From positions 2,542,001-2,606,000 of the forward strand of contig NZ_JAEPRJ010000001.1 of assembly GCF_016651435.1 (NCBI RefSeq): DNA of 64,000 nt, given 5' to 3'. Positions 1 through 64,000 of the stretch are shown piece by piece. Origin of the DNA: Catonella massiliensis (GTDB lineage Bacteria > Bacillota > Clostridia > Lachnospirales > Lachnospiraceae). The position numbers and the translations under genes are program-made. A model generated the notes under the pieces. The model ran no database searches. It was not told the origin of the DNA and was given only the letters and a program-made list of their open reading frames with translations. The first letter of the stretch is position 1; the number at the start of each line of letters is the position of its first letter.

Positions 1-904
1 AAAATACACACCTTCTTGCGATACATCTTAAGTTATTCTTACAATCTATACACTCCTCACTTACATTTCGATTAAATTCTTCCAATCTCTTTTCCCAATC
101 TAAGTCAATACCTGTAAATATAGAACCGATAATGAACTTATTGTTGCCATGTACCGCAATGCAAGGATAGATATTCCCTTCATAATCAATTACCCTATTG
201 TAAATTCCACCTAAACATACTCCTTTATCTGAGTCTGTTATAGAAATAGAACTACAAATAGAATATTCATTCTTGTCCTTTATATATTCCTCACATTTTT
301 TTATTTGTATCGAATAAATAGATAAATCAGCTTTTGTCCAATAGTAGTTCCAATAATCAATATAACAAAATATATGCTTAAATCCTAAATCCCAAAGATG
401 CATAATATTTTCAAATAATACGCATACACTATCTAATGAAACAGTAACTCGCCCAGTAATCTTTAATCCATCCTTAATCATTTTTTTTATATTTGAGCTA
501 ACAGTTGAATATGAACCTATACCATTTTTAAATATTCTCATTGAATTATGAACTAATGGTTTCCCATCTATACTAATACTGATATCATCTATTTTTCTTA
601 ATAGATTTAATATATTTCTCCCATATAGTGTTCCATTTGTTGTAATTGAATATGTAAATCTTATCCCTTCAATTGTATTAAACTTATCAATTAATAAAGA
701 AATCACCTTATAATTCAGCAAAGGTTCTCCTCCATGAAACCTAACCAAACATTCCTGCACTCCATTGATAGCAAATGTACTTCTAAGAAATTTGTAAACT
801 TCTATAGCTGTACTTTCTTTCATAAATGCAGCATTTTTATCCCCTTCATAACAATATCTACATCTCATATTACAATCTTCTGCAACCCACAATGAAACAG
901 ACAT
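1..904 (-). CDS. Radical SAM/SPASM protein, 3' end beyond window
   Basis: This reading frame is open from an ATG at 902-904 to the window edge, so the C-terminus is missing. The translation carries a CxxxCxxC radical SAM cluster motif at residues 11-18 (CNMRCRYC), then an HGGEP segment typical of the SAM-binding fold. Near the window edge it has a SPASM-like run of Cys (CIDC, RC, RRC) for auxiliary Fe-S clusters. It begins one base after the stop codon of the upstream radical SAM gene, so the two are surely co-transcribed. Enzymes of this class install thioether, C-C or other radical crosslinks on peptides, or mature an enzyme. The neighbouring small Cys peptide suggests peptide modification, which is inference. 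No leader-binding domain is visible at its N-terminus. Confidence 0.85.
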   Translation of the reverse strand, partial: MSVSLWVAEDCNMRCRYCYEGDKNAAFMKESTAIEVYKFLRSTFAINGVQECLVRFHGGEPLLNYKVISLLIDKFNTIEGIRFTYSITTNGTLYGRNILNLLRKIDDISISIDGKPLVHNSMRIFKNGIGSYSTVSSNIKKMIKDGLKITGRVTVSLDSVCVLFENIMHLWDLGFKHIFCYIDYWNYYWTKADLSIYSIQIKKCEEYIKDKNEYSICSSISITDSDKGVCLGGIYNRVIDYEGNIYPCIAVHGNNKFIIGSIFTGIDLDWEKRLEEFNRNVSEECIDCKNNLRCIARRCVF

Positions 905-905
905 T

Positions 906-2138
906 TTAGCCATATATCTTTTTCTCCAATATTGTTTTTCTAGATTTACAGTAAGCTTCCAAGTACCCATATTTATTATATAAATACATATACGCTGGAC
1001 AAGTATTGCAAAACATATATACTTTACAACCACTGCAATATGGTGCTCTATCTGGCATTATTGATTTATAATTATTATATCCACTCGTTTCACGGTATCC
1101 TTTATTTCTCATATAATTATAGAAATTGTCAATTTTTAAAATATTATCCCCTTTAAACTCTTGTAAATTCAAAGCTCCACACGGATATATACATAAATCA
1201 CTACCAATATAAATATTGCTCATAAACGCATCACAGATAGTTGTTCTATATTGAGGTAAAAATCCCCAATTTACTTCAGTTTTTTTATAATTTATACTCC
1301 TTCCATTAAGGTCTTCTATAAACATTTCTTTAAATAATTTCTCATCATTGTCTCTCCCTCTTCCAACTGGAGCAAATCTTCTAAGTATTGGCACAGTCCC
1401 CCACTTTTCATTTAGTTCATAAAATGCAGATTCTCCATTTCTATTAATTGATGTTATTACTGATGAAACCGATATTTTATCCATACCTGCATTTTTCAAC
1501 AATCGTATTGCTTTATCAATTTTATCAAAAACATTCACTCCTCTAATCGCTTCACAGGTTTTCTTATCATAACCATCTATGCTTATGCTTATATCATCAT
1601 AATTATCAGCCAAAAATATTGCATTATCCTCATTAATTAATGTAGCATTACTCATCAAGCATAATTTATCAAATCTTTCTCTTGCAAATTCAGTCAATTC
1701 AAAAAAGTCTTTTCTAACGAGTGGCTCTCCCCCTGTTATGCAGATTGTTTTAACTCCTATTTTTGACAAAATCTGAAAAACACTTTTTAATTCTTCGGTT
1801 GATGGCTCTCCTGCAAATTCCATTACTGAATTTGCACAATGAAGACATTTTAAATTACACAAAGCTGTTATGGCAATATCTACACTTACTAACTCATTTT
1901 TATTATTATAATCTATCAATTCCAGCTTTTTCAATTTATTTAATATATCTTCAATATAAATTCTGCTATCCAAATCAAACTGATTAATAAAATCCTCATG
2001 TTCACTTTCAGTATTTATATAATTATTAACATAGTTAAAACACTCTTCTGTTAGTTTTATCCAACATCCGTTATGAGGATTATTTAAAACAACATATCCA
2101 TTTTCCGAAACAATTCGTATATCTTCACAATATTTCAT
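906..2138 (-). CDS. Radical SAM/SPASM peptide maturase with RRE-like N-terminus
   Basis: 410 aa. Residues 1-85 look like a PqqD/RRE-type leader-binding region: a short beta-rich segment (NGYVVLNNP) followed by a helical EDILNKLKKLELI stretch. The radical SAM cluster motif CNLKCLHC lies at residues 94-101 and GGEP at about 136-139. The C-terminal third holds a SPASM-type Cys set (CDAF, CIYPC, CSGC, FCNTC, YC). This order (RRE, radical SAM, SPASM) is that of RiPP maturases such as sactipeptide and ranthipeptide enzymes. It lies 69 bp downstream of a small Cys-bearing peptide gene and is followed at once by a second radical SAM gene. No clear ribosome site precedes the ATG, so the start is less sure than the identity. 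The chemistry performed cannot be read from the sequence. Confidence 0.88.
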   Translation of the reverse strand: MKYCEDIRIVSENGYVVLNNPHNGCWIKLTEECFNYVNNYINTESEHEDFINQFDLDSRIYIEDILNKLKKLELIDYNNKNELVSVDIAITALCNLKCLHCANSVMEFAGEPSTEELKSVFQILSKIGVKTICITGGEPLVRKDFFELTEFARERFDKLCLMSNATLINEDNAIFLADNYDDISISIDGYDKKTCEAIRGVNVFDKIDKAIRLLKNAGMDKISVSSVITSINRNGESAFYELNEKWGTVPILRRFAPVGRGRDNDEKLFKEMFIEDLNGRSINYKKTEVNWGFLPQYRTTICDAFMSNIYIGSDLCIYPCGALNLQEFKGDNILKIDNFYNYMRNKGYRETSGYNNYKSIMPDRAPYCSGCKVYMFCNTCPAYMYLYNKYGYLEAYCKSRKTILEKKIYG

Positions 2139-2207
2139 ATAGTAGTCTGAGAAGCAAATAAACGCGTAAGAAATATTAAATTCCCTTGCACTTCTATTAA
2201 AACTAAT

Positions 2208-2420
2208 TTAGAAAAACGGGTTGCCCTTAGCAGTTTTTTGTGTATGCTGTACTTCTGAACATGTACACGCAGTTATTGCGGGGCCACCAACCACACCAGA
2301 TTTTCTACCAGATGCCTGCTTAGAATATTTTACCTCTACACAATCATCCATACAGCTTTGAGCTTCAACTTCTTGTTCGTCATATTTTATAAAATTACTA
2401 TCAATTTTTATTTGCTTCAT
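2208..2420 (-). CDS. Putative RiPP precursor peptide
   Basis: 70 aa, preceded by a good ribosome site (AGAGGAAAGGTG, suitable spacing). The N-terminal half is acidic and leader-like. Cys occur at 23, 27, 52 and 54. The second half has a Gly-rich GVVGGP stretch, then ACTC, then a basic end finishing NPFF. It is the first gene of a unit that continues with two radical SAM/SPASM enzymes, and it has its own promoter, so a precursor role is the simplest reading. I do not recognise it as subtilosin, SCIFF, Clo7bot or another known precursor family. No GG-type cleavage site can be assigned with confidence: GVVGG at 42-46 is one candidate. Confidence 0.7.
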   Translation of the reverse strand: MKQIKIDSNFIKYDEQEVEAQSCMDDCVEVKYSKQASGRKSGVVGGPAITACTCSEVQHTQKTAKGNPFF

Positions 2421-2463
2421 ATTATCACCTTTCCTCTAATTTGTATATTTCTTACGCAATATC

Positions 2464-2492
2464 ATTGTACATCTTTTCTTAAATTATTTCAA
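2464..2492 (-). promoter_or_regulatory. Sigma-A type promoter of the RiPP-like operon
   Basis: On the minus strand TTGAAA (2487-2492) is followed after exactly 17 bp by TACAAT (2464-2469), about 40 bp before the precursor ATG. The match to the consensus is good and the distance is normal. Confidence 0.6.
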
Positions 2493-2530
2493 TTGTCTAT
2501 TTATTAAGTTTGTGTCAAGTACTTGTGTGT

Positions 2531-2569
2531 AGTTTTTTAACTTAAATGCAACATTGTGTTGCACTTACC
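2531..2569. repeat. Copy 1 of an IS30-relic-associated repeat
   Basis: The stretch holds a small palindrome (TGCAACA-3 nt-TGTTGCA) within an AGTTTTTTAACTTAAATG context. Close relatives lie at 28124-28203, where it fuses into an IS30-family transposase relic, and at 29804-29885. It is therefore most likely an insertion sequence end left behind. Confidence 0.5.
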
Positions 2570-2632
2570 TTGGAAATCCAGTCAAATAAATATCAGCAGA
2601 ACCATAAAAATTTCCCAATTAGATGCATTAAA

Positions 2633-2658
2633 CTCCCACAATCAGTTGACTGTGGGAG
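2633..2658. terminator. Hairpin between the RiPP-like and ynj-like loci
   Basis: CTCCCACA (2633-2640) pairs with TGTGGGAG (2651-2658) over a 10-nt loop, followed by CTTTTATAT on the plus strand and TTTAATG on the minus strand. It sits just past the stop of the nucleoside hydrolase. The U-tracts are short, so it would be a modest terminator. Confidence 0.5.
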
Positions 2659-2721
2659 CTTTTATATATCCTTTATTAAATGATATGGGCATCAAAAGCT
2701 GTTTACATTCTATTCAGGCTT

Positions 2722-3597
2722 CTATAACTTTATATCCGCCTCTTTAAATCCTCTGTACACCTCTCTTACAAAGCCTTCCTCATTAGTTATCTGAGGAAGA
2801 TTTAACACAGAGTTATGGTCTCCTTCTTCACTCTTTCTAAGAAAGCCTGTCTTAAGGTCTTCTTTGGAGAGCTTGTAATAAGCTATGTCATCAGTGAAAT
2901 TGTTGGGACTCACAAGGTATGAACCGGCAGTTACATCCCAGTTACAAAAGGCCTTAATACCGTATTTCTTTTCATTTCTCTCAAACCAGTAATTGGTCTT
3001 ATCAACTATGTACTTGCCTGTCTCAGTACCAAAAGAAAGCAGGTTCTCCTTGAATTTTTCCACCTCAAATATTACCTTTAGGCAGTTGTTTCCTGTAGCT
3101 ATGCTGATAGGCACTCCAGAAGTTAATACCTTGAATGTAGCCTCATAATCCACAGAGAAATTTAACTCATTGATTGTAAGTCCACCTACGACTAAAGGAG
3201 AGGTTATTCCTCCCATAAGGGTGATGGATTTTACCTTGTTAAAAGCCGCCTCATCCTTCACAAGAGCTCCTGCAATATTAGTAAGAGAGCCTGTTGCAAG
3301 TATATGTACCTCTTCTTCTTTATTAAGCGTATCTACTATAAAATCAGTTGCTTCGTTTTCATAGTCCTCTGCCGTCAGTCCTCCCTTATACACCTTGATA
3401 TCACTTCTTCCTATCTCCTTAAGAAAGCTAAGTGTGTTGGCATATACCGTTTCAGTCTCGTTATTGCCAAAGCAGTTTGTAATTCCTAAGATTTCAACAT
3501 CTTTGCATCCCAATAGATAAAGAAGAGTTAAGCCATCATCCACATCACAGTTTTCTACACCTATAGTATTGTCGCAGTCAAATATTATTTTTTTCAT
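2722..3597 (-). CDS. Nucleoside hydrolase (IunH-like)
   Basis: 291 aa, close to the family's usual 300-320. The N-terminal Asp-rich calcium site (IIFDCDNTIGVENCDVDD) and the later ATGSLTNIA and NFSVDYEA segments are those of inosine/uridine-preferring nucleoside hydrolases, which split ribonucleosides to base and ribose. The usual DxDPG form of the first motif is DCDNT here, and the C-terminal His region is not obvious, so substrate preference is open. The start codon overlaps the stop of the ABC ATPase gene by four bases, so it is the last gene of the transport operon. A link between the imported substrate and nucleoside cleavage is inference. Confidence 0.8.
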   Translation of the reverse strand: MKKIIFDCDNTIGVENCDVDDGLTLLYLLGCKDVEILGITNCFGNNETETVYANTLSFLKEIGRSDIKVYKGGLTAEDYENEATDFIVDTLNKEEEVHILATGSLTNIAGALVKDEAAFNKVKSITLMGGITSPLVVGGLTINELNFSVDYEATFKVLTSGVPISIATGNNCLKVIFEVEKFKENLLSFGTETGKYIVDKTNYWFERNEKKYGIKAFCNWDVTAGSYLVSPNNFTDDIAYYKLSKEDLKTGFLRKSEEGDHNSVLNLPQITNEEGFVREVYRGFKEADIKL

Positions 3598-4631
3598 CCC
3601 TCTTCCTCCAAAAGTATAAAATCATTGTTCTTCCTGCTTATAAGCCTTAGTTCATCGCCGTTTTTAATCTCTGCTTTGGTAAATTCTCCGTAAGGAAGCC
3701 TTACCTTGTATTCATTTTCTTCTGCCTCAAGTATCAGCTCGGTAATCTCTCCCCCAAAAGATATCTGCTTTAAGCTGACCTTTATCCCCAATTCTCCCTT
3801 GTTATCCACATCTAATTCGCTTGGACGAAGAAGGAGTTTATATTTCCCCGGCTTTTTATCAGTTTTAAAACTAATTATATCAGATGTAAAGGTGTTTCCT
3901 TCCACCTTGCCGCAAAAGAGGTTAACATCGCCTAACATAGCTGCAATTTTCTCATCTTTAGGACTGTTATACAGCCTCTCAGGACTGTCAAAGGCAAGTA
4001 TTCTCCCTTCTTCCATAAGGGCAAGCCTGTCAGATAGCGCCATAGCCTCTTCTTTGTCATGGGTTATCATCACAGTTGTTATGCCATTTTCCCTGTGAAG
4101 CCTCCTTACAAGCTCTCCCATTTCCTTTCTGAGGTCTTCATCAAGGCTTGCAAATGGCTCATCTAAGAGGAGGAGCTTAGGCTCGGCTCCAAGCGCCCTT
4201 GCAAGTGCCACTCTCTGCATCTGTCCTCCAGAGAGCCTGCTCACCTTTCTTTTCTCATATCCTGAGAGCCTAACCTGGTCTAAAAGCTTCTCTACCTTTT
4301 CTTTGATTACTGCCTTGTCCATCTTCTTAAGCTTCATGGCAAAGGCAATATTATCCTCTACATTCATATGAGGAAAGAGCCTTAAGTCCTGAAATACTAT
4401 CACCGTCTGCCTTTTTTCAGGTGGAAGTCCTGCTACATTCTTATCAAAGATGCCTATATCTCCGTTATCAGTTTCTAAAAGCCCTGCTATACTCTTTATA
4501 AGGGTGGTCTTGCCACAGCCGCTTTTTCCAAGTATGGAGACAAATTCACCACTTTCTATCTCAAGGTTGATATCCTTAAGTATGTGGTTTTTCCCATAAC
4601 TTACATTCAATCCTTTTACACTTAAACTCAT
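3594..4631 (-). CDS. ABC transporter ATPase, YnjD/PotA-like
   Basis: 345 aa. Walker A is GKSGCGKTT, the signature is LSGGQMQRVALARA, and Walker B LLLLDEPFAS is followed by the switch His (MITHDKEEA). Residues after about 240 form a small beta-rich TOBE-like regulatory domain, as in polyamine, iron and thiamine importers. It lies 7 bp after the second permease gene and is followed by an overlapping nucleoside hydrolase. With two separate permeases and a lipoprotein it makes a complete importer. The layout corresponds to E. coli YnjBCD, whose substrate is not settled. Substrate here: unknown. Confidence 0.9.
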   Translation of the reverse strand: MSLSVKGLNVSYGKNHILKDINLEIESGEFVSILGKSGCGKTTLIKSIAGLLETDNGDIGIFDKNVAGLPPEKRQTVIVFQDLRLFPHMNVEDNIAFAMKLKKMDKAVIKEKVEKLLDQVRLSGYEKRKVSRLSGGQMQRVALARALGAEPKLLLLDEPFASLDEDLRKEMGELVRRLHRENGITTVMITHDKEEAMALSDRLALMEEGRILAFDSPERLYNSPKDEKIAAMLGDVNLFCGKVEGNTFTSDIISFKTDKKPGKYKLLLRPSELDVDNKGELGIKVSLKQISFGGEITELILEAEENEYKVRLPYGEFTKAEIKNGDELRLISRKNNDFILLEEEG

Positions 4632-4638
4632 ATTTCAC

Positions 4639-5448
4639 CTACCTGTGATACTCTATTTCCGCATTTTTAAGGAAGAGCTTTGCCAGTCTGTCAAAGCCCG
4701 CAAATATTACTATCGTCACTATCATAAATACCAGACTGTATATGCTGGCAAAGTTTCTCTCCCCGCCCTGAATGTAAGGCACCATAATTACCGCAAAGGT
4801 ATTGACATTTCCACCTCCTATTAGGAGAGTTAAAAAGTACTGGCTAAAGGAAATGAGGTATGCCATGGTAAAGGCTGATAGGATGACAGGAGTGAGATTT
4901 GGAAGACTTACCTTAAAAAATGCCTTTACAGGGGAGCAGCCAAGCACCCTGGCCTGTTCTTCAAGCTTAAGAGACAATGCCCTTGTGCCCTCTTCTATAA
5001 GCCTTGTTGCGTAGGGAGCTGAGTAAATCACATGGCAGAGAATTACTCCCCATACATTACCTGCAAGTCCAACTCTAAGCAGGGTTACCTGTATACCCAT
5101 TGCAAATACCGTGGTGGGTACAAGAAAAGGAAACATAACCAAGAAGCTAACCACTCCCTTAAGTCTGAATTCGTAGAAGCTAAGTGCCCTTGCAGTCATA
5201 AGCCCTATAACAACGGAAACCGCTGCCACAGTTAGAGATAGCACTATGCTTAAAGCAAAGGTCTTCATCAGCTCGGAATTCATCCTTATAAGACTATTTA
5301 TAGCTCTTAGTGAAAAAGCCTGAGGAAAGAGTGAAGGCCAGGTAAATCTTTCCGTAAATACCCACATAAAAAGTGGAAGAATTGGGAGGATGACTACTAG
5401 TGAAAATATTATTACTATAATCTTTCCAAATATATTATTTCTTTTCAT
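4639..5448 (-). CDS. ABC transporter permease (YnjC C-half type)
   Basis: 269 aa with about six membrane segments. A binding-protein-dependent transport signature (EEQARVLGCSPVKAFFKVSLPNL, the EAA loop) lies near residues 165-190. I place the start at the internal ATG (5446-5448) because GGAGGGG precedes it at normal spacing; an upstream in-frame ATG would overlap the previous gene further and lacks a site. It overlaps the stop of the preceding permease by about 14 bp, a sign of coupled translation. It forms the membrane channel with the upstream permease. Confidence 0.88.
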   Translation of the reverse strand: MKRNNIFGKIIVIIFSLVVILPILPLFMWVFTERFTWPSLFPQAFSLRAINSLIRMNSELMKTFALSIVLSLTVAAVSVVIGLMTARALSFYEFRLKGVVSFLVMFPFLVPTTVFAMGIQVTLLRVGLAGNVWGVILCHVIYSAPYATRLIEEGTRALSLKLEEQARVLGCSPVKAFFKVSLPNLTPVILSAFTMAYLISFSQYFLTLLIGGGNVNTFAVIMVPYIQGGERNFASIYSLVFMIVTIVIFAGFDRLAKLFLKNAEIEYHR

Positions 5449-6307
5449 TTGCCCCTCCAAACTTCTCACTGCTCTTCTTCATCAGTCTGAAGTAAACAAT
5501 GGCAGCAAATACTGAGATTACGGTAAGCACGCCATTATAAGCCATTGCATAAGGGCGGAGCCTAAGGTCAGGCTTTTGAAACTCTATATAGCTAAGTATT
5601 GGCAGTGCCTTTGGCTGTGTAGCCCCTAAGATTTGTGGAAGCTCATAGGCTCCAAGGGCATATACGAATATGATGAGGAAGGCACTTAGGATATTGCCAA
5701 TACAAAGCGGAAGGCTGACCTTAATAAATGCTGTAAGCCTGCTTGCACCGAGGTTTATAGCTGCCTCTCCGAGGTTGCTGCTGATTGCCGCCATAAGAGT
5801 TATGACAAAGTAAATGACAAAGGGAGCCTCCTTCCATATATATGCAAGGATTACACCCACTCCTCCCGCATCATTTATAAGTAGGGGGAACTGGCTCTGG
5901 TCGCTTATGATGTTTAAATGAAATAACATCCTCGCAAGAAGACCATTCTGCGACATTACATTTACTATCATAAGTGCAACTATGGTGTGTGGAACTATTA
6001 TAGGGAGCTTAACTATGGCGTTTATTAGTCCGTTTCGCTTCGTACTTATAAGCACATAGCACATAAATATCCCTATGAGGATGGACAAAACCGCCGATAC
6101 TCCCGCTATCTTAAAGCTATAGATAAATGCCTGTATGCTTGCCTCTCTTCCCAGTATTTCCTTATAGTACATAAGTGTCGGAGTATATAACTTAAAAATC
6201 GGAATTACCCCAAGGCTCTGAGTAATTCCGATTACGATTCCTGTTATAAATACTGTTCCAAGTATAAGCTGAGGCACCAAAAGTAAATATGGTGTCAGTT
6301 TTTTCAT
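5435..6307 (-). CDS. ABC transporter permease (YnjC N-half type)
   Basis: 290 aa, six predicted membrane segments, with an EAA-type loop (GEAAINLGASRLTAFIKVSLPL) about two-thirds along. In E. coli YnjC both permease halves are one long chain; here they are two genes. The ATG overlaps the TAA of the lipoprotein gene (TAATG), so translation is coupled. It heterodimerises, by inference, with the next permease. Confidence 0.88.
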   Translation of the reverse strand: MKKLTPYLLLVPQLILGTVFITGIVIGITQSLGVIPIFKLYTPTLMYYKEILGREASIQAFIYSFKIAGVSAVLSILIGIFMCYVLISTKRNGLINAIVKLPIIVPHTIVALMIVNVMSQNGLLARMLFHLNIISDQSQFPLLINDAGGVGVILAYIWKEAPFVIYFVITLMAAISSNLGEAAINLGASRLTAFIKVSLPLCIGNILSAFLIIFVYALGAYELPQILGATQPKALPILSYIEFQKPDLRLRPYAMAYNGVLTVISVFAAIVYFRLMKKSSEKFGGANEKK

Positions 6308-7617
6308 TATTTTCCTACCACTTCTTCATTCCAGATTTCCTCGATGATTGGAACAAGGCCTGCAGGCATCTCAGGAAGTCTCTTTGAAAGGAGCTCTGCC
6401 TGGCTGATTACACCCTTGCCGATGTCTACGCTGTCAAAAGCCTTCTTCTGTTCGTCATTAAGCTTCTCATACTGAACAACAGGGATTGTTCTAAGAACCT
6501 TATACCTGTCTGCCTGAACCTCAGGATCCATCATTTCGTTGATAGCCACCTGTGCACCTGCGCTATTGCCTGAGTTAGAAGCAATTGCTATGTAGTTGGT
6601 ATTACCGATAGTTCCCTTGTCAAACTGGAAGGTTCTTGTTGTATCTGTAAATGTACCATTTTCAATATTGGTAGCTACTCCAAATGCTGAATAGCTCATT
6701 CCCATAACAAGCTCACCATCTGCAAACATCTTTGTAACTGCAGGGTTATCAGATGGGAAGGTCTTTCCTTCCTGCCAGAGATATGGGTTAAGCTTTCTAA
6801 GGTACTCTAGAGCCGGCTCTATTGCAGCCTTAACTGTAGCCTTATCTGCCTTCATATCAGCAAACTGCTCGTAGCCAACTATATCGTAAATAACATTTCT
6901 TACAAAGGCTGATGCTGTGAAATCAGGAAGAGCCGCATAGGTAACTTTTCCCTTGTACTTCTTAGCGAATTCAAGAAGCTCATCTGTATTCTTAGGAGTC
7001 TCAGGTGTAATCTTGCTGTCGTTAAAGAATACGAGCTGAGCCTTGCCGTAAGGAGCTTCATAGCCGTCTATAGGGAATGCAAAGTCATAGTAGGTCTCTT
7101 TGTCATCCTTGTTGATATAAGCCTCAAAGTTAGGAAGAGTCTCTGCAAATGGTCCAAAGAGCATGTTATTCTCTTTTGCAGTCTTGAAGTTCTCTCCATT
7201 TATCCATATCATATCGATATCGCCGTCCTTCTTACCAGCCTGAAGCTCACCTGAGAGCTGGCTAAGTATCTTGTCGATATCCATAGGAACTCTCTTTAAG
7301 GTAATGTCATACTTATCTTTGAGTCTCTTAGCAAAGTACTCGTCAAGCCAGGCATTTAGCTTATCATCTCCGCCCCAGCCATAGAAGCTTACCTCAGTAC
7401 CTTTTGCAGCCTCTACAAGCTTGTTAAAATCGCTTCCCTCAGTCTTAGATGAAGCTGTGGAAGCAGCAGATGCAGAGCTCTTTGTGGAAGCCACGCTTGC
7501 ACTGCTCTTAGCTGATGATACTGCCTTGCTTGATGCAGTCTCATTCTTTGCTCCACAGGCTGTAAGTGAAACAACCATAGCCAGTGATAAAATACCTGCC
7601 AATAATTTCTTTTTCAT
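6307..7617 (-). CDS. Substrate-binding lipoprotein, YnjB-like
   Basis: 436 aa. It has a lipoprotein signal peptide with lipobox LTAC (Cys21), then a low-complexity Ser/Ala linker to about residue 60, then a periplasmic-binding-protein fold of the thiamine/spermidine/iron type (VSFYGWGGDDKLNAW, NSGNSAGAQVAINEMMDPE). The last motif and overall length fit the YnjB family. A strong AGGAGG site precedes the ATG, and a separate promoter lies just upstream. It would capture the solute outside the membrane and deliver it to the two permeases. The ligand cannot be told from sequence. Confidence 0.88.
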   Translation of the reverse strand: MKKKLLAGILSLAMVVSLTACGAKNETASSKAVSSAKSSASVASTKSSASAASTASSKTEGSDFNKLVEAAKGTEVSFYGWGGDDKLNAWLDEYFAKRLKDKYDITLKRVPMDIDKILSQLSGELQAGKKDGDIDMIWINGENFKTAKENNMLFGPFAETLPNFEAYINKDDKETYYDFAFPIDGYEAPYGKAQLVFFNDSKITPETPKNTDELLEFAKKYKGKVTYAALPDFTASAFVRNVIYDIVGYEQFADMKADKATVKAAIEPALEYLRKLNPYLWQEGKTFPSDNPAVTKMFADGELVMGMSYSAFGVATNIENGTFTDTTRTFQFDKGTIGNTNYIAIASNSGNSAGAQVAINEMMDPEVQADRYKVLRTIPVVQYEKLNDEQKKAFDSVDIGKGVISQAELLSKRLPEMPAGLVPIIEEIWNEEVVGK

Positions 7618-7662
7618 TAATTCCTCCTTTTTACATAGCCTTTTGATAGGTTAAACGCAATT

Positions 7663-7691
7663 ATCTTACATAGTAATCCATACAAAGTCAA
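7663..7691 (-). promoter_or_regulatory. Promoter of the ABC importer operon
   Basis: TTGACT (7686-7691) and TAAGAT (7663-7668) are separated by 17 bp on the minus strand, about 45 bp before the lipoprotein ATG. This suggests that the importer genes can be transcribed apart from the upstream sugar and Fe-S genes. Confidence 0.55.
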
Positions 7692-7731
7692 ATAGATAAA
7701 ACAAATAAATGCATCACATATAGTATATTTA

Positions 7732-8763
7732 CTATATATCTTCCAGCTCTCCTTCATTAAATAAGGCTTCTATTCCTCTAATAAAGCCATCCTCCAGATA
7801 CTGGGACAACTTCTCCCTTGTACTTTTATTCATTATCTCCTTGTCAGCTTCCTTATACTGTACATACGCCATTGCGCACCAAGTCAGCCCTCTGAGACAG
7901 TTTATCTTAATAAAAGCACGAATAGCTTCTCTTATTCCTTGTGTATCAAAGTAGTTTTCCGCTCTTTCAAGGTACCTTGTTATAAAGTTATCTATCTCTT
8001 TCTTAGTGAGTATGATATCGGTCTTCCAAAACGTGCTTGTTGGCGCTAAGAAATGCCCTATATCCTGGGCAGGGAATCCGTACACTGCCTTTTCCCAGTC
8101 TATGAGGTAGTTCTTACCATCTTCCCCTATTAAGAAGTTGGTCGAGTTAAGCTCAGTATTTATAAGACATCTATACATTCCATCAAAGTTTATTTCACCC
8201 GACCTTGACATAGCCCAGCCCTGATCCAAAAGATGCCTTATCCTTTTATGAATGTCTTTATCAAGATAGCTGCTCCTTGTATAGTGTCTAAACATCTCCT
8301 CACATTCATCAAGCACAAAGCTAAAGCCTGTGCCTGTCCTGATGAGCCCGTTATCAACAGGTAAGTCCTGCCTGTGTATGTCTACAAGAATGTCTGCTGC
8401 CTTCCTTAGGTCCTTTGTATAGTCAAGTGCCACTCCCGGCAGGTACTCCATCACGAGAATGCCGCTATCAAGGTATCTTTTACTGCCATCAACATAGTAA
8501 AGCTTCGGAGTCCTTCCTGAGTTCTCAAGGAGCTTCAAGGTATTTGCCTCGTATTCAATCTGCTTCTCAAGATGCATCTGCGAGCCCTGATTTATCCTAA
8601 GGACCAGCTTCTTACCTGATACCGGATGAGTAAATTTAAGGTTCACATTGTACTCACCTGCGGCAAGCATCTCATACTTTTCTTCTATGGTTTCGGGAAG
8701 TCCAAGCCCCTCCCTGTATTTCTTGCTTTTTACAAGCGGTTTTATAAGTGTAGTATAATCCAT
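7732..8763 (-). CDS. APH/choline-kinase-like phosphotransferase
   Basis: 343 aa. The family fold is shown by an N-terminal Lys strand (KLVLRINQGSQ), a hinge-like ILVMEYLPG, and the catalytic region NTELNSTNFLI followed by NYLIDWEKAVYG (the metal-binding Asp). In typical members the catalytic loop reads HGDxxxxN; here the position of the Asp is Glu and the His is Asn. It may act on a small alcohol or sugar, or be altered in activity. It lies 1 bp from the fused glycosyltransferase gene, which suggests a shared pathway. I see no reason to call it an antibiotic resistance gene. Confidence 0.75.
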   Translation of the reverse strand: MDYTTLIKPLVKSKKYREGLGLPETIEEKYEMLAAGEYNVNLKFTHPVSGKKLVLRINQGSQMHLEKQIEYEANTLKLLENSGRTPKLYYVDGSKRYLDSGILVMEYLPGVALDYTKDLRKAADILVDIHRQDLPVDNGLIRTGTGFSFVLDECEEMFRHYTRSSYLDKDIHKRIRHLLDQGWAMSRSGEINFDGMYRCLINTELNSTNFLIGEDGKNYLIDWEKAVYGFPAQDIGHFLAPTSTFWKTDIILTKKEIDNFITRYLERAENYFDTQGIREAIRAFIKINCLRGLTWCAMAYVQYKEADKEIMNKSTREKLSQYLEDGFIRGIEALFNEGELEDI

Positions 8764-8764
8764 C

Positions 8765-10102
8765 TTACCTCACATCCTTATACATTGCTGAAATTTCTTC
8801 TATATTTACTCCCCTGCGGTACTTCGCCCTAAGACGGTTCATCTTCCACATAAGCCTTAGCTTCCTTATGGGGCCTCCCTTAAAACGTCTTGTACTGGTG
8901 TATATTCTATGTCTTGCCATACCAAGCTTTATGCCCTTTTCCTTGAGGGTAAGGGATAGCTGGTAGTCCTCCATTATAGGTAAGTCAGGATACATACCTA
9001 TTTCCATAAATAAATCCCTGTCTATGACTATGCCCTGGTCGCCAAACATTACCTTCCTGTCAAACACCCTGTGGTTGCTTATATACCTGCAGATAAACAT
9101 CAGTGGTGAAAGGCTCTTAAAGGCTATACCAAAGCAGCCTGCTCTGTATACCTCCATAAGGTCAAGGATTTCTTTTAGTGGGTTAGGCGGTAGAGTGCTG
9201 TCACAGTGTAAGAAGAATAAAATGTCTGCCTCTACGCTAAGTGCCCCAAGGTTCATTTGGTTGTTGCGGCCTTTCTTAGAATGAAGCAGCCTGAACTTGC
9301 TCTCTTCAATCAGCTTTGCCGTATTGTCTGTGCTTCCGCCGTCCACAAAGACTATCTCACATCTATCCTTTATCCCTTTAAGCTGGTTCATAAGGCTTAC
9401 GATAGTCTCTTCTTCATTATATGTTGGAATGATTATTGCTATACTTTTATTCTCTTTAAGAAAGATTGCAGTATGAGTTTTTCTAAAATCCAAATCTGTC
9501 CTGATTATCCCATAATAAGCCTTTATATCCTCTTTAGTATCTATGTCTCTAAGTCTTCTGCCTGTCCCAAGGCTTAGCCCCATATCCTCTATCTTCTGCT
9601 TTGTATTCTCAAATACGCTGCCTGTGCCATAGCCCTCTATATCAAATATTTCCTTATTGGCCTTCTTCATCCCCACGAGGTAATAGCCTCCATCCTCGGT
9701 AGGAGATAGGACTATGTCATTATTCTCTAAGAATGTAAAGGAGCTTTCTATATCCTCTGCTAAGAGCAAAGGGATATCTGTTCCACTAAGACTCACTGCC
9801 TCCGCCCCTTCAGCTAGAACCTCAGATATAGCATTATACATCTTATCTCCAAGGTCCTCTCCCCTCTGTTCTCTATAAGTTTTATCATCACCGAATATGT
9901 TTTTAATAATACTTACATCTCCCTCAGGAAGATAGTAGATATAGGTCTTTACAGAGGCATCCAGGCCATTTAGAGTCCGCGCCAGGTCTTTAAGCATAGC
10001 AATATGAAGCCCCACGCACTGCTTTGGCGTATAGTAGGGAAGCAGGCGGGTCTTTGTCTTATGTTCCAGCGGAATCCTTGTAAATACAATAAAAGCCTTC
10101 AT
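8765..10102 (-). CDS. Fused DUF2064 and GT2 glycosyltransferase (arsenosugar-type families)
   Basis: 445 aa, two domains. Residues 1-200 match the DUF2064/TIGR04282 type nucleotidyl- or glycosyltransferase (SLSGTDIPLL, SPTEDGGYYLVGM). Residues about 215-445 match TIGR04283-type GT2 enzymes (AIIIPTYNEEETI, IVFVDGGSTDNT, NNQMNLGA, FLHCDSTLPP). Both families are named after arsenosugar biosynthesis but occur widely without arsenic genes. The two are usually neighbouring genes, and here they are joined. Its neighbours are a kinase-like gene (1 bp) and an Fe-S protein gene. The product sugar conjugate is unknown, and no ArsS or ArsM gene is seen in the window. Confidence 0.82.
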   Translation of the reverse strand: MKAFIVFTRIPLEHKTKTRLLPYYTPKQCVGLHIAMLKDLARTLNGLDASVKTYIYYLPEGDVSIIKNIFGDDKTYREQRGEDLGDKMYNAISEVLAEGAEAVSLSGTDIPLLLAEDIESSFTFLENNDIVLSPTEDGGYYLVGMKKANKEIFDIEGYGTGSVFENTKQKIEDMGLSLGTGRRLRDIDTKEDIKAYYGIIRTDLDFRKTHTAIFLKENKSIAIIIPTYNEEETIVSLMNQLKGIKDRCEIVFVDGGSTDNTAKLIEESKFRLLHSKKGRNNQMNLGALSVEADILFFLHCDSTLPPNPLKEILDLMEVYRAGCFGIAFKSLSPLMFICRYISNHRVFDRKVMFGDQGIVIDRDLFMEIGMYPDLPIMEDYQLSLTLKEKGIKLGMARHRIYTSTRRFKGGPIRKLRLMWKMNRLRAKYRRGVNIEEISAMYKDVR

Positions 10103-10203
10103 CTATCTGCCCCCCTTCTACATCAATATCTGCTGCTTCTTATTCTAACATGGGGTGAGAGTAAATTACAACCATATTGCATTACAATTCCATTGCCATA
10201 ATT

Positions 10204-11181
10204 TTACTTAAACTTGGTCTTTGCCCTGTTCGTCCAGGAATTCTTATAATCCGCCTTCTCTCCCGTTCCAAGGATTAGAGGAAGGAAATGGTCCATAGAA
10301 CAGCCTCTGCCTGAAAGAGTACCTGCACAGGTACCGCAGTAACTTATAAGCCCTTCATGTCCCTGTTCCTTTAGCTTCTTAGGCATATCATCTGAAAGCT
10401 CCCTTTCCTTTACCATGGCGCATCCACCCATTCCACAGCACTGTACACCCTTTACAAAGTCTAAGTCACCGCTTAAGAAAGGCTTTAGATACTCCATCCA
10501 TTTTTTGTTTTCCCTGTCCGGGCAAGGAAGGAAGATGTCGGCATTTACATCTATCTTGTTGCCAAGCCCGAGTTCAGCGAGCTTTTCATAGATTACGGTA
10601 ATCTTCACATTAAGCCTATCACCAAAGTGATAGTAGCAGTTAGGGCAGAGCAAAATAAGTTCCTCTATACCATGTCTTTTAATATAGTCATTTATCCTGT
10701 CTATTATCTTATTCTCTTCCTTTACAAGACCAAGCTCCGCTATAGGCTTGCCACAGCAGTCATAGACAGTATCTATGTCCGCCACATCCTTTAAGAGCTT
10801 TGAGAGGTAGGCTATAGTCTTTGGAAAGTAAGATGGGAAGTTACATCCCGGAAATAAAAGGCTCTTTGACTTTCCTTTTCTATAATTCTTAAATATATAG
10901 TTCTTCTTCTCAAAAAGTAATGCCCCGTAGCCCTTTTGCTTGAGACCGTACTTACCTTCTTTTACTTCATCAGTCCTCATATCAAGGATAATCTGCCTTC
11001 CATCTATGTCCTTCGGACAGACTCTTGTACATTCGCCGCAGAGGAAGCAGCTGTATTTTAACTCTCTAAGCCTGTCCACATCCCCTATAGTAATACCATA
11101 CTTAGTGAGGAATGAACAGTGCTTGGTACAAAGGTGGCAGTTTATACATTTACTTGCATCTGTATGCTTGATTTTACCCAT
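10204..11181 (-). CDS. Fe-S oxidoreductase with two 4Fe-4S motifs and CCG domains
   Basis: 325 aa. Two ferredoxin clusters are visible (CINCHLCTKHC and CFLCGECTRVCP), followed by two cysteine-rich CCG motifs (CCGKPIAELG and CCGMGGC), as in HdrD/GlpC-like and lactate-oxidation proteins. I use the ATG at 11179-11181, which has GGAG six bases upstream, in place of the in-frame TTG four codons earlier. It probably moves electrons or reduces a disulfide-like bond in the pathway of the neighbouring YdjY-like and TVP38 proteins. A partner protein is not obvious. Confidence 0.82.
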   Translation of the reverse strand: MGKIKHTDASKCINCHLCTKHCSFLTKYGITIGDVDRLRELKYSCFLCGECTRVCPKDIDGRQIILDMRTDEVKEGKYGLKQKGYGALLFEKKNYIFKNYRKGKSKSLLFPGCNFPSYFPKTIAYLSKLLKDVADIDTVYDCCGKPIAELGLVKEENKIIDRINDYIKRHGIEELILLCPNCYYHFGDRLNVKITVIYEKLAELGLGNKIDVNADIFLPCPDRENKKWMEYLKPFLSGDLDFVKGVQCCGMGGCAMVKERELSDDMPKKLKEQGHEGLISYCGTCAGTLSGRGCSMDHFLPLILGTGEKADYKNSWTNRAKTKFK

Positions 11182-11269
11182 ATTATTCTCCAATTTAACT
11201 CAAATTATTATTCATCTATATGTGTTTAGAAATTCCAGACGATTCTCTTAATTCATCTATAGATTCATC

Positions 11270-12001
11270 TTATTCAGACTTTTTCTCAGAGCTTTCCTTG
11301 TTTTCTTCAGAAATTTCCTTCGGCATCTCCTTATCTACCACAAACTTCCTAAAGAGGTAGGCTGTAAGGAAGACCACCACTGCAAGAGCTATCGCTATCC
11401 CTATGTATAATACCCTGTTCTTACTGTCAGCAAAGCCTGCTGTTCCCACCGTATACATAGCAGTACCCGGGAGGATGAAGATAAAAGTAAATATAGAATA
11501 GGTGGATAGCTTTATATCAGTGATTCCGTATGCAAAGTTCTGAAGATTGAAAGGAAAGAGTGGCACAAGCCTTGTTATCATAAGTACAAAGACTCCGTTC
11601 TTCTTCATATCATCAAAAAGATACTTTTTAAGATACTTATTCTTCATAGCCATAGGCTTAATCTGGTCTCTAAGAAAGAACCTTCCCGCTATAAATGCTA
11701 CTATTGCACCAATGCTCGCTGCCAGGGTACAAAGCAAGGTACCCCAGAATGCGTCAAAGAGTATGCCTGCAGCTATCGCAAAGCTCACCCCCGGAAGGGC
11801 AAGAAGAACGCTGCCTGCAACGGTGGCGGCCACATAGATAACAGCCGCCAGTAGAAAGTTGTCAGCAACCACTGTCTTAAGCTCCATCAGCTTATCCATC
11901 TTAAGGTAAGAAGACAGCCCTAAGAAATGATTAGCTATCACAACTACAGCAATAATAAGTACAAATATAATTATCTTTTTTGTAGATTTATTTAGTTTCA
12001 T
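11270..12001 (-). CDS. TVP38/TMEM64 (DedA-superfamily) membrane protein
   Basis: 243 aa with about six membrane segments. The family core is present: ALPGVSFAIAAGILFDAFWGT, then FFLRD, then MITRLVPLFPFNLQNFAYGITDI. The tail is charged and cytosolic (acidic, Lys/Glu rich). DedA-superfamily proteins act in lipid flipping and membrane homeostasis; the TVP38 group is less clear. It is the first well-formed gene of the minus-strand unit and faces a second TVP38 gene across a divergent promoter region, as YdjX and YdjZ do in E. coli. Confidence 0.85.
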   Translation of the reverse strand: MKLNKSTKKIIIFVLIIAVVVIANHFLGLSSYLKMDKLMELKTVVADNFLLAAVIYVAATVAGSVLLALPGVSFAIAAGILFDAFWGTLLCTLAASIGAIVAFIAGRFFLRDQIKPMAMKNKYLKKYLFDDMKKNGVFVLMITRLVPLFPFNLQNFAYGITDIKLSTYSIFTFIFILPGTAMYTVGTAGFADSKNRVLYIGIAIALAVVVFLTAYLFRKFVVDKEMPKEISEENKESSEKKSE

Positions 12002-12155
12002 TTTTTCCTCTCAAATTCACTATCAGGGTTATAATAATCAAAATTCCAACAATCACATATACTATCCCATTTAAGTAATAGTATCTCGTCTTTTCTTTCT
12101 CCTTATCTGTTTTTTGCCCAAAATATCTCGTAATCTTGTATATAATAAGAGATAT
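11988..12155 (-). pseudogene. Small membrane-protein reading frame without a start
   Basis: A frame of about 55 codons runs from just after an in-frame TAG (12156-12158) to a TAA inside the first codons of the TVP38 gene. It encodes a Lys/Glu-rich stretch followed by one strong membrane helix (GIVYVIVGILIIITLIV). No ATG, GTG or TTG stands at a good place. An overlapping frame beginning with ATG at 12172-12174 reads towards a similar Tyr-rich segment and then stops, so a frameshifted short gene is likely. It is too short to name. Confidence 0.35.
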
Positions 12156-12255
12156 CTACAGACATTCCTTTCATTTTACACGCAGCTATATTATTATTCA
12201 AATAGATTTTCTCTATAATTGTATGCATTTATCAGAAAATACAATAAGATTTTTT

Positions 12256-12284
12256 TTGTATTTTCTCTTAAGGTATGTTATAAT
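12256..12284 (+). promoter_or_regulatory. Promoter of the YdjY-like gene
   Basis: TTGTAT (12256-12261) and TATAAT (12279-12284) lie 17 bp apart, about 70 bp before the ATG. The rest of the roughly 350-bp divergent region is AT-rich and, apart from the small frame next to the TVP38 gene, shows nothing else I can name. Confidence 0.6.
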
Positions 12285-12352
12285 CCACTAGATGTGTAGG
12301 CTTTGTAGTCATTATAAAGCCATTATTTACCTAAAAGAACGGAGGAAAGAAA

Positions 12353-13138
12353 ATGAAAACAAAAAGAACTTTAATCGCTGCACTTCTTTGTGCAACCATG
12401 GCACTTACTGTAGGTTGTGGCGGACAGTCTAGTGCAAACAAGACTTCAAGCACTACTGCTTCAGCTAAGGCTTCAAGCACTGCTGCTTCTACAACAAGCA
12501 CTGCTGCTTCAAGCAAGGCTTCAAGTACAGCAAGTGCTGCAAAAAGCACAGCTTCTAACGCCGCTGCTGATGAAGTAGATGGCGTATCTCTTGCTAACCC
12601 AATTAAGATTGACAAGGAAGCTAAGACAGTTACCGTTTTATGTAGTGTAAACGGTCAGTACTTTACACAGCCAACCAGACACGCATCCGTATTTAAGGAT
12701 GGCAGTAACGGTACAAAGTCAATATTCACAGCTTATGGCACTGCCCTTGATTTCTATGATGCACTCATTGCAATCGGTGCAAAAGAAGGCGGCAACATGA
12801 CTGTAGACAATAAGGAAACCACTCACGTTGAGGGAGATCCTATCAAGTGTGAAGTTACCTGGAACGGTGCAGGTAAGTACTATGACTACAACGAAGTAAT
12901 TATCGACAGCAACAAGAAGCCTATTGAGATGAGATTTGGCGGAAACCGCAAGACTGCAGAAGCTAAGAACACAGGCTGCTTATCCTGCCTTGATTCTTGT
13001 CCTGTAGGTATCGTTTCAAATACTACTTATACATATGGCGCCGTTGAGACCAGAGGAGAGGTTGGCTTTACCGGTAATGCTGATATTCTTCCTGAAGATG
13101 GAACTTATGTAGCTGTTAAGTACACACTCGAGAAGTAA
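12353..13138 (+). CDS. YdjY-like Fe-S lipoprotein
   Basis: 261 aa. It has a lipoprotein signal peptide (lipobox VGC, Cys at about 22), a 55-residue Ser/Ala/Thr low-complexity linker, then a globular domain with KTVTVLCSVNGQY, EGDPIKCEVTWNG and a Cys motif CLSCLDSCPVG. These fit the YdjY domain, annotated in E. coli as a putative ferredoxin-like protein and located between two TVP38 genes. Here too it precedes a TVP38 gene. The extracellular location and three closely spaced Cys suggest metal, Fe-S or thiol chemistry at the membrane surface; the function is unknown. The linker composition is almost the same as in the YnjB-like lipoprotein. Confidence 0.8.
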   Translation: MKTKRTLIAALLCATMALTVGCGGQSSANKTSSTTASAKASSTAASTTSTAASSKASSTASAAKSTASNAAADEVDGVSLANPIKIDKEAKTVTVLCSVNGQYFTQPTRHASVFKDGSNGTKSIFTAYGTALDFYDALIAIGAKEGGNMTVDNKETTHVEGDPIKCEVTWNGAGKYYDYNEVIIDSNKKPIEMRFGGNRKTAEAKNTGCLSCLDSCPVGIVSNTTYTYGAVETRGEVGFTGNADILPEDGTYVAVKYTLEK

Positions 13139-13151
13139 TTTAATAACCAAT

Positions 13152-13202
13152 GCCACAGGCAGAGCCAATTTAGCCTTTTGCACTAAACTGCATGCCTGTG
13201 GC
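13152..13202 (+). terminator. Intercistronic hairpin, possible attenuator
   Basis: GCCACAGGC (13152-13160) pairs perfectly with GCCTGTGGC (13194-13202) over a 33-nt loop, followed by TTCTTT. It lies between the YdjY-like gene and the TVP38 gene, so it may lower expression of the second gene or protect the first transcript. Confidence 0.5.
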
Positions 13203-13225
13203 TTCTTTCCTAAAAGGAGGACATT

Positions 13226-14434
13226 GTGAGAAAGTTAAGAGCCATATTTTACAACGCTACTATGTGCTTACCTATAGCTTACATCCTCGGTATCTTATTT
13301 TCACTTAGTAATAGCTACCAGATGATGATTAACCTTGCTTTGGTTATGTACATACCTGTTGCCTTCGGCATCATGCTTGGTATTGCATTCAACAATATCA
13401 CAACAAAATACCTTTTCTTCATCTATGAAGGTATTCTTATCGTGATGGCACTTATATTTGGTAAGATACCAAATATCCTTTACTTAACTAAAGAAGCGCT
13501 TAGTTTACCACCAAACGTATCAGTTAACGCAATGAAGGTGCCTTTCATCATCTTTGTCGTAGTTGTAAATATCATAAATATCTACATAACCCTTACACTC
13601 GGTAAATATCAGAAGATATATACCAAAGCAGAGCTTAAGGAAATCAAAGAAAAAGAGGCTAAGCTTAGTGACCTCAGAGAAGAAAAGAGCGAAGAAGAAA
13701 TTCGTGAAATCAAGAGTAAGAGAAAGAAACTTAGATATATTGCGCTTGCAGGCATTGTAATCTTCTTCATCGTTTACTTTGCTTTTGCAGACTTTAGAAA
13801 TAATCTCAATACTGCTTTTGCTACCATATCAAAGCTTGATACAACTGTAGTTATAGAGTATCTTAAGTCATTTGGTCCTCTTACCGCTGTAGTTTCATTC
13901 ATACTTATGATACTTCAGTCAATAGCGGCTCCTATCCCTGCCTTCCTCATCACCCTTTCAAATGCAGCCATCTTCGGCTGGGTATGGGGTGCGGTTCTCT
14001 CCTGGTCTTCAGCAATGGTAGGTGCAGCTCTCTGCTTCTTCCTTGCAAGAGCACTTGGTAGAGATGTAGTAGAGAAACTTACCAGCAAGGGTGCTATGGA
14101 AAGCGTAGACGTATTCTTTGAAAGATATGGAAAATATGCAATCTTAATCTGCCGTCTCCTTCCTTTCGTATCATTTGACTTTGTAAGCTACGGCGCAGGT
14201 CTTACCAATATGGGCTTCTGGTCTTTCTTTATTGCTACAGGTATAGGCCAGCTTCCTGCAACCATCGTTTATTCTTATGTAGGCGGTACACTTTCAGGTG
14301 GAGCACAGAAGCTTTTCGTAGGCCTCCTTTCACTCTTTGCACTTTCAATCGTAATCGGTATAATCAAGAAAATCTATAACGATAAGCACAAGGTAGAGAA
14401 GGAAAAAGGAATCGAGCTTCCTACTGAAGAATAA
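13226..14434 (+). CDS. TVP38/TMEM64 membrane protein with N-terminal extension
   Basis: 402 aa, GTG start with a perfect AGGAGG six bases upstream. Residues 1-140 add about four membrane helices not found in short TVP38 proteins, followed by a charged cytosolic stretch (Lys/Glu, about 140-175). The C-terminal half has the family core: PIPAFLITLSNAAIFGWVWG, FFLARALGRD, RLLPFVSFDFVSYGAGLT. With the YdjY-like gene it forms a two-gene unit, divergent from the other TVP38 gene. The tail is charged and cytosolic. Confidence 0.85.
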   Translation: MRKLRAIFYNATMCLPIAYILGILFSLSNSYQMMINLALVMYIPVAFGIMLGIAFNNITTKYLFFIYEGILIVMALIFGKIPNILYLTKEALSLPPNVSVNAMKVPFIIFVVVVNIINIYITLTLGKYQKIYTKAELKEIKEKEAKLSDLREEKSEEEIREIKSKRKKLRYIALAGIVIFFIVYFAFADFRNNLNTAFATISKLDTTVVIEYLKSFGPLTAVVSFILMILQSIAAPIPAFLITLSNAAIFGWVWGAVLSWSSAMVGAALCFFLARALGRDVVEKLTSKGAMESVDVFFERYGKYAILICRLLPFVSFDFVSYGAGLTNMGFWSFFIATGIGQLPATIVYSYVGGTLSGGAQKLFVGLLSLFALSIVIGIIKKIYNDKHKVEKEKGIELPTEE

Positions 14435-14501
14435 AAACTTATGCCATAAATATATCTCTTTTAGATGTGTATAAGAATATCAGAGAAGTTATTTGCAATA
14501 C

Positions 14502-14540
14502 AAACGGGCTGTCTGCTGGGGTGTAGACAGCCCGTTTTTT
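14502..14540. terminator. Strong rho-independent terminator
   Basis: AAACGGGCTGTCT (14502-14514) pairs with AGACAGCCCGTTT (14525-14537), ending in TTTTTT on the plus strand and A-rich on the other side. It closes the YdjY-TVP38 unit and may also work in reverse. Confidence 0.85.
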
Positions 14541-14565
14541 CTTTCTATGTAAAGTTTCTTGTAAA

Positions 14566-14596
14566 ATGAGGGCATCAAAATATATGACACCCTCAT
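14566..14596 (-). terminator. Terminator of the M42 peptidase gene
   Basis: ATGAGGG (14566-14572) pairs with CCCTCAT (14590-14596), with a T-run on the minus strand after the stem. It lies 36 bp past the peptidase stop. Confidence 0.65.
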
Positions 14597-14631
14597 CTTT
14601 TATTTCTTTGTCTAGGCTTATAAATCCCGTC

Positions 14632-15666
14632 TTACTGAATATAATGTAAAATCAGCTCTACAGTAGCCATAAGGCCCTGTATGTGTGTTCTCTCCATGCC
14701 ATGAGAAGCTGCAACACCAGGTCCTATAAGGGCGCAGCGCACATCATGTCCTGCCCTCCAGGCTGCGATGGCATCTGAGGAATACATAGGATAGATGTCG
14801 GTAACATAAGGGAGATTATGCTTTTTGCTAAGCTCTACAAGCTTGGTTGTCATGTCATAGTCATAAGGACCTGAGCTGTCTTTTGCACAGATGGATACAT
14901 CTGTCTCCCTGCAGTTAAGGTCATCTCCTATACAGCCCATATCCACTACCAAAAGCTCCTTCATGTCCTTTGGAAGAGTAGCACCACCGTAGCCTATCTC
15001 CTCATGAACTGAGAAGCAGAGATAGGTCTTGTGCTTTGGCTTAATGCCAAGCTCCTTAAATATGGTAAGCAGAGTAATGAAGATACCTGCGCAGGCCTTA
15101 TCATCTATAAAGCGTGACTTAAGGAAGCCTGAGGAAGTAAAGGTAGTCTTAGGGTCGTAGCAGACAAAGTCTCCTGCGGCTATGCCAAGCTTCACCACAT
15201 CTTCCTTGGAGCGAACCACCTCATCCAGACGGATAACCATATTTTCAGCTTCTCTTGGGTGGGTATTGGCATCCTTAAATACGTGCTTGGCTGGAGTTTC
15301 AGATATAACTGTTCCCTCATACACCTTGCCTTCTCTTGTGTATATACGGCAGTATTCGCCGTCAAGACTAGGTGTGACAGGTGAGCCTACTACAGTAAAG
15401 GTAAGGTCTCCGTTAGCCTTAATGGAGCGGACCATAAGCCCTAAGGTATCGAGGTGGGCAGACATACCAAGTGGCTCACTGTCATCCTCTCCTTCAACCT
15501 CAACCACTACATTGCCCAGATTGTTCTGAGTACACTTATAGCCAAGGTCAGTTACCATCTTCTTTACAAGCTCTGTAGCATTGTGGGTAAATCCCGAAGG
15601 ACTGTCAACACTCATAAGTGCCTTGATATTGCTTATAAGAAGCTCTTCATATTTCTTTAGTTCCAT
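14632..15666 (-). CDS. M42 family metallo-aminopeptidase
   Basis: 344 aa from the ATG at 15664-15666, which has CGGAGG eight bases upstream; an upstream in-frame start would give a 29-residue hydrophobic tail not seen in the family. Metal ligands are visible in order: SAHLDTLG (His, Asp), FIDDKA (bridging Asp), SVHEEIGYGG (Glu-Glu), VVDMG and GVAASHGMERTHIQGL (His). These are the M42 (PepA/FrvX-like) dizinc or dicobalt sites. It would trim N-terminal residues from cytosolic peptides and probably forms a large dodecamer, as known for the family. It is a single-gene unit with a terminator. Confidence 0.92.
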   Translation of the reverse strand: MELKKYEELLISNIKALMSVDSPSGFTHNATELVKKMVTDLGYKCTQNNLGNVVVEVEGEDDSEPLGMSAHLDTLGLMVRSIKANGDLTFTVVGSPVTPSLDGEYCRIYTREGKVYEGTVISETPAKHVFKDANTHPREAENMVIRLDEVVRSKEDVVKLGIAAGDFVCYDPKTTFTSSGFLKSRFIDDKACAGIFITLLTIFKELGIKPKHKTYLCFSVHEEIGYGGATLPKDMKELLVVDMGCIGDDLNCRETDVSICAKDSSGPYDYDMTTKLVELSKKHNLPYVTDIYPMYSSDAIAAWRAGHDVRCALIGPGVAASHGMERTHIQGLMATVELILHYIQ

Positions 15667-15745
15667 AGTGTAAACCTCCGTAAATGTGATTGTTATGTGA
15701 ATAATATACAATGTTCCAACAAATAATCTATCACATTTGGGGATA

Positions 15746-15788
15746 AATAACAAGGGCTATGACATATTTGCCATAACCCTTGTTATTT
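15746..15788. terminator. Long stem at the edge of the repeat element
   Basis: AAATAACAAGGG and CCCTTGTTATTT flank a partly paired 19-nt centre that includes CTATG/CATAA. The right arm runs into the GTTATTTGAAAAAG start of the repeat element that follows, so the stem could belong to the element or be an older terminator. Confidence 0.45.
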
Positions 15789-16203
15789 GAAAAAGTAAAT
15801 TCCACATTAGTTTGGATTTTACTTATTCTATACACCACATCTTTAACTATGGACTTTACTTATTCCATACATCATACTTTTACCTATAGACTTTACTGAT
15901 TCCATGATTAAAATATATTGGGTTAGATTCATCAGGTTAAGGTTTTATATACAAACTGCTTCTTAAGCCATCTTATGTATGTAATGGATGCCCTGACAGA
16001 AACATTGACATGCCACGTACTGTAAGAATGCGTCCAAGAAAAAATAAGAGATAAACCGGTATTTCCGGTTACAAGATGAGTTCTCATACCACAATAAGGG
16101 AGGGGCGGAAGTTACTTATTCCGAATTTTGGAATGTATCCTCGGCTCCTGTTTGCTATACGGTAAAAAAGAGAGAACTATGCTTGTAAGGCTGATTATGG
16201 CAG
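15781..16203. repeat. MITE-like repeat, long copy
   Basis: No gene is seen here. The left edge GAAAAAGTAAATTCCAC and the segment CGGAAGTTACTTATTCC (about 16107-16123) are imperfect inverted ends. Inside are 2.5 tandem copies of a 37-bp unit (15814-15850, 15851-15887, then partial), a short hairpin AACCGG/CCGGTT (16054-16070), and little else. The right part (about 16113-16200, with GGAATGTATCC, GGCTCCTGTTTG and AAGGCTGATTATGG) recurs at 27410-27500. A short relative of the left part lies at 19670-19740. Confidence 0.55.
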
Positions 16204-16204
16204 G

Positions 16205-17545
16205 TTATATTTTTTTAGAAAAATTAACCATAGACAACTTTGAAAACAAATCCAGAAATTCTTTATTCTGATTGATAGATGAATTTACCATATCAGAAAT
16301 CACACTACTGTGTATGCCATATACAAAAAGTTTATGTGGCATTTTATCATAAAAAATCTTAAGGTTTGTACCCATAGGTATATCAAGTTTAATTTTATCA
16401 AAAAACTCATCAAGAGCCTTCTTTATAACTCTATGTAGCGGTAAATCATCTTCTTTTTGTGTCTTTTGGTAGGCTGCAATCTTTCCGGAAGGTACTGTAA
16501 AAGGCTCTCCTTTAGATAGGAGTTTGATTCCGTCCTTAGAAAGCTCATAATCATCCACTCCTTTTTCCTTTGCCATATCGTGTATCCAGCCATTTTGCCC
16601 TACTCCGTATTTATATTTTTGCCGTACATCAAGCAAGTGACCATCCTTAAACTCAATATCAGTAAAGGCATTTTCTTTATAAATACCTTTTTCTGAAAAG
16701 TATTTCACATCTGACCTTAACAGGCCTAATGCTGCCCTCTGTTCGGTCGGAGTATTGCCTTTGGTTGCATTTTTAACGCCCTCTGCGACTTTTTCTAGAA
16801 TATTCTCTCCATCCTTTGTGAAAAAGCTGCCGTCCCTTGCTTCCAAATCCCTCATATCATAGCCGGTATAACGGTAAATTTTATTGGCTAAATTCCAAAG
16901 CCTGCTCTTTTCAAGGCTGTACTGCTCAGACTTCCCAAGGGATGAAGCTGACTGAACAATATGCAATGATAAGACATCAGCATTCTTTCCTTGGTTTAAA
17001 ACAGTTTCAATCTTTTGTTTTAAATTATCATCTATCTTTCCTAAAACAGTTATCCTCTTAGTATATAAATCGCTCCTAAAGGTCAGGGAAACTCCGTTTG
17101 GAATACGAATGCCATTTTCTTCAAAGAGTTTAGATACCTGAAAGTCCATGTTAAGCCTGTCATGAATAGCTCTTCTAAAGCTCTCTATTTCTCCATGAAT
17201 TCTAGGTGCTTCATAGCCGCGGTAAGCATAGTCTATAACAGAAACATTAGGTTTTCCGCCCTTTAAAACTTTCATCTCGTTAATATATGCATCCATACGA
17301 TTTCCTGAACTAAGATTACCATCTAAAACCTGATAGTGTAAGTAGGTTGGGTCGAAATATTTTCTACGTATATGATCTTCTGGATCAGCAAAAGACTTGT
17401 TTTTGCGATTGATTTCTTCATACATTTTATCAATTTTGTCTTTTAACTCTACTGACGGTCCCTTATATGAATTCTGAGCTGTTCGTCCTTCCAGTTGGTA
17501 GGAAGGACTACCAGCGTTAGGCGTAGTAGTCCTTGTAATATCCAT
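16205..17545 (-). CDS. Unknown protein, DUF4885-like
   Basis: About 446 aa if the ATG at 17543-17545 is used (AAAGGA lies 12 bases upstream; an ATG four codons earlier is an alternative). No signal peptide or membrane segment is seen. The N-terminus is polar and disordered; the middle has mixed helices and strands (LTFRSDLYTKRITVLGKID, GYDMRDLEARDGSFFTKDG); the C-terminus has LKIFYDKMPHKLFVYG. I recall a similar architecture under DUF4885 in Clostridia, but cannot confirm it. It sits alone between a repeat and the IS110 element, without visible partners. Function unknown. Confidence 0.6.
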   Translation of the reverse strand: MDITRTTTPNAGSPSYQLEGRTAQNSYKGPSVELKDKIDKMYEEINRKNKSFADPEDHIRRKYFDPTYLHYQVLDGNLSSGNRMDAYINEMKVLKGGKPNVSVIDYAYRGYEAPRIHGEIESFRRAIHDRLNMDFQVSKLFEENGIRIPNGVSLTFRSDLYTKRITVLGKIDDNLKQKIETVLNQGKNADVLSLHIVQSASSLGKSEQYSLEKSRLWNLANKIYRYTGYDMRDLEARDGSFFTKDGENILEKVAEGVKNATKGNTPTEQRAALGLLRSDVKYFSEKGIYKENAFTDIEFKDGHLLDVRQKYKYGVGQNGWIHDMAKEKGVDDYELSKDGIKLLSKGEPFTVPSGKIAAYQKTQKEDDLPLHRVIKKALDEFFDKIKLDIPMGTNLKIFYDKMPHKLFVYGIHSSVISDMVNSSINQNKEFLDLFSKLSMVNFSKKI

Positions 17546-17619
17546 ATTTATTTCCATTCCTTTCGCTTTGCTCAAGGCACAAAACGTTATGAAAATGTTT
17601 CCTTGAGCCTATTTTTTAT

Positions 17620-17860
17620 TTATAATTCTTCTTGTAGGGAACTCGGTATACTACAAATCACGGGGAGGTGAGTGGGCTGTCCGGCTTGCCGGATGACCGC
17701 ATATTTATATGTGTAGTACGCCTTTTCAAGCACAAATAAGTGTGTCGTTGAACACGTAATCTTATCTTTGTATAAACAATCTCGTTTATGGCTTAGGCGT
17801 TCAGTCAATGCCGTCTCTCCCTATAATCTCTAATGAATCTTCTGATTCTGAAAGGAGTCC
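17620..17860 (+). ncRNA. Candidate bridge RNA region of the IS110 element
   Basis: The noncoding stretch before the transposase contains several hairpins, including GTCCGGC-TT-GCCGGAT (about 17680-17695) and a Gly-codon-poor, uneven base composition unlike the coding flanks. IS110-group elements are known to express a structured RNA from this end that pairs with target and donor DNA. The exact RNA ends and its two guide loops cannot be set by eye. Confidence 0.5.
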
Positions 17861-17862
17861 CT

Positions 17863-19110
17863 ATGGCTTTAAAAATCGTGTACAAAATCTGTTGTGGTAT
17901 TGATGTCCACAAAACTTTTGTAGTTGCCTGTATCGCTTCTACGAACGATAAAGGTGTCACTTCTTATGAGAGCCACCGGTTTTCTACCTACACGAGCGGT
18001 CTGAAAACTTTGTTACAATGGCTACTCAAACGGAATTGCAAGGATGTCTGTATGGAATCCACCGGTAAATATTGGATTCCTGTTTATAATATCTTAGAAA
18101 ATGACTGTTCGATTGTCCTTGCTCATCCCAAATATGTTAAGGCTATCCGTGGAAAGAAAACTGACAAGAAAGATGCCAAATGGATTGCTGACCTGTTCAA
18201 GCATGATCTTGTTGCCGGTAGCTTTATGCCGCCCGCTGACATCCGTCAGCTCCGTGACCTTATGCGTTACCGTTTCAAACTGACCTGCTTTCAATCAAGC
18301 GAAAAGAATCGTTTGCAGAACTGTCTCACGGTTTCCAATATCCAGTTGGGAAACGTTGTTTCGGACACCTTCGGCAAATCTGCTCAGGCGATACTGGATA
18401 AACTTTTGGAAAATCCCGCAGATACCTCTTTTGACCTTGAACCCCTTGTTTACAAAAGTTTGAAAAAGAAACTTCCTGAACTCCGTGACGCTATTGACGG
18501 TTATATCACTCCGGAACAAGCCGGCAAACTTAAGGTAATCAAAGCTCATTATGAAAGCTTGGAATCCCGGAAAGCAGAGCTTGAAGAACTCATTCTTGCG
18601 CTCGCCGCTCCCTATCAGCAGGAACTTGCCATTCTCCAAACCGCTCCCGGTATCCGTAGCGACTTTACTGCCATCGGAATCATTTCCGAAATCGGTACCA
18701 ACATGGAGGCTTTTCCTTCGGCGAAACACTTATGCTCATGGGCCGGTCTTACTCCGACCAACAATGAAAGTGCAGGGAAGAAAAAATCTGTCCGGGTTTC
18801 CAAGGCCGGATGCTATATCAAACCTTTACTGGTCCAGTGTGCAAATGCTGTTGTTACCAGCAAAAAGCATCCGGAAATTCGCAACCGCTATCTCCGTCTC
18901 AAAAAGCGTCGCGGTCACAAGAAAGCAATCATTGCCATTGCAAGAATGCTTCTGACTGCATTATATCATATGCTGAAGAATGGTGAAACCTATAATGCGG
19001 AACTTTATCGGAAATCCGATTTGCCTCCTGTTGACCGGGAAATCACGGTAGAACAGGCAATTATCATCGCAAGAAATCAAGGTTATAAAATCAAGTCAGC
19101 AACTGCATAG
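17863..19110 (+). CDS. IS110 family transposase (DEDD recombinase)
   Basis: 415 aa from the ATG at 17863-17865, which follows AAAGGAGTCCCT; the ORF opens ten codons earlier without a site. The N-terminal DEDD RuvC-like domain has CGIDVHKTFVVAC, CMESTGKYW and KTDKKDAKWIADL. The C-terminal transposase_20 domain has LQTAPGI, IGTNMEAFPSAKHLCSWAGLTP and a catalytic Ser in VSKAGC-type context. The length fits the family, and there is no sign of frameshift, so it may be active. It would cut and join DNA with a guide RNA, as known for IS621-like members. Confidence 0.93.
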   Translation: MALKIVYKICCGIDVHKTFVVACIASTNDKGVTSYESHRFSTYTSGLKTLLQWLLKRNCKDVCMESTGKYWIPVYNILENDCSIVLAHPKYVKAIRGKKTDKKDAKWIADLFKHDLVAGSFMPPADIRQLRDLMRYRFKLTCFQSSEKNRLQNCLTVSNIQLGNVVSDTFGKSAQAILDKLLENPADTSFDLEPLVYKSLKKKLPELRDAIDGYITPEQAGKLKVIKAHYESLESRKAELEELILALAAPYQQELAILQTAPGIRSDFTAIGIISEIGTNMEAFPSAKHLCSWAGLTPTNNESAGKKKSVRVSKAGCYIKPLLVQCANAVVTSKKHPEIRNRYLRLKKRRGHKKAIIAIARMLLTALYHMLKNGETYNAELYRKSDLPPVDREITVEQAIIIARNQGYKIKSATA

Positions 19111-19214
19111 CCTTAACTTTTAATATTCAATTTTTAAAGCAGCCACCGAAAGATGGCTTGTTTGTCATGCGATTAAGGGAATGGATACCCTCTACTTTTC
19201 ATTTTCAATCTTAC

Positions 19215-19286
19215 CTACCTAAAATTCCAGTCAGAAGTTATATCATAAATATAGTCTACTTCCTTTAGTGTCACAATTGCTTTCAT
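19215..19286 (-). pseudogene. Truncated 5' end of an unidentified gene
   Basis: A 23-codon frame with ATG at 19284-19286, a good GTGAGGG site six bases upstream and a TATAAT box farther up on the minus strand (CCGATATAATG). It begins MKAIVTLKEVDYIYD and stops at once near the IS110 right end. The signals are those of a real gene start, so the rest was probably lost when the IS arrived. The remaining 19287-19877 region holds a terminator and a repeat, otherwise AT-rich DNA without a gene. Confidence 0.35.
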
Positions 19287-19537
19287 AAACAGCCCTCACT
19301 TTCTTAAAATAAAATCTGTTTATAAATTAACCTATCATTCATTATATCGGATATTTTCTATAAAAATTAAGATGATTAATTAAAAATTTATAATATTTCG
19401 TTCGCTATTTTTAAATGTTAACGAAAAACCGTCTTAACTTTTGTGTGTTATATAATTTTTATTGTAAATTATGCCGAAGTTTATTGCCTAAAAAGGTAGT
19501 TCAAAGAACTAGTTCCCAGCTCCTTTCCCTAAAAAAA

Positions 19538-19569
19538 CAGCAGCCAGACTCCTAAAAGTCTGGCTGCTG
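19538..19569 (-). terminator. Strong terminator, minus direction
   Basis: CAGCAGCCAGACT (19538-19550) pairs with AGTCTGGCTGCTG (19557-19569). On the minus strand the stem is followed by TTTTTTT. It lies about 300 bp past the chemoreceptor stop, with the short repeat in between. Confidence 0.8.
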
Positions 19570-19669
19570 GTGTATAATTAAGTTATGCAAAAACCCAAAT
19601 TAACACGCAAAGATTATACCCTGAATGGAGGATTATATCAACTAAAACTTCCGCTAAATATTGAAACTG

Positions 19670-19740
19670 TTATTTGAAAAAGTAAATTCCACACCGTAGC
19701 TGAAATATAAAATTTAAACTTAGGTGTGGAAGTTACTTTT
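19670..19740. repeat. MITE-like repeat, short copy
   Basis: GTTATTTGAAAAAG opens a perfect 25-bp match to the left edge of the 15.8-kb copy. AAAAGTAAATTCCACACC (19677-19694) and GGTGTGGAAGTTACTTTT (19723-19740) are inverted repeats with one mismatch or gap, enclosing 28 bp. No coding capacity. Confidence 0.6.
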
Positions 19741-19877
19741 GCAATTCACTTTGCCATAGCCCTGTATTTTTGCCAAGGATTACTAAAAGCTAATTTAGCG
19801 CAATCCTGCATAAGTTTATAAAAAAGTGTGTGCTCGCACACATGTGCATTACTATTGCTATTGAATCAAGCAGCATA

Positions 19878-21866
19878 TTACAGCTTAAACTTCTGTACTG
19901 CCTCTTCAAGTCCCTTAGCCATCTCAGGAAGTCTCTCAGCAGAGCTCTCGATAATGGAGGTTGACGCCGCCTGCTCTTCAACAGATGCAAGACACTCCTC
20001 AGTAGCAGCAGCATTTTCTTCAGATACAGCCGCCAGCCCTTCAACTATCTCGGAAAGCTCTCCTCTTGCATCTTCAAGCTCTTTCTCTGAGTCATTTAAC
20101 TTGCCTATTATGGTCTTGGTTACATCTATCTCATCGGAGATGTATACAAACTGTTTCTCTGTCTCATCTACACAGGTAACCTGCTCGCCAACGACTGTCT
20201 TTACCTCTTCCATTATGTCTACAGCTTCCTTGGTTCTCTCTGAGAGGTTGCGGACAACCACCACGATTTCCTCAGTAAACTTATCTGTCTGTTCTGCAAG
20301 CTTCCTGATCTCATCAGCAACCACAGCAAAGCCCTTTCCTGCCTCTCCAGCCCTGGCAGCCTCAATGGCCGCGTTTAGTGCAAGGAGGTTGGTCTGTCCT
20401 GCTATTGACTTAATCATTGTACTTGCTTCATCTATCTTCTTAGCGCCTTCATCGGTTCTTACTATAACTTCACTCACCTTCATGGCTGATTCTTCAACCT
20501 TGGCGGTAGTGTTTATAAGGTCTTTAATAGCAGATATACCCTTTTCCTTGGCATCATATACACCATCTGAAGATTGGTTAAGCTCTACCATAGACTCTTC
20601 GTTTGCCCTAAGCGCCTCGCCCATGCTCTGCATAGCCTTGGTACCTCTTTGCATATCTTCTGCCTGGTGCATAGCTCCTATAGAAATGCCGTCAACTGCC
20701 TTGGTAAGCTCATCAGAAGCCTTTGCAGTACTCTTTGCATTGTCTGCAATCTCATTAGATACGTCGTGAATATGACCTGACACCTCTCTGATGTTAAGTA
20801 CGATGTCTCTAAGCCTCTCAACTACCTTCTCAGTACCTCTTGATATAGAGCCAATTTCGTCTTTTCTTCCTGAATTCTTGCTTATACCTGCCTTAACTTC
20901 CTCGCTAAAGTCATAGTCTGCAAGCTTCTCCATGTCTTTTCCAAGTGCTGCTATAGGACTTGTGATAGACTTGATTATCCAAAGGAGAAGACCTAAGATA
21001 AGTACGAAGAAGAACGCGCCAATACCTATCATAAACAGGCTTAAATTATGTACTTCTCCCATAACTTCTGACTCAGGAACACTTACAACCAAAGTCCAAT
21101 CAGTTCCTATTATCCCGTACTTAGAATTTACTCTCTTTATACCATCTTCTACTGAGTAAAATGTCTCATCATCGCCTTCAAGAATGGTGTCTACTAAGTC
21201 AGCTTTACTTCCATCTTCTATTTTACCAAACTCTTCAGAAGGCTCGTAATCCTTATAGGATACGATATATCCTTCACTGTCAATGATGTAGGCAAAGCCT
21301 GTATCGTAGAGCTTAATACCGTTTACAAGCTCATTTACAGTTTTCATGGTTATATCTAAACCAAGAACACCTATAGCCTTTCCATCTTTTTTAATCTGGG
21401 TTGAAACTGTAATTACAGTATCTCCACTTGCTGCGTCAGTGTAAGGAATGGATACATAAGGGTGATCAGATTTCATGGAATCTTTGTACCAGTCTCTGGT
21501 TGTGGGGTCATAGTCATCAGGTACAGGCAACTGGCTTCCGTTAAAGAAGCGCTTATCTGAAAATCCTGCAAAGGCCGCAAGGATTTCACTATTCTTATCA
21601 GTTACATATATCAATTCATTATAAAGTTCCTTATCAGATAAGTCAGACATAGTAATACTATCTGAAAGCATATCTACATTTGCAATCTGTTTAGCAATGA
21701 ATGTCTCCAAGTTTGAGCCATATTTTTTAGCTGTTTCCAACATTTCACTCTTGCTTAGATTCTCCACCATTCTGCTTGAATATACATATGAGCTTCCCGC
21801 AATAAGCAGAATAGCCATAAGTATAGGCAATGCGATGAAAAGCAACATCCTTGTTTTAATCTTCAT
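19878..21866 (-). CDS. Methyl-accepting chemotaxis protein, Cache sensor
   Basis: 662 aa. One membrane helix at about 8-30, then an extracytoplasmic dCache-like domain ([44 protein letters not shown]) to about 275, a second helix (about 280-302), a HAMP segment ([20 protein letters not shown]), and a long cytosolic coiled coil with the signalling tip [23 protein letters not shown] split by the usual residues. Dimers signal to CheA/CheW. The Cache motif with DxxxRxWY suggests an amino acid or small organic acid ligand, but the ligand is not settled. Its ATG follows an AGGAGG-like site. No chemotaxis kinase gene lies in the window. Confidence 0.92.
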
Positions 21867-22091
21867 AAAAATCCTCCTGAAATATATTATTTTCTGTTTT
21901 CTAAAAATATAAAGCCGTTTAGAACACTTTATTATAAATACTCATGAAACATCTTGCTGTTTCCGTATCAAGCCCTTAAAAAATGAGGTTTGTTAAAATA
22001 GTAACAAACAAAATAATTATTACAATATTTTCCCTCAGGTCTGCCACGATATTTTTCATACAATATCTGCTCCGGTTCTTTTTGTGGTTAA

Positions 22092-23885
22092 TCAGGTATG
22101 ATACTTGCTTAAGCTGTTCTTGAACTCTTCAATCATAGTGTCGAATACGCCAATCTGGTGTGAGAGCTCCTTAATCTGCTCTACATAGAGTCCAACGCTG
22201 CCATTTACCTCGCTTACGGCTGATGAATTCTCGTCAGCAATTGAGGTAAGTGTCTGTATATTCTCAAAAAGCTCTGTGATGGACTCTGCCTCACCGTTTA
22301 GCTTCTTAGAGTTGTCAATCATAAGCACAGATACTGCCTGAAGATTGTCATTTGATACCTGTGATGTTTCTACAGCCTTATCAAGCGACTCATTTTCTGC
22401 TGCAAGTACCTGATACTGATTGTCTATACCTGATACTACTTCTTTCATGTTAGATACAAAGCCTGTAAGGTTGTTGTTGATTTCCTCAACAGCCTTATCT
22501 GTCTCTACTGAAAGCTTTCTTACTTCCTCTGCTACTACTGCAAAGCCTTTTCCTGCTTCTCCTGCTCTTGCTGCCTCTATGGAAGCATTGAGTGCGAGAA
22601 GATTAATCTGGCTTGCTATACCCGAAACTATAGATACAATCTGAACCATCTTGTCTGCATCATTTTGAAGCTCAGCACCGCTTTCTCTAATTGTTCCAAG
22701 CCCGTCAAGAACTCCGTTTATCTCTGATGCAGTTTTCTTAACTCCTGCAAAGCTTTCCTCGATACCCTTCATAGCATCTTCTATTTTTACTCTATTATCC
22801 TGACTTTCTTCAGATATCTCAGTGATATTATGTACACTTCCATTTAAGACATTTACAAGGCGCTCAGTTTCACTTGCCTGTCTGCTTGTATCTTCAGTTA
22901 TCTTGCCCATTATGCCCTTGATATTATCGGAGGTGCTTCTCATGTTGCCTGAAATCTCACCGAGTGAGTGGTTAAAGCCGTACATCTCATCAACCACAGC
23001 ATTGAAGTCGATAAAGTCTTTCTGTACTACTTCCTTTACCTGTGATATTTCTCCGGCAAGCTCTTCATATTCATCGCCACTCTCAAGTATCATATGGGTG
23101 ATAAATCTTCTCTTCTTTAAGTCTTCAATCTCTTCACGGAGCTCTCTTACAGGTCTTGCAAAGAGAGAACCTAAAACTGCAGGTACAATTCCTGAAACCA
23201 AGGTAACAACAGCCGGCTCCCAGCCAAAACCAAAGGAGGCAAAGCTTGCCACTCCCACTCCAAGCATGGTAAAGAGTGAAGTCTTTGCTACATTATTTTT
23301 AATAAAGCCAAGTGAAAGAGCCTTGTTTAACTTATAGTTCTTCGTATAAGAAATAGGCTTCTCAAAGGTAAGCTCAAGTTTAAGCTCAGGTCCGTTCTGG
23401 CTGATTATCTTTACATCTACCTTTTCATTAAAATGTGCAAATACACCCTTTAAGAGTCCTTTAAGATAATCCCCCAGCTGTCTCTTAGAGCGGTACACAA
23501 GCTGTGCCCTATGAGAATCAATAGGTGTCATGTCAAGTGCAGGAGGAGTTGCCCCCTTAAATCTCTTCATTACTATAACATGCACATCATTCATTGACTT
23601 TAAGAAATGATATGCATTCTCGTGTCTGAAAAATCCCGGATAGAATTTCGCGAAGGTTCTTATATTCTCCCTTCCCATTATCTCCCAAATCTGCTCGTGG
23701 CTGTTTCCTGTCTTCTGTCCTAAGTACTCTACCATTCCGAGTGCCATACTATCATCTACGTCTTCAAGTGGGGAAAAAATGTGATCCGGCTTCAATCCGT
23801 ATTTCTCAAAGGCTTCATTTACTACCTTGTCTCCGAAAAGTCTTCTTCCAGAGGTCATCCAAGAGGCTACAACAGTACCTTTCAT
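22092..23885 (-). CDS. H-NOX (heme) chemoreceptor with MCP signalling domain
   Basis: 597 aa. Residues 1-190 are an H-NOX heme domain: heme-ligand His102 in [18 protein letters not shown], Pro115, and the YxSxR heme-propionate motif at Tyr131, Ser133, Arg135. These align without gaps to what I recall of Thermoanaerobacter tengcongensis H-NOX, including Trp9, Asn74 and Tyr140 that hold bound O2. Two membrane helices follow (about 207-250), then an HAMP-less linker and an MCP domain with the tip [23 protein letters not shown]. It would report O2 or NO to the chemotaxis kinase. It lies 225 bp from the Cache receptor with its own ATG and is probably a separate unit. Confidence 0.93.
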
Positions 23886-23939
23886 AAGCTTTTCTCCTTA
23901 ATATTTAATTAATAATAACTTCATAATTCACAATGTAAA

Positions 23940-23965
23940 AGTCATGGAGTTTCACACCCCATGAC
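23940..23965 (-). terminator. Terminator of the DMT transporter unit
   Basis: AGTCATGG and CCATGACT arms with a short inner pairing, followed by TTTTAC on the minus strand. It lies about 60 bp past the transporter stop and before the H-NOX receptor gene. Confidence 0.65.
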
Positions 23966-24022
23966 TATATCGGTTAATATTAAGAAAAAACTTAGTTCGC
24001 ATTTTTCACAAAATGTGAAGGA

Positions 24023-24880
24023 TTATTTTGATTTATTATAGAAATACATCCATAAGCCCATCGCAAAGATGATGGCATAGCCTGTAAAGCTCATCATATC
24101 AGGAAGCTGGCCTAAGAAGATGAAGCCAAGAATGGCTGACACTATTATCTGGTTGTAGTCATAGATTGATATCTCTTTTGCAGGAGCGTAGTAATAAGCC
24201 TTCGTGATTGCAAGCTGTCCTACGGTCGCAGCCACACCACTTAGAATAAGCATGGCAGTCTGATAAAGGCTCATAGGGGCATAATTCATTGCTACAAAAG
24301 GCAGGCAGAATAGACAGGAAAATGCCGAGAAGAAGAATACAATGAGGCTGCCATTTACCCCTCTCTTGCCTAAGATACGAACCATGGTATAGGCGGCTCC
24401 CGCTCCTACCCCTCCAAGTGCACCTATGAGGGCAGGAAACATGGATACATTGCCTGTTGGCTTTATTATAAAAAGTGCTCCTACAAAGGCGCCAAATACG
24501 GCTATTCCCTGGAATATGCTTATCTTTTCTTTAAGCAGTATAAATGAGAAGATAATAACAAAGAAGGGTGCGAGCTTATTTAGCATATTGGCATCTGAGA
24601 GCTTTAGGTGGTCTAAGGCATAAAAATTACAGACTATGCCAAGTGTGCCAAAGCCTGACCTTAATATCAAAAACTTCAAATCGCCTTTGTCTATATGTAA
24701 TTTACCTTTAATTCCCCTAAGCCCTGCCCCTGCGATAAACACAGGGACAATGTTTCTAAAAAAGGCTTTTTGCAGGGTGGGGATACTTCCTGCAAGATTG
24801 ACAAAGAGTCCCATAAGGGCAAAGCCAAATCCTGCCAGAAGGATAAATAGTATTCCTTTTTGTTTGGATGAAATATTCAT
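24023..24880 (-). CDS. EamA/DMT family transporter
   Basis: 285 aa from the ATG at 24878-24880, preceded by AAAGGAGC at normal spacing; a longer frame would overlap the phosphatase gene. Ten predicted membrane helices in two EamA repeats (FILLAGFGFALMGLFVNLAG and the second half with GGVGAGAAYTMVRILGKRG). The typical motif KLAPFFVIIFSFILLKEKIS ends the first repeat. Such proteins export or import amino acids, nucleotide sugars or other metabolites. The substrate is unknown. It is coupled to the PAP2 and galT genes upstream. Confidence 0.85.
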   Translation of the reverse strand: MNISSKQKGILFILLAGFGFALMGLFVNLAGSIPTLQKAFFRNIVPVFIAGAGLRGIKGKLHIDKGDLKFLILRSGFGTLGIVCNFYALDHLKLSDANMLNKLAPFFVIIFSFILLKEKISIFQGIAVFGAFVGALFIIKPTGNVSMFPALIGALGGVGAGAAYTMVRILGKRGVNGSLIVFFFSAFSCLFCLPFVAMNYAPMSLYQTAMLILSGVAATVGQLAITKAYYYAPAKEISIYDYNQIIVSAILGFIFLGQLPDMMSFTGYAIIFAMGLWMYFYNKSK

Positions 24881-24893
24881 CAGTTTGCTCCTT

Positions 24894-25466
24894 TTAAGCT
24901 GCTTCAATGCTTTCGCCTGCAAACCTCTTCATAATAGGAGAAGAGTCCGGCAGACACTTAATCGCAGTCAGTGAAGTGATGATTCCTAAAAGCACTCCTC
25001 CGATTACATCGCTAGGATAGTGGATACCTACATAAAGCCTTGAAAATCCCATCAGCGAGGCAAGTGCAATCGCAAGGATTCCGTATTTCTTAGGCATCTT
25101 AAGGAAGATAACCACAGCTACTGCAAAGGCACTTCCCGTATGCCCCGAAGGGAAGGAAAAATCAGGTGCCCGTCCGACTAGGAGGGCAAGCCCCTGTATC
25201 ACCTCATAGGGCCTGATTCTTGCTGTCAGGTTCTTTAGCACGAGGTTTGCAATAATAAACTCAAGGACTAGCGAAGCAAGCATCAGTATGCCTACCTTCC
25301 TAAGTTTCTTAAAGTAGAGAAAAATAAGCACTAAAAGTATGCAGGATATGCCCGCATTGTTTGACAAGGTAAATGGTATTAGAATCGCATCAAGTATGGG
25401 ATTTCTCACATTGTCCTGCAAAAACAGCAATATACTGCCTTCAAAATTCAATAAACTTTCTATCAT
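24894..25466 (-). CDS. PAP2-family membrane phosphatase
   Basis: 190 aa, about five membrane helices. All three catalytic motifs are present: KNLTARIRP (KxxxxxxRP), FPSGHTGSA (PSGH) and SRLYVGIHYPSDVIGG (SRxxxxxHxxxD). It would dephosphorylate a lipid phosphate such as undecaprenyl pyrophosphate or phosphatidic acid at the membrane. It sits between galT and the DMT transporter with short gaps, so a common transcript is likely. A role in recycling lipid carrier for sugar polymers would fit galT but is inference. Confidence 0.88.
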   Translation of the reverse strand: MIESLLNFEGSILLFLQDNVRNPILDAILIPFTLSNNAGISCILLVLIFLYFKKLRKVGILMLASLVLEFIIANLVLKNLTARIRPYEVIQGLALLVGRAPDFSFPSGHTGSAFAVAVVIFLKMPKKYGILAIALASLMGFSRLYVGIHYPSDVIGGVLLGIITSLTAIKCLPDSSPIMKRFAGESIEAA

Positions 25467-25484
25467 TCATTACCCGTAACTTAA

Positions 25485-26987
25485 CTACAGAGAGTTTACC
25501 CTCTCTATAAATCTAAGTATTCCCTTTCTTCCTTTTTCGTCGTCCTTATAAACACCGGCATCCGTGAGAACTTCAGAGAATACAAGTCCTATTTCCTGTC
25601 TTATTATCTCTTCTGCATTATCCTTATTAAAGTCCTTATGTTTAGCCATAAATTCATCCACCCAGTCAGCATGCTTACCAAGCACCTCATCCTCCCTTAT
25701 GTCCTTGCCTTCAAGGAGCGCAGTCCTTAGGCTGTCCATCTCAGACTTAAGCCTGCCGGGAAGCACTGCCAGTCCCATAACTTCAATGAGACCGATATTT
25801 TCCTTCTTGATATGGTGGAGCTTATCGTGAGGATGGAAGATACCAAGAGGATATTCCTTTGTAGTCCTGTTGTTTCTAAGTACCAGGTCTATCTCAAAGT
25901 CTTCTCCTCTCCTCCTTGCTATAGGAGTGATAGTGTTGTGTGGCTCTCCGTCACTCTCAGCAAGCACATCTACAGCCTCATCCGAGTAGCCTCTCCATAT
26001 GCCAAGTATCTTATCTGCAAGTTCAGATATTTTCTTATAATCTTTTCCTGTGAGCCTGATAACAGACATAGGCCAGTCTACAACTCCTGCCTTAATATCC
26101 TCATAGCCCTTAAACCATACCTCTTCTCTAAGCCCTGCCCTTGCCATAGGAAATTCATAGTTTCCTCCCTGGAAATGGTCGTGTGTAAGGATGGAGCCGC
26201 CAACTATAGGGAGGTCAGCATTGGAGCCTGCCATATAATGAGGGAATTTCTCCGTAAATTCAAGGAGCTTTAAAAAGACCGCCCTGTCTATCTTCATAGG
26301 AACATGCCCCTCATTTAAGATAATGCAGTGCTCATTGTAATACACATAAGGGGAATACTGTAAGAAATAATTCTCCCCCGACAGCGTAAGTGGTATAAGC
26401 CTGTGATTCTCCCTTGCAGGCTTGTTCATATCTCCTGCAAAGCCCTCATTTTCCCTACAAAGCAGGCACTTAGGGTAGCCTGTCTGCACAAGCTTCTTGG
26501 CTGCCGCTATGGCCTTAGGGTCTTTCTCAGGCTTTGAGAGGTTGATGGTTATATCAAGCTTTCCATAAGGAGAGTCAGCCTGCCACTTCACATCCTTAAC
26601 TATCCTGTCTTCTCTGATATAATTGGTAGCCTTGCTAAAGTCATAGTACCAGTCTGTAGCCTCTTTAGGGCTTTTCTTAAGCAGTTCATTGAATTTTCTA
26701 ACTATCTCGGAAGGCCTGCTAAGGAGACAGTCCATAACCTTTGTGTCAAATAAATCCTGCTCGGTAATGGAGTCGCTTACTAAGCCCTTATCCTTTGCAT
26801 AGCTTATGATGTCTGTAAGAATATCACAAAGCTCTTCCTTACACTCTCCTATCTCCCCATTTCCTTCGTAGGAAGGCAGGCAAAGGGTGTAGAGAAGCTT
26901 ATTTCTAGTGTAATCAATGTCTTCCTTCTCAAGTAATCCTTTTTTAAGTCCATATCCAATCAATCTGTCAATTGCTTTATAAATCAT
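25485..26987 (-). CDS. galT: UDP-glucose--hexose-1-phosphate uridylyltransferase
   Basis: 500 aa from the ATG at 26985-26987 with AAGGGGAAC before it; an in-frame extension of 13 codons lacks a site. It has the length and features of the Gram-positive class II GalT: GKLDITINLSKPEKDP, LTHDHFQGGNYEFPM (HxHxQ-like nucleophile region) and GIFHPHDKLHHIKKENIGLIEVMGLAVLP. It moves UMP between UDP-glucose and galactose-1-phosphate in the Leloir pathway. galK and galE are not in the window. The gene leads a unit with PAP2 and DMT genes, and a palindrome sits over its transcription start. Confidence 0.93.
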   Translation of the reverse strand: MIYKAIDRLIGYGLKKGLLEKEDIDYTRNKLLYTLCLPSYEGNGEIGECKEELCDILTDIISYAKDKGLVSDSITEQDLFDTKVMDCLLSRPSEIVRKFNELLKKSPKEATDWYYDFSKATNYIREDRIVKDVKWQADSPYGKLDITINLSKPEKDPKAIAAAKKLVQTGYPKCLLCRENEGFAGDMNKPARENHRLIPLTLSGENYFLQYSPYVYYNEHCIILNEGHVPMKIDRAVFLKLLEFTEKFPHYMAGSNADLPIVGGSILTHDHFQGGNYEFPMARAGLREEVWFKGYEDIKAGVVDWPMSVIRLTGKDYKKISELADKILGIWRGYSDEAVDVLAESDGEPHNTITPIARRRGEDFEIDLVLRNNRTTKEYPLGIFHPHDKLHHIKKENIGLIEVMGLAVLPGRLKSEMDSLRTALLEGKDIREDEVLGKHADWVDEFMAKHKDFNKDNAEEIIRQEIGLVFSEVLTDAGVYKDDEKGRKGILRFIERVNSL

Positions 26988-27014
26988 AATGTTCCCCTTA
27001 GTCTCAAAAATGTT

Positions 27015-27059
27015 GGTGTTTAACACCTTCTATTATCTACAAATCTCAGCCAAGGTCAA
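27015..27059 (-). promoter_or_regulatory. galT promoter with operator-like palindrome
   Basis: TTGACC (27054-27059) and GATAAT (27032-27037) lie 16 bp apart on the minus strand. Just downstream, GGTGTT-T-AACACC (27015-27027) forms a 13-bp palindrome spanning the expected start of the transcript, the usual place for a repressor site. Confidence 0.55.
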
Positions 27060-27119
27060 GTAGGTAGTTGTTAACTCTATGTAAATATAATGTTTAAGTT
27101 TATTCACAACTAAGCGAAA

Positions 27120-27143
27120 GAGAACAGCGGCTAAGCTGTTCTC
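27120..27143 (-). terminator. Hairpin after the small membrane ORF
   Basis: GAGAACAGC (27120-27128) pairs with GCTGTTCTC (27135-27143); on the minus strand the next bases are TTTCGC. It follows a 41-codon minus-strand frame. The weak T-run makes termination uncertain. Confidence 0.45.
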
Positions 27144-27155
27144 CATAAGCGTATG

Positions 27156-27281
27156 TTAAGTTGTGCGACCTTTGTTTCTAAAATTCCCAATATTTCTCTT
27201 AAATCTGTCAAGGATAATGCTTATTATCAAGCTTAATATAATCATCATAAGATATGCAATGATCTCCTTTTGTGACGACAT
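27156..27281 (-). CDS. Possible 41-aa single-helix membrane protein
   Basis: ATG at 27279-27281, stop at 27156-27158. The product has a polar start (MSSQKE), one strong hydrophobic helix (IIAYLMMIILSLIISIIL) and a basic tail. The in-frame codons before the ATG add GECSHCRL after a stop, so the frame could be the tail of something older. There is no clear ribosome site. A hairpin follows. The gap from 27060 to 27370 has nothing else I can support. Confidence 0.3.
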   Translation of the reverse strand: MSSQKEIIAYLMMIILSLIISIILDRFKRNIGNFRNKGRTT

Positions 27282-27370
27282 AAGCCTACAATGGCTACAT
27301 TCGCCTTTTTTGTATAATTATAAGCAAAAACAAGCACCAACACAACATTTTTAAAACTAACACCTTCATG

Positions 27371-27500
27371 TTGTTATTTGAAGAATGAAAGTCCTCATTA
27401 GTATGGATTTTAATTATTCCAAATTCGGAATGTATCCGTTGCTCCTGTTTACTATGTGGTAAACAAAAGAAATCTACACTTGCAAGGCTGATTATAGTAT
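27371..27500. repeat. MITE-like repeat, deleted copy
   Basis: About 45 bp like the left edge of the 15.8-kb copy (GTTATTTGAAGAATG, CATTAGTATGGATTTTAATTA) are joined directly to about 85 bp like its right part (GGAATGTATCC, GCTCCTGTTTACTATG, AAGGCTGATTATAG). The roughly 290-bp interior, including the tandem 37-bp units, is missing. The join falls at a TTACTTATTC-like direct repeat. Confidence 0.55.
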
Positions 27501-27511
27501 TTTTTCTGATA

Positions 27512-27547
27512 GAAAAAAAGTGCCAGCAGAAATGCCGTCACTTTTTA
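27512..27547 (-). terminator. Terminator overlapping the stop of the 110-aa gene
   Basis: On the minus strand AAAAAGTGACGGCA pairs imperfectly with TGCTGGCACTTTTTTT around a GAAA-type loop (in the opposite sense TTTC). The TGA of the gene lies inside the left arm. Confidence 0.75.
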
Positions 27548-27867
27548 TAAGCTAGATAATAATCACTAAAAAGGATAAGCATCTTTTGAAATTCTTTGTC
27601 ATCCAATTCAGATAATATCGGGATTCCTGTTATTAATGTATCCTTCCAAAAATCCAATTCATATATACTGTGATTAGCAGAAAATTTAATAAGTAATAAA
27701 ATTATTTTATCTCTTTCTCTAATGCTTATACCGTTTTCAAGGCAAAAGAGACTAGCTGATTTAATTTCATCTCCAAATATTTCAAATAAGGAAGAAACCA
27801 ATAATTTATGCTCTTCATACAGTTTTTTAAGTGTTAAGTCATAATCGCTTTCTTTAACTTTAATCAT
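27538..27867 (-). CDS. Unknown 109-aa protein coupled to a small secreted peptide
   Basis: I use the ATG at 27865-27867, which overlaps the stop of the small upstream frame (TAATG) and has GGAG ten bases before it; an ATG five codons earlier is possible. The product is mostly helical (EEHKLLVSSLFEIFGDEIK, DKEFQKMLILFSDYYLAY) and soluble, without Cys motif or signal peptide. I do not recognise it. Small helical proteins encoded after a secreted peptide are sometimes immunity proteins, but nothing here proves this. It ends in a strong terminator. The area is rich in insertion sequence relics. Confidence 0.55.
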   Translation of the reverse strand: MIKVKESDYDLTLKKLYEEHKLLVSSLFEIFGDEIKSASLFCLENGISIRERDKIILLLIKFSANHSIYELDFWKDTLITGIPILSELDDKEFQKMLILFSDYYLAYKK

Positions 27868-28037
27868 TAAAATAATCTCCATTCTAAAATTTCTCTGATA
27901 GCATTTGCTATTGAGGTTGTGTTTCTGATATTTGCTAAAGCAAGTGTATTTGATGTACCCGCAAACATGCCATTAGTTAAAATTATGCTTGTTAAGGTAA
28001 AAATACATGCTTTTTTAGTTTCAAGCTTACAATTCAT
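27867..28037 (-). CDS. Putative small secreted or membrane peptide
   Basis: 56 aa. A Lys-rich start (MNCKLETKK) is followed by a hydrophobic core (ACIFTLTSIILTNGMFAG) and a possible signal cleavage after a Leu-Ala pair at about residue 33, leaving a mature peptide of some 23 residues rich in Asn, Ile and Arg. Its TAA overlaps the next ATG, which supports it being translated. No strong ribosome site stands before its own ATG, which lowers confidence. The stretch up to the IS30 relic (28038-28123) holds nothing clear. Confidence 0.4.
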   Translation of the reverse strand: MNCKLETKKACIFTLTSIILTNGMFAGTSNTLALANIRNTTSIANAIREILEWRLF

Positions 28038-28123
28038 TCAATTAAAGTTTGTACTAATTATAATGTAATGAAAGAAAAATGGCAAGATAGTACTGTGCTA
28101 AATTGAAAATTGTTATTTGTTGT

Positions 28124-28203
28124 AGTTTTTCAACTTAAATGCAACATGGTGTTGCACCTACTTTGACAGGTGCCTCTGTTGCATTTACATTGAAAGATAT
28201 TGT
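28124..28203. repeat. Copy 2 of the IS30-relic-associated repeat
   Basis: An 80-bp stretch starting GTTTTTCAACTTAAATG with the palindrome TGCAACA-3 nt-TGTTGCA. It is about 90 percent alike by eye to 29804-29885 and shares its first 35 bp with 2531-2569. Here it leads directly into transposase codons. Confidence 0.6.
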
Positions 28204-28741
28204 TGCAAGAAGTATTGCTGATTTCCTCGAAAAATCCCCTTCTACCATTTTAAGAGAAATACAAAAGCATTCACTTGTCAAAATACCTAATACCTGTGAC
28301 TGCAATGACTATAATGGATGTAATGTTAAGCATGTATGCGGTTCCAAAGAGTTTAATAAAAAATGCCGCTCATGCCACCTTGCCAAAAAATACTGTGAAT
28401 ATTATAACAAAAGAAGCTGCGAACACTGGAACGGCTCCTCTATAAAGATATGCAACAGATGTGCAAAAAGAGGATACTGCCGTCTGGAAAAACATATCTA
28501 TGATGCTAAAAAGGCTCATTTAGCTTACTGTGATACCCTTGTACAATCACAAAATGGTTTTGACCTTACTCTTTACGTCATAACAAGGATAAACAGTATA
28601 GTCTCGCCACGCATAAAAAAAGGACAGTCACTTTACCATATAGCCAAGAACAATGAAAGTGAACTTAATATCAGGTATAAGACCTTGGGGAATTTTATAG
28701 CCTATACTATCTTTACTATATTTTTTCATACTTCCGCCTGA
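28139..28741 (+). pseudogene. IS30-family transposase relic
   Basis: 200 codons with the end of the DNA-binding helix-turn-helix (IADFLEKSPSTILREIQKHS), the Cys-rich stretch common in clostridial IS30-like proteins (CGSKEFNKKCRSC, CNRCAKRGYC), and the start of the next domain (PRIKKGQSLYHIAKNN). Both the beginning of the helix-turn-helix region and the whole DDE catalytic domain are missing. The last residues (YTIFTIFFHTSA) are out of family, so the frame runs into foreign DNA at about 28710. Not functional. Confidence 0.75.
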
Positions 28742-28956
28742 ACTATATGTCCGAAGTTAAGTTCATCTTGAAACAATCCATATACGTAGGCAGGGCTTTC
28801 CCTGTAAAGTTCTGTTTCGGTATCTGATAACTTGTTATACAGTTCTGAATCATACAATAATCGCATTGCAAAATCATAGTCCAAATTTTGCTCTTCAGAA
28901 ATCATTTCTACTAAATCCTGAATCATATACTCTATCATCTGTTTTTTCTTATCCAT
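28726..28956 (-). CDS. Small acidic protein of the DUF3990 module
   Basis: 76 aa, acidic and helical, with the pattern FAMRLLYDSELYNKLSDTETELYRESPAYVYGLF. It starts 2 bp after the DUF3990 gene stop and so is part of that unit. Proteins of this kind often accompany DUF3990 genes in Firmicutes; I cannot assign a name. It may be part of the antidote, or a structural partner. Its 3' end overlaps the IS30 relic frame by 16 bp on the other strand, so the relic lies just at the border of the module. Confidence 0.65.
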   Translation of the reverse strand: MDKKKQMIEYMIQDLVEMISEEQNLDYDFAMRLLYDSELYNKLSDTETELYRESPAYVYGLFQDELNFGHIVQAEV

Positions 28957-28958
28957 AA

Positions 28959-29462
28959 TTAATTCCTCTCCTTCTTGAGCAAGCTTATTGCTCTTTCTGT
29001 ATGAAAAGAATACTGGTTTGTAGTTTCTTTATAAATCATTCCATTTAACATCGTATCAAATGTTATCATTCCATTCTCATATTGTCTGAATAAAAGCGCC
29101 ATATCATCATCTGCAATGGGACCTATGACTATATCATATTTATTATCAAGATTACATTCAATATCTGAATAATTTTCATTTTTCTTATTGCGATTATTTC
29201 TTACGAATCTAGCCCACTCTTCAGATGTCTTTGTACCAAAATTCTTTATATTCAGCTCTCTCATAGCTATAAAATTTTCATCAATATTATATGCATTTAC
29301 CACTGGGTTGCCACCATAAATTTTGGCAACTCTATTCGCCATCTTTTCTGCTTGTTCTTTAATAACAGTCAGATAAAACCCTCTGCCAAAATCCTTAAAA
29401 GGACGACATAAAGCAAGATTAATCGTTCTAATGTCTGTGTTGCTTCCATGGTACAATATCAT
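28959..29462 (-). CDS. DUF3990 protein, ADP-ribosyltransferase-like
   Basis: 167 aa. It begins with LYHGSN (His of an ART fold) and has FKDFGRGFYLT, the DUF3990 signature that resembles the second ART motif. Later sections (YDIVIGPIADDDM, QYSFHTERAISLL) are also typical. DUF3990 proteins are predicted ART-type toxins or effectors acting on cell targets. The ATG overlaps the TAA of the DUF3791 gene, and another small gene follows within 2 bp. This arrangement is that of a toxin-antitoxin module, which is inference here; no activity is shown. Confidence 0.8.
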   Translation of the reverse strand: MILYHGSNTDIRTINLALCRPFKDFGRGFYLTVIKEQAEKMANRVAKIYGGNPVVNAYNIDENFIAMRELNIKNFGTKTSEEWARFVRNNRNKKNENYSDIECNLDNKYDIVIGPIADDDMALLFRQYENGMITFDTMLNGMIYKETTNQYSFHTERAISLLKKERN

Positions 29463-29680
29463 TATAAATTACCCCCATTATTTCTACAAATCATTATAAT
29501 ATCATCTATTGCATCATCCATGCTTAATGTATGCTCTATGTCATAATGTTCTTTAATAAATGCAATTCCCTTATATTTATACAGATAATCGAAAGCCTCT
29601 TTTTCAGCAATATTAAGTTTATTTGCGAACTCATTTACACAAACTACAGTATAATTAATTTTCTTTTTCAACTCACTCAT
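29462..29680 (-). CDS. DUF3791 protein, probable antitoxin-like partner
   Basis: 72 aa. The pattern VCVNEFANKLNIAEKEAFDYLYKYKGIAFIKEHYDIEHT fits DUF3791, a small helical family commonly placed just before DUF3990. It overlaps the next gene (ATAATG). As the first gene of the unit it is a reasonable antitoxin or chaperone candidate. A promoter lies upstream. GGGGAT is the only ribosome site, spaced rather far from the ATG. Confidence 0.75.
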   Translation of the reverse strand: MSELKKKINYTVVCVNEFANKLNIAEKEAFDYLYKYKGIAFIKEHYDIEHTLSMDDAIDDIIMICRNNGGNL

Positions 29681-29735
29681 TTATTTATATCCCCACTTAC
29701 ATTTGTCTGCTGTAAATATTTTTATCCATATTCCA

Positions 29736-29764
29736 ATTATATCAAACTTAATACTATAATCCAA
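29736..29764 (-). promoter_or_regulatory. Promoter of the DUF3791-DUF3990 unit
   Basis: TTGGAT (29759-29764) and TATAAT (29736-29741) are 17 bp apart on the minus strand, about 55 bp before the DUF3791 ATG. Confidence 0.55.
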
Positions 29765-29803
29765 TCATTTATTATCTATAGTTTTCAATGTACAAATATA
29801 TGC

Positions 29804-29885
29804 AGTTTTTCAACTTAAATGCAACATGGTGTAGCACCTACTTTGACAGATACCCCTGTTGCATTTACATTGAAAAATATCGTTG
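29804..29885. repeat. Copy 3 of the IS30-relic-associated repeat
   Basis: Starts GTTTTTCAACTTAAATG like copy 2 and goes on with the same order of motifs (CACCTACTTTGACAG, CTGTTGCATTTACATTG) but no transposase frame remains. The palindrome has one change (GTAGCA for GTTGCA). The region 29886-29990 after it holds no gene. Confidence 0.6.
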
Positions 29886-29991
29886 CCCTTACTTTGAAAG
29901 TAATCTTGCACTTGCCTTGAAATCTAGCTAAATATAACTTTAGTATTGAATGTAAAATATTCGGGTGCTGCTAAAATAATAAAATAATATA

Positions 29992-30019
29992 TTGACCTTG
30001 TCATAATAAGTGCTACAAT
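29992..30019 (+). promoter_or_regulatory. Promoter of the disrupted M28 gene
   Basis: TTGACC (29992-29997) and TACAAT (30014-30019) with 16 bp between, about 45 bp before the ATG. The promoter is still intact though the gene is broken. Confidence 0.55.
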
Positions 30020-30437
30020 TAACTTTAGAACAGCAAGTAAATCAGAATTGGAGGTAAAACTTATGAGTAACAGGAAAACGTTTCAAAGATTGGTAGGTTT
30101 TGGGGTTGTATTTGCAATGTCGCTTGGGTTGTTTTCTGGAAATGTAGGGCATTTTAACCGATATGCCACAGAGGCTGCGGTGAAAAACTCAGAGATTAAG
30201 CTCTCAAAGGAAGCTGACAAGGCTTATAAGGAGGTTGAGAGCCTGATAAGTAAAAGCGACATAAAGAATAACTTTGAAAAACTTACTAAGACACAGAGAG
30301 TTAGGGGAACCAAAGAAAACAAGGAGGCGGGAAAGTATATATCTGATACTGTTAAGGGCTATGGCTATGATGTAAAATTTCAGAACTTTAACGGCTATGA
30401 TGAGAAACTAATTGACTTAAATGGCAATATTAATAAG

Positions 30438-32072
30438 CCTGAATTATTCATGAGCATATAAAATTGCTCGATATTACAAATCCTTGAACCAGTTCCCTTG
30501 AAATCAATCGATTTATCCACAAAAATGGGTAGACTATCCCCTTGAAATCCGATTGAGTCATTTTGAACTGTCAAGGTACGTTAATAGTTGCTATTCCAAC
30601 TGTACAGTCAGCTGCCGGATATTCTTCAGCGTCCTGTAGAACTCCTCTTTATAAGGACAGCTACTGCATAGTTTGAATGTTATATATCTTGCTGAACGGA
30701 CTGCTCTTGCAGCAATCTTTATCAGCTTTAAACGAATGGTATCCACCTGTTGTTTTCGCATATTTGCAGGGAGTACCAGTCGCCTAAACCAATTGAATAA
30801 GTTGTAGGCAAGCATATGAAGTCTCATGCGGTTGGCATTTACTACTTTGGAATGACTGCTGACAGCAGCAAAGTCAAATCCACCTTTGCCCTCTTTTATG
30901 AAATTCTCCATCTTGCCACGCCCACAGTAAAACTGGATGACCTGATAAGGTTCCATATCCATGTTTGTAACAATAAAGGTGTACATATGCGTCAGCTGAC
31001 CGTATGGTTTTTCAATCTTGAAAACCACGCGCCTTGGATAATCCCAGGAGCCGGCCTGATACATAAATTCACCATAAGTTACAGCATAGCTAATCTGGTC
31101 CTCTTTGGTTGCTTTGTATAAATCTTCATCTTTATTCGAAGCAAGAGCCATGAGTGAAGAATTCTGTTTTAAGCGGATGGCATAGGAACAGCCATTCATC
31201 TCACAGGTTTTATAAAGTTTGGGAGATGAGAATCCACTGTCACCACGAAGGTATGTTTTGATGCCTCTTTCCAGATATTCCTGAAAAAGGGGTTCCATAA
31301 ATTTATCTGCATCATTGCTGCAGTGGAGTGTTCCATCACGGAGTTCAGCCTTCAGCAGATCCCCGGTCAGACCATCATAGCAGAGCAAAGGATGGTATCC
31401 GTGTGCCTGATAATGGAAGTTGAAGCCTTCCCCTTCCTGATTGCCGTAGGTGCCAAATAAAGTACTGTCCAGATCCAGAAGCATATGCTCCGGACACTTT
31501 ATGGAATAGATGATATCCCTAAAGCTTTTATCAATGTCATCAAACTGCAGGAGTGTATCTTCATCCATACGGTTAAAAAATCTTGATAGTGTTGGCTGTG
31601 AAGCCAGACTGTTCTTTTCAAGAATGGCATTGAAAACAGGATCGATGGTCAATTCATCCGCACAGTCATCTTCGAAATATGCAGAGATGATCTGATAAAT
31701 CATCTGCATCAGGTTTTCATCGTCTTTGTGGAAACGGACTGATGTATCATTGGTTTTAAATTTCTTTTTGATCAGCTTGGTGAAGCCAATCTTGGCAACG
31801 AATTCTTTTATCAGGAGAAGTCCTGCATCGGAGGATAAATCGCCTCCGTTAAAATTTATTTTAATCTGTCTATTGCTTTTCAGTGTGATGGTGTTTAAAA
31901 TATCCATAGAGAGACCCTTTCTGTGGTATTTATTTGGATTCGGCACCTAAATTTTACCACATATTGGGTCTCTTTTTCTATTCACTTATTAGATGAAATG
32001 CAATAAGCGGCTTAAATACAGTAACTATGTGGCTTTCAGCCACTTTCACGGCACTGCTGTGAATAATTCAGG
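30438..32072. mobile_element. IS1380-family insertion sequence, 1635 bp, complete
   Basis: Inverted ends CCTGAATTATTCA (30438-30450) and TGAATAATTCAGG (32060-32072), perfect over 13 bp. Flanked by the 5-bp direct repeat ATAAG (30433-30437 and 32073-32077). One transposase gene on the minus strand. Inserted in an M28-like gene; precise removal restores its frame. Confidence 0.92.
30591..31907 (-). CDS. IS1380 family transposase
   Basis: 438 aa from the ATG at 31905-31907 with AAAGGG upstream; an in-frame extension of 13 codons lacks a site. DDE-type domain: LDLDSTLFGTYG (Asp), YLRGDSGFSSPKLY (second Asp), and FYCGRGKMENFIKEGKGG (YxxR..E with Glu). The N-terminal NFNGGDLSSDAGLLLIKEF is typical of the family. 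The frame is intact, so the element may still be mobile. Such enzymes cut at the ends and make short target duplications, as seen here. Confidence 0.93.
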   Translation of the reverse strand: MDILNTITLKSNRQIKINFNGGDLSSDAGLLLIKEFVAKIGFTKLIKKKFKTNDTSVRFHKDDENLMQMIYQIISAYFEDDCADELTIDPVFNAILEKNSLASQPTLSRFFNRMDEDTLLQFDDIDKSFRDIIYSIKCPEHMLLDLDSTLFGTYGNQEGEGFNFHYQAHGYHPLLCYDGLTGDLLKAELRDGTLHCSNDADKFMEPLFQEYLERGIKTYLRGDSGFSSPKLYKTCEMNGCSYAIRLKQNSSLMALASNKDEDLYKATKEDQISYAVTYGEFMYQAGSWDYPRRVVFKIEKPYGQLTHMYTFIVTNMDMEPYQVIQFYCGRGKMENFIKEGKGGFDFAAVSSHSKVVNANRMRLHMLAYNLFNWFRRLVLPANMRKQQVDTIRLKLIKIAARAVRSARYITFKLCSSCPYKEEFYRTLKNIRQLTVQLE

Positions 32073-32977
32073 ATAAGAATCAAAAGAAAGAAAAGGTGCT
32101 ATTTAAGGGTAGAAATATTATTGTTAAAAGGAAAGATGCTAATCCAAAACTTAAGACTGTTATATTTTCAGCAAGATATGATTCATATAAGGGCAGTATA
32201 GGTGCACTTGACAATGCCGGTGGAGTGGCAGCTCTTATGGAGATGGCAAGGGTTCTTTCTGATAAAGAGCTTTCATACAACCCTGAATTTGTTTTCTTTG
32301 ATTCAGAACACCTAAGGAGAGGCTCAAGACACTTTGTAGCAAGCCTGTCAAAAGAGGAAAAGGATAATATATACGGTGTAGTTAATATCAATTCCATAGG
32401 CAATAAGAAGCAGAGAAAGCAGATGTTCTTTGCATCTAAAAAAGATAAGAGCGAGCTTAAAAAGCAGTGTGAGAAGTATTTTCCTGGTATTGTAAATTAT
32501 GAAAGTGCTGGGACAGATGCAACAACATTTACATTGGAGAAAATTCCTACACTGTGCTACTTTACCTACGACATCTTCGCATCTCCAAAAGATGTAAAGA
32601 TAACGATGAAAGACTATGTTAAGGAAAAGGATGCTTCCTTAGTAGATATGGATACTCTTGTTTATGATACGGCATTTATAACAACGTATGCGTATTTGCT
32701 TAATACAAGCCAGTCAGAATCCAACAAGGTATCAACAGTAGATAAGTCTGCTACTAGAAAGAATCCTGATATTATTAATGATTTTACCTGCTCTGAATTA
32801 ACAGATGATATGGCCGCTAAAATAGGAAATGAAGTTAAAGGCAACCACCCTCTATCCTTTGAAAGAATACTACAATAAGAACTTTAAGGAAAACAAGGAA
32901 GAAAGAATGAAACTAGGTCGAGAAACTTTACTTAGAGACCTCAAAGCTTGGTAAGAAAATTAAACTTATAATTGTAT

Positions 32978-33020
32978 ATACAAGGCTTCCTACGATTAAT
33001 GCGAATAGGAAGCCTTGTAT
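32978..33020. terminator. Strong bidirectional terminator
   Basis: ATACAAGGCTTCCTA (32978-32992) and TAGGAAGCCTTGTAT (33006-33020) are perfect arms followed by TTTTG on the plus side and by T-rich DNA on the minus side. It separates the disrupted M28 gene from the DUF819 remnant. Confidence 0.85.
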
Positions 33021-33062
33021 TTTGTACATTACCTGTTATCAAATTATGATATCATACATCCA

Positions 33063-33659
33063 TCAGTGAAGCGCAAAACCAACCAGTATTCCTAAATAGT
33101 TACCAAGCACATAGCCTAAGGTACCAACAAGGAGTCCCGGAACTATGAGAGCTCCCCAGCCCTTTGATACAGCCATGGCTGCCGCTGTGGTAGGTCCGCC
33201 GATGTTGGCATTGGAGGCTATTATTATCTCTTCAATGGAGAAATTGAATATCTTACCAAAGATGAGTGAGACAATCATATTTACTGCAACTATAATGAGT
33301 GCAAATACGAGAAGAAGTGGAGACTCCTTTACTATCATTGGTATGGAAGCAGGTGCTCCGATAACCGCAAAGAATATGTAGATGAGGAAGGTTCCTATCT
33401 CCTGTGCACCCTTTACGGATGACATCTGCTTAGGGAAAGCTGAGGCGATAAGCATTGTAAATGTAGTCATAAGAAGATATTTATTACCAAAGAAACCGCC
33501 TATGAATTTACTTACAAAATCCTCTCCACTAAATGCACCACTTATAACTCCTGCGAGCTTTGTGGATACTGTAACTATTGTAAATGCTATAGCAACTGCA
33601 AAAGCTATGTCCTTAAGGGAAATTTTTGATATTTTATTGCTGATTTGTCGGTTCTCCAA
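33063..33659 (-). pseudogene. DUF819-family membrane protein, 5'-truncated
   Basis: 198 codons corresponding to the C-terminal half of DUF819 proteins (usually near 390 aa), with NANIGGPTTAAAMAVSKGW and the last helices intact. The frame opens at a TTG within AGCGCGCTTGGAGAACC-like DNA, with no ribosome site and no ATG, and upstream sequence is AT-rich and noncoding. The first half is thus missing. If translated it would give six helices only. Unlikely to work. Confidence 0.65.
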
Positions 33660-33735
33660 GCGCGATTATTTATTTTATTTAGTATAATTTACATTTTAGC
33701 ACTTTAAGGCGTTAAACCGCTTTTTGTGTGTTTTA

Positions 33736-34896
33736 TCACCCCTCTATCATCCTATAAAGTGCTTGACTAAGCCCAAACTCCTCCATCATCCTCTTTACCT
33801 CATCCATAGCCCTAAGCTTTACATTTTCAGCCTTGTTAGGATTCTTTACTGCCCTTATGAGTATGTTTTTAGGTGTGTGGCTTAGGTCTACAAATTCAAG
33901 GAGGTTTACATTGTAGCCCATGTATTCCAAAAGATTCCCACGGATTGCGTCTGTTACAAGGGCTGAGAACCTCTCTTTTATGATTCCATACCTTGTCATA
34001 AGAGAGAAGGTTTCGCTCTTTATCTCGGCATTTAGCTCGTGCTGGCAGCAAGGTACTGAGAATATATAGCCCGCACCCCAATTAATCGCATTGTACAAGG
34101 CAAAGTCAGTAGCCATATCGCAGGCATGCAAGGTAATAACCATGTCTACCTTAAAAGGCGCACTGTAGCCGTTGATATCTCCAAGCTCGAAGGAGAGGTA
34201 TTCATAGCCGTACTTTTTAGCTGCATTATTGCACTTTTTAATCACATCTTCCTTTAGGTCAAGCCCTATCATATTTACCTTTATTTTTTTGATTTCAGTC
34301 AAGTAATAATATACTATGAAGGTGAGATAGGACTTGCCGCAGCCAAAGTCTATGATATTTAAATGAGTGATAATCTTCTTTTTAAGCTCATCATCAATTA
34401 TCTCTATAAAGCGGTTTATCTGCTTGAACTTATCATACATCGAGCTTACTATCTTGCCCTCTTTGGTAAATATCCCCATGTCAACAAGAGGCTCTATTAC
34501 CCTGCCCTCTTCAAGTATGTAGTTCTTCTTCCTGTTATTGTCCCTTACCTCATCTGCAAGCGCTGAGTTATCCGACTTTTTAAGGCTAAACAGCAGCTTC
34601 CCTTTTTTAGTGAGCTTAACTGAGGCTTCTCCGCCAAGCATCCAGGCATTTAGCTGGAGAAAGTTCACACCGAGCTCCTCTATGCAAAAGGAGATTAGCT
34701 CCTCCTCATCTACATTTTTATGAAATACCTGTTTATCGGTATATTCTGCTATCTGAAAGTACTTTTCCTTTTTCTCTATCTGTACCTTTTGTATTCTCTG
34801 CTCTTTATCTGCCACATTGCTTAAGACTATCTTAACAGGAGAAAGCTCTGCTATCTTTCTTAAGGCTTCTTCCACAGTCATATCCCGGTTCTTCAT
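33736..34896 (-). CDS. SAM-dependent methyltransferase (Methyltransf_32 type)
   Basis: 386 aa from the ATG at 34894-34896 with AAGGGAG close before it; an in-frame start 16 codons earlier lacks a site. The SAM site is IDFGCGKSYLTF, followed by MIGLDLKEDVI, then VITLHACDMATDFAL and SVPCCQHEL, the latter two typical of the METTL25/GSTCD-like Methyltransf_32 group. The N-terminal 150 residues form an additional domain. Related proteins are thought to modify RNA or protein; the target is unknown. It follows the unknown 180-aa gene at a distance of about 55 bp. Confidence 0.8.
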   Translation of the reverse strand: MKNRDMTVEEALRKIAELSPVKIVLSNVADKEQRIQKVQIEKKEKYFQIAEYTDKQVFHKNVDEEELISFCIEELGVNFLQLNAWMLGGEASVKLTKKGKLLFSLKKSDNSALADEVRDNNRKKNYILEEGRVIEPLVDMGIFTKEGKIVSSMYDKFKQINRFIEIIDDELKKKIITHLNIIDFGCGKSYLTFIVYYYLTEIKKIKVNMIGLDLKEDVIKKCNNAAKKYGYEYLSFELGDINGYSAPFKVDMVITLHACDMATDFALYNAINWGAGYIFSVPCCQHELNAEIKSETFSLMTRYGIIKERFSALVTDAIRGNLLEYMGYNVNLLEFVDLSHTPKNILIRAVKNPNKAENVKLRAMDEVKRMMEEFGLSQALYRMIEG

Positions 34897-34950
34897 AAAT
34901 CTCCCTTCGATATCTTCTTTCCTAAGTGCAGCCTGCACCCGCATATTCTA

Positions 34951-35493
34951 TCAGAAACAATTTCTTCTTCCGTCTATGTCGGTAATAATGTTGTAGCGGT
35001 CAGGCCTTGCCTCGTTTATCTCCTCAGGAGCAAAATGCTTGAACATATTTCTAAGCTTTCGTGAGCCCAACCTTTCTGCAAAGCTGATTTCCTCCTTGTA
35101 TAGGGGGATGAACTGTAAACTGTCATCATGCTTACCTGATATAAGAGGCTTTACAAGGATGCCCCCGCAGAGCTCTTTGCTCTTATTTTCTTCTCCTATC
35201 TTTCTGCTAACAAATACATTTCCCTCGTAGATATCAAATTCTCCTTTACCTGCAAGGTCTAACATTTCACTAAACAGTCGCAGAGGAGTATATTTTAAGG
35301 CCTCGAAAGCCACAGTCCTCCCTAGCACATCTTCCTCTGGCTTGTGCTCATCCAGCTTATTTTCCTCTGCCTCATTCTCTTTTAGCTCACCATACTCCTC
35401 ATAGGCTTCCTTGGGGAGATTCATAATTATTTTAAGCCCCCCTACTTCTCCTACTGCTGTAGAATAAATTCCGCTATCTTCTATTATCATCAT
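34951..35493 (-). CDS. Unknown 180-aa acidic protein
   Basis: A globular start (SGIYSTAVGEVGGLKIIM), a Glu/Lys-rich acidic stretch at about 36-55, and a second globular part (FEALKYTPLRLFSEMLDLA, LQFIPLYKEEISFAERLGSRK). The FIPLYKEEISFA pattern faintly recalls suppressor-of-fused-like proteins, which I cannot establish. No signal peptide. It shares a unit with the downstream methyltransferase. The short gap to the divergent sortase (35494-35606) holds both promoters. Confidence 0.55.
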   Translation of the reverse strand: MMIIEDSGIYSTAVGEVGGLKIIMNLPKEAYEEYGELKENEAEENKLDEHKPEEDVLGRTVAFEALKYTPLRLFSEMLDLAGKGEFDIYEGNVFVSRKIGEENKSKELCGGILVKPLISGKHDDSLQFIPLYKEEISFAERLGSRKLRNMFKHFAPEEINEARPDRYNIITDIDGRRNCF

Positions 35494-35606
35494 ATATTAC
35501 CATCTTTCTTCATAATCTTTCTAACTACGGTTAATTTTCATGGCGACAAAACAAAAAAAGCATGCTATAATAGAACGATTATAACATGATAAAGGACGAA
35601 ATAGAT

Positions 35607-36302
35607 ATGAAAATTTTAAGAAAATTAATTGTACTCATACTCATGGTGTCAGGACTTGCCCTAATCTTCCTTCCTATGTACAGTAAAATAAGGATTAAGG
35701 AAGATGCCAAAAACATAGTCGAGGTAGTGGAAGAGGCCACTCCTGAGGTGCTTAAACAAAATAACGAGAAGGAGCAGCCTAAGGAAATATTTGACTTTTC
35801 ACAGGTAGAGGAAATCTCTCCTACCGGAACCTTGCTTGACAACCAGCCGCTTGATAAATCCCTGCTTATCGGACAGATTGTAATCCCTTCACTAGATATG
35901 AACCTCGGTATATTTAAGGGGACTACCAACTACAACCTGCTAAGAGGTGTAGGCACGATGAAGCCTGATGACAAGATGGGGGAGGGAAACTACACCCTTG
36001 CGGGGCATAATAACGGCGATAAGAGCCTGCTTTTTGGCTCGCTTCTTGATATAAAAAAAGGAGCCATCATCCGCATTACGGACAAGACCACCATCTACGA
36101 GTACAAGGTAATTGAAACTAAGATAGTTCCTAACACCTCCTTAGAGCTGATTGAAAATGCCGAGGCTGATACAGTCGGAAAGCCGATTATCTCTCTTATG
36201 ACCTGTGACAAGGGAACCTGGACCAGCAACCGCTTCTTTGTAATTGGAAAATACGTAAAGAAGTACAAATACGACAGGGAAAAGATGGAATCAAAAGAAT
36301 AA
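35607..36302 (+). CDS. Sortase
   Basis: 231 aa from the ATG at 35607 with AAAGGA upstream; an in-frame ATG seven codons earlier has no site. N-terminal membrane anchor (LIVLILMVSGLALIFLPMY), an acidic linker, then the sortase barrel with catalytic His in YTLAGHNNGD, Cys in LMTCDKG and Arg in NRFFVIGKY. It joins LPxTG proteins to the cell wall or to pilin. Class A or D by size and motif; this cannot be decided by eye. The giant LPKTG protein at 55.7 kb is one probable substrate, though not adjacent. A terminator follows. Confidence 0.9.
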   Translation: MKILRKLIVLILMVSGLALIFLPMYSKIRIKEDAKNIVEVVEEATPEVLKQNNEKEQPKEIFDFSQVEEISPTGTLLDNQPLDKSLLIGQIVIPSLDMNLGIFKGTTNYNLLRGVGTMKPDDKMGEGNYTLAGHNNGDKSLLFGSLLDIKKGAIIRITDKTTIYEYKVIETKIVPNTSLELIENAEADTVGKPIISLMTCDKGTWTSNRFFVIGKYVKKYKYDREKMESKE

Positions 36303-36309
36303 GTTAGAG

Positions 36310-36347
36310 GGCTGTCTCTCACGCGATAAATCAGCTTGGAGACAGCC
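36310..36347 (+). terminator. Terminator of the sortase gene
   Basis: GGCTGTCTC (36310-36318) pairs with GAGACAGCC (36339-36347), then ATTTTCC. Eight bases after the stop codon. Confidence 0.7.
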
Positions 36348-36423
36348 ATTTTCCATCTTTTACTTGCGCCTATAATATGGTATAATCTAGTCGTCGCACT
36401 CAATCAATACCAAGGAGAGATTT

Positions 36424-38175
36424 ATGGATATCTACTCAATAATTACGCTTTGCGGAGGACTTGCCTTCTTCCTTTTCGGAATGCACGTAATGTCGGGCAG
36501 TCTTGAGAAAGTCGCAGGCGGTAAACTGGAGGGAATACTTAAGACACTTACCTCCAATCCAGGAAAGAGCCTTGTACTAGGAGCGGTAATTACAATTGCC
36601 ATCCAGTCATCATCTGCCCTTACCGTAATGCTCGTAGGTCTTGTTAACTCAGGAATTATGGACTTGTCACAGACTGTAGGAGTAATCATGGGCTCCAATG
36701 TGGGTACCACACTTACAGCCTGGATTCTTGGCTTAAATGGCCTTAAGACTGATAACTTCTTCCTGTCCATGCTTAAGCCGGAGAACTTTTCTCCTATTAT
36801 CGCTCTCATAGGCGTTATTATGATAATGGGTGCAAAGAGTGCGAAAAAGCGTGATGTAGGTACCATCATGGTAGGCTTTTCGGTGCTTATGTTCGGTATG
36901 GACCTTATGAGCGACTCTGTTGCTCCCCTTGCCAATATGCCCGAGTTTACCAGTATCCTTACAGCCTTTAACAACCCTATACTTGGTGTTCTTATCGGTA
37001 CTGTATTTACAGGTATAATCCAGTCATCCGCGGCCTCAGTCGGTGTACTTCAGGCACTCTCTCTTACAGGCTCTATTACCTACGGTATGGCTATCCCTAT
37101 CATCATGGGACAGAATATAGGTACCTGTGTGACTGCGCTTTTATCCTCTATCGGTGTTAATAAAAATGCTAAAAAGGTATCAGTTATACATATAAGCTTC
37201 AACCTTATCGGAACTATCCTCGGTCTTATTGTGTACTTCATTTTCAAAGACTTAATCAAAATAGGCGGTTTTGATAATGCTATCAACTCCTTTGCAGTAG
37301 CTGGTTTTCACTCAGTATTTAACATAGCTACTACTATAGTCCTTTTACCATTTTCTAAGAGACTTGTGGCTCTTGCCAACTTTGTAATCAAAGAAGGCAG
37401 CACAGAAGAAAAGCACGTACTTCTTGATGAGCGTCTCCTTGTGTCCCCAAGTATAGCTATAGGCCAGTGCAAGATTAAGACTGTCTATATGGCAAATCAA
37501 GCCAGCAAAGCGTTTCTGCAGTCGATATCCGTCTTTGACAAATATACAGAAGAGGATAAGGACGAGATTAAAGCGGTGGAAAATGAGTTAGATGAGCTTG
37601 AAGATGAGCTAAACGCTTATCTGATAAAGATATCGGGTACTGATGTCAGCGATACAGACGGTAAGAAGATAAATGGCATGCTTCACAGTATTGTCGATAT
37701 AGAGAGAATCAGTGACTACGCCATGAGTATGATACTTCTTGCTGAGAATATGGATAAGACAAAGGTCAGCTTTTCAGAAGGCGCAAAGAGAGACATAGAC
37801 GTGCTTAATAGAGCCGTTTCTGAAATTCTTGTTAATGCTGTGGAGTGTTACACGGGAGAGAACACAAAACTTGCTTCTACTGTGGAGCCACTTAAGAGTA
37901 TAATAGACAAGCTAATCCTTAATATGAGAAACAGACACGTGGCAAGGCTTCGTACAGGCGAATGTTCAGGTGAGCTTGGCGTAGTGCTTACCGACTATAT
38001 CAATTACTGTGACAGGGTTGCGGGGCATTGTTCCAACATCGCTATCAACGTAATCCAGTCCGGCAACATCATATTCAGCGAGCATGATTATCTTAGAGAC
38101 CTTAGCGAGACTGAAAAGGCTGAGTACGAGAAGAATAGAAACATCTACAAGGAGAGATTTGCCCTTCCTGAATAA
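36424..38175 (+). CDS. Na+/phosphate cotransporter family protein with PhoU-like tail
   Basis: 583 aa. Two inverted NptA-type repeats with the QSSSA motifs TIAIQSSSALTVMLVG and GIIQSSAASVGVLQALS, about eight to nine membrane segments over residues 1-320, then a cytosolic helical PhoU-like domain (about 340-570; DERLLVSPSIAIGQCKI, ADTDGK). AAGGAG precedes the ATG. It imports phosphate with sodium and the tail may sense phosphate status. Single-gene unit with TATAAT boxes just upstream (about 36371-36388) and a terminator downstream. Confidence 0.9.
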   Translation: MDIYSIITLCGGLAFFLFGMHVMSGSLEKVAGGKLEGILKTLTSNPGKSLVLGAVITIAIQSSSALTVMLVGLVNSGIMDLSQTVGVIMGSNVGTTLTAWILGLNGLKTDNFFLSMLKPENFSPIIALIGVIMIMGAKSAKKRDVGTIMVGFSVLMFGMDLMSDSVAPLANMPEFTSILTAFNNPILGVLIGTVFTGIIQSSAASVGVLQALSLTGSITYGMAIPIIMGQNIGTCVTALLSSIGVNKNAKKVSVIHISFNLIGTILGLIVYFIFKDLIKIGGFDNAINSFAVAGFHSVFNIATTIVLLPFSKRLVALANFVIKEGSTEEKHVLLDERLLVSPSIAIGQCKIKTVYMANQASKAFLQSISVFDKYTEEDKDEIKAVENELDELEDELNAYLIKISGTDVSDTDGKKINGMLHSIVDIERISDYAMSMILLAENMDKTKVSFSEGAKRDIDVLNRAVSEILVNAVECYTGENTKLASTVEPLKSIIDKLILNMRNRHVARLRTGECSGELGVVLTDYINYCDRVAGHCSNIAINVIQSGNIIFSEHDYLRDLSETEKAEYEKNRNIYKERFALPE

Positions 38176-38244
38176 AGTATCCGGCAAGTTAACACGGAGA
38201 AATTTATATTGCAGATTAGCTGTAAAAAATACATTATTATGAGT

Positions 38245-38276
38245 AAAAGGGGATGTCACATAAGACAACCCCTTTT
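38245..38276. terminator. Terminator between the phosphate carrier and ABC permease
   Basis: AAAAGGGG (38245-38252) and CCCCTTTT (38269-38276) with inner TGTC/GACA pairing, then TTATT. It serves the plus-strand carrier gene and may also stop transcripts of the minus-strand permease. Confidence 0.8.
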
Positions 38277-38370
38277 TATTTATGGTACAACTCTCAAAAT
38301 CCGGCAGCTCTATTGTTAACTCATTTGCCTCTTGCCTTAAAGAGAGGCTATTATCCTTTTTTTCCTTCTT

Positions 38371-41300
38371 TTATTCAACACTCTTTAAAGAGGTTGTCAT
38401 ATCTATTTTCTTTAGCATAAAGTACATCACGATATTTACCAGTACAGAGAAACCTATGGTTATAAGGCTGCTTAAAAGGTAGCTGTGAAGTCCTATATTC
38501 CTGCCAAACATCATAAGGTCTACCTCCACAGTGACTATCACGTATTGGTGGAGGATGGTGCCAAATACAACTCCCGCTATTATACCAAAGATGGTCAGGA
38601 TGATATTCTCCCTGTATACATAGGCAGCCACCTCGCCATCATAGAAGCCAAGTACCTTGAGCGTAGCTATTTCCCTCTTTCTCTCCAGTACATTTATACT
38701 GTTAAGGTTGTAGAGAACCACAAAGGCAAGGAGACCTGCTGCCGCAATTAGTACAAAGGTAATCAGGTCAAGAACTTTAAGCATACGGTCTATATTTTCT
38801 TCAAGCTCATCCACAAAGCTTACTCCCGAACATCCTGAGTACGAGAGAAGCCTGCTTCCAAGGTCTCCTTCATCTACCTTAGACCTGTCAAACTTTATGT
38901 TTAAGGTATTGTAATCCGGCTCTTCTTTATATAATTTTTTATAAAGTTCTGGTGACATGAAAAGATAATGAAATACGTAGTTTTCAACTATTTTCTCAAT
39001 CTTTACAGATACCTTCTTTTTCTCATCCCTTACGATATCTACACTGTCTCCCACCTTTACGCCAAGCATCTTGGCTGTTTTCTCGGAAATATATGCCCCG
39101 TCTCCACTTGGGAAGCTATATTCTACTCCTGTAGTCCTATCTTTAAGAGTGAGAAAGTCCTTTATCTTCTTCGTATCCTCAGGTACAAAGAGATAGGTAT
39201 TTCTCACCTTGTCTCCGTGAGTGAGGTCTACTGCAAAAAACTCTATCTTAATCTCCTCAGATACTCCCTTATATGAGGCGGCTGCTTTAGCCACCTCTTC
39301 CTTTTCTGCCTCAGAAGCCTTGGAGTTAAGTGTAATACTTGCGTCATAAGTAAATATCTTGATGTATTGCTTCTTTGCTATCTCGTTGATGGAGTCCTTT
39401 AGTCCAAAGCCCACAAGTAAAAGCCCCATGCAGCCGCCTATGCCGACCACTGTCATTATAAGCCTTTTCTTGTATCTGGCAAGGTTTCTAACTGTCGCCT
39501 TACCTGTAAAGCTAAGCCTCTTCCAAATGAATCCTATTCTCTCTAGAAACACCCTCCTGCCTGAGCTCGGTGGCAGAGGACGCATAAGGGAGGACGGATT
39601 TTCAAAGAGCTGTGAAAGTGCGGATATCAGGGTGGCAGCCACTGTACTTATTATCGCAGCTATTAGGGCTAAGAACGCCTGCTCATAGTTTATCGGTGTA
39701 AAGCAATAAGGCAGGCCTCTAAACAACGTACCGTAGGACTTGATGATAAGCAGAGGCAAGAACCTCTCACCAAGCGCTACTCCTATAAGGCCTCCACTCA
39801 CTGTAGCAAGCAGTGCATAGGCTATATATTTCCCCGCTATTGCAGAGCTCCTAAAGCCCAGAGCCTTGAGTATGCCCATACTCATACGATTTTCATCCAC
39901 CATTCTAGTCATAGCTGTAAGACTCACAAGGGCTGCAACAAGAAAGAAAATCACAGGAAATACATTGCCGAGGCTGTCCATTCTCTCTGCATTCTGCTTG
40001 AAGCTTACATAGCTCTCCATCATATCTCTATCAAGCACATAAAAGTCAGGCTCTTTGATGTCTGCCACATCCCTCTTTGCCTTGGCAAGCTTCTTTTTTC
40101 CCTTTTGAAGCTTCTTAGTGGCTGCAGGAAGCTCCTTTTCGTACTTCTTCTCCGCTTTTTCTACCTTTTTTTTATTATCATCAAGCTTCCCTCTTGCTTC
40201 TTCAAGCTTTGCCCTGCCCTCTGAGTATTTCTTTTCAGAGTCAGTAAGCTTTCTCTCAGACTCTCTGATTTCTTTTTTCCCTGACTCTAGCTCAGCACTT
40301 TTCTCACTAATCTTAGCCTTTCCTTTGTCTATCTCCTTCTTACCGCTTTCAAGCCTAGCTCTGGCTTTATCAAGCTCCTTTTCAGACTTTGCTAACCCGT
40401 CCTTACCTGCATCAAGCTTAGCCTTACTGGTCTCTAAGGCTTTTTTTGTTTCATCAAGTGTGGTCTTTGCAGTGTCCAGGCTTACCTTAGCCCCTTCAAG
40501 CTTTCCACCTTCTTCTTCCAGTTTAGCCTTTGCTTCAGGAGTGGCAAGCCCTGCCTGCTCCGCCATTTCAAGTTTCGCCTTTGCTTCTGTATATGTCTTT
40601 AACCCTTCTTCATAGGCTTTTAGGTTCTTTTCATACTCTGCCTTACCTTCATTATACTTCTTTAAGCCTGCCTGAGATTCCTTTTCTCCTGCTTCTAGCT
40701 CGGATTTAGCTTTGGAAAGTTTTGCAACGCCTTCATTATAGTCGCTTTCCCCTGCTTTAAGCTCTTTTTCCTTATCTGCTATCAGCTTTTTAGAAGAGGC
40801 TATCTTGTCTTCGCCGTCTTTTATCTTATTCTTTGCCTTTATGAGCTTATTTCTACTGTCAAGAAGTCTTACTCCAGCATCTTTTAGCTTCTTTTCTTCC
40901 TTGGCGAGCTTCTCCTCACCTGTCTTTAGCTTATCTTTAGCATCATCTATCTTCTTTTTAGCATCACTTAGCTTTTTCTCTCCGTCAAGGAGTTTTACTT
41001 CGGCCTCTTTTAGCTTATCCTCCGCCTCAAGCTTAACTTCCTCATATCTCCTACTGTTTATCTTATCTTCAAGACTCTTTATCTCATCTTTTATGACTTT
41101 TACCTTATCCTCGTAGGTCTTTGAATAGGTCATAAGCCCGGTGGTTCCCTTAGCCCTTACATAGGCCTCCGTGTATATATCTGACTTGAAGTTCTCATCA
41201 GGTATAAGTAAAAATGCGTCAACAGAGCCATCTCCCACAGAGCTTGTTCCCCTGCCTCTTTCAAGATAATAAGGCAGATGGCCAAATCCCGTTATGGTAA

Positions 41301-41799
41301 ATGTGGTGTTTTTTAAGTCCTTAGACAAGTCAGAATCATCATCTGACGAAACATTTATCTTATCTCCTATCTTGTAGTCGGAAAACCAAGATATCTCCGT
41401 ATCTACAAGGCATTCATCACTCTTATTTGGCAATCTTCCTTCGGTTATATAAGGCTTATTTACTTCTTTTGTGATACCTATCAGCTTAAGTACAGCCTCT
41501 GCCTTTTTGGCACTTAGAACCACATCCTTTGTATGTGCTCCTGTTACAGACTCTACTCCCTTTATCTTCCTTACATCGGCAAGGTCATCATCTGTAAGTC
41601 CCAGTGTGCTAAGTACCTTAAAGTCCATAAGCGCAGTGTCATCATAGTACCTATCTGCTGATATCCTCATGTCACTCCCGGAAGAGCGCAGCCCTGCAAA
41701 AAAGGCTGTTCCAAGCATTACTATAAAAAAAATGGAAATAAAGCGGCCGAATCCTTTCGCTATTTCCCTAAAAAAATCCACTATTAGTTTATTTTTCAT
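38371..41799 (-). CDS. FtsX-like ABC permease with giant coiled-coil extracytoplasmic arm
   Basis: 1142 aa. A first membrane helix (about 19-37), a MacB-like extracytoplasmic domain to about 215, then some 370 residues of Lys/Glu/Ala-rich heptad sequence with repeats like KLxxGxxxLxxAxxK (about 235-600), then three helices with the FtsX motif (ALVSLTAMTRMVDENRMSMGILKALGF), a second outer domain, and three last helices (NVLERKREIATLKVLGF). The core is that of MacB/FtsX-type mechanotransmission permeases. The long coiled coil would reach well outside the membrane. Coupled with the ATPase gene upstream (16-bp gap). Likely roles: lipid, peptide or cell-wall work. Confidence 0.88.
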   Translation of the reverse strand: MKNKLIVDFFREIAKGFGRFISIFFIVMLGTAFFAGLRSSGSDMRISADRYYDDTALMDFKVLSTLGLTDDDLADVRKIKGVESVTGAHTKDVVLSAKKAEAVLKLIGITKEVNKPYITEGRLPNKSDECLVDTEISWFSDYKIGDKINVSSDDDSDLSKDLKNTTFTITGFGHLPYYLERGRGTSSVGDGSVDAFLLIPDENFKSDIYTEAYVRAKGTTGLMTYSKTYEDKVKVIKDEIKSLEDKINSRRYEEVKLEAEDKLKEAEVKLLDGEKKLSDAKKKIDDAKDKLKTGEEKLAKEEKKLKDAGVRLLDSRNKLIKAKNKIKDGEDKIASSKKLIADKEKELKAGESDYNEGVAKLSKAKSELEAGEKESQAGLKKYNEGKAEYEKNLKAYEEGLKTYTEAKAKLEMAEQAGLATPEAKAKLEEEGGKLEGAKVSLDTAKTTLDETKKALETSKAKLDAGKDGLAKSEKELDKARARLESGKKEIDKGKAKISEKSAELESGKKEIRESERKLTDSEKKYSEGRAKLEEARGKLDDNKKKVEKAEKKYEKELPAATKKLQKGKKKLAKAKRDVADIKEPDFYVLDRDMMESYVSFKQNAERMDSLGNVFPVIFFLVAALVSLTAMTRMVDENRMSMGILKALGFRSSAIAGKYIAYALLATVSGGLIGVALGERFLPLLIIKSYGTLFRGLPYCFTPINYEQAFLALIAAIISTVAATLISALSQLFENPSSLMRPLPPSSGRRVFLERIGFIWKRLSFTGKATVRNLARYKKRLIMTVVGIGGCMGLLLVGFGLKDSINEIAKKQYIKIFTYDASITLNSKASEAEKEEVAKAAASYKGVSEEIKIEFFAVDLTHGDKVRNTYLFVPEDTKKIKDFLTLKDRTTGVEYSFPSGDGAYISEKTAKMLGVKVGDSVDIVRDEKKKVSVKIEKIVENYVFHYLFMSPELYKKLYKEEPDYNTLNIKFDRSKVDEGDLGSRLLSYSGCSGVSFVDELEENIDRMLKVLDLITFVLIAAAGLLAFVVLYNLNSINVLERKREIATLKVLGFYDGEVAAYVYRENIILTIFGIIAGVVFGTILHQYVIVTVEVDLMMFGRNIGLHSYLLSSLITIGFSVLVNIVMYFMLKKIDMTTSLKSVE

Positions 41800-41814
41800 A
41801 TCTGCCTCGCAGTC

Positions 41815-42519
41815 TTACCACTCTATGTCGTTTACCGAAACAGGCTTCGTATTAATCTCTGATGAGCTGACCCTGCCGTTTTTTATGTGAATTACCTTGT
41901 CTGCCATAGGTGTAAGGGCTGTGTTATGGGTAATTACGACTACAGTCATACCCCTTTCCCTACAGGTATCCTGCAAGAGCTTAAGTATTTCTTTACCTGT
42001 CACATAGTCGAGTGCTCCTGTCGGCTCGTCGCAAAGAAGGAGCTTGGGATTCTTTGCCAAAGCCCTTGCTATAGCCACTCTCTGCTGTTCTCCACCGGAG
42101 AGCTCGGCAGGGAAATTGTTCATCCTATTGATGAGGCCTACCTCCTCAAGCACTACCTTAGCGTCCATAGGCTCTTTACATATCTGTAGTGCCAGCTCTA
42201 CATTTTCAAGGGCTGTGAGGTTTGCCATAAGGTTATAAAACTGAAATACAAAGCCCACATCCTCGCGCCTGTAAGAAATGAGCGCTCTGGGACGGAGTCT
42301 GCTTATATCTGTGCCATCTACGGTGATGGAGCCTGAGGTAAGTGTATCCATCCCGCCGAGGATGTTAAGAACTGTAGTTTTCCCTGCACCGGAAGGTCCT
42401 ACTATAATCACAAACTGCCCCTTATCAATGTCAAGAGTAACTCCGTCACAGGCATTTATCGTACTATCCCCTACTTTATATGTCTTTACTACATCTTTAA
42501 GGGAAATATAACCGGACAT
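41815..42519 (-). CDS. ABC ATPase of the FtsX-like permease (MacB/LolD type)
   Basis: 234 aa. Walker [11 protein letters not shown]-loop [16 protein letters not shown], signature [16 protein letters not shown], Walker [13 protein letters not shown], then VVITHN. The [13 protein letters not shown] context and length match the LolD/MacB group. It drives the long permease encoded 15 bp downstream. The gene follows the diguanylate cyclase by 12 bp, so the three may form a unit, though a shared function is not clear. Confidence 0.92.
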
Positions 42520-42531
42520 GGTATCTCCTTT

Positions 42532-43611
42532 CTACTTTCTGCAATAACACTGACCGCCGTTTTTCTTCATATCTGATTTGTTGCAGTACATATTGGCATC
42601 TGCTTCTTTAAGGAGCTGTAACATAGTACATCCCTCTCTTCCACAGGCAGATGAATAGCCGTAAGCAAAGCTTAGGTTCATTCCCGGATTTGCTTCATTA
42701 AATTTATTCACATTGCCTTTGATTCGGTCAAATATCCTGCACAGGTTATTATCACCTGCATCGTAGATTACGGCTGCAAACTCGTCTCCGCCATACCTTC
42801 CGATGAAGTCATTGCCTCTTACCGACCTCTTTAAGATGTCGGCAAAGCCCTTGATCAGCATATCTCCGGTAACGTGTCCCAATGTATCATTCACCTTTTT
42901 TAGGCCGTTTAAGTCAAACATAACACAGCACACATTGTCTCCGACAATCTCTGTGCCGTTAAACACCTCTTCGCAACGGCTCTTATTAGGAAGCCCTGTA
43001 TGCGCATCAATGTAGGCTTTTTTGCCCAGGTTCTTTGTCAGATTCAAAAGGTTTTGCTTATCTGAGAAGTCTAAGATAACAAGACCTGTGATGCCTACAG
43101 CCACTAACGCCAGTATTATCTCAAGTATGCCCATTTGAGCAGCGAGGCTTTCTGAATAGTCCTCTGCCGCATATACTGTGGCATTAGCCATATCAAAATA
43201 CTCTTCACTTTCTTTGATAACCTCATCTGTCAGCTTTTTCTTGTCTTCCCCTTTTGCCTGCTTTAAGTCTAGAATATCTTTGGATAGATTTTCCCAGTAC
43301 TGTGTCTGTATAGAAAGCTTATCCCTAAAATTTTTCTCATCTATCTTTGGTATGTTAAGCTCTTCGCTTCCATTCCACATGCCATCAATTATTTTGTTGA
43401 TTCTATCGAGAAGCTCAGGGTCACTTCGCCCAACAAGTTCAAGCTTAACAATCCTCTGTGTGGCTCCTCTTGCATAGCCTGAGTAATTGATGAGCCTTCC
43501 AACCTTTGAAAATCTCTCTATGTAAAAAAGCATGAATAAAATCAAAATGATAAGTACAATCATAAGTGCCTTTTGCACTCCTTGCCTTAAAACATCTCCA
43601 TTTATCTTCAT
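42532..43611 (-). CDS. Membrane diguanylate cyclase (GGDEF)
   Basis: 359 aa from the ATG at 43609-43611, which follows GTGAGG; an earlier in-frame start lacks a site. One helix at 14-32, an outer helical sensor (GYARGATQRIVKLELVG resembles PilJ/type IV pili sensors), a second helix (about 165-185), then GGDEF with active site GRYGGDEFAAVI. An RxxD inhibitory site (RGND) stands five residues before it, so product feedback is expected. It makes cyclic di-GMP. No EAL or PilZ gene is in the window. Confidence 0.92.
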   Translation of the reverse strand: MKINGDVLRQGVQKALMIVLIILILFMLFYIERFSKVGRLINYSGYARGATQRIVKLELVGRSDPELLDRINKIIDGMWNGSEELNIPKIDEKNFRDKLSIQTQYWENLSKDILDLKQAKGEDKKKLTDEVIKESEEYFDMANATVYAAEDYSESLAAQMGILEIILALVAVGITGLVILDFSDKQNLLNLTKNLGKKAYIDAHTGLPNKSRCEEVFNGTEIVGDNVCCVMFDLNGLKKVNDTLGHVTGDMLIKGFADILKRSVRGNDFIGRYGGDEFAAVIYDAGDNNLCRIFDRIKGNVNKFNEANPGMNLSFAYGYSSACGREGCTMLQLLKEADANMYCNKSDMKKNGGQCYCRK

Positions 43612-43856
43612 ATGAACCTCACCCAATTTCATTACCTTCATTTTACATCAAAATTACCCTTTTAACAATATGTATTGTAGGTTTTAAGGCTGTAAAATAG
43701 CAAGAAAATCTATTTCTTAATTTTTTATTTTATAATTTTTCACTAATTGTTCACTATTATGGTTTACAATAAGCATATATAAATTTATCGGATGATTATG
43801 CATGATTTTAAAGCTAAAAGGCTAATTTCAATATTAAAGATTTTGTGAGGGCGATT

Positions 43857-44642
43857 ATGAACAATGAATTTGATACAAATGAAGGCAATGAGTTAATGGA
43901 CGTCTTTAGTAAGAAAGATAAGTCAAGGATTGAAAAGGCTATAAATAAGCTTAGCAACTTTGATTTTAACGATATTTCCATAGAGGCTAAGGAGAAAATA
44001 ATTGAACTTCTAAGGGAAAATACTCTGCCTGCCGAGAGGTTTTTTGCCAATTACCGCTGCGCCATCATGGAGGTTGAAACTAAGTTTAAGGTGCTCAATG
44101 AGGAATTTTCTCTGATGTATGACGGTAACCCTATTGAGACCATCAAGTCCAGGATAAAGAGCAATGAGAGTATCTTAAGAAAGGTAATAAGGCGTGAGCT
44201 TCCCTTTGACCTTGATGCTCTTGAGGAGAACCTTGATGATATTGCCGGTGTGAGGGTTATCTGTTCCTTTGTTGATGATATCTATAAGCTTGCAGACTGC
44301 TTCATGAGACAGGATGATATTACCCTTATCAAGATGAAGGACTATATCAAGAACCCTAAGCCTTCGGGCTATAGGAGCCTTCACCTTATTGTGGCAGTTC
44401 CTATCTTCCTTGAAAATGAGAAGAAGTCAGTAAAGGTGGAGGTTCAGCTTCGTACCATAGCCATGGACTTCTGGGCTTCGCTTGAGCATAAGCTTAGATA
44501 CAACAAAAAGATAGCCCCAGAGATGCTTGCTGAGCTTTCAAGAGAGCTTAGCGAATGTGCAACTGAAAGTGCAGAGCTTGACTTTAGGATGCAGAATGTA
44601 AAGAATACCTTCCTCGGTAAGAGTCTTCCAAGAAGAGCCTAA
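43857..44642 (+). CDS. Small alarmone synthetase (RelA/SpoT domain only)
   Basis: 261 aa from the ATG at 43857 with TGAGGG six bases before it; a GTG four codons up is the longer alternative. The synthetase core is clear: LDDIAGVRVICSFVDDIY, KPSGYRSLHLIV and VEVQLRTIAMDFWASLEHKLRY. There is no HD hydrolase, TGS or ACT domain, as in RelQ/RelP-type enzymes. It makes (p)ppGpp in stress. N-terminal 60 residues are helical and acidic. Alone in its unit, with a large hairpin following. Confidence 0.92.
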   Translation: MNNEFDTNEGNELMDVFSKKDKSRIEKAINKLSNFDFNDISIEAKEKIIELLRENTLPAERFFANYRCAIMEVETKFKVLNEEFSLMYDGNPIETIKSRIKSNESILRKVIRRELPFDLDALEENLDDIAGVRVICSFVDDIYKLADCFMRQDDITLIKMKDYIKNPKPSGYRSLHLIVAVPIFLENEKKSVKVEVQLRTIAMDFWASLEHKLRYNKKIAPEMLAELSRELSECATESAELDFRMQNVKNTFLGKSLPRRA

Positions 44643-44680
44643 AAAGGTTCAATCTTGCAACCAATTCTCTAGGTAAGTAC

Positions 44681-44774
44681 AAGGCTGCCGCTTCAAGACA
44701 ACCAATATCCGTTATAGATGTTTTTCATAGATGACATCTATACTCTGTGAGGTTTTATCTTGTGCGGCAGCCTT
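44681..44774. terminator. 94-nt nested stem-loop between convergent genes
   Basis: AAGGCTGCCGC (44681-44691) pairs with GCGGCAGCCTT (44764-44774), the helix goes on with CAAGA/TCTTG, and an inner hairpin ATAGATGT/ACATCTAT (44714-44741) lies in the middle. T-rich DNA follows on the plus strand. It is placed to stop transcripts from both sides, but is far longer than a usual terminator. Confidence 0.55.
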
Positions 44775-44822
44775 ATTTATCTTTATTCTATATTTTAACT
44801 TACAATCTTTACTACCTTCTTC

Positions 44823-46004
44823 TTACTTTGAGAACATTATCTTTTCAGAGTCAAACATCTTGGTAAGCACCAATACTAAGACTCCTGTGTACACGATATT
44901 GGCAGCCACTGCTATAAGTACATCTGCGTTTGAATACGAAAATGTAAATATCTTGTTCATGCAGAGAATGCTGTTGTATATCGGTAGTAAGAACAGAGTT
45001 ATCGGAGTTTCACTGTCTCCCTTGCTAAACATAGGCAAGAATGTCATTACCATAATTACCACCATAAGCGGGGATATGAGTGTAGTAGCCTCCTTCACGC
45101 TCTTTGCAAATGCTGAGAGCACTGATATCACTGCAACCATAAGAATGGTGGTTGATATGATGATGATGAAAAGGTACGCAAAGTCCTTAGCCCCATAAAA
45201 TGCTGTATTTACGCCAGATTCCATGCCCTGATACATGGCAGGAAGGGATGCAAATGTACCTACAGAGCTTGAAACACTGGATAAAAAGGCGATTATACTA
45301 AGAGCAAGTATTTTGCCAAGGGCAAGTGCCTGCCTGCTCATAGGTGTTACAAGAAGGGTGGCTATGGTTCCTCTTTCCTTTTCTCCTGCTATGGACTCAG
45401 GTGCAACCGACATACAGCCCGACCATACGAAGATGATAAGGATCATAGGAAGCAGGCTTCCAAAAAGCTTTCCTGTCATGTCCTCTTTATTAGCAAGGTC
45501 GTAGCTTGTCTTCTCGTTTGCATTTACATCAAACTTGTTGCTAAGCTCGGTCTCATAGGCATCAAGGATATCGTAAACCTTTTTGTAGGAAGCCTGTGAC
45601 TCCTCGTTGGCTGAGTTATAGTAAATCTCAACCTGAGGTGCTTCTCCCTCTCCTGTCTTATACTCTGCTACTTCCTTGTCAAAGTTTTCAGGGAAATTTA
45701 TAGCCAGGTCGATGTCTTTGTCAGCAACCAGCTTTTTACTCTCGCCAATATCTCCCTCAACCTTTTTTACCTCAAACTGACTGCGCTCAAGCCTTGGACT
45801 AATTGACTCAGGCAGGTTCTTTACATAAACCTTAGCCACATAGTCTGCATCCACTCCAAACTGATTTCTCATCATGTTTCCCATGAAGGTATACATTATA
45901 AATATCATAAGTCCCGGAAGGATGATGGTGGTAAGGACAAGTCTTTTATCCTTAAAAAATCTTGCCATTTCTTTTCTGAATATTGTATAAATATTATTCT
46001 TCAC
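44823..46004 (-). CDS. ABC-2 type permease (NatB-like)
   Basis: 393 aa. First helix at about 20-42, a large outer domain (about 45-180), then five helices with the typical SGCMSVAPESIAGEKERGTIATLLVTPMSR segment and a C-terminal set. The pattern matches NatB, the membrane part of sodium-type exporters, and related ABC-2 proteins. It overlaps the ATPase gene by 11 bp. The exported compound (Na+, drug or other) is not shown. Confidence 0.88.
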   Translation of the reverse strand: MKNNIYTIFRKEMARFFKDKRLVLTTIILPGLMIFIMYTFMGNMMRNQFGVDADYVAKVYVKNLPESISPRLERSQFEVKKVEGDIGESKKLVADKDIDLAINFPENFDKEVAEYKTGEGEAPQVEIYYNSANEESQASYKKVYDILDAYETELSNKFDVNANEKTSYDLANKEDMTGKLFGSLLPMILIIFVWSGCMSVAPESIAGEKERGTIATLLVTPMSRQALALGKILALSIIAFLSSVSSSVGTFASLPAMYQGMESGVNTAFYGAKDFAYLFIIIISTTILMVAVISVLSAFAKSVKEATTLISPLMVVIMVMTFLPMFSKGDSETPITLFLLPIYNSILCMNKIFTFSYSNADVLIAVAANIVYTGVLVLVLTKMFDSEKIMFSK

Positions 46005-46773
46005 TTCCTACCACCTCCTTATAAATGTCAAAGAATCTGTCCTCTAAGCTCTTACCTCCCTTTATCTCCTCGATGCTGCCACAGGCAGTAAGCCTTCCTT
46101 CTATGATGATGGCTGCCCTGTCGCATATCTTCTCTATGAGGCTGAATATATGTGAGGATATAACTATGGTCTTTCCTTCCTCTTTAAGCTCTACAAGGTA
46201 GTCAACCACTGTCTTAGCTGTGATTACATCAAGTCCGTTGGTAGGCTCGTCAAAGATGATGATTTCAGGATTGTGGACTATTGATATAACAAGGGAGAGC
46301 TTCTGCTTCATACCCTGTGAGAGGTCTCCCACCTTTACTTCTGCAAACTTGTCTATCCCAAATTTACTAAAAAGCTTAGCCTTTCTCTCCTCTCTCTCCT
46401 TTGTTTCAACTCCGTGTAAATCAGAGAAAAAGTCAAAGAGATAGTTAGGTGTAAAGAAGTCCTCTATCTTTAACTCACTTGTAAGAAAGCCTATAGTCTC
46501 TCTTACTCCAAAGGGGTTCTTTACTATGCTTTCACCATTTAGGATTGCATCTCCCGAATCTGGCTTAATCAGGGTTGCAAGCATCCTCAGTGTTGTGGTC
46601 TTTCCTGCTCCATTTGGCCCCAAAAGCCCAAATATTTCACCTTTATTTACTGAAAATGAAATATCATCTACTGCCACCTTGACATTTTTCTTAGTCTTTT
46701 CAATCTTTTTTTGTTTGGCAGAGAGCTTGAAGGTCTTTCTCAGGTTGATAATCTTGATTATTTCTTCCATTAC
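45994..46773 (-). CDS. ABC ATPase (NatA-like)
   Basis: 259 aa from the ATG at 46771-46773 with AAAGGAG upstream; the ORF opens 12 codons earlier. Walker A GPNGAGKTT, Q-loop FLTSELKIEDFFT, signature LSQGMKQKLSLV, Walker B IIIFDEPTNGLD, His in VISSHIFSLIEK. The Gln for Gly in the signature and Met/Lys after it are common in NatA. It powers the NatB-like permease. Stop and start overlap between the genes. Confidence 0.92.
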   Translation of the reverse strand, partial: VMEEIIKIINLRKTFKLSAKQKKIEKTKKNVKVAVDDISFSVNKGEIFGLLGPNGAGKTTTLRMLATLIKPDSGDAILNGESIVKNPFGVRETIGFLTSELKIEDFFTPNYLFDFFSDLHGVETKEREERKAKLFSKFGIDKFAEVKVGDLSQGMKQKLSLVISIVHNPEIIIFDEPTNGLDVITAKTVVDYLVELKEEGKTIVISSHIFSLIEKICDRAAIIIEGRLTACGSIEEIKGGKSLEDRFFDIYKEVVGSEE

Positions 46774-46832
46774 CGGCTTCTCCTTTCTGATAACGCCAAA
46801 TTTTACCACATAAACCCAGAAAATTTCAACCC

Positions 46833-48641
46833 CTAATTCTCAAACTGGCTGTTGTAAAGGTCTGCATAGAAGCCTCCCTTTTCCATGAGTTCAGCGTGAT
46901 TTCCACTCTCTATAATGTCTCCGTCCTTCATCACAAGGATAAGGTCGGCATTCTTGATAGTGGAAAGCCTGTGAGCAATAATAAATGAGGTTCTGCCCAC
47001 CATAAGCCTATCCATAGCTCTTTGTATCTCTTCTTCTGTTCTTGTATCCACAGAGCTTGTAGCCTCATCAAGGATGAGCATAGGAGCATTTTCAACCATT
47101 GCTCTTGCTATTGTAAGCAGCTGCTTCTGTCCTGCCGAGAGACTCACATTTTCATTAAGTACGGTGTCGTAGCCTTCGGGCAGGGTTTTCACATAGCGGT
47201 GGAGTCCTACCGCCTTTGCCGCCTCCCTCACTTCCTCATCCGCCGCCTCTGTCTTGGCATATTTTATATTGTCCTTAATGCTGCCCTCAAAGAGCCAGGT
47301 ATCCTGAAGCACCATACAGAAGGCCTCGTGCACTCCCGACCTCTTAAGTCCGCTTATAGGGGTGCCGTCTATGATGATTTCACCCTCGTTAAGCTCGTAA
47401 AACTTCATAAGGAGGTTGATAAGTGTGGTCTTGCCCGCTCCTGTAGGCCCTACTATAGCTATCTTTTCACCTGATTTCACATCTGCAGAAAAGTTCTTTA
47501 TTATTATTTTGTCAGGATTGTAGCCAAACTTAACATTCTTAAAGCTTACATTTCCCTTTATATCATCGATATGGTCTTTTTTGCCCTCCTCAGAGTCCAT
47601 TTCAGCCTCTAAGAGGAAGCCGAATACTCTCTCACTGGCAGCAGCTGTAGACTGAAGGCTGGTTCCTGCTTGGGCAAACTGCGAGAGAGGCTGGGTAAAG
47701 AGCCTGATATAGAGCATAAATGCCACTATATCTCCTATTTCAGCCATGTTCTTCATAGTAAGTATCGCTCCTGCCACACAAACAGCCACGTAGCCAAGAT
47801 TTCCTACAAAGCCCATAAGAGGCATCATCATGCCTGATAGAAACTGGCTCTTCCAGGCTGATGTATATAGCTTCTCATTCATTTTATCAAATTCTCTCTT
47901 GGTCTTTGCCTCCTTGTTAAAAGCCTTTACAATGAGGTGTCCTGTGTAGGTTTCCTCTACCTGGCCATTTACAAGTCCCAGCTCCTCCTGCTGCATGGCA
48001 AAGTACTTCTGGGATTTGCCCATAATTATCATCATAAAGACAAAGCCTATGATACTTGAAAGTATCCCCACCACCGTCATTATCCAGTTGGTTATAAACA
48101 TCATAAAAAGACTTCCAAAGAACATCGTTATAGCGCCTACAAGGCTTGCCATGCTCTGGTTCATGGTCTGTCCTATGGTGTCTACATCATTGGTGATTCT
48201 TGAAAGTATATCTCCTATGCTGGTTTTGTCAAAATAGGAGAGTGGAAGTCTGTTTATCTTCTTTGATATGTCACTTCTAAGGCTCTTTGAAGTCTTTTGA
48301 GTCACATCAGCCATTATTATACCCTGAAGTAAGTTAAGTATGGCTCCTGCGCCGTACATAATGGCAAGGGTTAGAGCTATCTTAAACACAGCCCCTTTAT
48401 CTATCCCTGTCATCACTCCTTCTGTAATAAGGTTGGTGATTTTCTTCATTTTATCCGGCCCTATTACATTTAATATTGTGCCTGCTGTCGAGAAAATGAT
48501 GGCTGTTATGATGGCAGGCATATATCGTTTTATATAGTTAAAAAGGTCTTTAACTGCCTTTTTAAAGTCTTTTGCCTTTTCTCCGGGCATCATCCCAGGC
48601 CCTGGTCCCGGTCCCATTCCTCTATTCTTTCTCTCTGCCAT
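46833..48641 (-). CDS. ABC exporter subunit (heterodimer B)
   Basis: 602 aa from the ATG at 48639-48641; GAGGAGG stands before it. A Gly/Pro/Met-rich start, six helices (about 55-330), then the nucleotide domain with GPTGAGKTT, signature LSAGQKQLLTIARAM and Walker B LILDEATSSVD with catalytic Glu. Its ATG overlaps the stop of the other subunit gene (TAATG). With that gene it makes a heterodimeric type IV exporter like TM287/288, LmrCD or BmrCD. The catalytic Glu is here, so this is the consensus half. Confidence 0.9.
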   Translation of the reverse strand: MAERKNRGMGPGPGPGMMPGEKAKDFKKAVKDLFNYIKRYMPAIITAIIFSTAGTILNVIGPDKMKKITNLITEGVMTGIDKGAVFKIALTLAIMYGAGAILNLLQGIIMADVTQKTSKSLRSDISKKINRLPLSYFDKTSIGDILSRITNDVDTIGQTMNQSMASLVGAITMFFGSLFMMFITNWIMTVVGILSSIIGFVFMMIIMGKSQKYFAMQQEELGLVNGQVEETYTGHLIVKAFNKEAKTKREFDKMNEKLYTSAWKSQFLSGMMMPLMGFVGNLGYVAVCVAGAILTMKNMAEIGDIVAFMLYIRLFTQPLSQFAQAGTSLQSTAAASERVFGFLLEAEMDSEEGKKDHIDDIKGNVSFKNVKFGYNPDKIIIKNFSADVKSGEKIAIVGPTGAGKTTLINLLMKFYELNEGEIIIDGTPISGLKRSGVHEAFCMVLQDTWLFEGSIKDNIKYAKTEAADEEVREAAKAVGLHRYVKTLPEGYDTVLNENVSLSAGQKQLLTIARAMVENAPMLILDEATSSVDTRTEEEIQRAMDRLMVGRTSFIIAHRLSTIKNADLILVMKDGDIIESGNHAELMEKGGFYADLYNSQFEN

Positions 48642-50383
48642 TACAATTCCTCCTCTGAAAGCTGTGACATAGCGATTTCCTTGTATATAGGGCATGACTT
48701 AAGCAGTTCTTTATGTTTTCCCTGTCCTACAATCCGTCCTTCCTCTAACACAATAATAAGGTCAGCTTCCATAATCGTACCTATCCTCTGTGCAACTATG
48801 AGGCTGGTACTTCCCTTGCTTCTCTCCCTTAGTTCCTTTCTTAGTATCTTATCGGTGCGGTAATCAAGGGCAGAGAAAGAATCGTCAAATATCAGGATTT
48901 CAGGCTTATTGTATAGGCTCCTTGCTATGGAAAGTCTTTGCTTTTGTCCCCCTGATACATTGACAGCTCCCTGTGAAATCTTAGACTTCACATTATCAGT
49001 AAGCTTCTCCACAAATTCCTTTGCCTGTGAGATCTCGAGGGCTTCGTTTAGTCTTTCACTATCAGGAGTATCAGCCCCATAGCAGACATTTTCTTCTACA
49101 GTTCCACTAAAGAGCAGGGCCTTCTGAGGGGCATATCCTATCTTTTTCCTAAGTTCGGAGAGCTTGTACTTCTTTACATTTACCCCATCTACAAGGACCT
49201 CTCCACCTGTAACATCATAAAATCTTGGAATAAGGTTAATTAGGGTGGTCTTGCCACTTCCTGTAGCACCTATGAAGGCAACCATTTCTCCCTTATTTGC
49301 CTTGAAGTTTATATCACTTATTATATCATCTGCGGCATCAGGGTAGTGGAAGGATACATTTCTAAATTCTACAGTGCCTGTCTCTGAGGTATTCTCACAG
49401 CCTTCTCCGTCCATTATCCTATTCTTTGTATCAAGAACTTCATTTATTCTTTTACTTGAAACGATGGCTCTAGGCAAGATTATGAAGGTAAAGGTAAGCA
49501 TCATAAACGACATGATCACCTGCATAGCATAGGAGGAGAACACAATCATATCTGAAAACAGGGTTATTTTATCCTGAAGGGCGGCCTTATCTATGAGATA
49601 AACTCCTATCCAGTATATAGAGAGGGTGAGTCCTGAGCTTATAAGAGTCATTACCGGTGACATTAATGCCATTATTTTCTGGTTAAAGAGGTTCACAGAT
49701 GTAAGCTCTTCATTTGCCTCTTCAAACTTGTCTTCCTGGTACTTCTCTGCATTGTATGCACGAACCACCCTTACACCGCTTAAGTTCTCTCTGGCTACCC
49801 TGTTTATATTGTCTGTAAGAGTCTGCATCTTCTGAAAGCCCGGAACCACAAGGACGAAAATAACCGCTATAAGCACAAGTAAAAATGCGACAGCCACGCC
49901 CGTTGCAGCGGACCACATTAAGTTTTTATTTATAATCTTGGTTATAGCCCAAACAGCCATTATAGGTGCTCTCACACTTGCCTGCAAGCCTATGGCTATT
50001 ACCATCTGTACCTGTGATATGTCATTGGTGGAGCGGGTAATGAGGCTGGCTGTAGAGAATTTACCCATTTCCTCCATTGAAAATGAGATAACCTTGTCAT
50101 ATACCGCTTCTCTAAGCCTTTTTGACAGCCCCGCTGCCACCTGTGCCACAAAGTAGCCTACTACAAACATAGCTGCCATACTTAAGATGGCACAGGCAAG
50201 CATCTTCATGCCTGCCCACACAACAGAGCTAAGTGCACTGTCCGGTGTCTGTATAAGCCTTGTTATCTCTGCCATATAGTCTGGAAGCCTAAGGTCAAGC
50301 CATACCTGAAATACGATGAAGCAAAGGCTGATACAGACAAAGAGCCAATCCTTCTTCCTTAGATACCTAAATAATTTAATCAT
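48641..50383 (-). CDS. ABC exporter subunit (heterodimer A)
   Basis: 580 aa. Six helices (1-310), then GATGSGKTT, signature VSGGQKQRLSIARSL and Walker B ILIFDDSFSALD. The position after Walker B is Asp in place of the catalytic Glu (DDS), and the H-loop reads VAQRIGT with Gln for His, the known degenerate site of such heterodimers. It acts with the coupled downstream subunit. Substrates of this type include drugs, peptides and lipids. The gene follows AGGAAATG. Confidence 0.9.
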   Translation of the reverse strand: MIKLFRYLRKKDWLFVCISLCFIVFQVWLDLRLPDYMAEITRLIQTPDSALSSVVWAGMKMLACAILSMAAMFVVGYFVAQVAAGLSKRLREAVYDKVISFSMEEMGKFSTASLITRSTNDISQVQMVIAIGLQASVRAPIMAVWAITKIINKNLMWSAATGVAVAFLLVLIAVIFVLVVPGFQKMQTLTDNINRVARENLSGVRVVRAYNAEKYQEDKFEEANEELTSVNLFNQKIMALMSPVMTLISSGLTLSIYWIGVYLIDKAALQDKITLFSDMIVFSSYAMQVIMSFMMLTFTFIILPRAIVSSKRINEVLDTKNRIMDGEGCENTSETGTVEFRNVSFHYPDAADDIISDINFKANKGEMVAFIGATGSGKTTLINLIPRFYDVTGGEVLVDGVNVKKYKLSELRKKIGYAPQKALLFSGTVEENVCYGADTPDSERLNEALEISQAKEFVEKLTDNVKSKISQGAVNVSGGQKQRLSIARSLYNKPEILIFDDSFSALDYRTDKILRKELRERSKGSTSLIVAQRIGTIMEADLIIVLEEGRIVGQGKHKELLKSCPIYKEIAMSQLSEEEL

Positions 50384-50537
50384 TTCATTTCCTCCAGGTT
50401 AAGGGTTTAGTTTACTCTCAAAAAGTTTTAAATCATTGTACACCATTATTTTTGGATTTGTCACGATTATTTTTTTGTTTATCTTATTAGATTATCTTAT
50501 ATTTTTTTATTTTTATGTCAGAAATCATTCAAATTAA

Positions 50538-50566
50538 TTGACTATTATTATTCTATAGAATAAAAT
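50538..50566 (+). promoter_or_regulatory. Promoter of the small toxin-like gene
   Basis: TTGACT (50538-50543) and TAAAAT (50561-50566), 17 bp apart, with an upstream T-rich tract. The start of the transcript would lie some 40 bp before the coding region. The stretch 50384-50537 holds nothing else clear. Confidence 0.65.
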
Positions 50567-50613
50567 TATCTTGTTGTCACACCTACACCGGCAACGGAGG
50601 GGAGGTGCAAGAA

Positions 50614-50718
50614 GTGAAGATAGTTTCAGAGTTCTTATTTCTTCTCACAGTAAATGTGGCAAGTTACTTCATTTACAAATGGCTAGAGAAGAATAGCGGT
50701 GACAACGATAGCCTATAA
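50614..50718 (+). CDS. 34-aa membrane peptide, type I toxin-like
   Basis: GTG start at 50614-50616, seven to eight bases after GGAGGGGAGG; a second GTG three codons up would lie within that site. The peptide has one helix (IVSEFLFLLTVNVASYFIY) followed by KWLEKNSGDNDSL, a form common in Firmicutes for single-helix peptides with a KWL motif followed by an AT-poor terminator. It has its own promoter and terminator. Many such genes are type I toxins silenced by antisense RNA, or are annotated holin-like. The antisense RNA is not proven here. Confidence 0.6.
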   Translation: MKIVSEFLFLLTVNVASYFIYKWLEKNSGDNDSL

Positions 50719-50728
50719 GCACGAAAAG

Positions 50729-50762
50729 CCCCTAAGGTTGGCAGACCTTAGGGGTTCTTTTT
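50729..50762. terminator. Terminator of the small toxin-like gene
   Basis: CCCCTAAGGT (50729-50738) and ACCTTAGGGG (50745-50754), then TTCTTTTT. Perfect stem, T-runs on both strands, so it could serve an antisense transcript too. Confidence 0.85.
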
Positions 50763-50873
50763 GGTGCAAGTATTTCTCAGAGTTCTTAGATACATTTTAC
50801 ACTATTCAATGCTTTTTTTCAAGATGTAAAATTAACTACTTCAACTTATGTGATAAGGATGTAAAAATAGTGA

Positions 50874-51224
50874 TTATTCCTCTTCTATCCCAATCCCAAA
50901 TACTCTTTCATCTTCTATTAGCTTAACAAGGTCTTTCTTCTCTGCTTTTACAGCCATTCCATAGACTTTTAAGCCATTTTCATTTACATAACTTAATGCC
51001 CTATAAAGCTCTGTCTTTCTATCCATATAATTATCCATCATATCTGTGAATGCCACATTATCTTTAAGGTAGTTTATAAGGCTTAAATAATGTTTTTTTG
51101 CATTTTCTTCATCTTTTAATTCTTTGAAAGTGACTCCCTCTCCCGTTCCTTCATAGCCTAGGATATATGGATACTTAGGCAGGCTGTTCCCTCTGGTTGC
51201 CCATATACCGGTATTCATGCCCAA
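50874..51224 (-). pseudogene. Anti-sigma-like C-terminal remnant
   Basis: 116 codons from a TTG. The product lacks a membrane helix and any N-terminal sigma-binding region; its end (ALSYVNENGLKVYGMAVKAEKKDLVKLI) is like the outer part of anti-sigma proteins encoded after ECF sigma genes in Clostridia. The frame extends upstream to a stop near 51275, inside the end of the sigma remnant, without an ATG. It seems what is left after a deletion that also took region 4 of the sigma factor. Confidence 0.5.
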
Positions 51225-51259
51225 AATATCATTGTTACCATTTACATCATTTACAATTC

Positions 51260-51535
51260 CTATTCTTCTCTTATTTCCGCTTTATTTTCAGCATTTTCAA
51301 GTCCTATAATAAGTCTTTTATCTCTTCTGTAAGTATTGAAATATAGATTTCTTGCCACCTTATATAGCCAGGCTCTTATTCCCGTATCCGCAGTCACTAC
51401 GGTAATTAAGGCCTTTGCAAAGGTTTCCTGCATCAAATCCTCAGAGAGCTGTCTGTTATGGCTCAGTCCATAGAGGTATAAATATATTTCCCTGCTGTAT
51501 GTCCTATAAACTGCTGCTAAGACATCATTTTCCAT
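51260..51535 (-). pseudogene. ECF sigma factor, region 2 only
   Basis: 91 codons. Region 2 is intact (YRTYSREIYLYLYGLSHNRQLSEDLMQETFAKAL, then AWLYKVARNLYFNTYRRDKR), but the linker and region 4 needed for -35 recognition are absent: the frame ends NKAEIREE within 30 codons. Full ECF factors have about 160-190 aa. With the anti-sigma-like remnant just after it, this is one decayed regulatory pair. Confidence 0.7.
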
Positions 51536-51637
51536 AACCCGCCCCCTTTCTTTATTTTTATAATTTTAACTCTTCTTTATTATATAACACCTGTAAGATA
51601 AAAATGTTACATATTTTTTGATTTTTCCATAAAAAAA

Positions 51638-51655
51638 GACAGCCCTATGACTGTC
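51638..51655 (-). terminator. Weak terminator after the ParE gene
   Basis: A 5-bp GACAG/CTGTC stem with TTTTTTT on the minus strand, eight bases past the toxin stop. Confidence 0.5.
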
Positions 51656-51662
51656 CTTCTAC

Positions 51663-51965
51663 TTAAAAATTACTTGGTGTATACCTTACTGTAATAATGT
51701 GAACTTCATTTTTCATTTTAACAACGCGATAAATAATAGTGTAGTTCTTATAAAAAATCTGCCGATATCCTTGATTTGCGTAGGCTCCAATACGCCTTAT
51801 TGCACCACGTTCCGGCTGCTCTTCTAAACTAAAAATAGACTTCTCCAATCCCTCAACTATTTCCATTGCTGTTGATGGTTCCAAAAGTTCTTCAGCAATA
51901 TATTTGTAAATCAGCTCCAAATCCTGATATGCTCTCGAATAGATTTTAACAGAGTATTTATTCAA
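51663..51965 (-). CDS. RelE/ParE family toxin
   Basis: 100 aa. The ParE pattern is evident: YSVKIYSRAYQDLELIYKYI, IFSLEEQPERGAIRRI, GYRQIFYKNYTIIYRV and VHIITVRYTP. ParE-type members poison gyrase, while RelE-type members cut mRNA; the sequence is closer to ParE by the lack of RelE-type catalytic basic residues. It overlaps the antitoxin gene by 8 bp, the normal layout. Confidence 0.88.
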   Translation of the reverse strand: MNKYSVKIYSRAYQDLELIYKYIAEELLEPSTAMEIVEGLEKSIFSLEEQPERGAIRRIGAYANQGYRQIFYKNYTIIYRVVKMKNEVHIITVRYTPSNF

Positions 51966-52221
51966 AATATTTTCTCCTTAATGAACTTAGAGCTTCTCTT
52001 GCATCAATTAGCACTCCACCTTCAGCAAATTCTTTCTCAGCTTCACTTATCGCATTGTCTGCCTGTGATGTTTCAAGCATTGCATCATATGTTTCAATAC
52101 TCATAACCACCAAATCACCATATCCATTCTTGGTTATAAAAACAGGCTCATTTTTTTTATGACAAATTTCTGAGATTGCTGTGGTATCTCTCAAATCTGT
52201 TATTGGTCTTATTTGCGGCAT
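51958..52221 (-). CDS. Phd/YefM family antitoxin
   Basis: 87 aa. Start IRPITDLRDTTAISEICHKKNEPVFITKNGYGDLVVMS is the Phd/YefM DNA-binding fold; the C-terminal half (EKEFAEGGVLIDAREALSSLRRKYF) would bind the toxin. The ATG follows AGGAGAG. It should repress its own promoter together with ParE. First gene of the pair. Confidence 0.9.
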   Translation of the reverse strand: MPQIRPITDLRDTTAISEICHKKNEPVFITKNGYGDLVVMSIETYDAMLETSQADNAISEAEKEFAEGGVLIDAREALSSLRRKYFE

Positions 52222-52245
52222 AGCTCTCTCCTTTTTTTGTATACT

Positions 52246-52275
52246 ATTATAGCATAATTATGTACAAAATGTCAA
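52246..52275 (-). promoter_or_regulatory. Promoter of the ParE/Phd pair with inverted repeats
   Basis: TTGACA (52270-52275) and TATAAT (52246-52251), 18 bp apart. The -10 area (TAATTATGCTATAATAGTATAC) contains short ATA/TAT inverted arms, which may be the Phd operator. The -35 box overlaps the end of the PatB gene. Confidence 0.6.
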
Positions 52276-53453
52276 TGACTATCCTCCCACAGCCTCACTC
52301 CTGTCTTTAGCCTGTTAAGCCCATCTATGAGGTTCTTTTTGGTGCAGGCTATATTCATCCTAACAAAGCCCTGACCGGATTTGCCGTATTCCCTGCCATC
52401 TGTAAGATAAAGCCCCGTAGTAAGCCTAAGCTCCTTTGCAAAGCCCTTACCTTCGTTTTTAAGTCCTCTTACATCCAGCCAGAATAAATAAGTTGCTTCC
52501 TTTTCCACTACCTTTATTTCAGGGATTTCCTTAGCTATAAAGTCTAGTACCATCTTCCTGCTGTCATCGAGGTATTCATTAAGGCTGTCAAGCCATTCTC
52601 CTCCACCCGTATAGGCTGCAATAGCAGCATCTATAGCAAAGGCATTAGGCTCAGCCACCTCATCCGTATTAAGCCCTCTGTTTACCTTGTTTCTAAGAAT
52701 CTCATTTGGCACAGATACAGCTGCTGTATGAAGGCCTGCTATATTAAAGGCTTTACCGGGACTTAGGCAGGTTACGCTTATCTCTCTTGCAGTCTCAGAC
52801 ACACTTGCAAATGGTACATATTTCTTTTTGTTTACTGTAAGGTCACAATGAACCTCATCAGATATTACAGTTACACCGTGTTTCTTACACAGCTCTGCCA
52901 CCCTTATAAGCTCATCCTTAGTCCATATCCTTCCACCCGGATTCTGTGGATTGCAGAGTATCATAAGAGTAGTCTGGGTGTCTGAAAGGTCTTTTTCAAG
53001 CTGCCTAAAGTCCATCTCATAGCGGTTATCCTTAAGCACCAAGGGACTTTCAAGAGCAACTCTTCCGTTGTTTAGTATGGAGTTAAAAAATATATTGTAA
53101 ACAGGAGTCTGGATTAGCACCTTCTCAGCAGGAGTTGTTAGCTTTCTAACAAGGCTTGATATAGCAGGGACTACTCCTGTAGTAAAAATTAACCAGTCCT
53201 TTTCCATGGTGAAATTATGCCTGCTCTTCCACCAGCCAATGTAGGCCTCATACCATTCATCAGTTATGCCTGAATAGCCAAAAACTCCATGCTTAACCCT
53301 AGCCTCAAGAGCCTTTCTTATAGAAGGTGCGGCCTCAAAGTCCATATCTGCGACCCACATAGGGAGTTCGTTTTCTTCCACCTTCCACTTCTCTGCATTG
53401 GTATTTCTTCTGTTTATCTCTTTATCAAAATTAAATGACTTTTCAATATGCAT
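52272..53453 (-). CDS. MalY/PatB-type aminotransferase (putative C-S lyase)
   Basis: 393 aa. Class I/II PLP fold: LPMWVADMDFEAAPSI, FTTGVVPAISSLVRKL, NPQNPGGRIWTKDEL, VISDEVHCDL and SPGKAFNIAGLHTA, the last with the PLP Lys. The WVADMDF start is that of the MalY/PatB group, which splits cystathionine or cysteine conjugates. It lies 2 bp after the DUF3737 gene, a pairing often found in Firmicutes. No sulfur regulator site can be seen. Confidence 0.9.
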   Translation of the reverse strand: MHIEKSFNFDKEINRRNTNAEKWKVEENELPMWVADMDFEAAPSIRKALEARVKHGVFGYSGITDEWYEAYIGWWKSRHNFTMEKDWLIFTTGVVPAISSLVRKLTTPAEKVLIQTPVYNIFFNSILNNGRVALESPLVLKDNRYEMDFRQLEKDLSDTQTTLMILCNPQNPGGRIWTKDELIRVAELCKKHGVTVISDEVHCDLTVNKKKYVPFASVSETAREISVTCLSPGKAFNIAGLHTAAVSVPNEILRNKVNRGLNTDEVAEPNAFAIDAAIAAYTGGGEWLDSLNEYLDDSRKMVLDFIAKEIPEIKVVEKEATYLFWLDVRGLKNEGKGFAKELRLTTGLYLTDGREYGKSGQGFVRMNIACTKKNLIDGLNRLKTGVRLWEDSH

Positions 53454-53455
53454 AT

Positions 53456-54376
53456 TTAACCCCTTCTTCTAAGCTCGGTCTCCCTTCCTTCGCCTGAAAT
53501 AAGCTCAACCTCTGCAAGAGTTACAGGCTTTGGAGCCTCTCCTTCAACTATTATCTTGGTATCATCAGGATTTATATTGTCACCATCCATAATCAGAGTT
53601 CCTATCTCCTTAGCCTTTATAGTTCCTCCTTTTGGATTGAAGACGCTGTCAATCTTCCCTGTGATTTCTACATCTACAGTGGAATACTCAAAGGCAAGAG
53701 CTGTATTGACAAGCTTACAGTTCTTCATGACAAGGTTTTCTATATAACAGAATCCCTGTAAACTCTCTACTGTACAGTTAATTAGCGTTATATTTTTAGA
53801 ATTCCAGCCGAAATACTCTCCAACTATAAATGAATCATAGATTACCACATCTTCAGTATTCCAGAAGCTGTCCTTTGAGAGCAGTCTGCAATTATGTACC
53901 TCTATGTTCTTACCACCGTCAAAGCAGTAATTACCGTATAGATTCAGCCCGTCAAGGTAGACATTTTCACTGTTTAAACCAAAATAAGCACCCTTTGCTA
54001 CTACATTTTCAAGTCTTATGTTCTTACACATCCAAAAGGTTTCATTCGCATTCGGAATGGATACATTCTTTAAGTTTACACCATCACATCTACGGAATTC
54101 CTTTGGTGCTTCAATCATAGTATCCTCTATATTGATGTTCTCACCATACCAGATTCCGGACCTCGCCATCTCAAAAAATGTGGAGTCCTTCACCTTCACA
54201 TCCTTAGCATACCAAAGCGGATATTTCCACTTAAACATTGTGTTTACAGCGTTTATATTTTCACCATGTTTTAGTGGAGATTCTCCATCTGCGAATATTG
54301 TACTGTCTATATCAAGATCTTTACCATGGAATAGTGCACGTTCTCCCGTGAGAACCTCATTACTTATCTTCTCCAT
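53456..54376 (-). CDS. DUF3737 right-handed beta-helix protein
   Basis: 306 aa. Repeats of about 20 residues of the form G-E-N-I-x-x-x-D-T-M/F with stacked Asn/Asp and aromatic residues (LKHGENINAVNTMF, IWYGENINIEDTM, FWMCKNIRLENVV, YFGWNSKNITLIN) show a beta-helix. It has the length and features of DUF3737. Cytosolic by lack of a signal. Commonly next to a MalY/PatB gene, as here; the role is unknown. The C-terminal 30 residues are polar. Confidence 0.88.
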   Translation of the reverse strand: MEKISNEVLTGERALFHGKDLDIDSTIFADGESPLKHGENINAVNTMFKWKYPLWYAKDVKVKDSTFFEMARSGIWYGENINIEDTMIEAPKEFRRCDGVNLKNVSIPNANETFWMCKNIRLENVVAKGAYFGLNSENVYLDGLNLYGNYCFDGGKNIEVHNCRLLSKDSFWNTEDVVIYDSFIVGEYFGWNSKNITLINCTVESLQGFCYIENLVMKNCKLVNTALAFEYSTVDVEITGKIDSVFNPKGGTIKAKEIGTLIMDGDNINPDDTKIIVEGEAPKPVTLAEVELISGEGRETELRRRG

Positions 54377-54507
54377 ATGTCCACCTTTCTTAAAATTAAC
54401 ATTTATACCTATTTAAATAGTATGCAATAAAATTTTGAATAAGTAAATAGGCTGAAAGAATTTTTATCCACATGTCTGTCACCTGTGAATTCCCTTTTTG
54501 CAAAAAA

Positions 54508-54534
54508 GCCTCTCAGGTGTAATCCCTGAAAGGC
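54508..54534 (-). terminator. Terminator of the secreted Ig-like gene
   Basis: GCCTCTCAGG (54508-54517) and CCTGAAAGGC (54525-54534), one mismatch, then TTTTTT on the minus strand. Directly after the stop. The rest of 54377-54507 holds no gene. Confidence 0.85.
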
Positions 54535-54544
54535 CCTTGTTGGT

Positions 54545-55456
54545 TTATTTGTCTGTATATACGCTTGTATAGACATTCTTATATACCTTATACTTGCCAA
54601 ATACTTTTCTCTCTTTTGTTTCAAAGTTAATCATATCAAGATAGCAGGTAGCATCTGTGGTGTCTGTTAAGCCGGCTTTTAGGTAAATACTTCTGCTCAC
54701 ATAGTTGATTGGTGCTCCTTGTGCATCGTAAAATACAATGAACATATTTCCGCTCACAGGAAGCTTACCTGTGTTCTTTGAATTAACTGAAACAACTACC
54801 TGTTCCTCTGTCTGTGACTTGATACTATCCTTGACCTTAAATTTCTTCTCTGCGTTGGTATAAGTATAAGCTGGCGACCTTGATATCCTTACCATCTTCA
54901 TGCTTGTCTTTGTAACATCAGGGTCAAATGCACTTGCATTAAATACTATCTTTGCATAACTCTTTTTATTTGGCATAAGTGAGTACACAGAGGTTACTTC
55001 TGACAAATACTCAGTACCATCTGTACCCTTTAGAGAGTACTTGAATTTACCATCCTGAAATATAGCCCCTGTCTTATTGGTAACTTCTACAAGGATTTCT
55101 CCCTTGCCAATCCTATAAAATTTGTATTCAAATTTTGACTTCTTAACAGTTACATTGATTACTACTGTACCGGTCTTTGTTACGTAGGTTATCTTAGCTT
55201 TTCCTGCTTTTTTGGCTTCAAAAACAACCTTCTTATTATTTTTTTTGTCCTTTGATGTCTTGACTACGGACTGGTTAGTATTTTTAATGCTTTTAACCTG
55301 TGTGAAGTCAGTTGACTCATAGGCTTCACCAACATACATAACCACCGTCTGAACTCTTCCTGTTCTTGCTGCACTTGCAATAATAGGTGATACTGTAGTC
55401 CCTGCAAGTACAAATACCAAAAGGAAAAGCAACAAGTTTTTTGATAGATTTTTCAT
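54545..55456 (-). CDS. Secreted protein with Ig-like domain
   Basis: 303 aa from the ATG at 55454-55456, preceded by CGGAGGAAACTT; a longer frame adds 18 residues without a site. Signal peptide to about residue 29 (cleavage near IASAA). Then a bacterial Ig-like (BIG2-type) domain about 35-105 (VKSIKNTNQSVV, VFEAKKAGKAKITYVTKTG), and a second beta-sandwich part with SLMPNKKSYAKIVFNAS. No LPxTG and no membrane anchor, so it is released or held by other means. It comes after the giant adhesin in the same direction with terminators between. Confidence 0.8.
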   Translation of the reverse strand: MKNLSKNLLLFLLVFVLAGTTVSPIIASAARTGRVQTVVMYVGEAYESTDFTQVKSIKNTNQSVVKTSKDKKNNKKVVFEAKKAGKAKITYVTKTGTVVINVTVKKSKFEYKFYRIGKGEILVEVTNKTGAIFQDGKFKYSLKGTDGTEYLSEVTSVYSLMPNKKSYAKIVFNASAFDPDVTKTSMKMVRISRSPAYTYTNAEKKFKVKDSIKSQTEEQVVVSVNSKNTGKLPVSGNMFIVFYDAQGAPINYVSRSIYLKAGLTDTTDATCYLDMINFETKERKVFGKYKVYKNVYTSVYTDK

Positions 55457-55617
55457 AAGTTTCCTCCGCTTGTTAAATTTTATTACACATATAATTATAT
55501 CCAATTTCATAAATTTATCAACTTGTCATTACCTGATGAAGGTTTAATACATTAAGCTTATTATCCGGCTTTTTGTTCTTTTTTGATACTTAACGATATT
55601 TTTTTATTTTTAAAACA

Positions 55618-55651
55618 GGAAGGACCTTTGCGTTTCCGCAAAGGTCCTTCC
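55618..55651 (-). terminator. Strong terminator of the giant adhesin gene
   Basis: GGAAGGACCTTTGCG (55618-55632) and CGCAAAGGTCCTTCC (55637-55651) are perfect 15-bp arms with a TTTC loop, followed on the minus strand by TGTTTTAAAAATAAAAAAAT. 70 bp after the stop. Confidence 0.9.
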
Positions 55652-55721
55652 CTATGTGTATGTGGAAAATATCTACACAACAATTTCCATCCGGCTGCGT
55701 TTGTTTGCTCTCTGTTTAGAA

Positions 55722-58700
55722 TTATTCGTTCTCTTTCTTCTTAAACATCATCAAGCCTGCTAAGAGAAGCAGTACGCAACCATTTGCATAAAATACCATA
55801 TCATCAGTACTTCCTGTCTTAGGAAGGCCCTTAGGTGGATTATCATCTCCAACCTCAATGTTGGTATTCTTGCCCTTTGGCTTCTTGCCCTTTACCACTG
55901 AACCCTTTGGTGTATCGCCGTCATCTATTGTAACAACGTCTCCAGGGTTATTAGGTTTCTTTGGATCCGGTGTACTTACAGCCGGACGAGTTGGAACTCC
56001 CTGTGGTGTTGGGTCAGGATTAACAGGTACCTGTGGTTCAAATGGGTCAGGATTCTGTGGATCCTGTGGAACCTGAGGAATCTGAGGATCAGGGTATACT
56101 GGTGTAGGTGGTATTACAGGGATGTCAGGTGTATATGGCTTCTCTTTATTGAGAACCACGAATCCATCCTGAGTATTTCCTGTTATTGTCTTAGTGTATC
56201 CGCTTATGTCTTCTTCATCTACACTGTAATCTATTACCTTACCTGTTTCATCATACTTAGGAAGTGCGAACTCTGTAGTCCAGGTAGTAGCATCTCCTGA
56301 AGCTACTGCTGCCTTTGTTACAACTCTGGTTGCAACAACCTTATCGCCATCCTTGATGTTAAGAGTAATGAAAGCTCCTACAGCTCCATCCCACTTCTTT
56401 GTTACCTTAACAATTCCATTCTCTGAGTTGGTAATTGTGATGTTGCCATCATTGTTGTCAATTACCTGCTTTGTATAGTTAGCTACATCCTGCTCATCCA
56501 CTGTATACTTAATCTCGTGGCCGAGTCCGTCATACTTAGGATATGTGCCAAATGCAACTTCCCAGGTGTTAGTTGTGCCGGCCTTAAGAGCTGATGCTGT
56601 CACTGTCTTTGTTTCAAGAACTGCGTCACCACGCTTGAGTGAAACAGTAATCTCATCGCCTACCTTACCATACCACTTCTTTGTTACCTTGTATGATACC
56701 ATCTCTGTGTTGGTAATTGTTACACCACCACACTCAACATCGCCTATTGTCTTGCCATAGTTAGGTATGTTCTCTTCATCAACACTATAGGTAATCTTTC
56801 TACCCTTAGAGTCGAATCTGTCAAGATCAACAGGTATTTCCCATACAATTATGTTCTGGTTATCAAAGAGATACTTTCTGGTAATGTCAGCGTCTGTCTT
56901 ATAAACAGTTCTAACATAGAGTTCTTTTCCGGTCTCTGCATCTTTAATGCGGATTGTAATCTTATCGCCTTCTGCACCAACCCACTTCTTAATAACCTTG
57001 AAGTGCTCGCATCCGGTCTCAGTATTGGTAATTGTGAAACCAAGGTTCTGATCTCCCTCTACTGTAGTGCTATATCCGGATATTGCAGACTCTGTTACTG
57101 TATAAGCAATCTCATTGCCGGCTGTATCATACTTAGGTAAGTCATCAAATGTCGTTTCCCAAGTATTAAGATCGCCGTTCTTAATTGCGGAAGCAGTTAC
57201 TGTCTTTGTTGCATAAGGGATGTCGCCTTTGAGTACGGAAACTGTTATCTCGCCTGCAACCTTACCAAGCCATCTCTTGTCTACTCTGATCTTAATCTTT
57301 TCGTCGTTTGGCTTTTCAGTATTGGTAATTACGAAACCATCTTTCTGATTTCCACTTATCTCAGTTGTGTAGCCTTCTAACTCAGCCTCTGCAACTGTGT
57401 AAGTTATTTCATTATGGTCTGCGTCATACTTAGGTGCTTCAAATGTCAACTCCCAAGTATTCTGATCTCCGTTTACTGCCGCTGATGCATCTACTGTCTT
57501 AACCTGAACAATCTGTGTGCCATTCATTAAGGAAACGGTAATCTTATCGCCTACCTTACCAAGCCACTTCTTGTCCACCTTAATTGTTACTTTTTCATCA
57601 TTAGGTGTTGGATTCTCTTTGTTGGTAATTACGAAACCATCATTCTGATTTCCAACTATTTCAGTTGTATAACCTGCTAATGCAGCCTCTGCAACTGTGT
57701 AAGTTATTTCATTACCATCTTTGTCGTACTTAGGTGCTTCAAATGTTAACTCCCAAGTATTCTCATCTCCATCCTTAGCCGCTGATGCATTTACTGTCTT
57801 TTCTTCAACAACGCTTGCGCCGTTCATTAAGTAAACAGTTATCTCATCTGCTACCTTACCAAGCCACTTCTTGTCAACCTTAATGGTTATCTTTTCGTCG
57901 TGTGGTGTTGGGTTCTCTGTGTTGGTAATTACGAAACCATCTTTCTGATTTCCAGTTATCTCTGTTAGGTATCCGTCTAATGCCTTCTCCATAACAGTGT
58001 AAACTATTTCCTTACCTTCAGCATCGTACTTAGGTGCTTCAAAAGAGAACTCCCAGTTATTCTGGTCGCCGTCCTTTGCAGCGGATGCATTTACTGTCTG
58101 TGCCTGAACAATATCTGTGCCATTCATTAAGAATACAGTTATCTCATCGCTTACCTTACCAACCCACTGCTTGTTGACTTTAATTACTACCTTCTCGTCA
58201 TTAGGAGTTGGGTTCTCTCTGTTGATAATTGTGAAGCTTCCGTCGTTGTTATTGATTATCTGCTTCTCGTAGCCCGCTACATCCTGCTCATCCACGGTAT
58301 ACTTAATTTCGTGTCCAAATTCATCGTACTTAGGAACCGGACTAAATGATACTTCCCAAGTGTCTTCTGTTCCGGCTACGAGAGCTGCTCCAGTTATTGT
58401 CTTGGTTTCAAGAACTGTATCACCAAGCTTGAATGAAACTGTAATCTCATCGCCTACCTTACCAATCCATTTCTTAAGAACCTTGTAAGATACAAGCTCT
58501 GTATTGGTAATTGTTACGCCAGACTCAGTATCTACTATTGACTTGCCGTAGTTAGGTACGTTTTCTTCATCAACACTGTAGGTGATTACTCTACCTTCAG
58601 AATCAAATGCATCAAGTTCAACAGGTACTTCCCAAACTGTTACGTTAGGATTTGCTGGGTCTGTAATTCTCTTGAGGTCAGCATCTGTCTTATAAATAGT

Positions 58701-61700
58701 TCTTACATAGAGCTCTGCTCCTGAATTAGCGTCTTTAATGCGAACAGTAATCTTATCGCCTTCAGCACCAATCCATTTCTTAGTGATCTTGAAGATCTTC
58801 TTGCCGCTCTCTGTATTGGTAATTGTGAAGCCATCTTTCTGGTTTCCGCTTACCTTTGCTGTATAGCCAGCGATTGCTGACTCTGTTACGGTATAAACAA
58901 TCTCCTCACCAGCTGCATTGTACTTAGGTGCTTCAAATGTTGCTTCCCAAGTATTTGCCTCGTTAGCCTTTGCTGCTGATGCATTAACTGTCTTTGTTGC
59001 ATAAGGTATGTCGCCATTCATTAAGGTAAGAGTGATTTCATTAGCAACTTTACCAAGCCACTTCTTATCTACCTTAATCTTAACTTTTTCAGTGTCCTTA
59101 TTGATAACGGTGAAGCCATCATTCTGATTTCCACTTACACTTGCCTCATAGCCTGCTATTGCTGACTCTGTTACGGTGTATGCAATCTCATTGCCTGCTG
59201 CATCGTACTTAGGTGCTTCAAATGAAACTTCCCAAGTCTTAGCATCGTTAGCCTTTGCTGAAGCTGCATCTACTGTCTTTGTATCAACAACATTAGCGCC
59301 ATTCATAAGTGAAAGGGTTACCTTTTCAGCTACCTTACCAAGCCACTTCTTGTCTACCTTAATCTTAACCTTTTCGTTGCTTGTGTTAGTTACTGTAAAG
59401 CCTGCATCCTGATTTCCGCTAACCTCTGCTGTATAGCCTTCGATTGCTGACTCAGTTACTGTATAAACCACTGCCTTGCCATCCTTGCCATACTTAGGTG
59501 CTTCAAATGAAACTTCCCAAGTCTTAGCATCGCCCTGCTTAGCTGATGTAGCATCTACTGTCTTTGTATCAACAACTGTCTCGCCATTCATTAAGGAAAG
59601 TGTTATCTGGTTACCTACCTTACCAAGCCACTTCTTATCTACCTTAATCTTAACCTTTTCATCACTTGTATTGGTAATTGTAAAGCCTGTATCCTGACTT
59701 CCGCTAACCTCTGCAGTATAGCCTGCAATTGCTGACTCTGTTACTGTATAAGCTACCACTCTGCCATCCTTGCCATACTTAGGTGCTTCAAATGAAACTT
59801 CCCAGGTATTAGCATCGTCTGACTTAGCTGACGCTGCATCTACAGTCTTTGTTTCAACAACATTTGTACCATCCATTAAGGAAACGGTTATCTGGTTACC
59901 TACCTTACCAATCCACTTCTTGTCTACATTAACCTTTACCTTTTCGGTATTAGTAATAGTAAAGCTTCCGTCGTGATTATCGGTAATTTCTTTGTTATAG
60001 TTAGCTACATTCTCCTCATCAACAGTATAGTTAATAAGGTGTCCGAAAGCATCATACTTTGGAACCGGCTTGAATGTAACTTCCCAAGTGTCATTTGTAT
60101 TAGCCTTGAGATCTGCACTTGTTGCCTTCTTAGTTTCAACAATCTTGTCTCCACTCTTAAGTACAACTGTAATCTCACTGCCTACCTGACCAATCCACTT
60201 CTTAATTGCCTTGTAGGAAACTTCCTCAGTATTTGTAATAACGAAGTTATTTTCGCTGCTTACGATAGTCTTACCGTAGTTAGGAACGTTCTCTTCATCA
60301 ACACTGTAGGTTATCTTTCTTCCTACTGAGTCAAACTTATCAAGCTCAACAGGTACTTCCCAAACTGTTACGTTAGGGTTAGCTGGATCTGTAATTCTTA
60401 CAAGGTCAGCATCAGTCTTAGTGATAGTTCTTACAAGGAGTTCAGCTCCTGTATCAGCGTCCTTAATGCGAACTGTGATCTTGTCGCCTTCAGCACCGAT
60501 CCATCTCTTAATAACCTTGAACTTCTCTGTTCCGGTCTGGGTGTTGGTAATTGTGAAGCCATTAGTCTGATCTCCGCTTACCGCTGCCTTATATCCGGAT
60601 ATAGCTGACTCTGTTACTGTATAAACGATTTCTTCGCCAAGTGCATTGTACTTAGGTGCTTCAAATGTAACTTCCCAAGTCTTATCATCACCTGACTTAG
60701 CTGCTGATGCGTCAACTGTCTTGGTTGCATAAGGTATAGAACCGTTCATTAAGGAAATAGTTACCTGATCAGCAACTCCTCCGAGCCACTTCTTATCTAC
60801 CTTAATCTTAACCTTTTCAGTATCCTTATTGGTAATTGTGAAGCCATTATTCTGGTTTCCGCTTACTGCTGCTTCATAGCCTGCAATTGCTGACTCTGTT
60901 ACTGTGTAAGCTATTTCATTACCTGCTGCATCATACTTAGGTGCTTCAAATGCCAACTCCCAAGTCTTAGCATCGCCGTTCTTAGCTGATGTAGCATCTA
61001 CTGTCTTAGATTCAACAACGTTTGTGCCATTCATAAGAGATACGGTTATCTGGTTAGCTACCTTACCAAGCCACTTCTTATCTACCTTAACCTTTACCTT
61101 TTCAGTATTGGTATTGGTAATTGTAAAGCCTGCTTCCTGATTTCCGCTTACTGCTGCTTCATAGCCTGCGATTGCTGACTCTGTTACTGTATAAGCAACT
61201 GCCTTGCCATCCTTGCCATACTTAGGTGCCTCAAATGAAACTTCCCAGGTGTTAGCTTCTCCGGCCTTAACCGCTGTAGCATCTACTGTCTTTGACTCAA
61301 CAATCTCTGTGCCATTCATTAAGGCTACGGTTATCTGGTTAGCTGCCTTACCAAGCCACTTCTTGTCAACCTTAATCTTAACCTTTTCAGTGTCTTTATT
61401 GGTAATGGTGAAGCCTTCAGCCTGATTTCCGCTTACCTCTGCTTCATAGCCTGCGATTGCTGCCTCTGTTACTGTGTAAACAATTGCCTTGCCATCCTTG
61501 CCATACTTAGGTGCTTCGAATGAAACTTCCCAAGTACTAGCATCGCCTGACTTAGCTGCTGATGCATTAACTGTCTTCTCATCAACAACCTGTGAACCAT
61601 TCATTAACTTAATGGCTACACCTGAAGCTACTTTACCAAGCCACTTCTTATCAACTCTAATTACTGTCTTTTCGGTGTTAGTAATAGTGAAGCTTCCGTC

Positions 61701-64000
61701 GTTGTTGTTTGTTACTTCTTTTACATAGTTAGCTGCATTCTGCTCATCAACTGTGTAGTTAATAAGGTGTCCGAAAGCATCATACTTTGGAACAGGCTTG
61801 AATGTAACTTCCCAAGTATCGTTTGTTCCAGCCTTAAGATCTGCACTTGTTACCTTCTTAGTTTCAAGAACTCTCTCTCCACTCTTAAGTACAACTGTAA
61901 TCTCACTGCCTACCTGTCCAACCCACTTCTTATCTACCTTGAAGGAAACTTCCTCAGTGTTTGTGATAACGAAGTTATTTTCACTGCTTACGATGGTCTT
62001 ACCGTAGTTAGGAACATTCTCTTCATCAACACTGTAGGTTATCTTTCTACCTACTGAATCGAACTTATCAAGTTCAACAGGTACTTCCCAAATTGTAACG
62101 TTAGGGTTAGCAGGATCTGTAATTCTTACAAGATCAGCATCTGTCTTATTGATGGTTCTTACAAGGAGTTCAGCTCCTGTATCAGCGTCTTTGATGCGAA
62201 CTGTAATCTTCTCGCCTTCAGCGCCGATCCACTTCTTAATAACCTTGAACTTCTCTGTACCGGTCTGAGTATTGGTAATTGTGAAACCGTTATTCTGGTT
62301 ACCGCTTACCGCTGCCTTATATCCGGTTACTGCTGACTCTGTTACTGTATAAGCGATTTCTTCGCCAAGTGCATTGTACTTAGGTGCCTCAAATGTAACT
62401 TCCCAAGTCTTAGCATCGCCGCTCTTTGCTGCTGATGCGTCAATTGTCTTTGTTGCATAAGGTATATTGCCGCTCATTAAGGAGATAGTTACCTGATCTG
62501 CTACTCCACCAAGCCACTTCTTATCAACCTTTATCTTAACCTTTTCGGTATCCTTGTTGACAATAGTAAATCCTGTAGCCTGATTTCCGCTTACCTTAGC
62601 TTCATAGCCTGCGATTGCTGACTCTGTTACTGTGTAAGCTATCTCATTACCTGCTGCATCATACTTAGGTGCTTCAAATGAAACTTCCCAGGTCTTTGGT
62701 TCGCCTGACTTAGCTGCTGATGCATTTACTGTCTTAGCTTCAACAACGTTAGTGCCATTCATAAGTGATACGGTTATCTCGTTAGCTGCCTTACCAAGCC
62801 ACTTCTTGTCAACTTTAATCTTAACCTTTTCGTTGTCTCTGTTGACAATTGTAAAGCCTGTAGCCTGATTTCCGCTTACCTCTGCTGTATAGCCTGCGAT
62901 TGCTGCCTCTGTTACTGTGTAAGCTGCTTCCTTACCGTCATTGCCATACTTAGGTGCTTCAAATTCTACTTCCCAAGTCTTAGCATCGCCGTTCTTAGCA
63001 GACGCCGCATCTACTGTCTTAGTTGCAACAACTTCAGTACCATTCATTAAGGATACGGTTATCTGGTTTGCTGCCTTACCAAGCCACTTCTTGTCAACCT
63101 TAACCTTAACCTTTTCAGTGTCTTTATTGGTAATGGTGAAGCCTTCTGCCTGATTTCCGCTTACCTTAGCTTCATAGCCTGCAATTGCTGACTCTGTTAC
63201 TGTATAAGCTATTTCTTTTCCTGCTTCATCGTACTTAGCAGCATCAAATGATACTTCCCAAGTACTTGCATCGTTTGCCTTAGCTGCTGATGCGTTAACT
63301 GTCTTAGACTCAACAACTCTGTTACCGTTCATAAGAGATACGGTTATATGGTTAGCTACCTTACCAAGCCACTTCTTGTCAACCTTAATCTTAACCTTTT
63401 CAGTGTCTCTATTGGTGATGGTGAAGCCATCCTTCTGATTTCCGCTTACATTTGACTCGTAACCGGCTATTGCTGACTCTTTAACTGTATAAGCAATCTC
63501 TTCGCCATTAGCGTCGTACTTAGGTGCTTCAAATGTAACTTCCCAAGTCTTCTCATCGCCCTGTTTAGCGGATGTTGCATCTACTGTCTTCTCTTCAACA
63601 ACTTCTGTGCCATTCATTAAGGAAATGGTTATCTGGTTTGCTACCTTACCAAGCCACTTCTTGTCAACTTTAATCTTAACCTTTTCAGTGTCCTTATTGG
63701 TAATTGTAAAGCCTGCATCCTGATTTCCGCTTACCTCAGCCTTATAGCCTTCAATTGCTGACTCTGTTACTGTATAAACAACTTCATTACCATCCTTGCC
63801 ATACTTAGGTGCTTCAAATGAAACTTCCCAAGTCTTAGCATTTCCGATCTTAGCTGATGATGCATCTACTGTCTTGGTCTCAACAACCTCAGTACCGTTC
63901 ATAAGCTTAACGGTAATCTCTGAACCTACCTTACCAAGCCACTTCTTGTCAACTCTAATCTTAACCTTTTCAGTGTCTGTATTGGTAATGACAAATCCAT
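55722..64000 (-). CDS. Giant LPKTG surface protein with at least 26 Cna_B domains, 5' end beyond window
   Basis: The frame is open to the window edge, giving at least 2758 residues; the internal ATG at 63902 is not the start. Each domain is about 95 residues: VDKKWLGKV at its start, WEVSFEAPKYD in the middle, then YTVTESAIAGY and ITNKDTE. The Lys of KKW, Glu of YTVTES and Asn of ITN match the isopeptide-bond triad of Cna_B folds, so each domain is likely self-crosslinked. After the last domain (about 56130-56400) come a Pro-rich wall segment, a Lys/Gly-rich part, LPKTG, a helix and KKKENE. It would be sortase-anchored, as an extended stalk for an N-terminal adhesive part not seen here. Confidence 0.95.
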   Translation of the reverse strand, partial: GFVITNTDTEKVKIRVDKKWLGKVGSEITVKLMNGTEVVETKTVDASSAKIGNAKTWEVSFEAPKYGKDGNEVVYTVTESAIEGYKAEVSGNQDAGFTITNKDTEKVKIKVDKKWLGKVANQITISLMNGTEVVEEKTVDATSAKQGDEKTWEVTFEAPKYDANGEEIAYTVKESAIAGYESNVSGNQKDGFTITNRDTEKVKIKVDKKWLGKVANHITVSLMNGNRVVESKTVNASAAKANDASTWEVSFDAAKYDEAGKEIAYTVTESAIAGYEAKVSGNQAEGFTITNKDTEKVKVKVDKKWLGKAANQITVSLMNGTEVVATKTVDAASAKNGDAKTWEVEFEAPKYGNDGKEAAYTVTEAAIAGYTAEVSGNQATGFTIVNRDNEKVKIKVDKKWLGKAANEITVSLMNGTNVVEAKTVNASAAKSGEPKTWEVSFEAPKYDAAGNEIAYTVTESAIAGYEAKVSGNQATGFTIVNKDTEKVKIKVDKKWLGGVADQVTISLMSGNIPYATKTIDASAAKSGDAKTWEVTFEAPKYNALGEEIAYTVTESAVTGYKAAVSGNQNNGFTITNTQTGTEKFKVIKKWIGAEGEKITVRIKDADTGAELLVRTINKTDADLVRITDPANPNVTIWEVPVELDKFDSVGRKITYSVDEENVPNYGKTIVSSENNFVITNTEEVSFKVDKKWVGQVGSEITVVLKSGERVLETKKVTSADLKAGTNDTWEVTFKPVPKYDAFGHLINYTVDEQNAANYVKEVTNNNDGSFTITNTEKTVIRVDKKWLGKVASGVAIKLMNGSQVVDEKTVNASAAKSGDASTWEVSFEAPKYGKDGKAIVYTVTEAAIAGYEAEVSGNQAEGFTITNKDTEKVKIKVDKKWLGKAANQITVALMNGTEIVESKTVDATAVKAGEANTWEVSFEAPKYGKDGKAVAYTVTESAIAGYEAAVSGNQEAGFTITNTNTEKVKVKVDKKWLGKVANQITVSLMNGTNVVESKTVDATSAKNGDAKTWELAFEAPKYDAAGNEIAYTVTESAIAGYEAAVSGNQNNGFTITNKDTEKVKIKVDKKWLGGVADQVTISLMNGSIPYATKTVDASAAKSGDDKTWEVTFEAPKYNALGEEIVYTVTESAISGYKAAVSGDQTNGFTITNTQTGTEKFKVIKRWIGAEGDKITVRIKDADTGAELLVRTITKTDADLVRITDPANPNVTVWEVPVELDKFDSVGRKITYSVDEENVPNYGKTIVSSENNFVITNTEEVSYKAIKKWIGQVGSEITVVLKSGDKIVETKKATSADLKANTNDTWEVTFKPVPKYDAFGHLINYTVDEENVANYNKEITDNHDGSFTITNTEKVKVNVDKKWIGKVGNQITVSLMDGTNVVETKTVDAASAKSDDANTWEVSFEAPKYGKDGRVVAYTVTESAIAGYTAEVSGSQDTGFTITNTSDEKVKIKVDKKWLGKVGNQITLSLMNGETVVDTKTVDATSAKQGDAKTWEVSFEAPKYGKDGKAVVYTVTESAIEGYTAEVSGNQDAGFTVTNTSNEKVKIKVDKKWLGKVAEKVTLSLMNGANVVDTKTVDAASAKANDAKTWEVSFEAPKYDAAGNEIAYTVTESAIAGYEASVSGNQNDGFTVINKDTEKVKIKVDKKWLGKVANEITLTLMNGDIPYATKTVNASAAKANEANTWEATFEAPKYNAAGEEIVYTVTESAIAGYTAKVSGNQKDGFTITNTESGKKIFKITKKWIGAEGDKITVRIKDANSGAELYVRTIYKTDADLKRITDPANPNVTVWEVPVELDAFDSEGRVITYSVDEENVPNYGKSIVDTESGVTITNTELVSYKVLKKWIGKVGDEITVSFKLGDTVLETKTITGAALVAGTEDTWEVSFSPVPKYDEFGHEIKYTVDEQDVAGYEKQIINNNDGSFTIINRENPTPNDEKVVIKVNKQWVGKVSDEITVFLMNGTDIVQAQTVNASAAKDGDQNNWEFSFEAPKYDAEGKEIVYTVMEKALDGYLTEITGNQKDGFVITNTENPTPHDEKITIKVDKKWLGKVADEITVYLMNGASVVEEKTVNASAAKDGDENTWELTFEAPKYDKDGNEITYTVAEAALAGYTTEIVGNQNDGFVITNKENPTPNDEKVTIKVDKKWLGKVGDKITVSLMNGTQIVQVKTVDASAAVNGDQNTWELTFEAPKYDADHNEITYTVAEAELEGYTTEISGNQKDGFVITNTEKPNDEKIKIRVDKRWLGKVAGEITVSVLKGDIPYATKTVTASAIKNGDLNTWETTFDDLPKYDTAGNEIAYTVTESAISGYSTTVEGDQNLGFTITNTETGCEHFKVIKKWVGAEGDKITIRIKDAETGKELYVRTVYKTDADITRKYLFDNQNIIVWEIPVDLDRFDSKGRKITYSVDEENIPNYGKTIGDVECGGVTITNTEMVSYKVTKKWYGKVGDEITVSLKRGDAVLETKTVTASALKAGTTNTWEVAFGTYPKYDGLGHEIKYTVDEQDVANYTKQVIDNNDGNITITNSENGIVKVTKKWDGAVGAFITLNIKDGDKVVATRVVTKAAVASGDATTWTTEFALPKYDETGKVIDYSVDEEDISGYTKTITGNTQDGFVVLNKEKPYTPDIPVIPPTPVYPDPQIPQVPQDPQNPDPFEPQVPVNPDPTPQGVPTRPAVSTPDPKKPNNPGDVVTIDDGDTPKGSVVKGKKPKGKNTNIEVGDDNPPKGLPKTGSTDDMVFYANGCVLLLLAGLMMFKKKENE
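56417..63400 (-). repeat. Six-domain super-repeat inside the adhesin gene
   Basis: The domains fall into kinds: A (LMNG type), A' (with IPYATKT), B (AEGDKITVRIKD, longer by about 6 aa with a DADLxRITDP loop) and C (VGSEITVVLKSG with NNNDGSFTITN). The order A-A-A-A'-B-C occurs four times, at about 56417-58196, 58197-59945, 59946-61673 and 61674-63400. The period is about 1.73-1.78 kb. Upstream of the fourth block further A domains follow directly, where B and C would be expected. Confidence 0.85.

Follow-up and report, generated by a model that had tools for sequence, protein, structure and literature searches.

Introduction

Which product a short cysteine-rich peptide and two adjoining radical SAM enzymes make together is the question raised by a locus of Catonella massiliensis (NZ_JAEPRJ010000001.1), situated at the left end of the window, that is, the whole stretch of 64,000 nucleotides that was analysed, the first position of which is contig position 2,542,001. 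The layout is a variant, itself new, of known radical-SAM RiPP systems, with a short precursor adjoining a radical SAM/SPASM maturase that bears a predicted RRE, and with a protease and an exporter present. The product is very probably a small Cys-rich peptide into which two partner radical enzymes introduce rings, and which a dedicated protease then trims before it is exported.

Organization of the Locus

On the minus strand, the genes run from a 70-aa Cys peptide to the first radical SAM enzyme (rSAM1) and then to the second (rSAM2), which is cut by the left window edge. To the left of the window, the cluster goes on with an ABC permease and ATPase, a QhpE-like subtilase, and an ABC exporter; the transporter and the peptidase that had been predicted to lie outside the window were both found directly beyond its edge. 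The cluster sits between two copies of a 2.43-kb direct repeat that are 93% identical and carry a nucleoside hydrolase and ABC genes (right copy, unstranded, at 2507..4926; left copy at G000:C1:2533819-2536242). The promoter claimed upstream of the precursor is present as the site TTGAAA-17-TACAAT (2464..2492, minus strand; 10/12 matches), but such sites are no commoner in the region than in shuffles (18 found against 18.0 expected), and it therefore counts as weak evidence. A plasmid search with the precursor-rSAM1 DNA gave zero matches, and an Rfam scan of the left flank gave no match reaching the gathering score.

The Precursor Peptide

The precursor gene (2208..2420, minus strand) encodes a 70-aa peptide with Cys at 23, 27, 52, and 54, a VVGGP stretch, and an NPFF end, exactly as originally described, and an SD-like AGGAAAGG stops 7 bases upstream of its ATG. 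This peptide has no match in Pfam or NCBIfam, none of ten precursors checked against NCBIfam has a credible match, and a precursor-only search of 5.8 billion proteins returned solely the peptide itself; henceforth, the relatives were reached via rSAM1. When 244 candidates were searched with 29 aligned precursors, 31 proteins scored E ≤ 1, one of which was the window peptide.

The relatives share an N-terminal leader, typically K-I-x-K-I followed by [F/L]-D-V-x-x-Q, and a CxxDC motif, which is CMDDC at residues 23–27 in the window peptide (codons at 2340..2354, minus strand) and which holds D in 35 and E in one of the 36 motif-selected peptides. Both Cys pairs that had seemed to fit no precursor class, CxxxC and CxC, are present, but the former is this family motif and the latter is peculiar to the window peptide; CxC was rejected as a class-defining feature, since other family members do not share it. 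Similarly, the NPFF end, which had also been thought to fit no class, is present but turns out to be the local version (T-A-K-G-N-P-F-F) of a C-terminal pattern found in many family members. The Ser/Thr positions of this pattern, which played no part in selecting the 36 peptides, lie at −8 from the end in 27/36 (at −9 in 0/36) and at −4 in 26/36; K/R stands at −6 in 16/36, F, W, or Y occurs among the last three residues in 31/36, and the final residue is H, S, T, R, or E in 8/36. In the subfamily of L042, L044, and L130, CX3[D/E] is additionally present in 14/15 peptides, as judged by eye. The precursors diverge, with up to eight per locus (L130).

Survey of Related Loci

Of 80 loci listed, 61 (L051–L111), most of them partial and all with E = 2e-29 or weaker, were excluded solely on the basis of that listing. 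Examination covered 34 loci, reduced to 33 distinct ones by removing L115, which belongs to the same genome as L042. The 36 Cxx[D/E]C peptides adjoin homologous enzymes in 27 of these 33 distinct loci, which argues for a peptide-enzyme association above chance, supports the predicted RiPP locus with two radical SAM/SPASM enzymes and an unrecognised precursor, and speaks against the possibility, raised together with that prediction, that the enzymes' homologues occur without any such peptide. Among the 27 motif loci, rSAM2 is present in 27/27 and the subtilase in 26/27 (L033 has no protease match), and a separate small ABC ATPase lies at most 9 kb away in 21/27. As a control, nearby same-strand matches to C..xC were compared: 36 fall in listed precursors (D in 35, E in one) and eight in other small ORFs nearby, D or E occurring in none of the eight, while matches elsewhere hold D in 4/38 and E in 2/38. 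The peptide of L028, which the ORF filter did not pick up and which was added manually, is counted in the 36 peptides but is outside this control, to which L034 contributes two matches.

Six of the 33 loci have no accepted peptide: L037 encodes a leader-like peptide with CTAC in which Cxx[D/E]C is absent, the contig of L038 stops 101 bases past rSAM1, in L040 rSAM2 is short and a protease is absent, the relatives L047 and L048 have rSAM1 only, and L120 is an outgroup with a low score. Same-strand C..[DE]C open stretches in L040, L047 (e.g., CYNDC), and L120 were not accepted as precursors, the leader being absent by eye; pattern-bearing ORFs at 9416 in L048 and at 16331 in L114, in which N precedes the second Cys, were likewise excluded from the 36 by eye. 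With a possible phage origin in view, the best four of 22 loci found in IMG/VR were examined: L130 carries all the genes, including eight precursors; in L129, rSAM1 is accompanied by a 110-aa piece of rSAM2 but by no motif peptide; and L131 and L132 lack both rSAM2 and the precursor. The family occurs in Clostridia, one record named Clostridioides difficile among them.

The Maturation Enzymes

The profile matches (Pfam Radical_SAM, E = 6.7e-24), alignments, and structural model of rSAM1 (906..2138, minus strand; 410 aa) indicate a peptide maturase of RRE, radical SAM, and SPASM type. Its RRE-like start, noticed earlier, is borne out by an AlphaFold2 model in which the predicted leader-recognition domain (residues 1–74; 1917..2138, minus strand) forms three strands and three helices (E8-12, E15-19, E26-30, H31-43, H47-51, H56-71) with a mean pLDDT of 93.4; CteB (5why) and this model align over 6–410, a comparison by which the regions outside 78–402 are barely tested. 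The PqqD profile matches 3/59 rSAM1 homologues, the window rSAM1 not among them. A SPASM domain had been ascribed to both enzymes; SPASM-type conserved Cys do appear in the alignments, but the Pfam SPASM profile, which matches 48/59 rSAM1 homologues, is unreported for the window rSAM1 and below the cut-off for rSAM2 (16.7 vs. 21.5). By sequence score, rSAM1 resembles SkfB (142.2 bits) and CteB (141.3 bits) equally among solved relatives, and among the best 25 families listed it stays under the sactipeptide cut-offs of StsB (102.4 of 625) and AlbA (48.3 of 850).

The second enzyme, rSAM2 (1..904, minus strand; about 324 aa), extends past the left edge to G000:C1:2541930. It can start one base past the rSAM1 stop, as had been proposed (ATG at 904, TAA at 908-906); an alternative ATG at 913, which overlaps rSAM1, has a better-placed GGAG. 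In a 24-locus comparison, which leaves out L029, L033, L043, and L045, CxxxCxxC starts at residue 92–123 of rSAM1 (24/24) and at residue 11–54 of the longest rSAM2 ORF (24/24; at 11 in 10/24), so that rSAM2 leaves no room for an RRE at any of the 24 loci. In sequence, rSAM2 is most like the ranthipeptide maturases PapB and CteB: it scores 166.6 bits with the PapB model (NF047865; matched by 6/6 rSAM2 tested), under the cut-off of 340, and its best solved relative is CteB (203.6 bits). Its scores with CcpM (TIGR04068; 99.7 bits vs. 500), the QhpD-type model (84.2 vs. 453), and the sactipeptide model RumMC (68.5 of 720, among the best 25 families listed) are also under the cut-offs. In L029, rSAM1 and rSAM2 are fused into one protein of 753 aa. 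Moreover, the distance matrices of rSAM1, rSAM2, and the S8 protease correlate at r = 0.66–0.72, with 0/2000 permutations as high.

The best NCBIfam match of the subtilase is QhpE, at 79.3 bits against a cut-off of 165; the QhpE model matches 12/12 subtilase relatives tested at E ≤ 0.001, and the catalytic triad of Asp, His, and Ser is invariant. Its C-terminal domain weakly matches TIGR04069 (acyl carrier-related; E = 0.048), a model that matches 2/13 subtilases, the best at 1.8e-4 in another member. A fold search with the whole chain gave subtilisin-fold proteases in the 50 matches listed, with the C-terminal domain outside this test.

Proposed Pathway and Alternative Readings

It is rather likely that this Cxx[D/E]C RiPP cluster encodes a whole pathway of the following kind. 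The predicted RRE of rSAM1 would bind the N-terminal leader, and rSAM2, which has no RRE, would work in partnership with rSAM1. A PapB-like thioether from the first Cys to the Asp/Glu of CxxDC would be formed by rSAM2, and a further radical crosslink would be added on the core by rSAM1, at a remaining Cys or in the C-terminal stretch; the pair may thus make two kinds of crosslink, as originally suggested. PapB itself links Cys to Asp or Glu by thioethers and tolerates CXnD substrates with n from 0 to 6 (PMC9413430). The leader would then be removed, at a putative cleavage site, by the cytoplasmic QhpE-like subtilase with its carrier-protein-like C-terminal domain, and an MsbA-like ABC protein would export the product. 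The extra ABC permease/ATPase would most likely serve self-immunity, in which case the product would be a bacteriocin. A bolder and more tentative proposal, conceivable though somewhat doubtful, is a hybrid RiPP class: an RRE-bearing and an RRE-less radical SAM enzyme would share one leader and set two chemically different crosslinks on the same peptide, with rSAM2 making a β-carbon Cys-Asp thioether in CxxDC and rSAM1 making an α-carbon or C-terminal crosslink; the subtilase would then cleave, its degenerate carrier-protein domain docking the modified peptide or the exporter.

Alternatively, rSAM1 might be mycofactocin-like and perform an oxidative decarboxylation or a C–C linkage on C-terminal hydrophobic or aromatic residues, the thioethers being left to rSAM2. 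MftC acts on a C-terminal Val-Tyr. The top NCBIfam match of rSAM1 is indeed the mycofactocin maturase (105.6 bits), and the C-terminal preferences of the peptides (F/W/Y, 31/36; S/T at −8, 27/36; K/R at −6, 16/36) are consistent with such a target; however, this similarity is confined to the generic radical SAM core (residues 89–268) and falls far short of the cut-off of 265, the score with StsB is almost as high, SkfB and CteB are the best solved relatives, and the 8/36 peptides ending in H, S, T, R, or E suit it badly, which leaves this role quite unlikely. Were the enzymes instead a two-enzyme sactipeptide system of the thuricin CD type, they would form one complex in which only one enzyme is catalytically needed and all links run from Cys to an α-carbon, a reading that is unlikely in that rSAM2 resembles PapB and CteB, taken as non-α-carbon enzymes, that it is free of any RRE-like domain, and that the Asp/Glu at +3 in 36/36 motif-selected peptides is not obviously required by a sactionine; nevertheless, the closeness of rSAM1 to SkfB and StsB and the L029 fusion are in its favour, as is the non-canonical RRE of TrnD, an asymmetry resembling that of rSAM1/rSAM2 as far as PMC12093266 and PMC8172795 describe it.

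By analogy with the QhpC γ-subunit, on which QhpD, QhpE, and QhpF act, the product could also be a crosslinked protein part or a signal instead of a secreted antibiotic. The toolkit of a QhpE-like protease, an ABC exporter, and a Cys-Asp-type radical SAM enzyme is the same (PMC7876137), but the divergent precursors in sets of up to eight (L130) are bacteriocin-like, a small separate ABC ATPase lies nearby in 21/27 loci, and no amine dehydrogenase subunit gene such as qhpA, qhpB, or qhpC was noticed in an undirected listing of ORFs round the cluster, so that such a role appears improbable. That the small ORF is no substrate at all but encodes an unrelated protein, in which CxxDC serves metal or disulfide binding, would agree with no product having been observed, but it is hardly credible when leader, motif, C-terminal pattern, and position beside maturases recur in 27/33 distinct loci.

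Significance

The family is easily missed, because a search with the window precursor by itself finds no relative and the ten precursors tested have no credible NCBIfam match; a Cxx[D/E]C peptide next to the two enzymes is a handle for finding it in Clostridia. Should each enzyme make a different link, the cluster would offer a route to two ring kinds in one peptide; moreover, the system allows a direct test of the way in which a radical SAM enzyme lacking an RRE obtains its substrate. No paper on a Cxx[D/E]C family with two radical SAM enzymes was found in the open-access literature, subscription journals being mostly outside the scope of the search; published atlases of radical SAM RiPPs may include part of the family.

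Comparison with Known Systems

The PapB (PapA) and CteB ranthipeptide systems are the nearest to rSAM2, with PapB closest among NCBIfam models and CteB among solved sequences. The Cys-Xn-Asp/Glu of ranthipeptide precursors appears here as CX2[D/E] in 36/36 motif-selected peptides (the leader-like peptide of L037 has no motif), and the peptides of L042, L044, and L130 also carry CX3[D/E], the natural spacing of PapB (PMC9413430). In contrast to these systems, rSAM2 is below the ranthipeptide maturase cut-off and has no RRE of its own, the precursor has no family match, and an RRE-bearing rSAM1 stands beside rSAM2, in loci that were themselves found through rSAM1. As for the sactisynthases SkfB and StsB, rSAM1 differs in being under the StsB cut-off of 625 and in scoring equally with CteB (141.3 bits).

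Two dissimilar radical SAM enzymes with short peptides and ABC genes are likewise found in the thuricin CD (TrnC/TrnD) and ThzC/ThzD systems, as outlined in PMC12093266 and PMC8172795; TrnC and TrnD are both described there with an RRE, non-canonical in TrnD, whereas here rSAM1 alone has one and the RRE or RRE-like domain on each enzyme that marks such pairs is lacking from rSAM2. The PapB-like rSAM2, the CxxDC precursors, and the QhpE-like subtilase further set the present loci apart. With the clostridial CcpM system (TIGR04068, TIGR04069), they share a weak TIGR04069 match in the subtilase and a CcpM match in rSAM2, but all of these are under the cut-offs, the precursor is unmatched, and protease and carrier-like domain form a single chain. 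The maturation of QHNDH by QhpD, QhpE, and QhpF, as described in PMC7876137, combines a QhpE-type subtilisin-like protease, an ABC exporter, and the Cys-to-Asp/Glu logic of its radical SAM enzyme in a similar way; in the present loci, however, the protease is under the QhpE cut-off and rSAM2 far under that of the QhpD-type model, the precursor is a short peptide, and the protease bears a carrier-protein-like domain.

Organization and Origin of the Gene Cluster

On the minus strand, ORF reading places the gene of the 70-aa Cys precursor (window 2208–2420) ahead of that of rSAM1, the 410-aa radical SAM/SPASM maturase with a predicted RRE (window 906–2138), and that of rSAM2, its RRE-less partner, of which only the start lies inside the window (from window 904 leftwards). 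The window itself corresponds to G000:C1:2542001–2606000. The original prediction held that a transporter or peptidase might lie outside the window, and an ABC exporter and a subtilase are indeed present directly to its left (stretch L009). There, on the same strand as the precursor, are encoded a 608-aa membrane protein belonging to a second ABC pair (G000:C1:2540018–2541844), an ABC ATPase (G000:C1:2539161–2540018; led in NCBIfam by GldA and DrrA, with no row reaching its cut-off), the 324-aa subtilase (G000:C1:2538039–2539013; QhpE of NCBIfam and S8 of Pfam) and the 586-aa exporter (G000:C1:2536286–2538046), whose top NCBIfam match, below its cut-off, is to an MsbA-type half transporter. 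One base is common to the permease and ATPase genes, and the overlap between those of the subtilase and the exporter is eight bases, as would be expected in an operon; the cluster is real and coherent.

The GC content of the cluster is 28–30%, against 38–40% in its surroundings, and a 2.43-kb direct repeat brackets it, with copies (L009 10819–13242 and window 2507–4926) that are 93% identical by sequence comparison. The repeat contains a nucleoside hydrolase, an ABC ATPase and a permease, the last reduced to its C-terminal 75 aa in the left copy. Since this stretch occurs only once at length in the same-genus genome G397, adjoining the counterpart of L009 624–1947, about 20 kb including the cluster are extra, in comparison with G397, in the source genome, which is also the only one of the five genomes of the genus with the subtilase. 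The cluster looks horizontally acquired, and its bracketing by repeats looks like insertion by recombination. Separately, a short dispersed element was found at window 2528–2572, 28114–28165 and 29801–29845, and at 15 further places in the source genome as stretches of 26–66 bases with 82–96% identity; its copy at the cluster edge contains the palindrome TGCAACATTGTGTTGCA.

Within the family, 6 of 397 genomes contain relatives of rSAM1 at E ≤ 1e-30. A six-row rSAM1 alignment, searched at E ≤ 1e-50, matched 5 genomes among 392 in the order and 6 among 391 in the class (all three counts include the source genome); at E ≤ 1e-40 there were 72 matching protein clusters. The rSAM1 of a same-family genome (G698) is identical to that of a Blautia record. 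A scan of a genome collection with the rSAM1 profile at ≥300 bits returned nineteen loci (L032–L050), whose records include the names Clostridium oryzae, Clostridioides difficile, Blautia, Ruminococcus and Peptostreptococcus. Loci L034, L036, L050 and L112 each carry two rSAM1-type genes and one rSAM2.

Precursor Family and Motif

A protein search with the precursor alone matched only its own 85-aa extended version, Pfam assigned it no family, and among ten precursors submitted to NCBIfam nine had no family and one had a chance-level transporter match (E 0.043); a search with 29 aligned precursors gave 31 proteins at E ≤ 1. Inspection of 34 loci, reduced to 33 by removal of one duplicate, revealed a small Cxx[D/E]C ORF near the enzymes in 27, with 36 peptides in total. 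These 27 loci all contain rSAM2; the subtilase is present in 26 of them and a large ABC exporter match in 24, and 21 also have a small ABC ATPase of its own. D stands before the second Cys in 35 peptides and E in one, a preference that is partly a product of selection, because the search pattern permitted N and the leaderless N-bearing ORFs of L048 and L114 were excluded by eye. In the controls, D or E was found in none of eight C..xC matches from small ORFs that lie nearby on the same strand and are not among the listed precursors, and D in 4 and E in 2 of 38 such matches elsewhere in the loci; the leader-like peptide of L037, which has CTAC, speaks against the motif reading.

The shared C-terminal features are independent of that selection: S/T stands at −8 from the C-terminal end in 27 of 36 peptides (at −9 in none) and at −4 in 26, while F/W/Y stands at −2 and at −1 in 21 each. 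S/T at −8 is combined with K/R at −6 in 16 peptides from 12 loci, the window peptide among them. By eye, most peptides have a leader resembling K-I-x-K-I, then [F/L]-D-V-x-x-Q, ahead of the motif. Precursors occur in sets of four consecutive (L049), five (L042) and, on the IMG/VR contig L130, eight CxxDC peptides around one enzyme set (122–310, 3780–4222, 13262–13866), the last of which suggests rapid diversification. Adjoining the CxxDC cluster of L044 is a 57-aa Cys-rich ORF (from 3202; CSCTCVCYC) near rSAM-, ABC- and protease-like ORFs, presumably Clo7bot-like.

Subtilase, Transport and Putative Immunity

With QhpE (cut-off 165) the subtilase reaches 79.3 bits, compared with 23.6 for Pfam S8; all 12 relatives tested match the QhpE model, and the catalytic Asp, His and Ser are invariant in both alignments. 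Because the chain begins at the catalytic core, with no signal or pro-peptide visible at its N-terminus, the enzyme, a putative leader protease, should act in the cytoplasm, as is described for QhpE (PMC7876137). Its C-terminal ~80 residues (L009 15039–15290, minus strand) are carrier-protein-like: a 13-sequence profile retrieved several carriers from PDB, among them the peptidyl carrier PltL (E 2.4e-4); PP-binding was found in 1 of 12 (E 1.3e-5) and 2 of 6 sequences (best 0.05), and of 13 sequences at most 3 matched acyl carrier models and 2 matched TIGR04069. This kinship is suggestive, not proved; as the phosphopantetheine Ser is absent by eye, the domain may serve for docking.

The 608-aa membrane protein has 11 hydrophobic segments on a simple scale and no Pfam family above cut-off. 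Among the permeases of the second ABC pair that were tested, four are FtsX-domain proteins (L027, L029, L030, L031); L035 and one of two L028 proteins give weak ABC-2 matches that stay under the cut-off, and the other L028 protein, that of L041 and the 608-aa protein itself give none. Since the permease type changes while its presence is frequent, we infer a role of the pair in self-immunity.

Proposed Crosslink Chemistry and Comparison with Known Systems

The ranthipeptide maturase PapB is reported to form thioethers from Cys to the Asp β-carbon or the Glu γ-carbon and to accept spacings of 0–6 (PMC9413430), with which the Cys-x-x-Asp/Glu of the family is compatible. The PapB spacing CX3[D/E] is itself present, through the upstream Cys, in 14 of 15 peptides of the L042/L044/L130 subfamily (by eye; the exception, L044 at 9038, has N). 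Two rSAM enzymes can work as one complex, as described for thuricin CD (PMC12093266). Given this precedent, the PapB-like motif and a predicted RRE in rSAM1 only, rSAM1 is proposed to hold the leader and make a second crosslink, and rSAM2 to link Cys to Asp; in likeness, rSAM1 is tied between the sactisynthase SkfB and the ranthipeptide maturase CteB. No description of the motif family was recognised in the open literature searched. The individual parts are of known kinds, and their combination, together with the precursor motif, is new to the curated sets tested.
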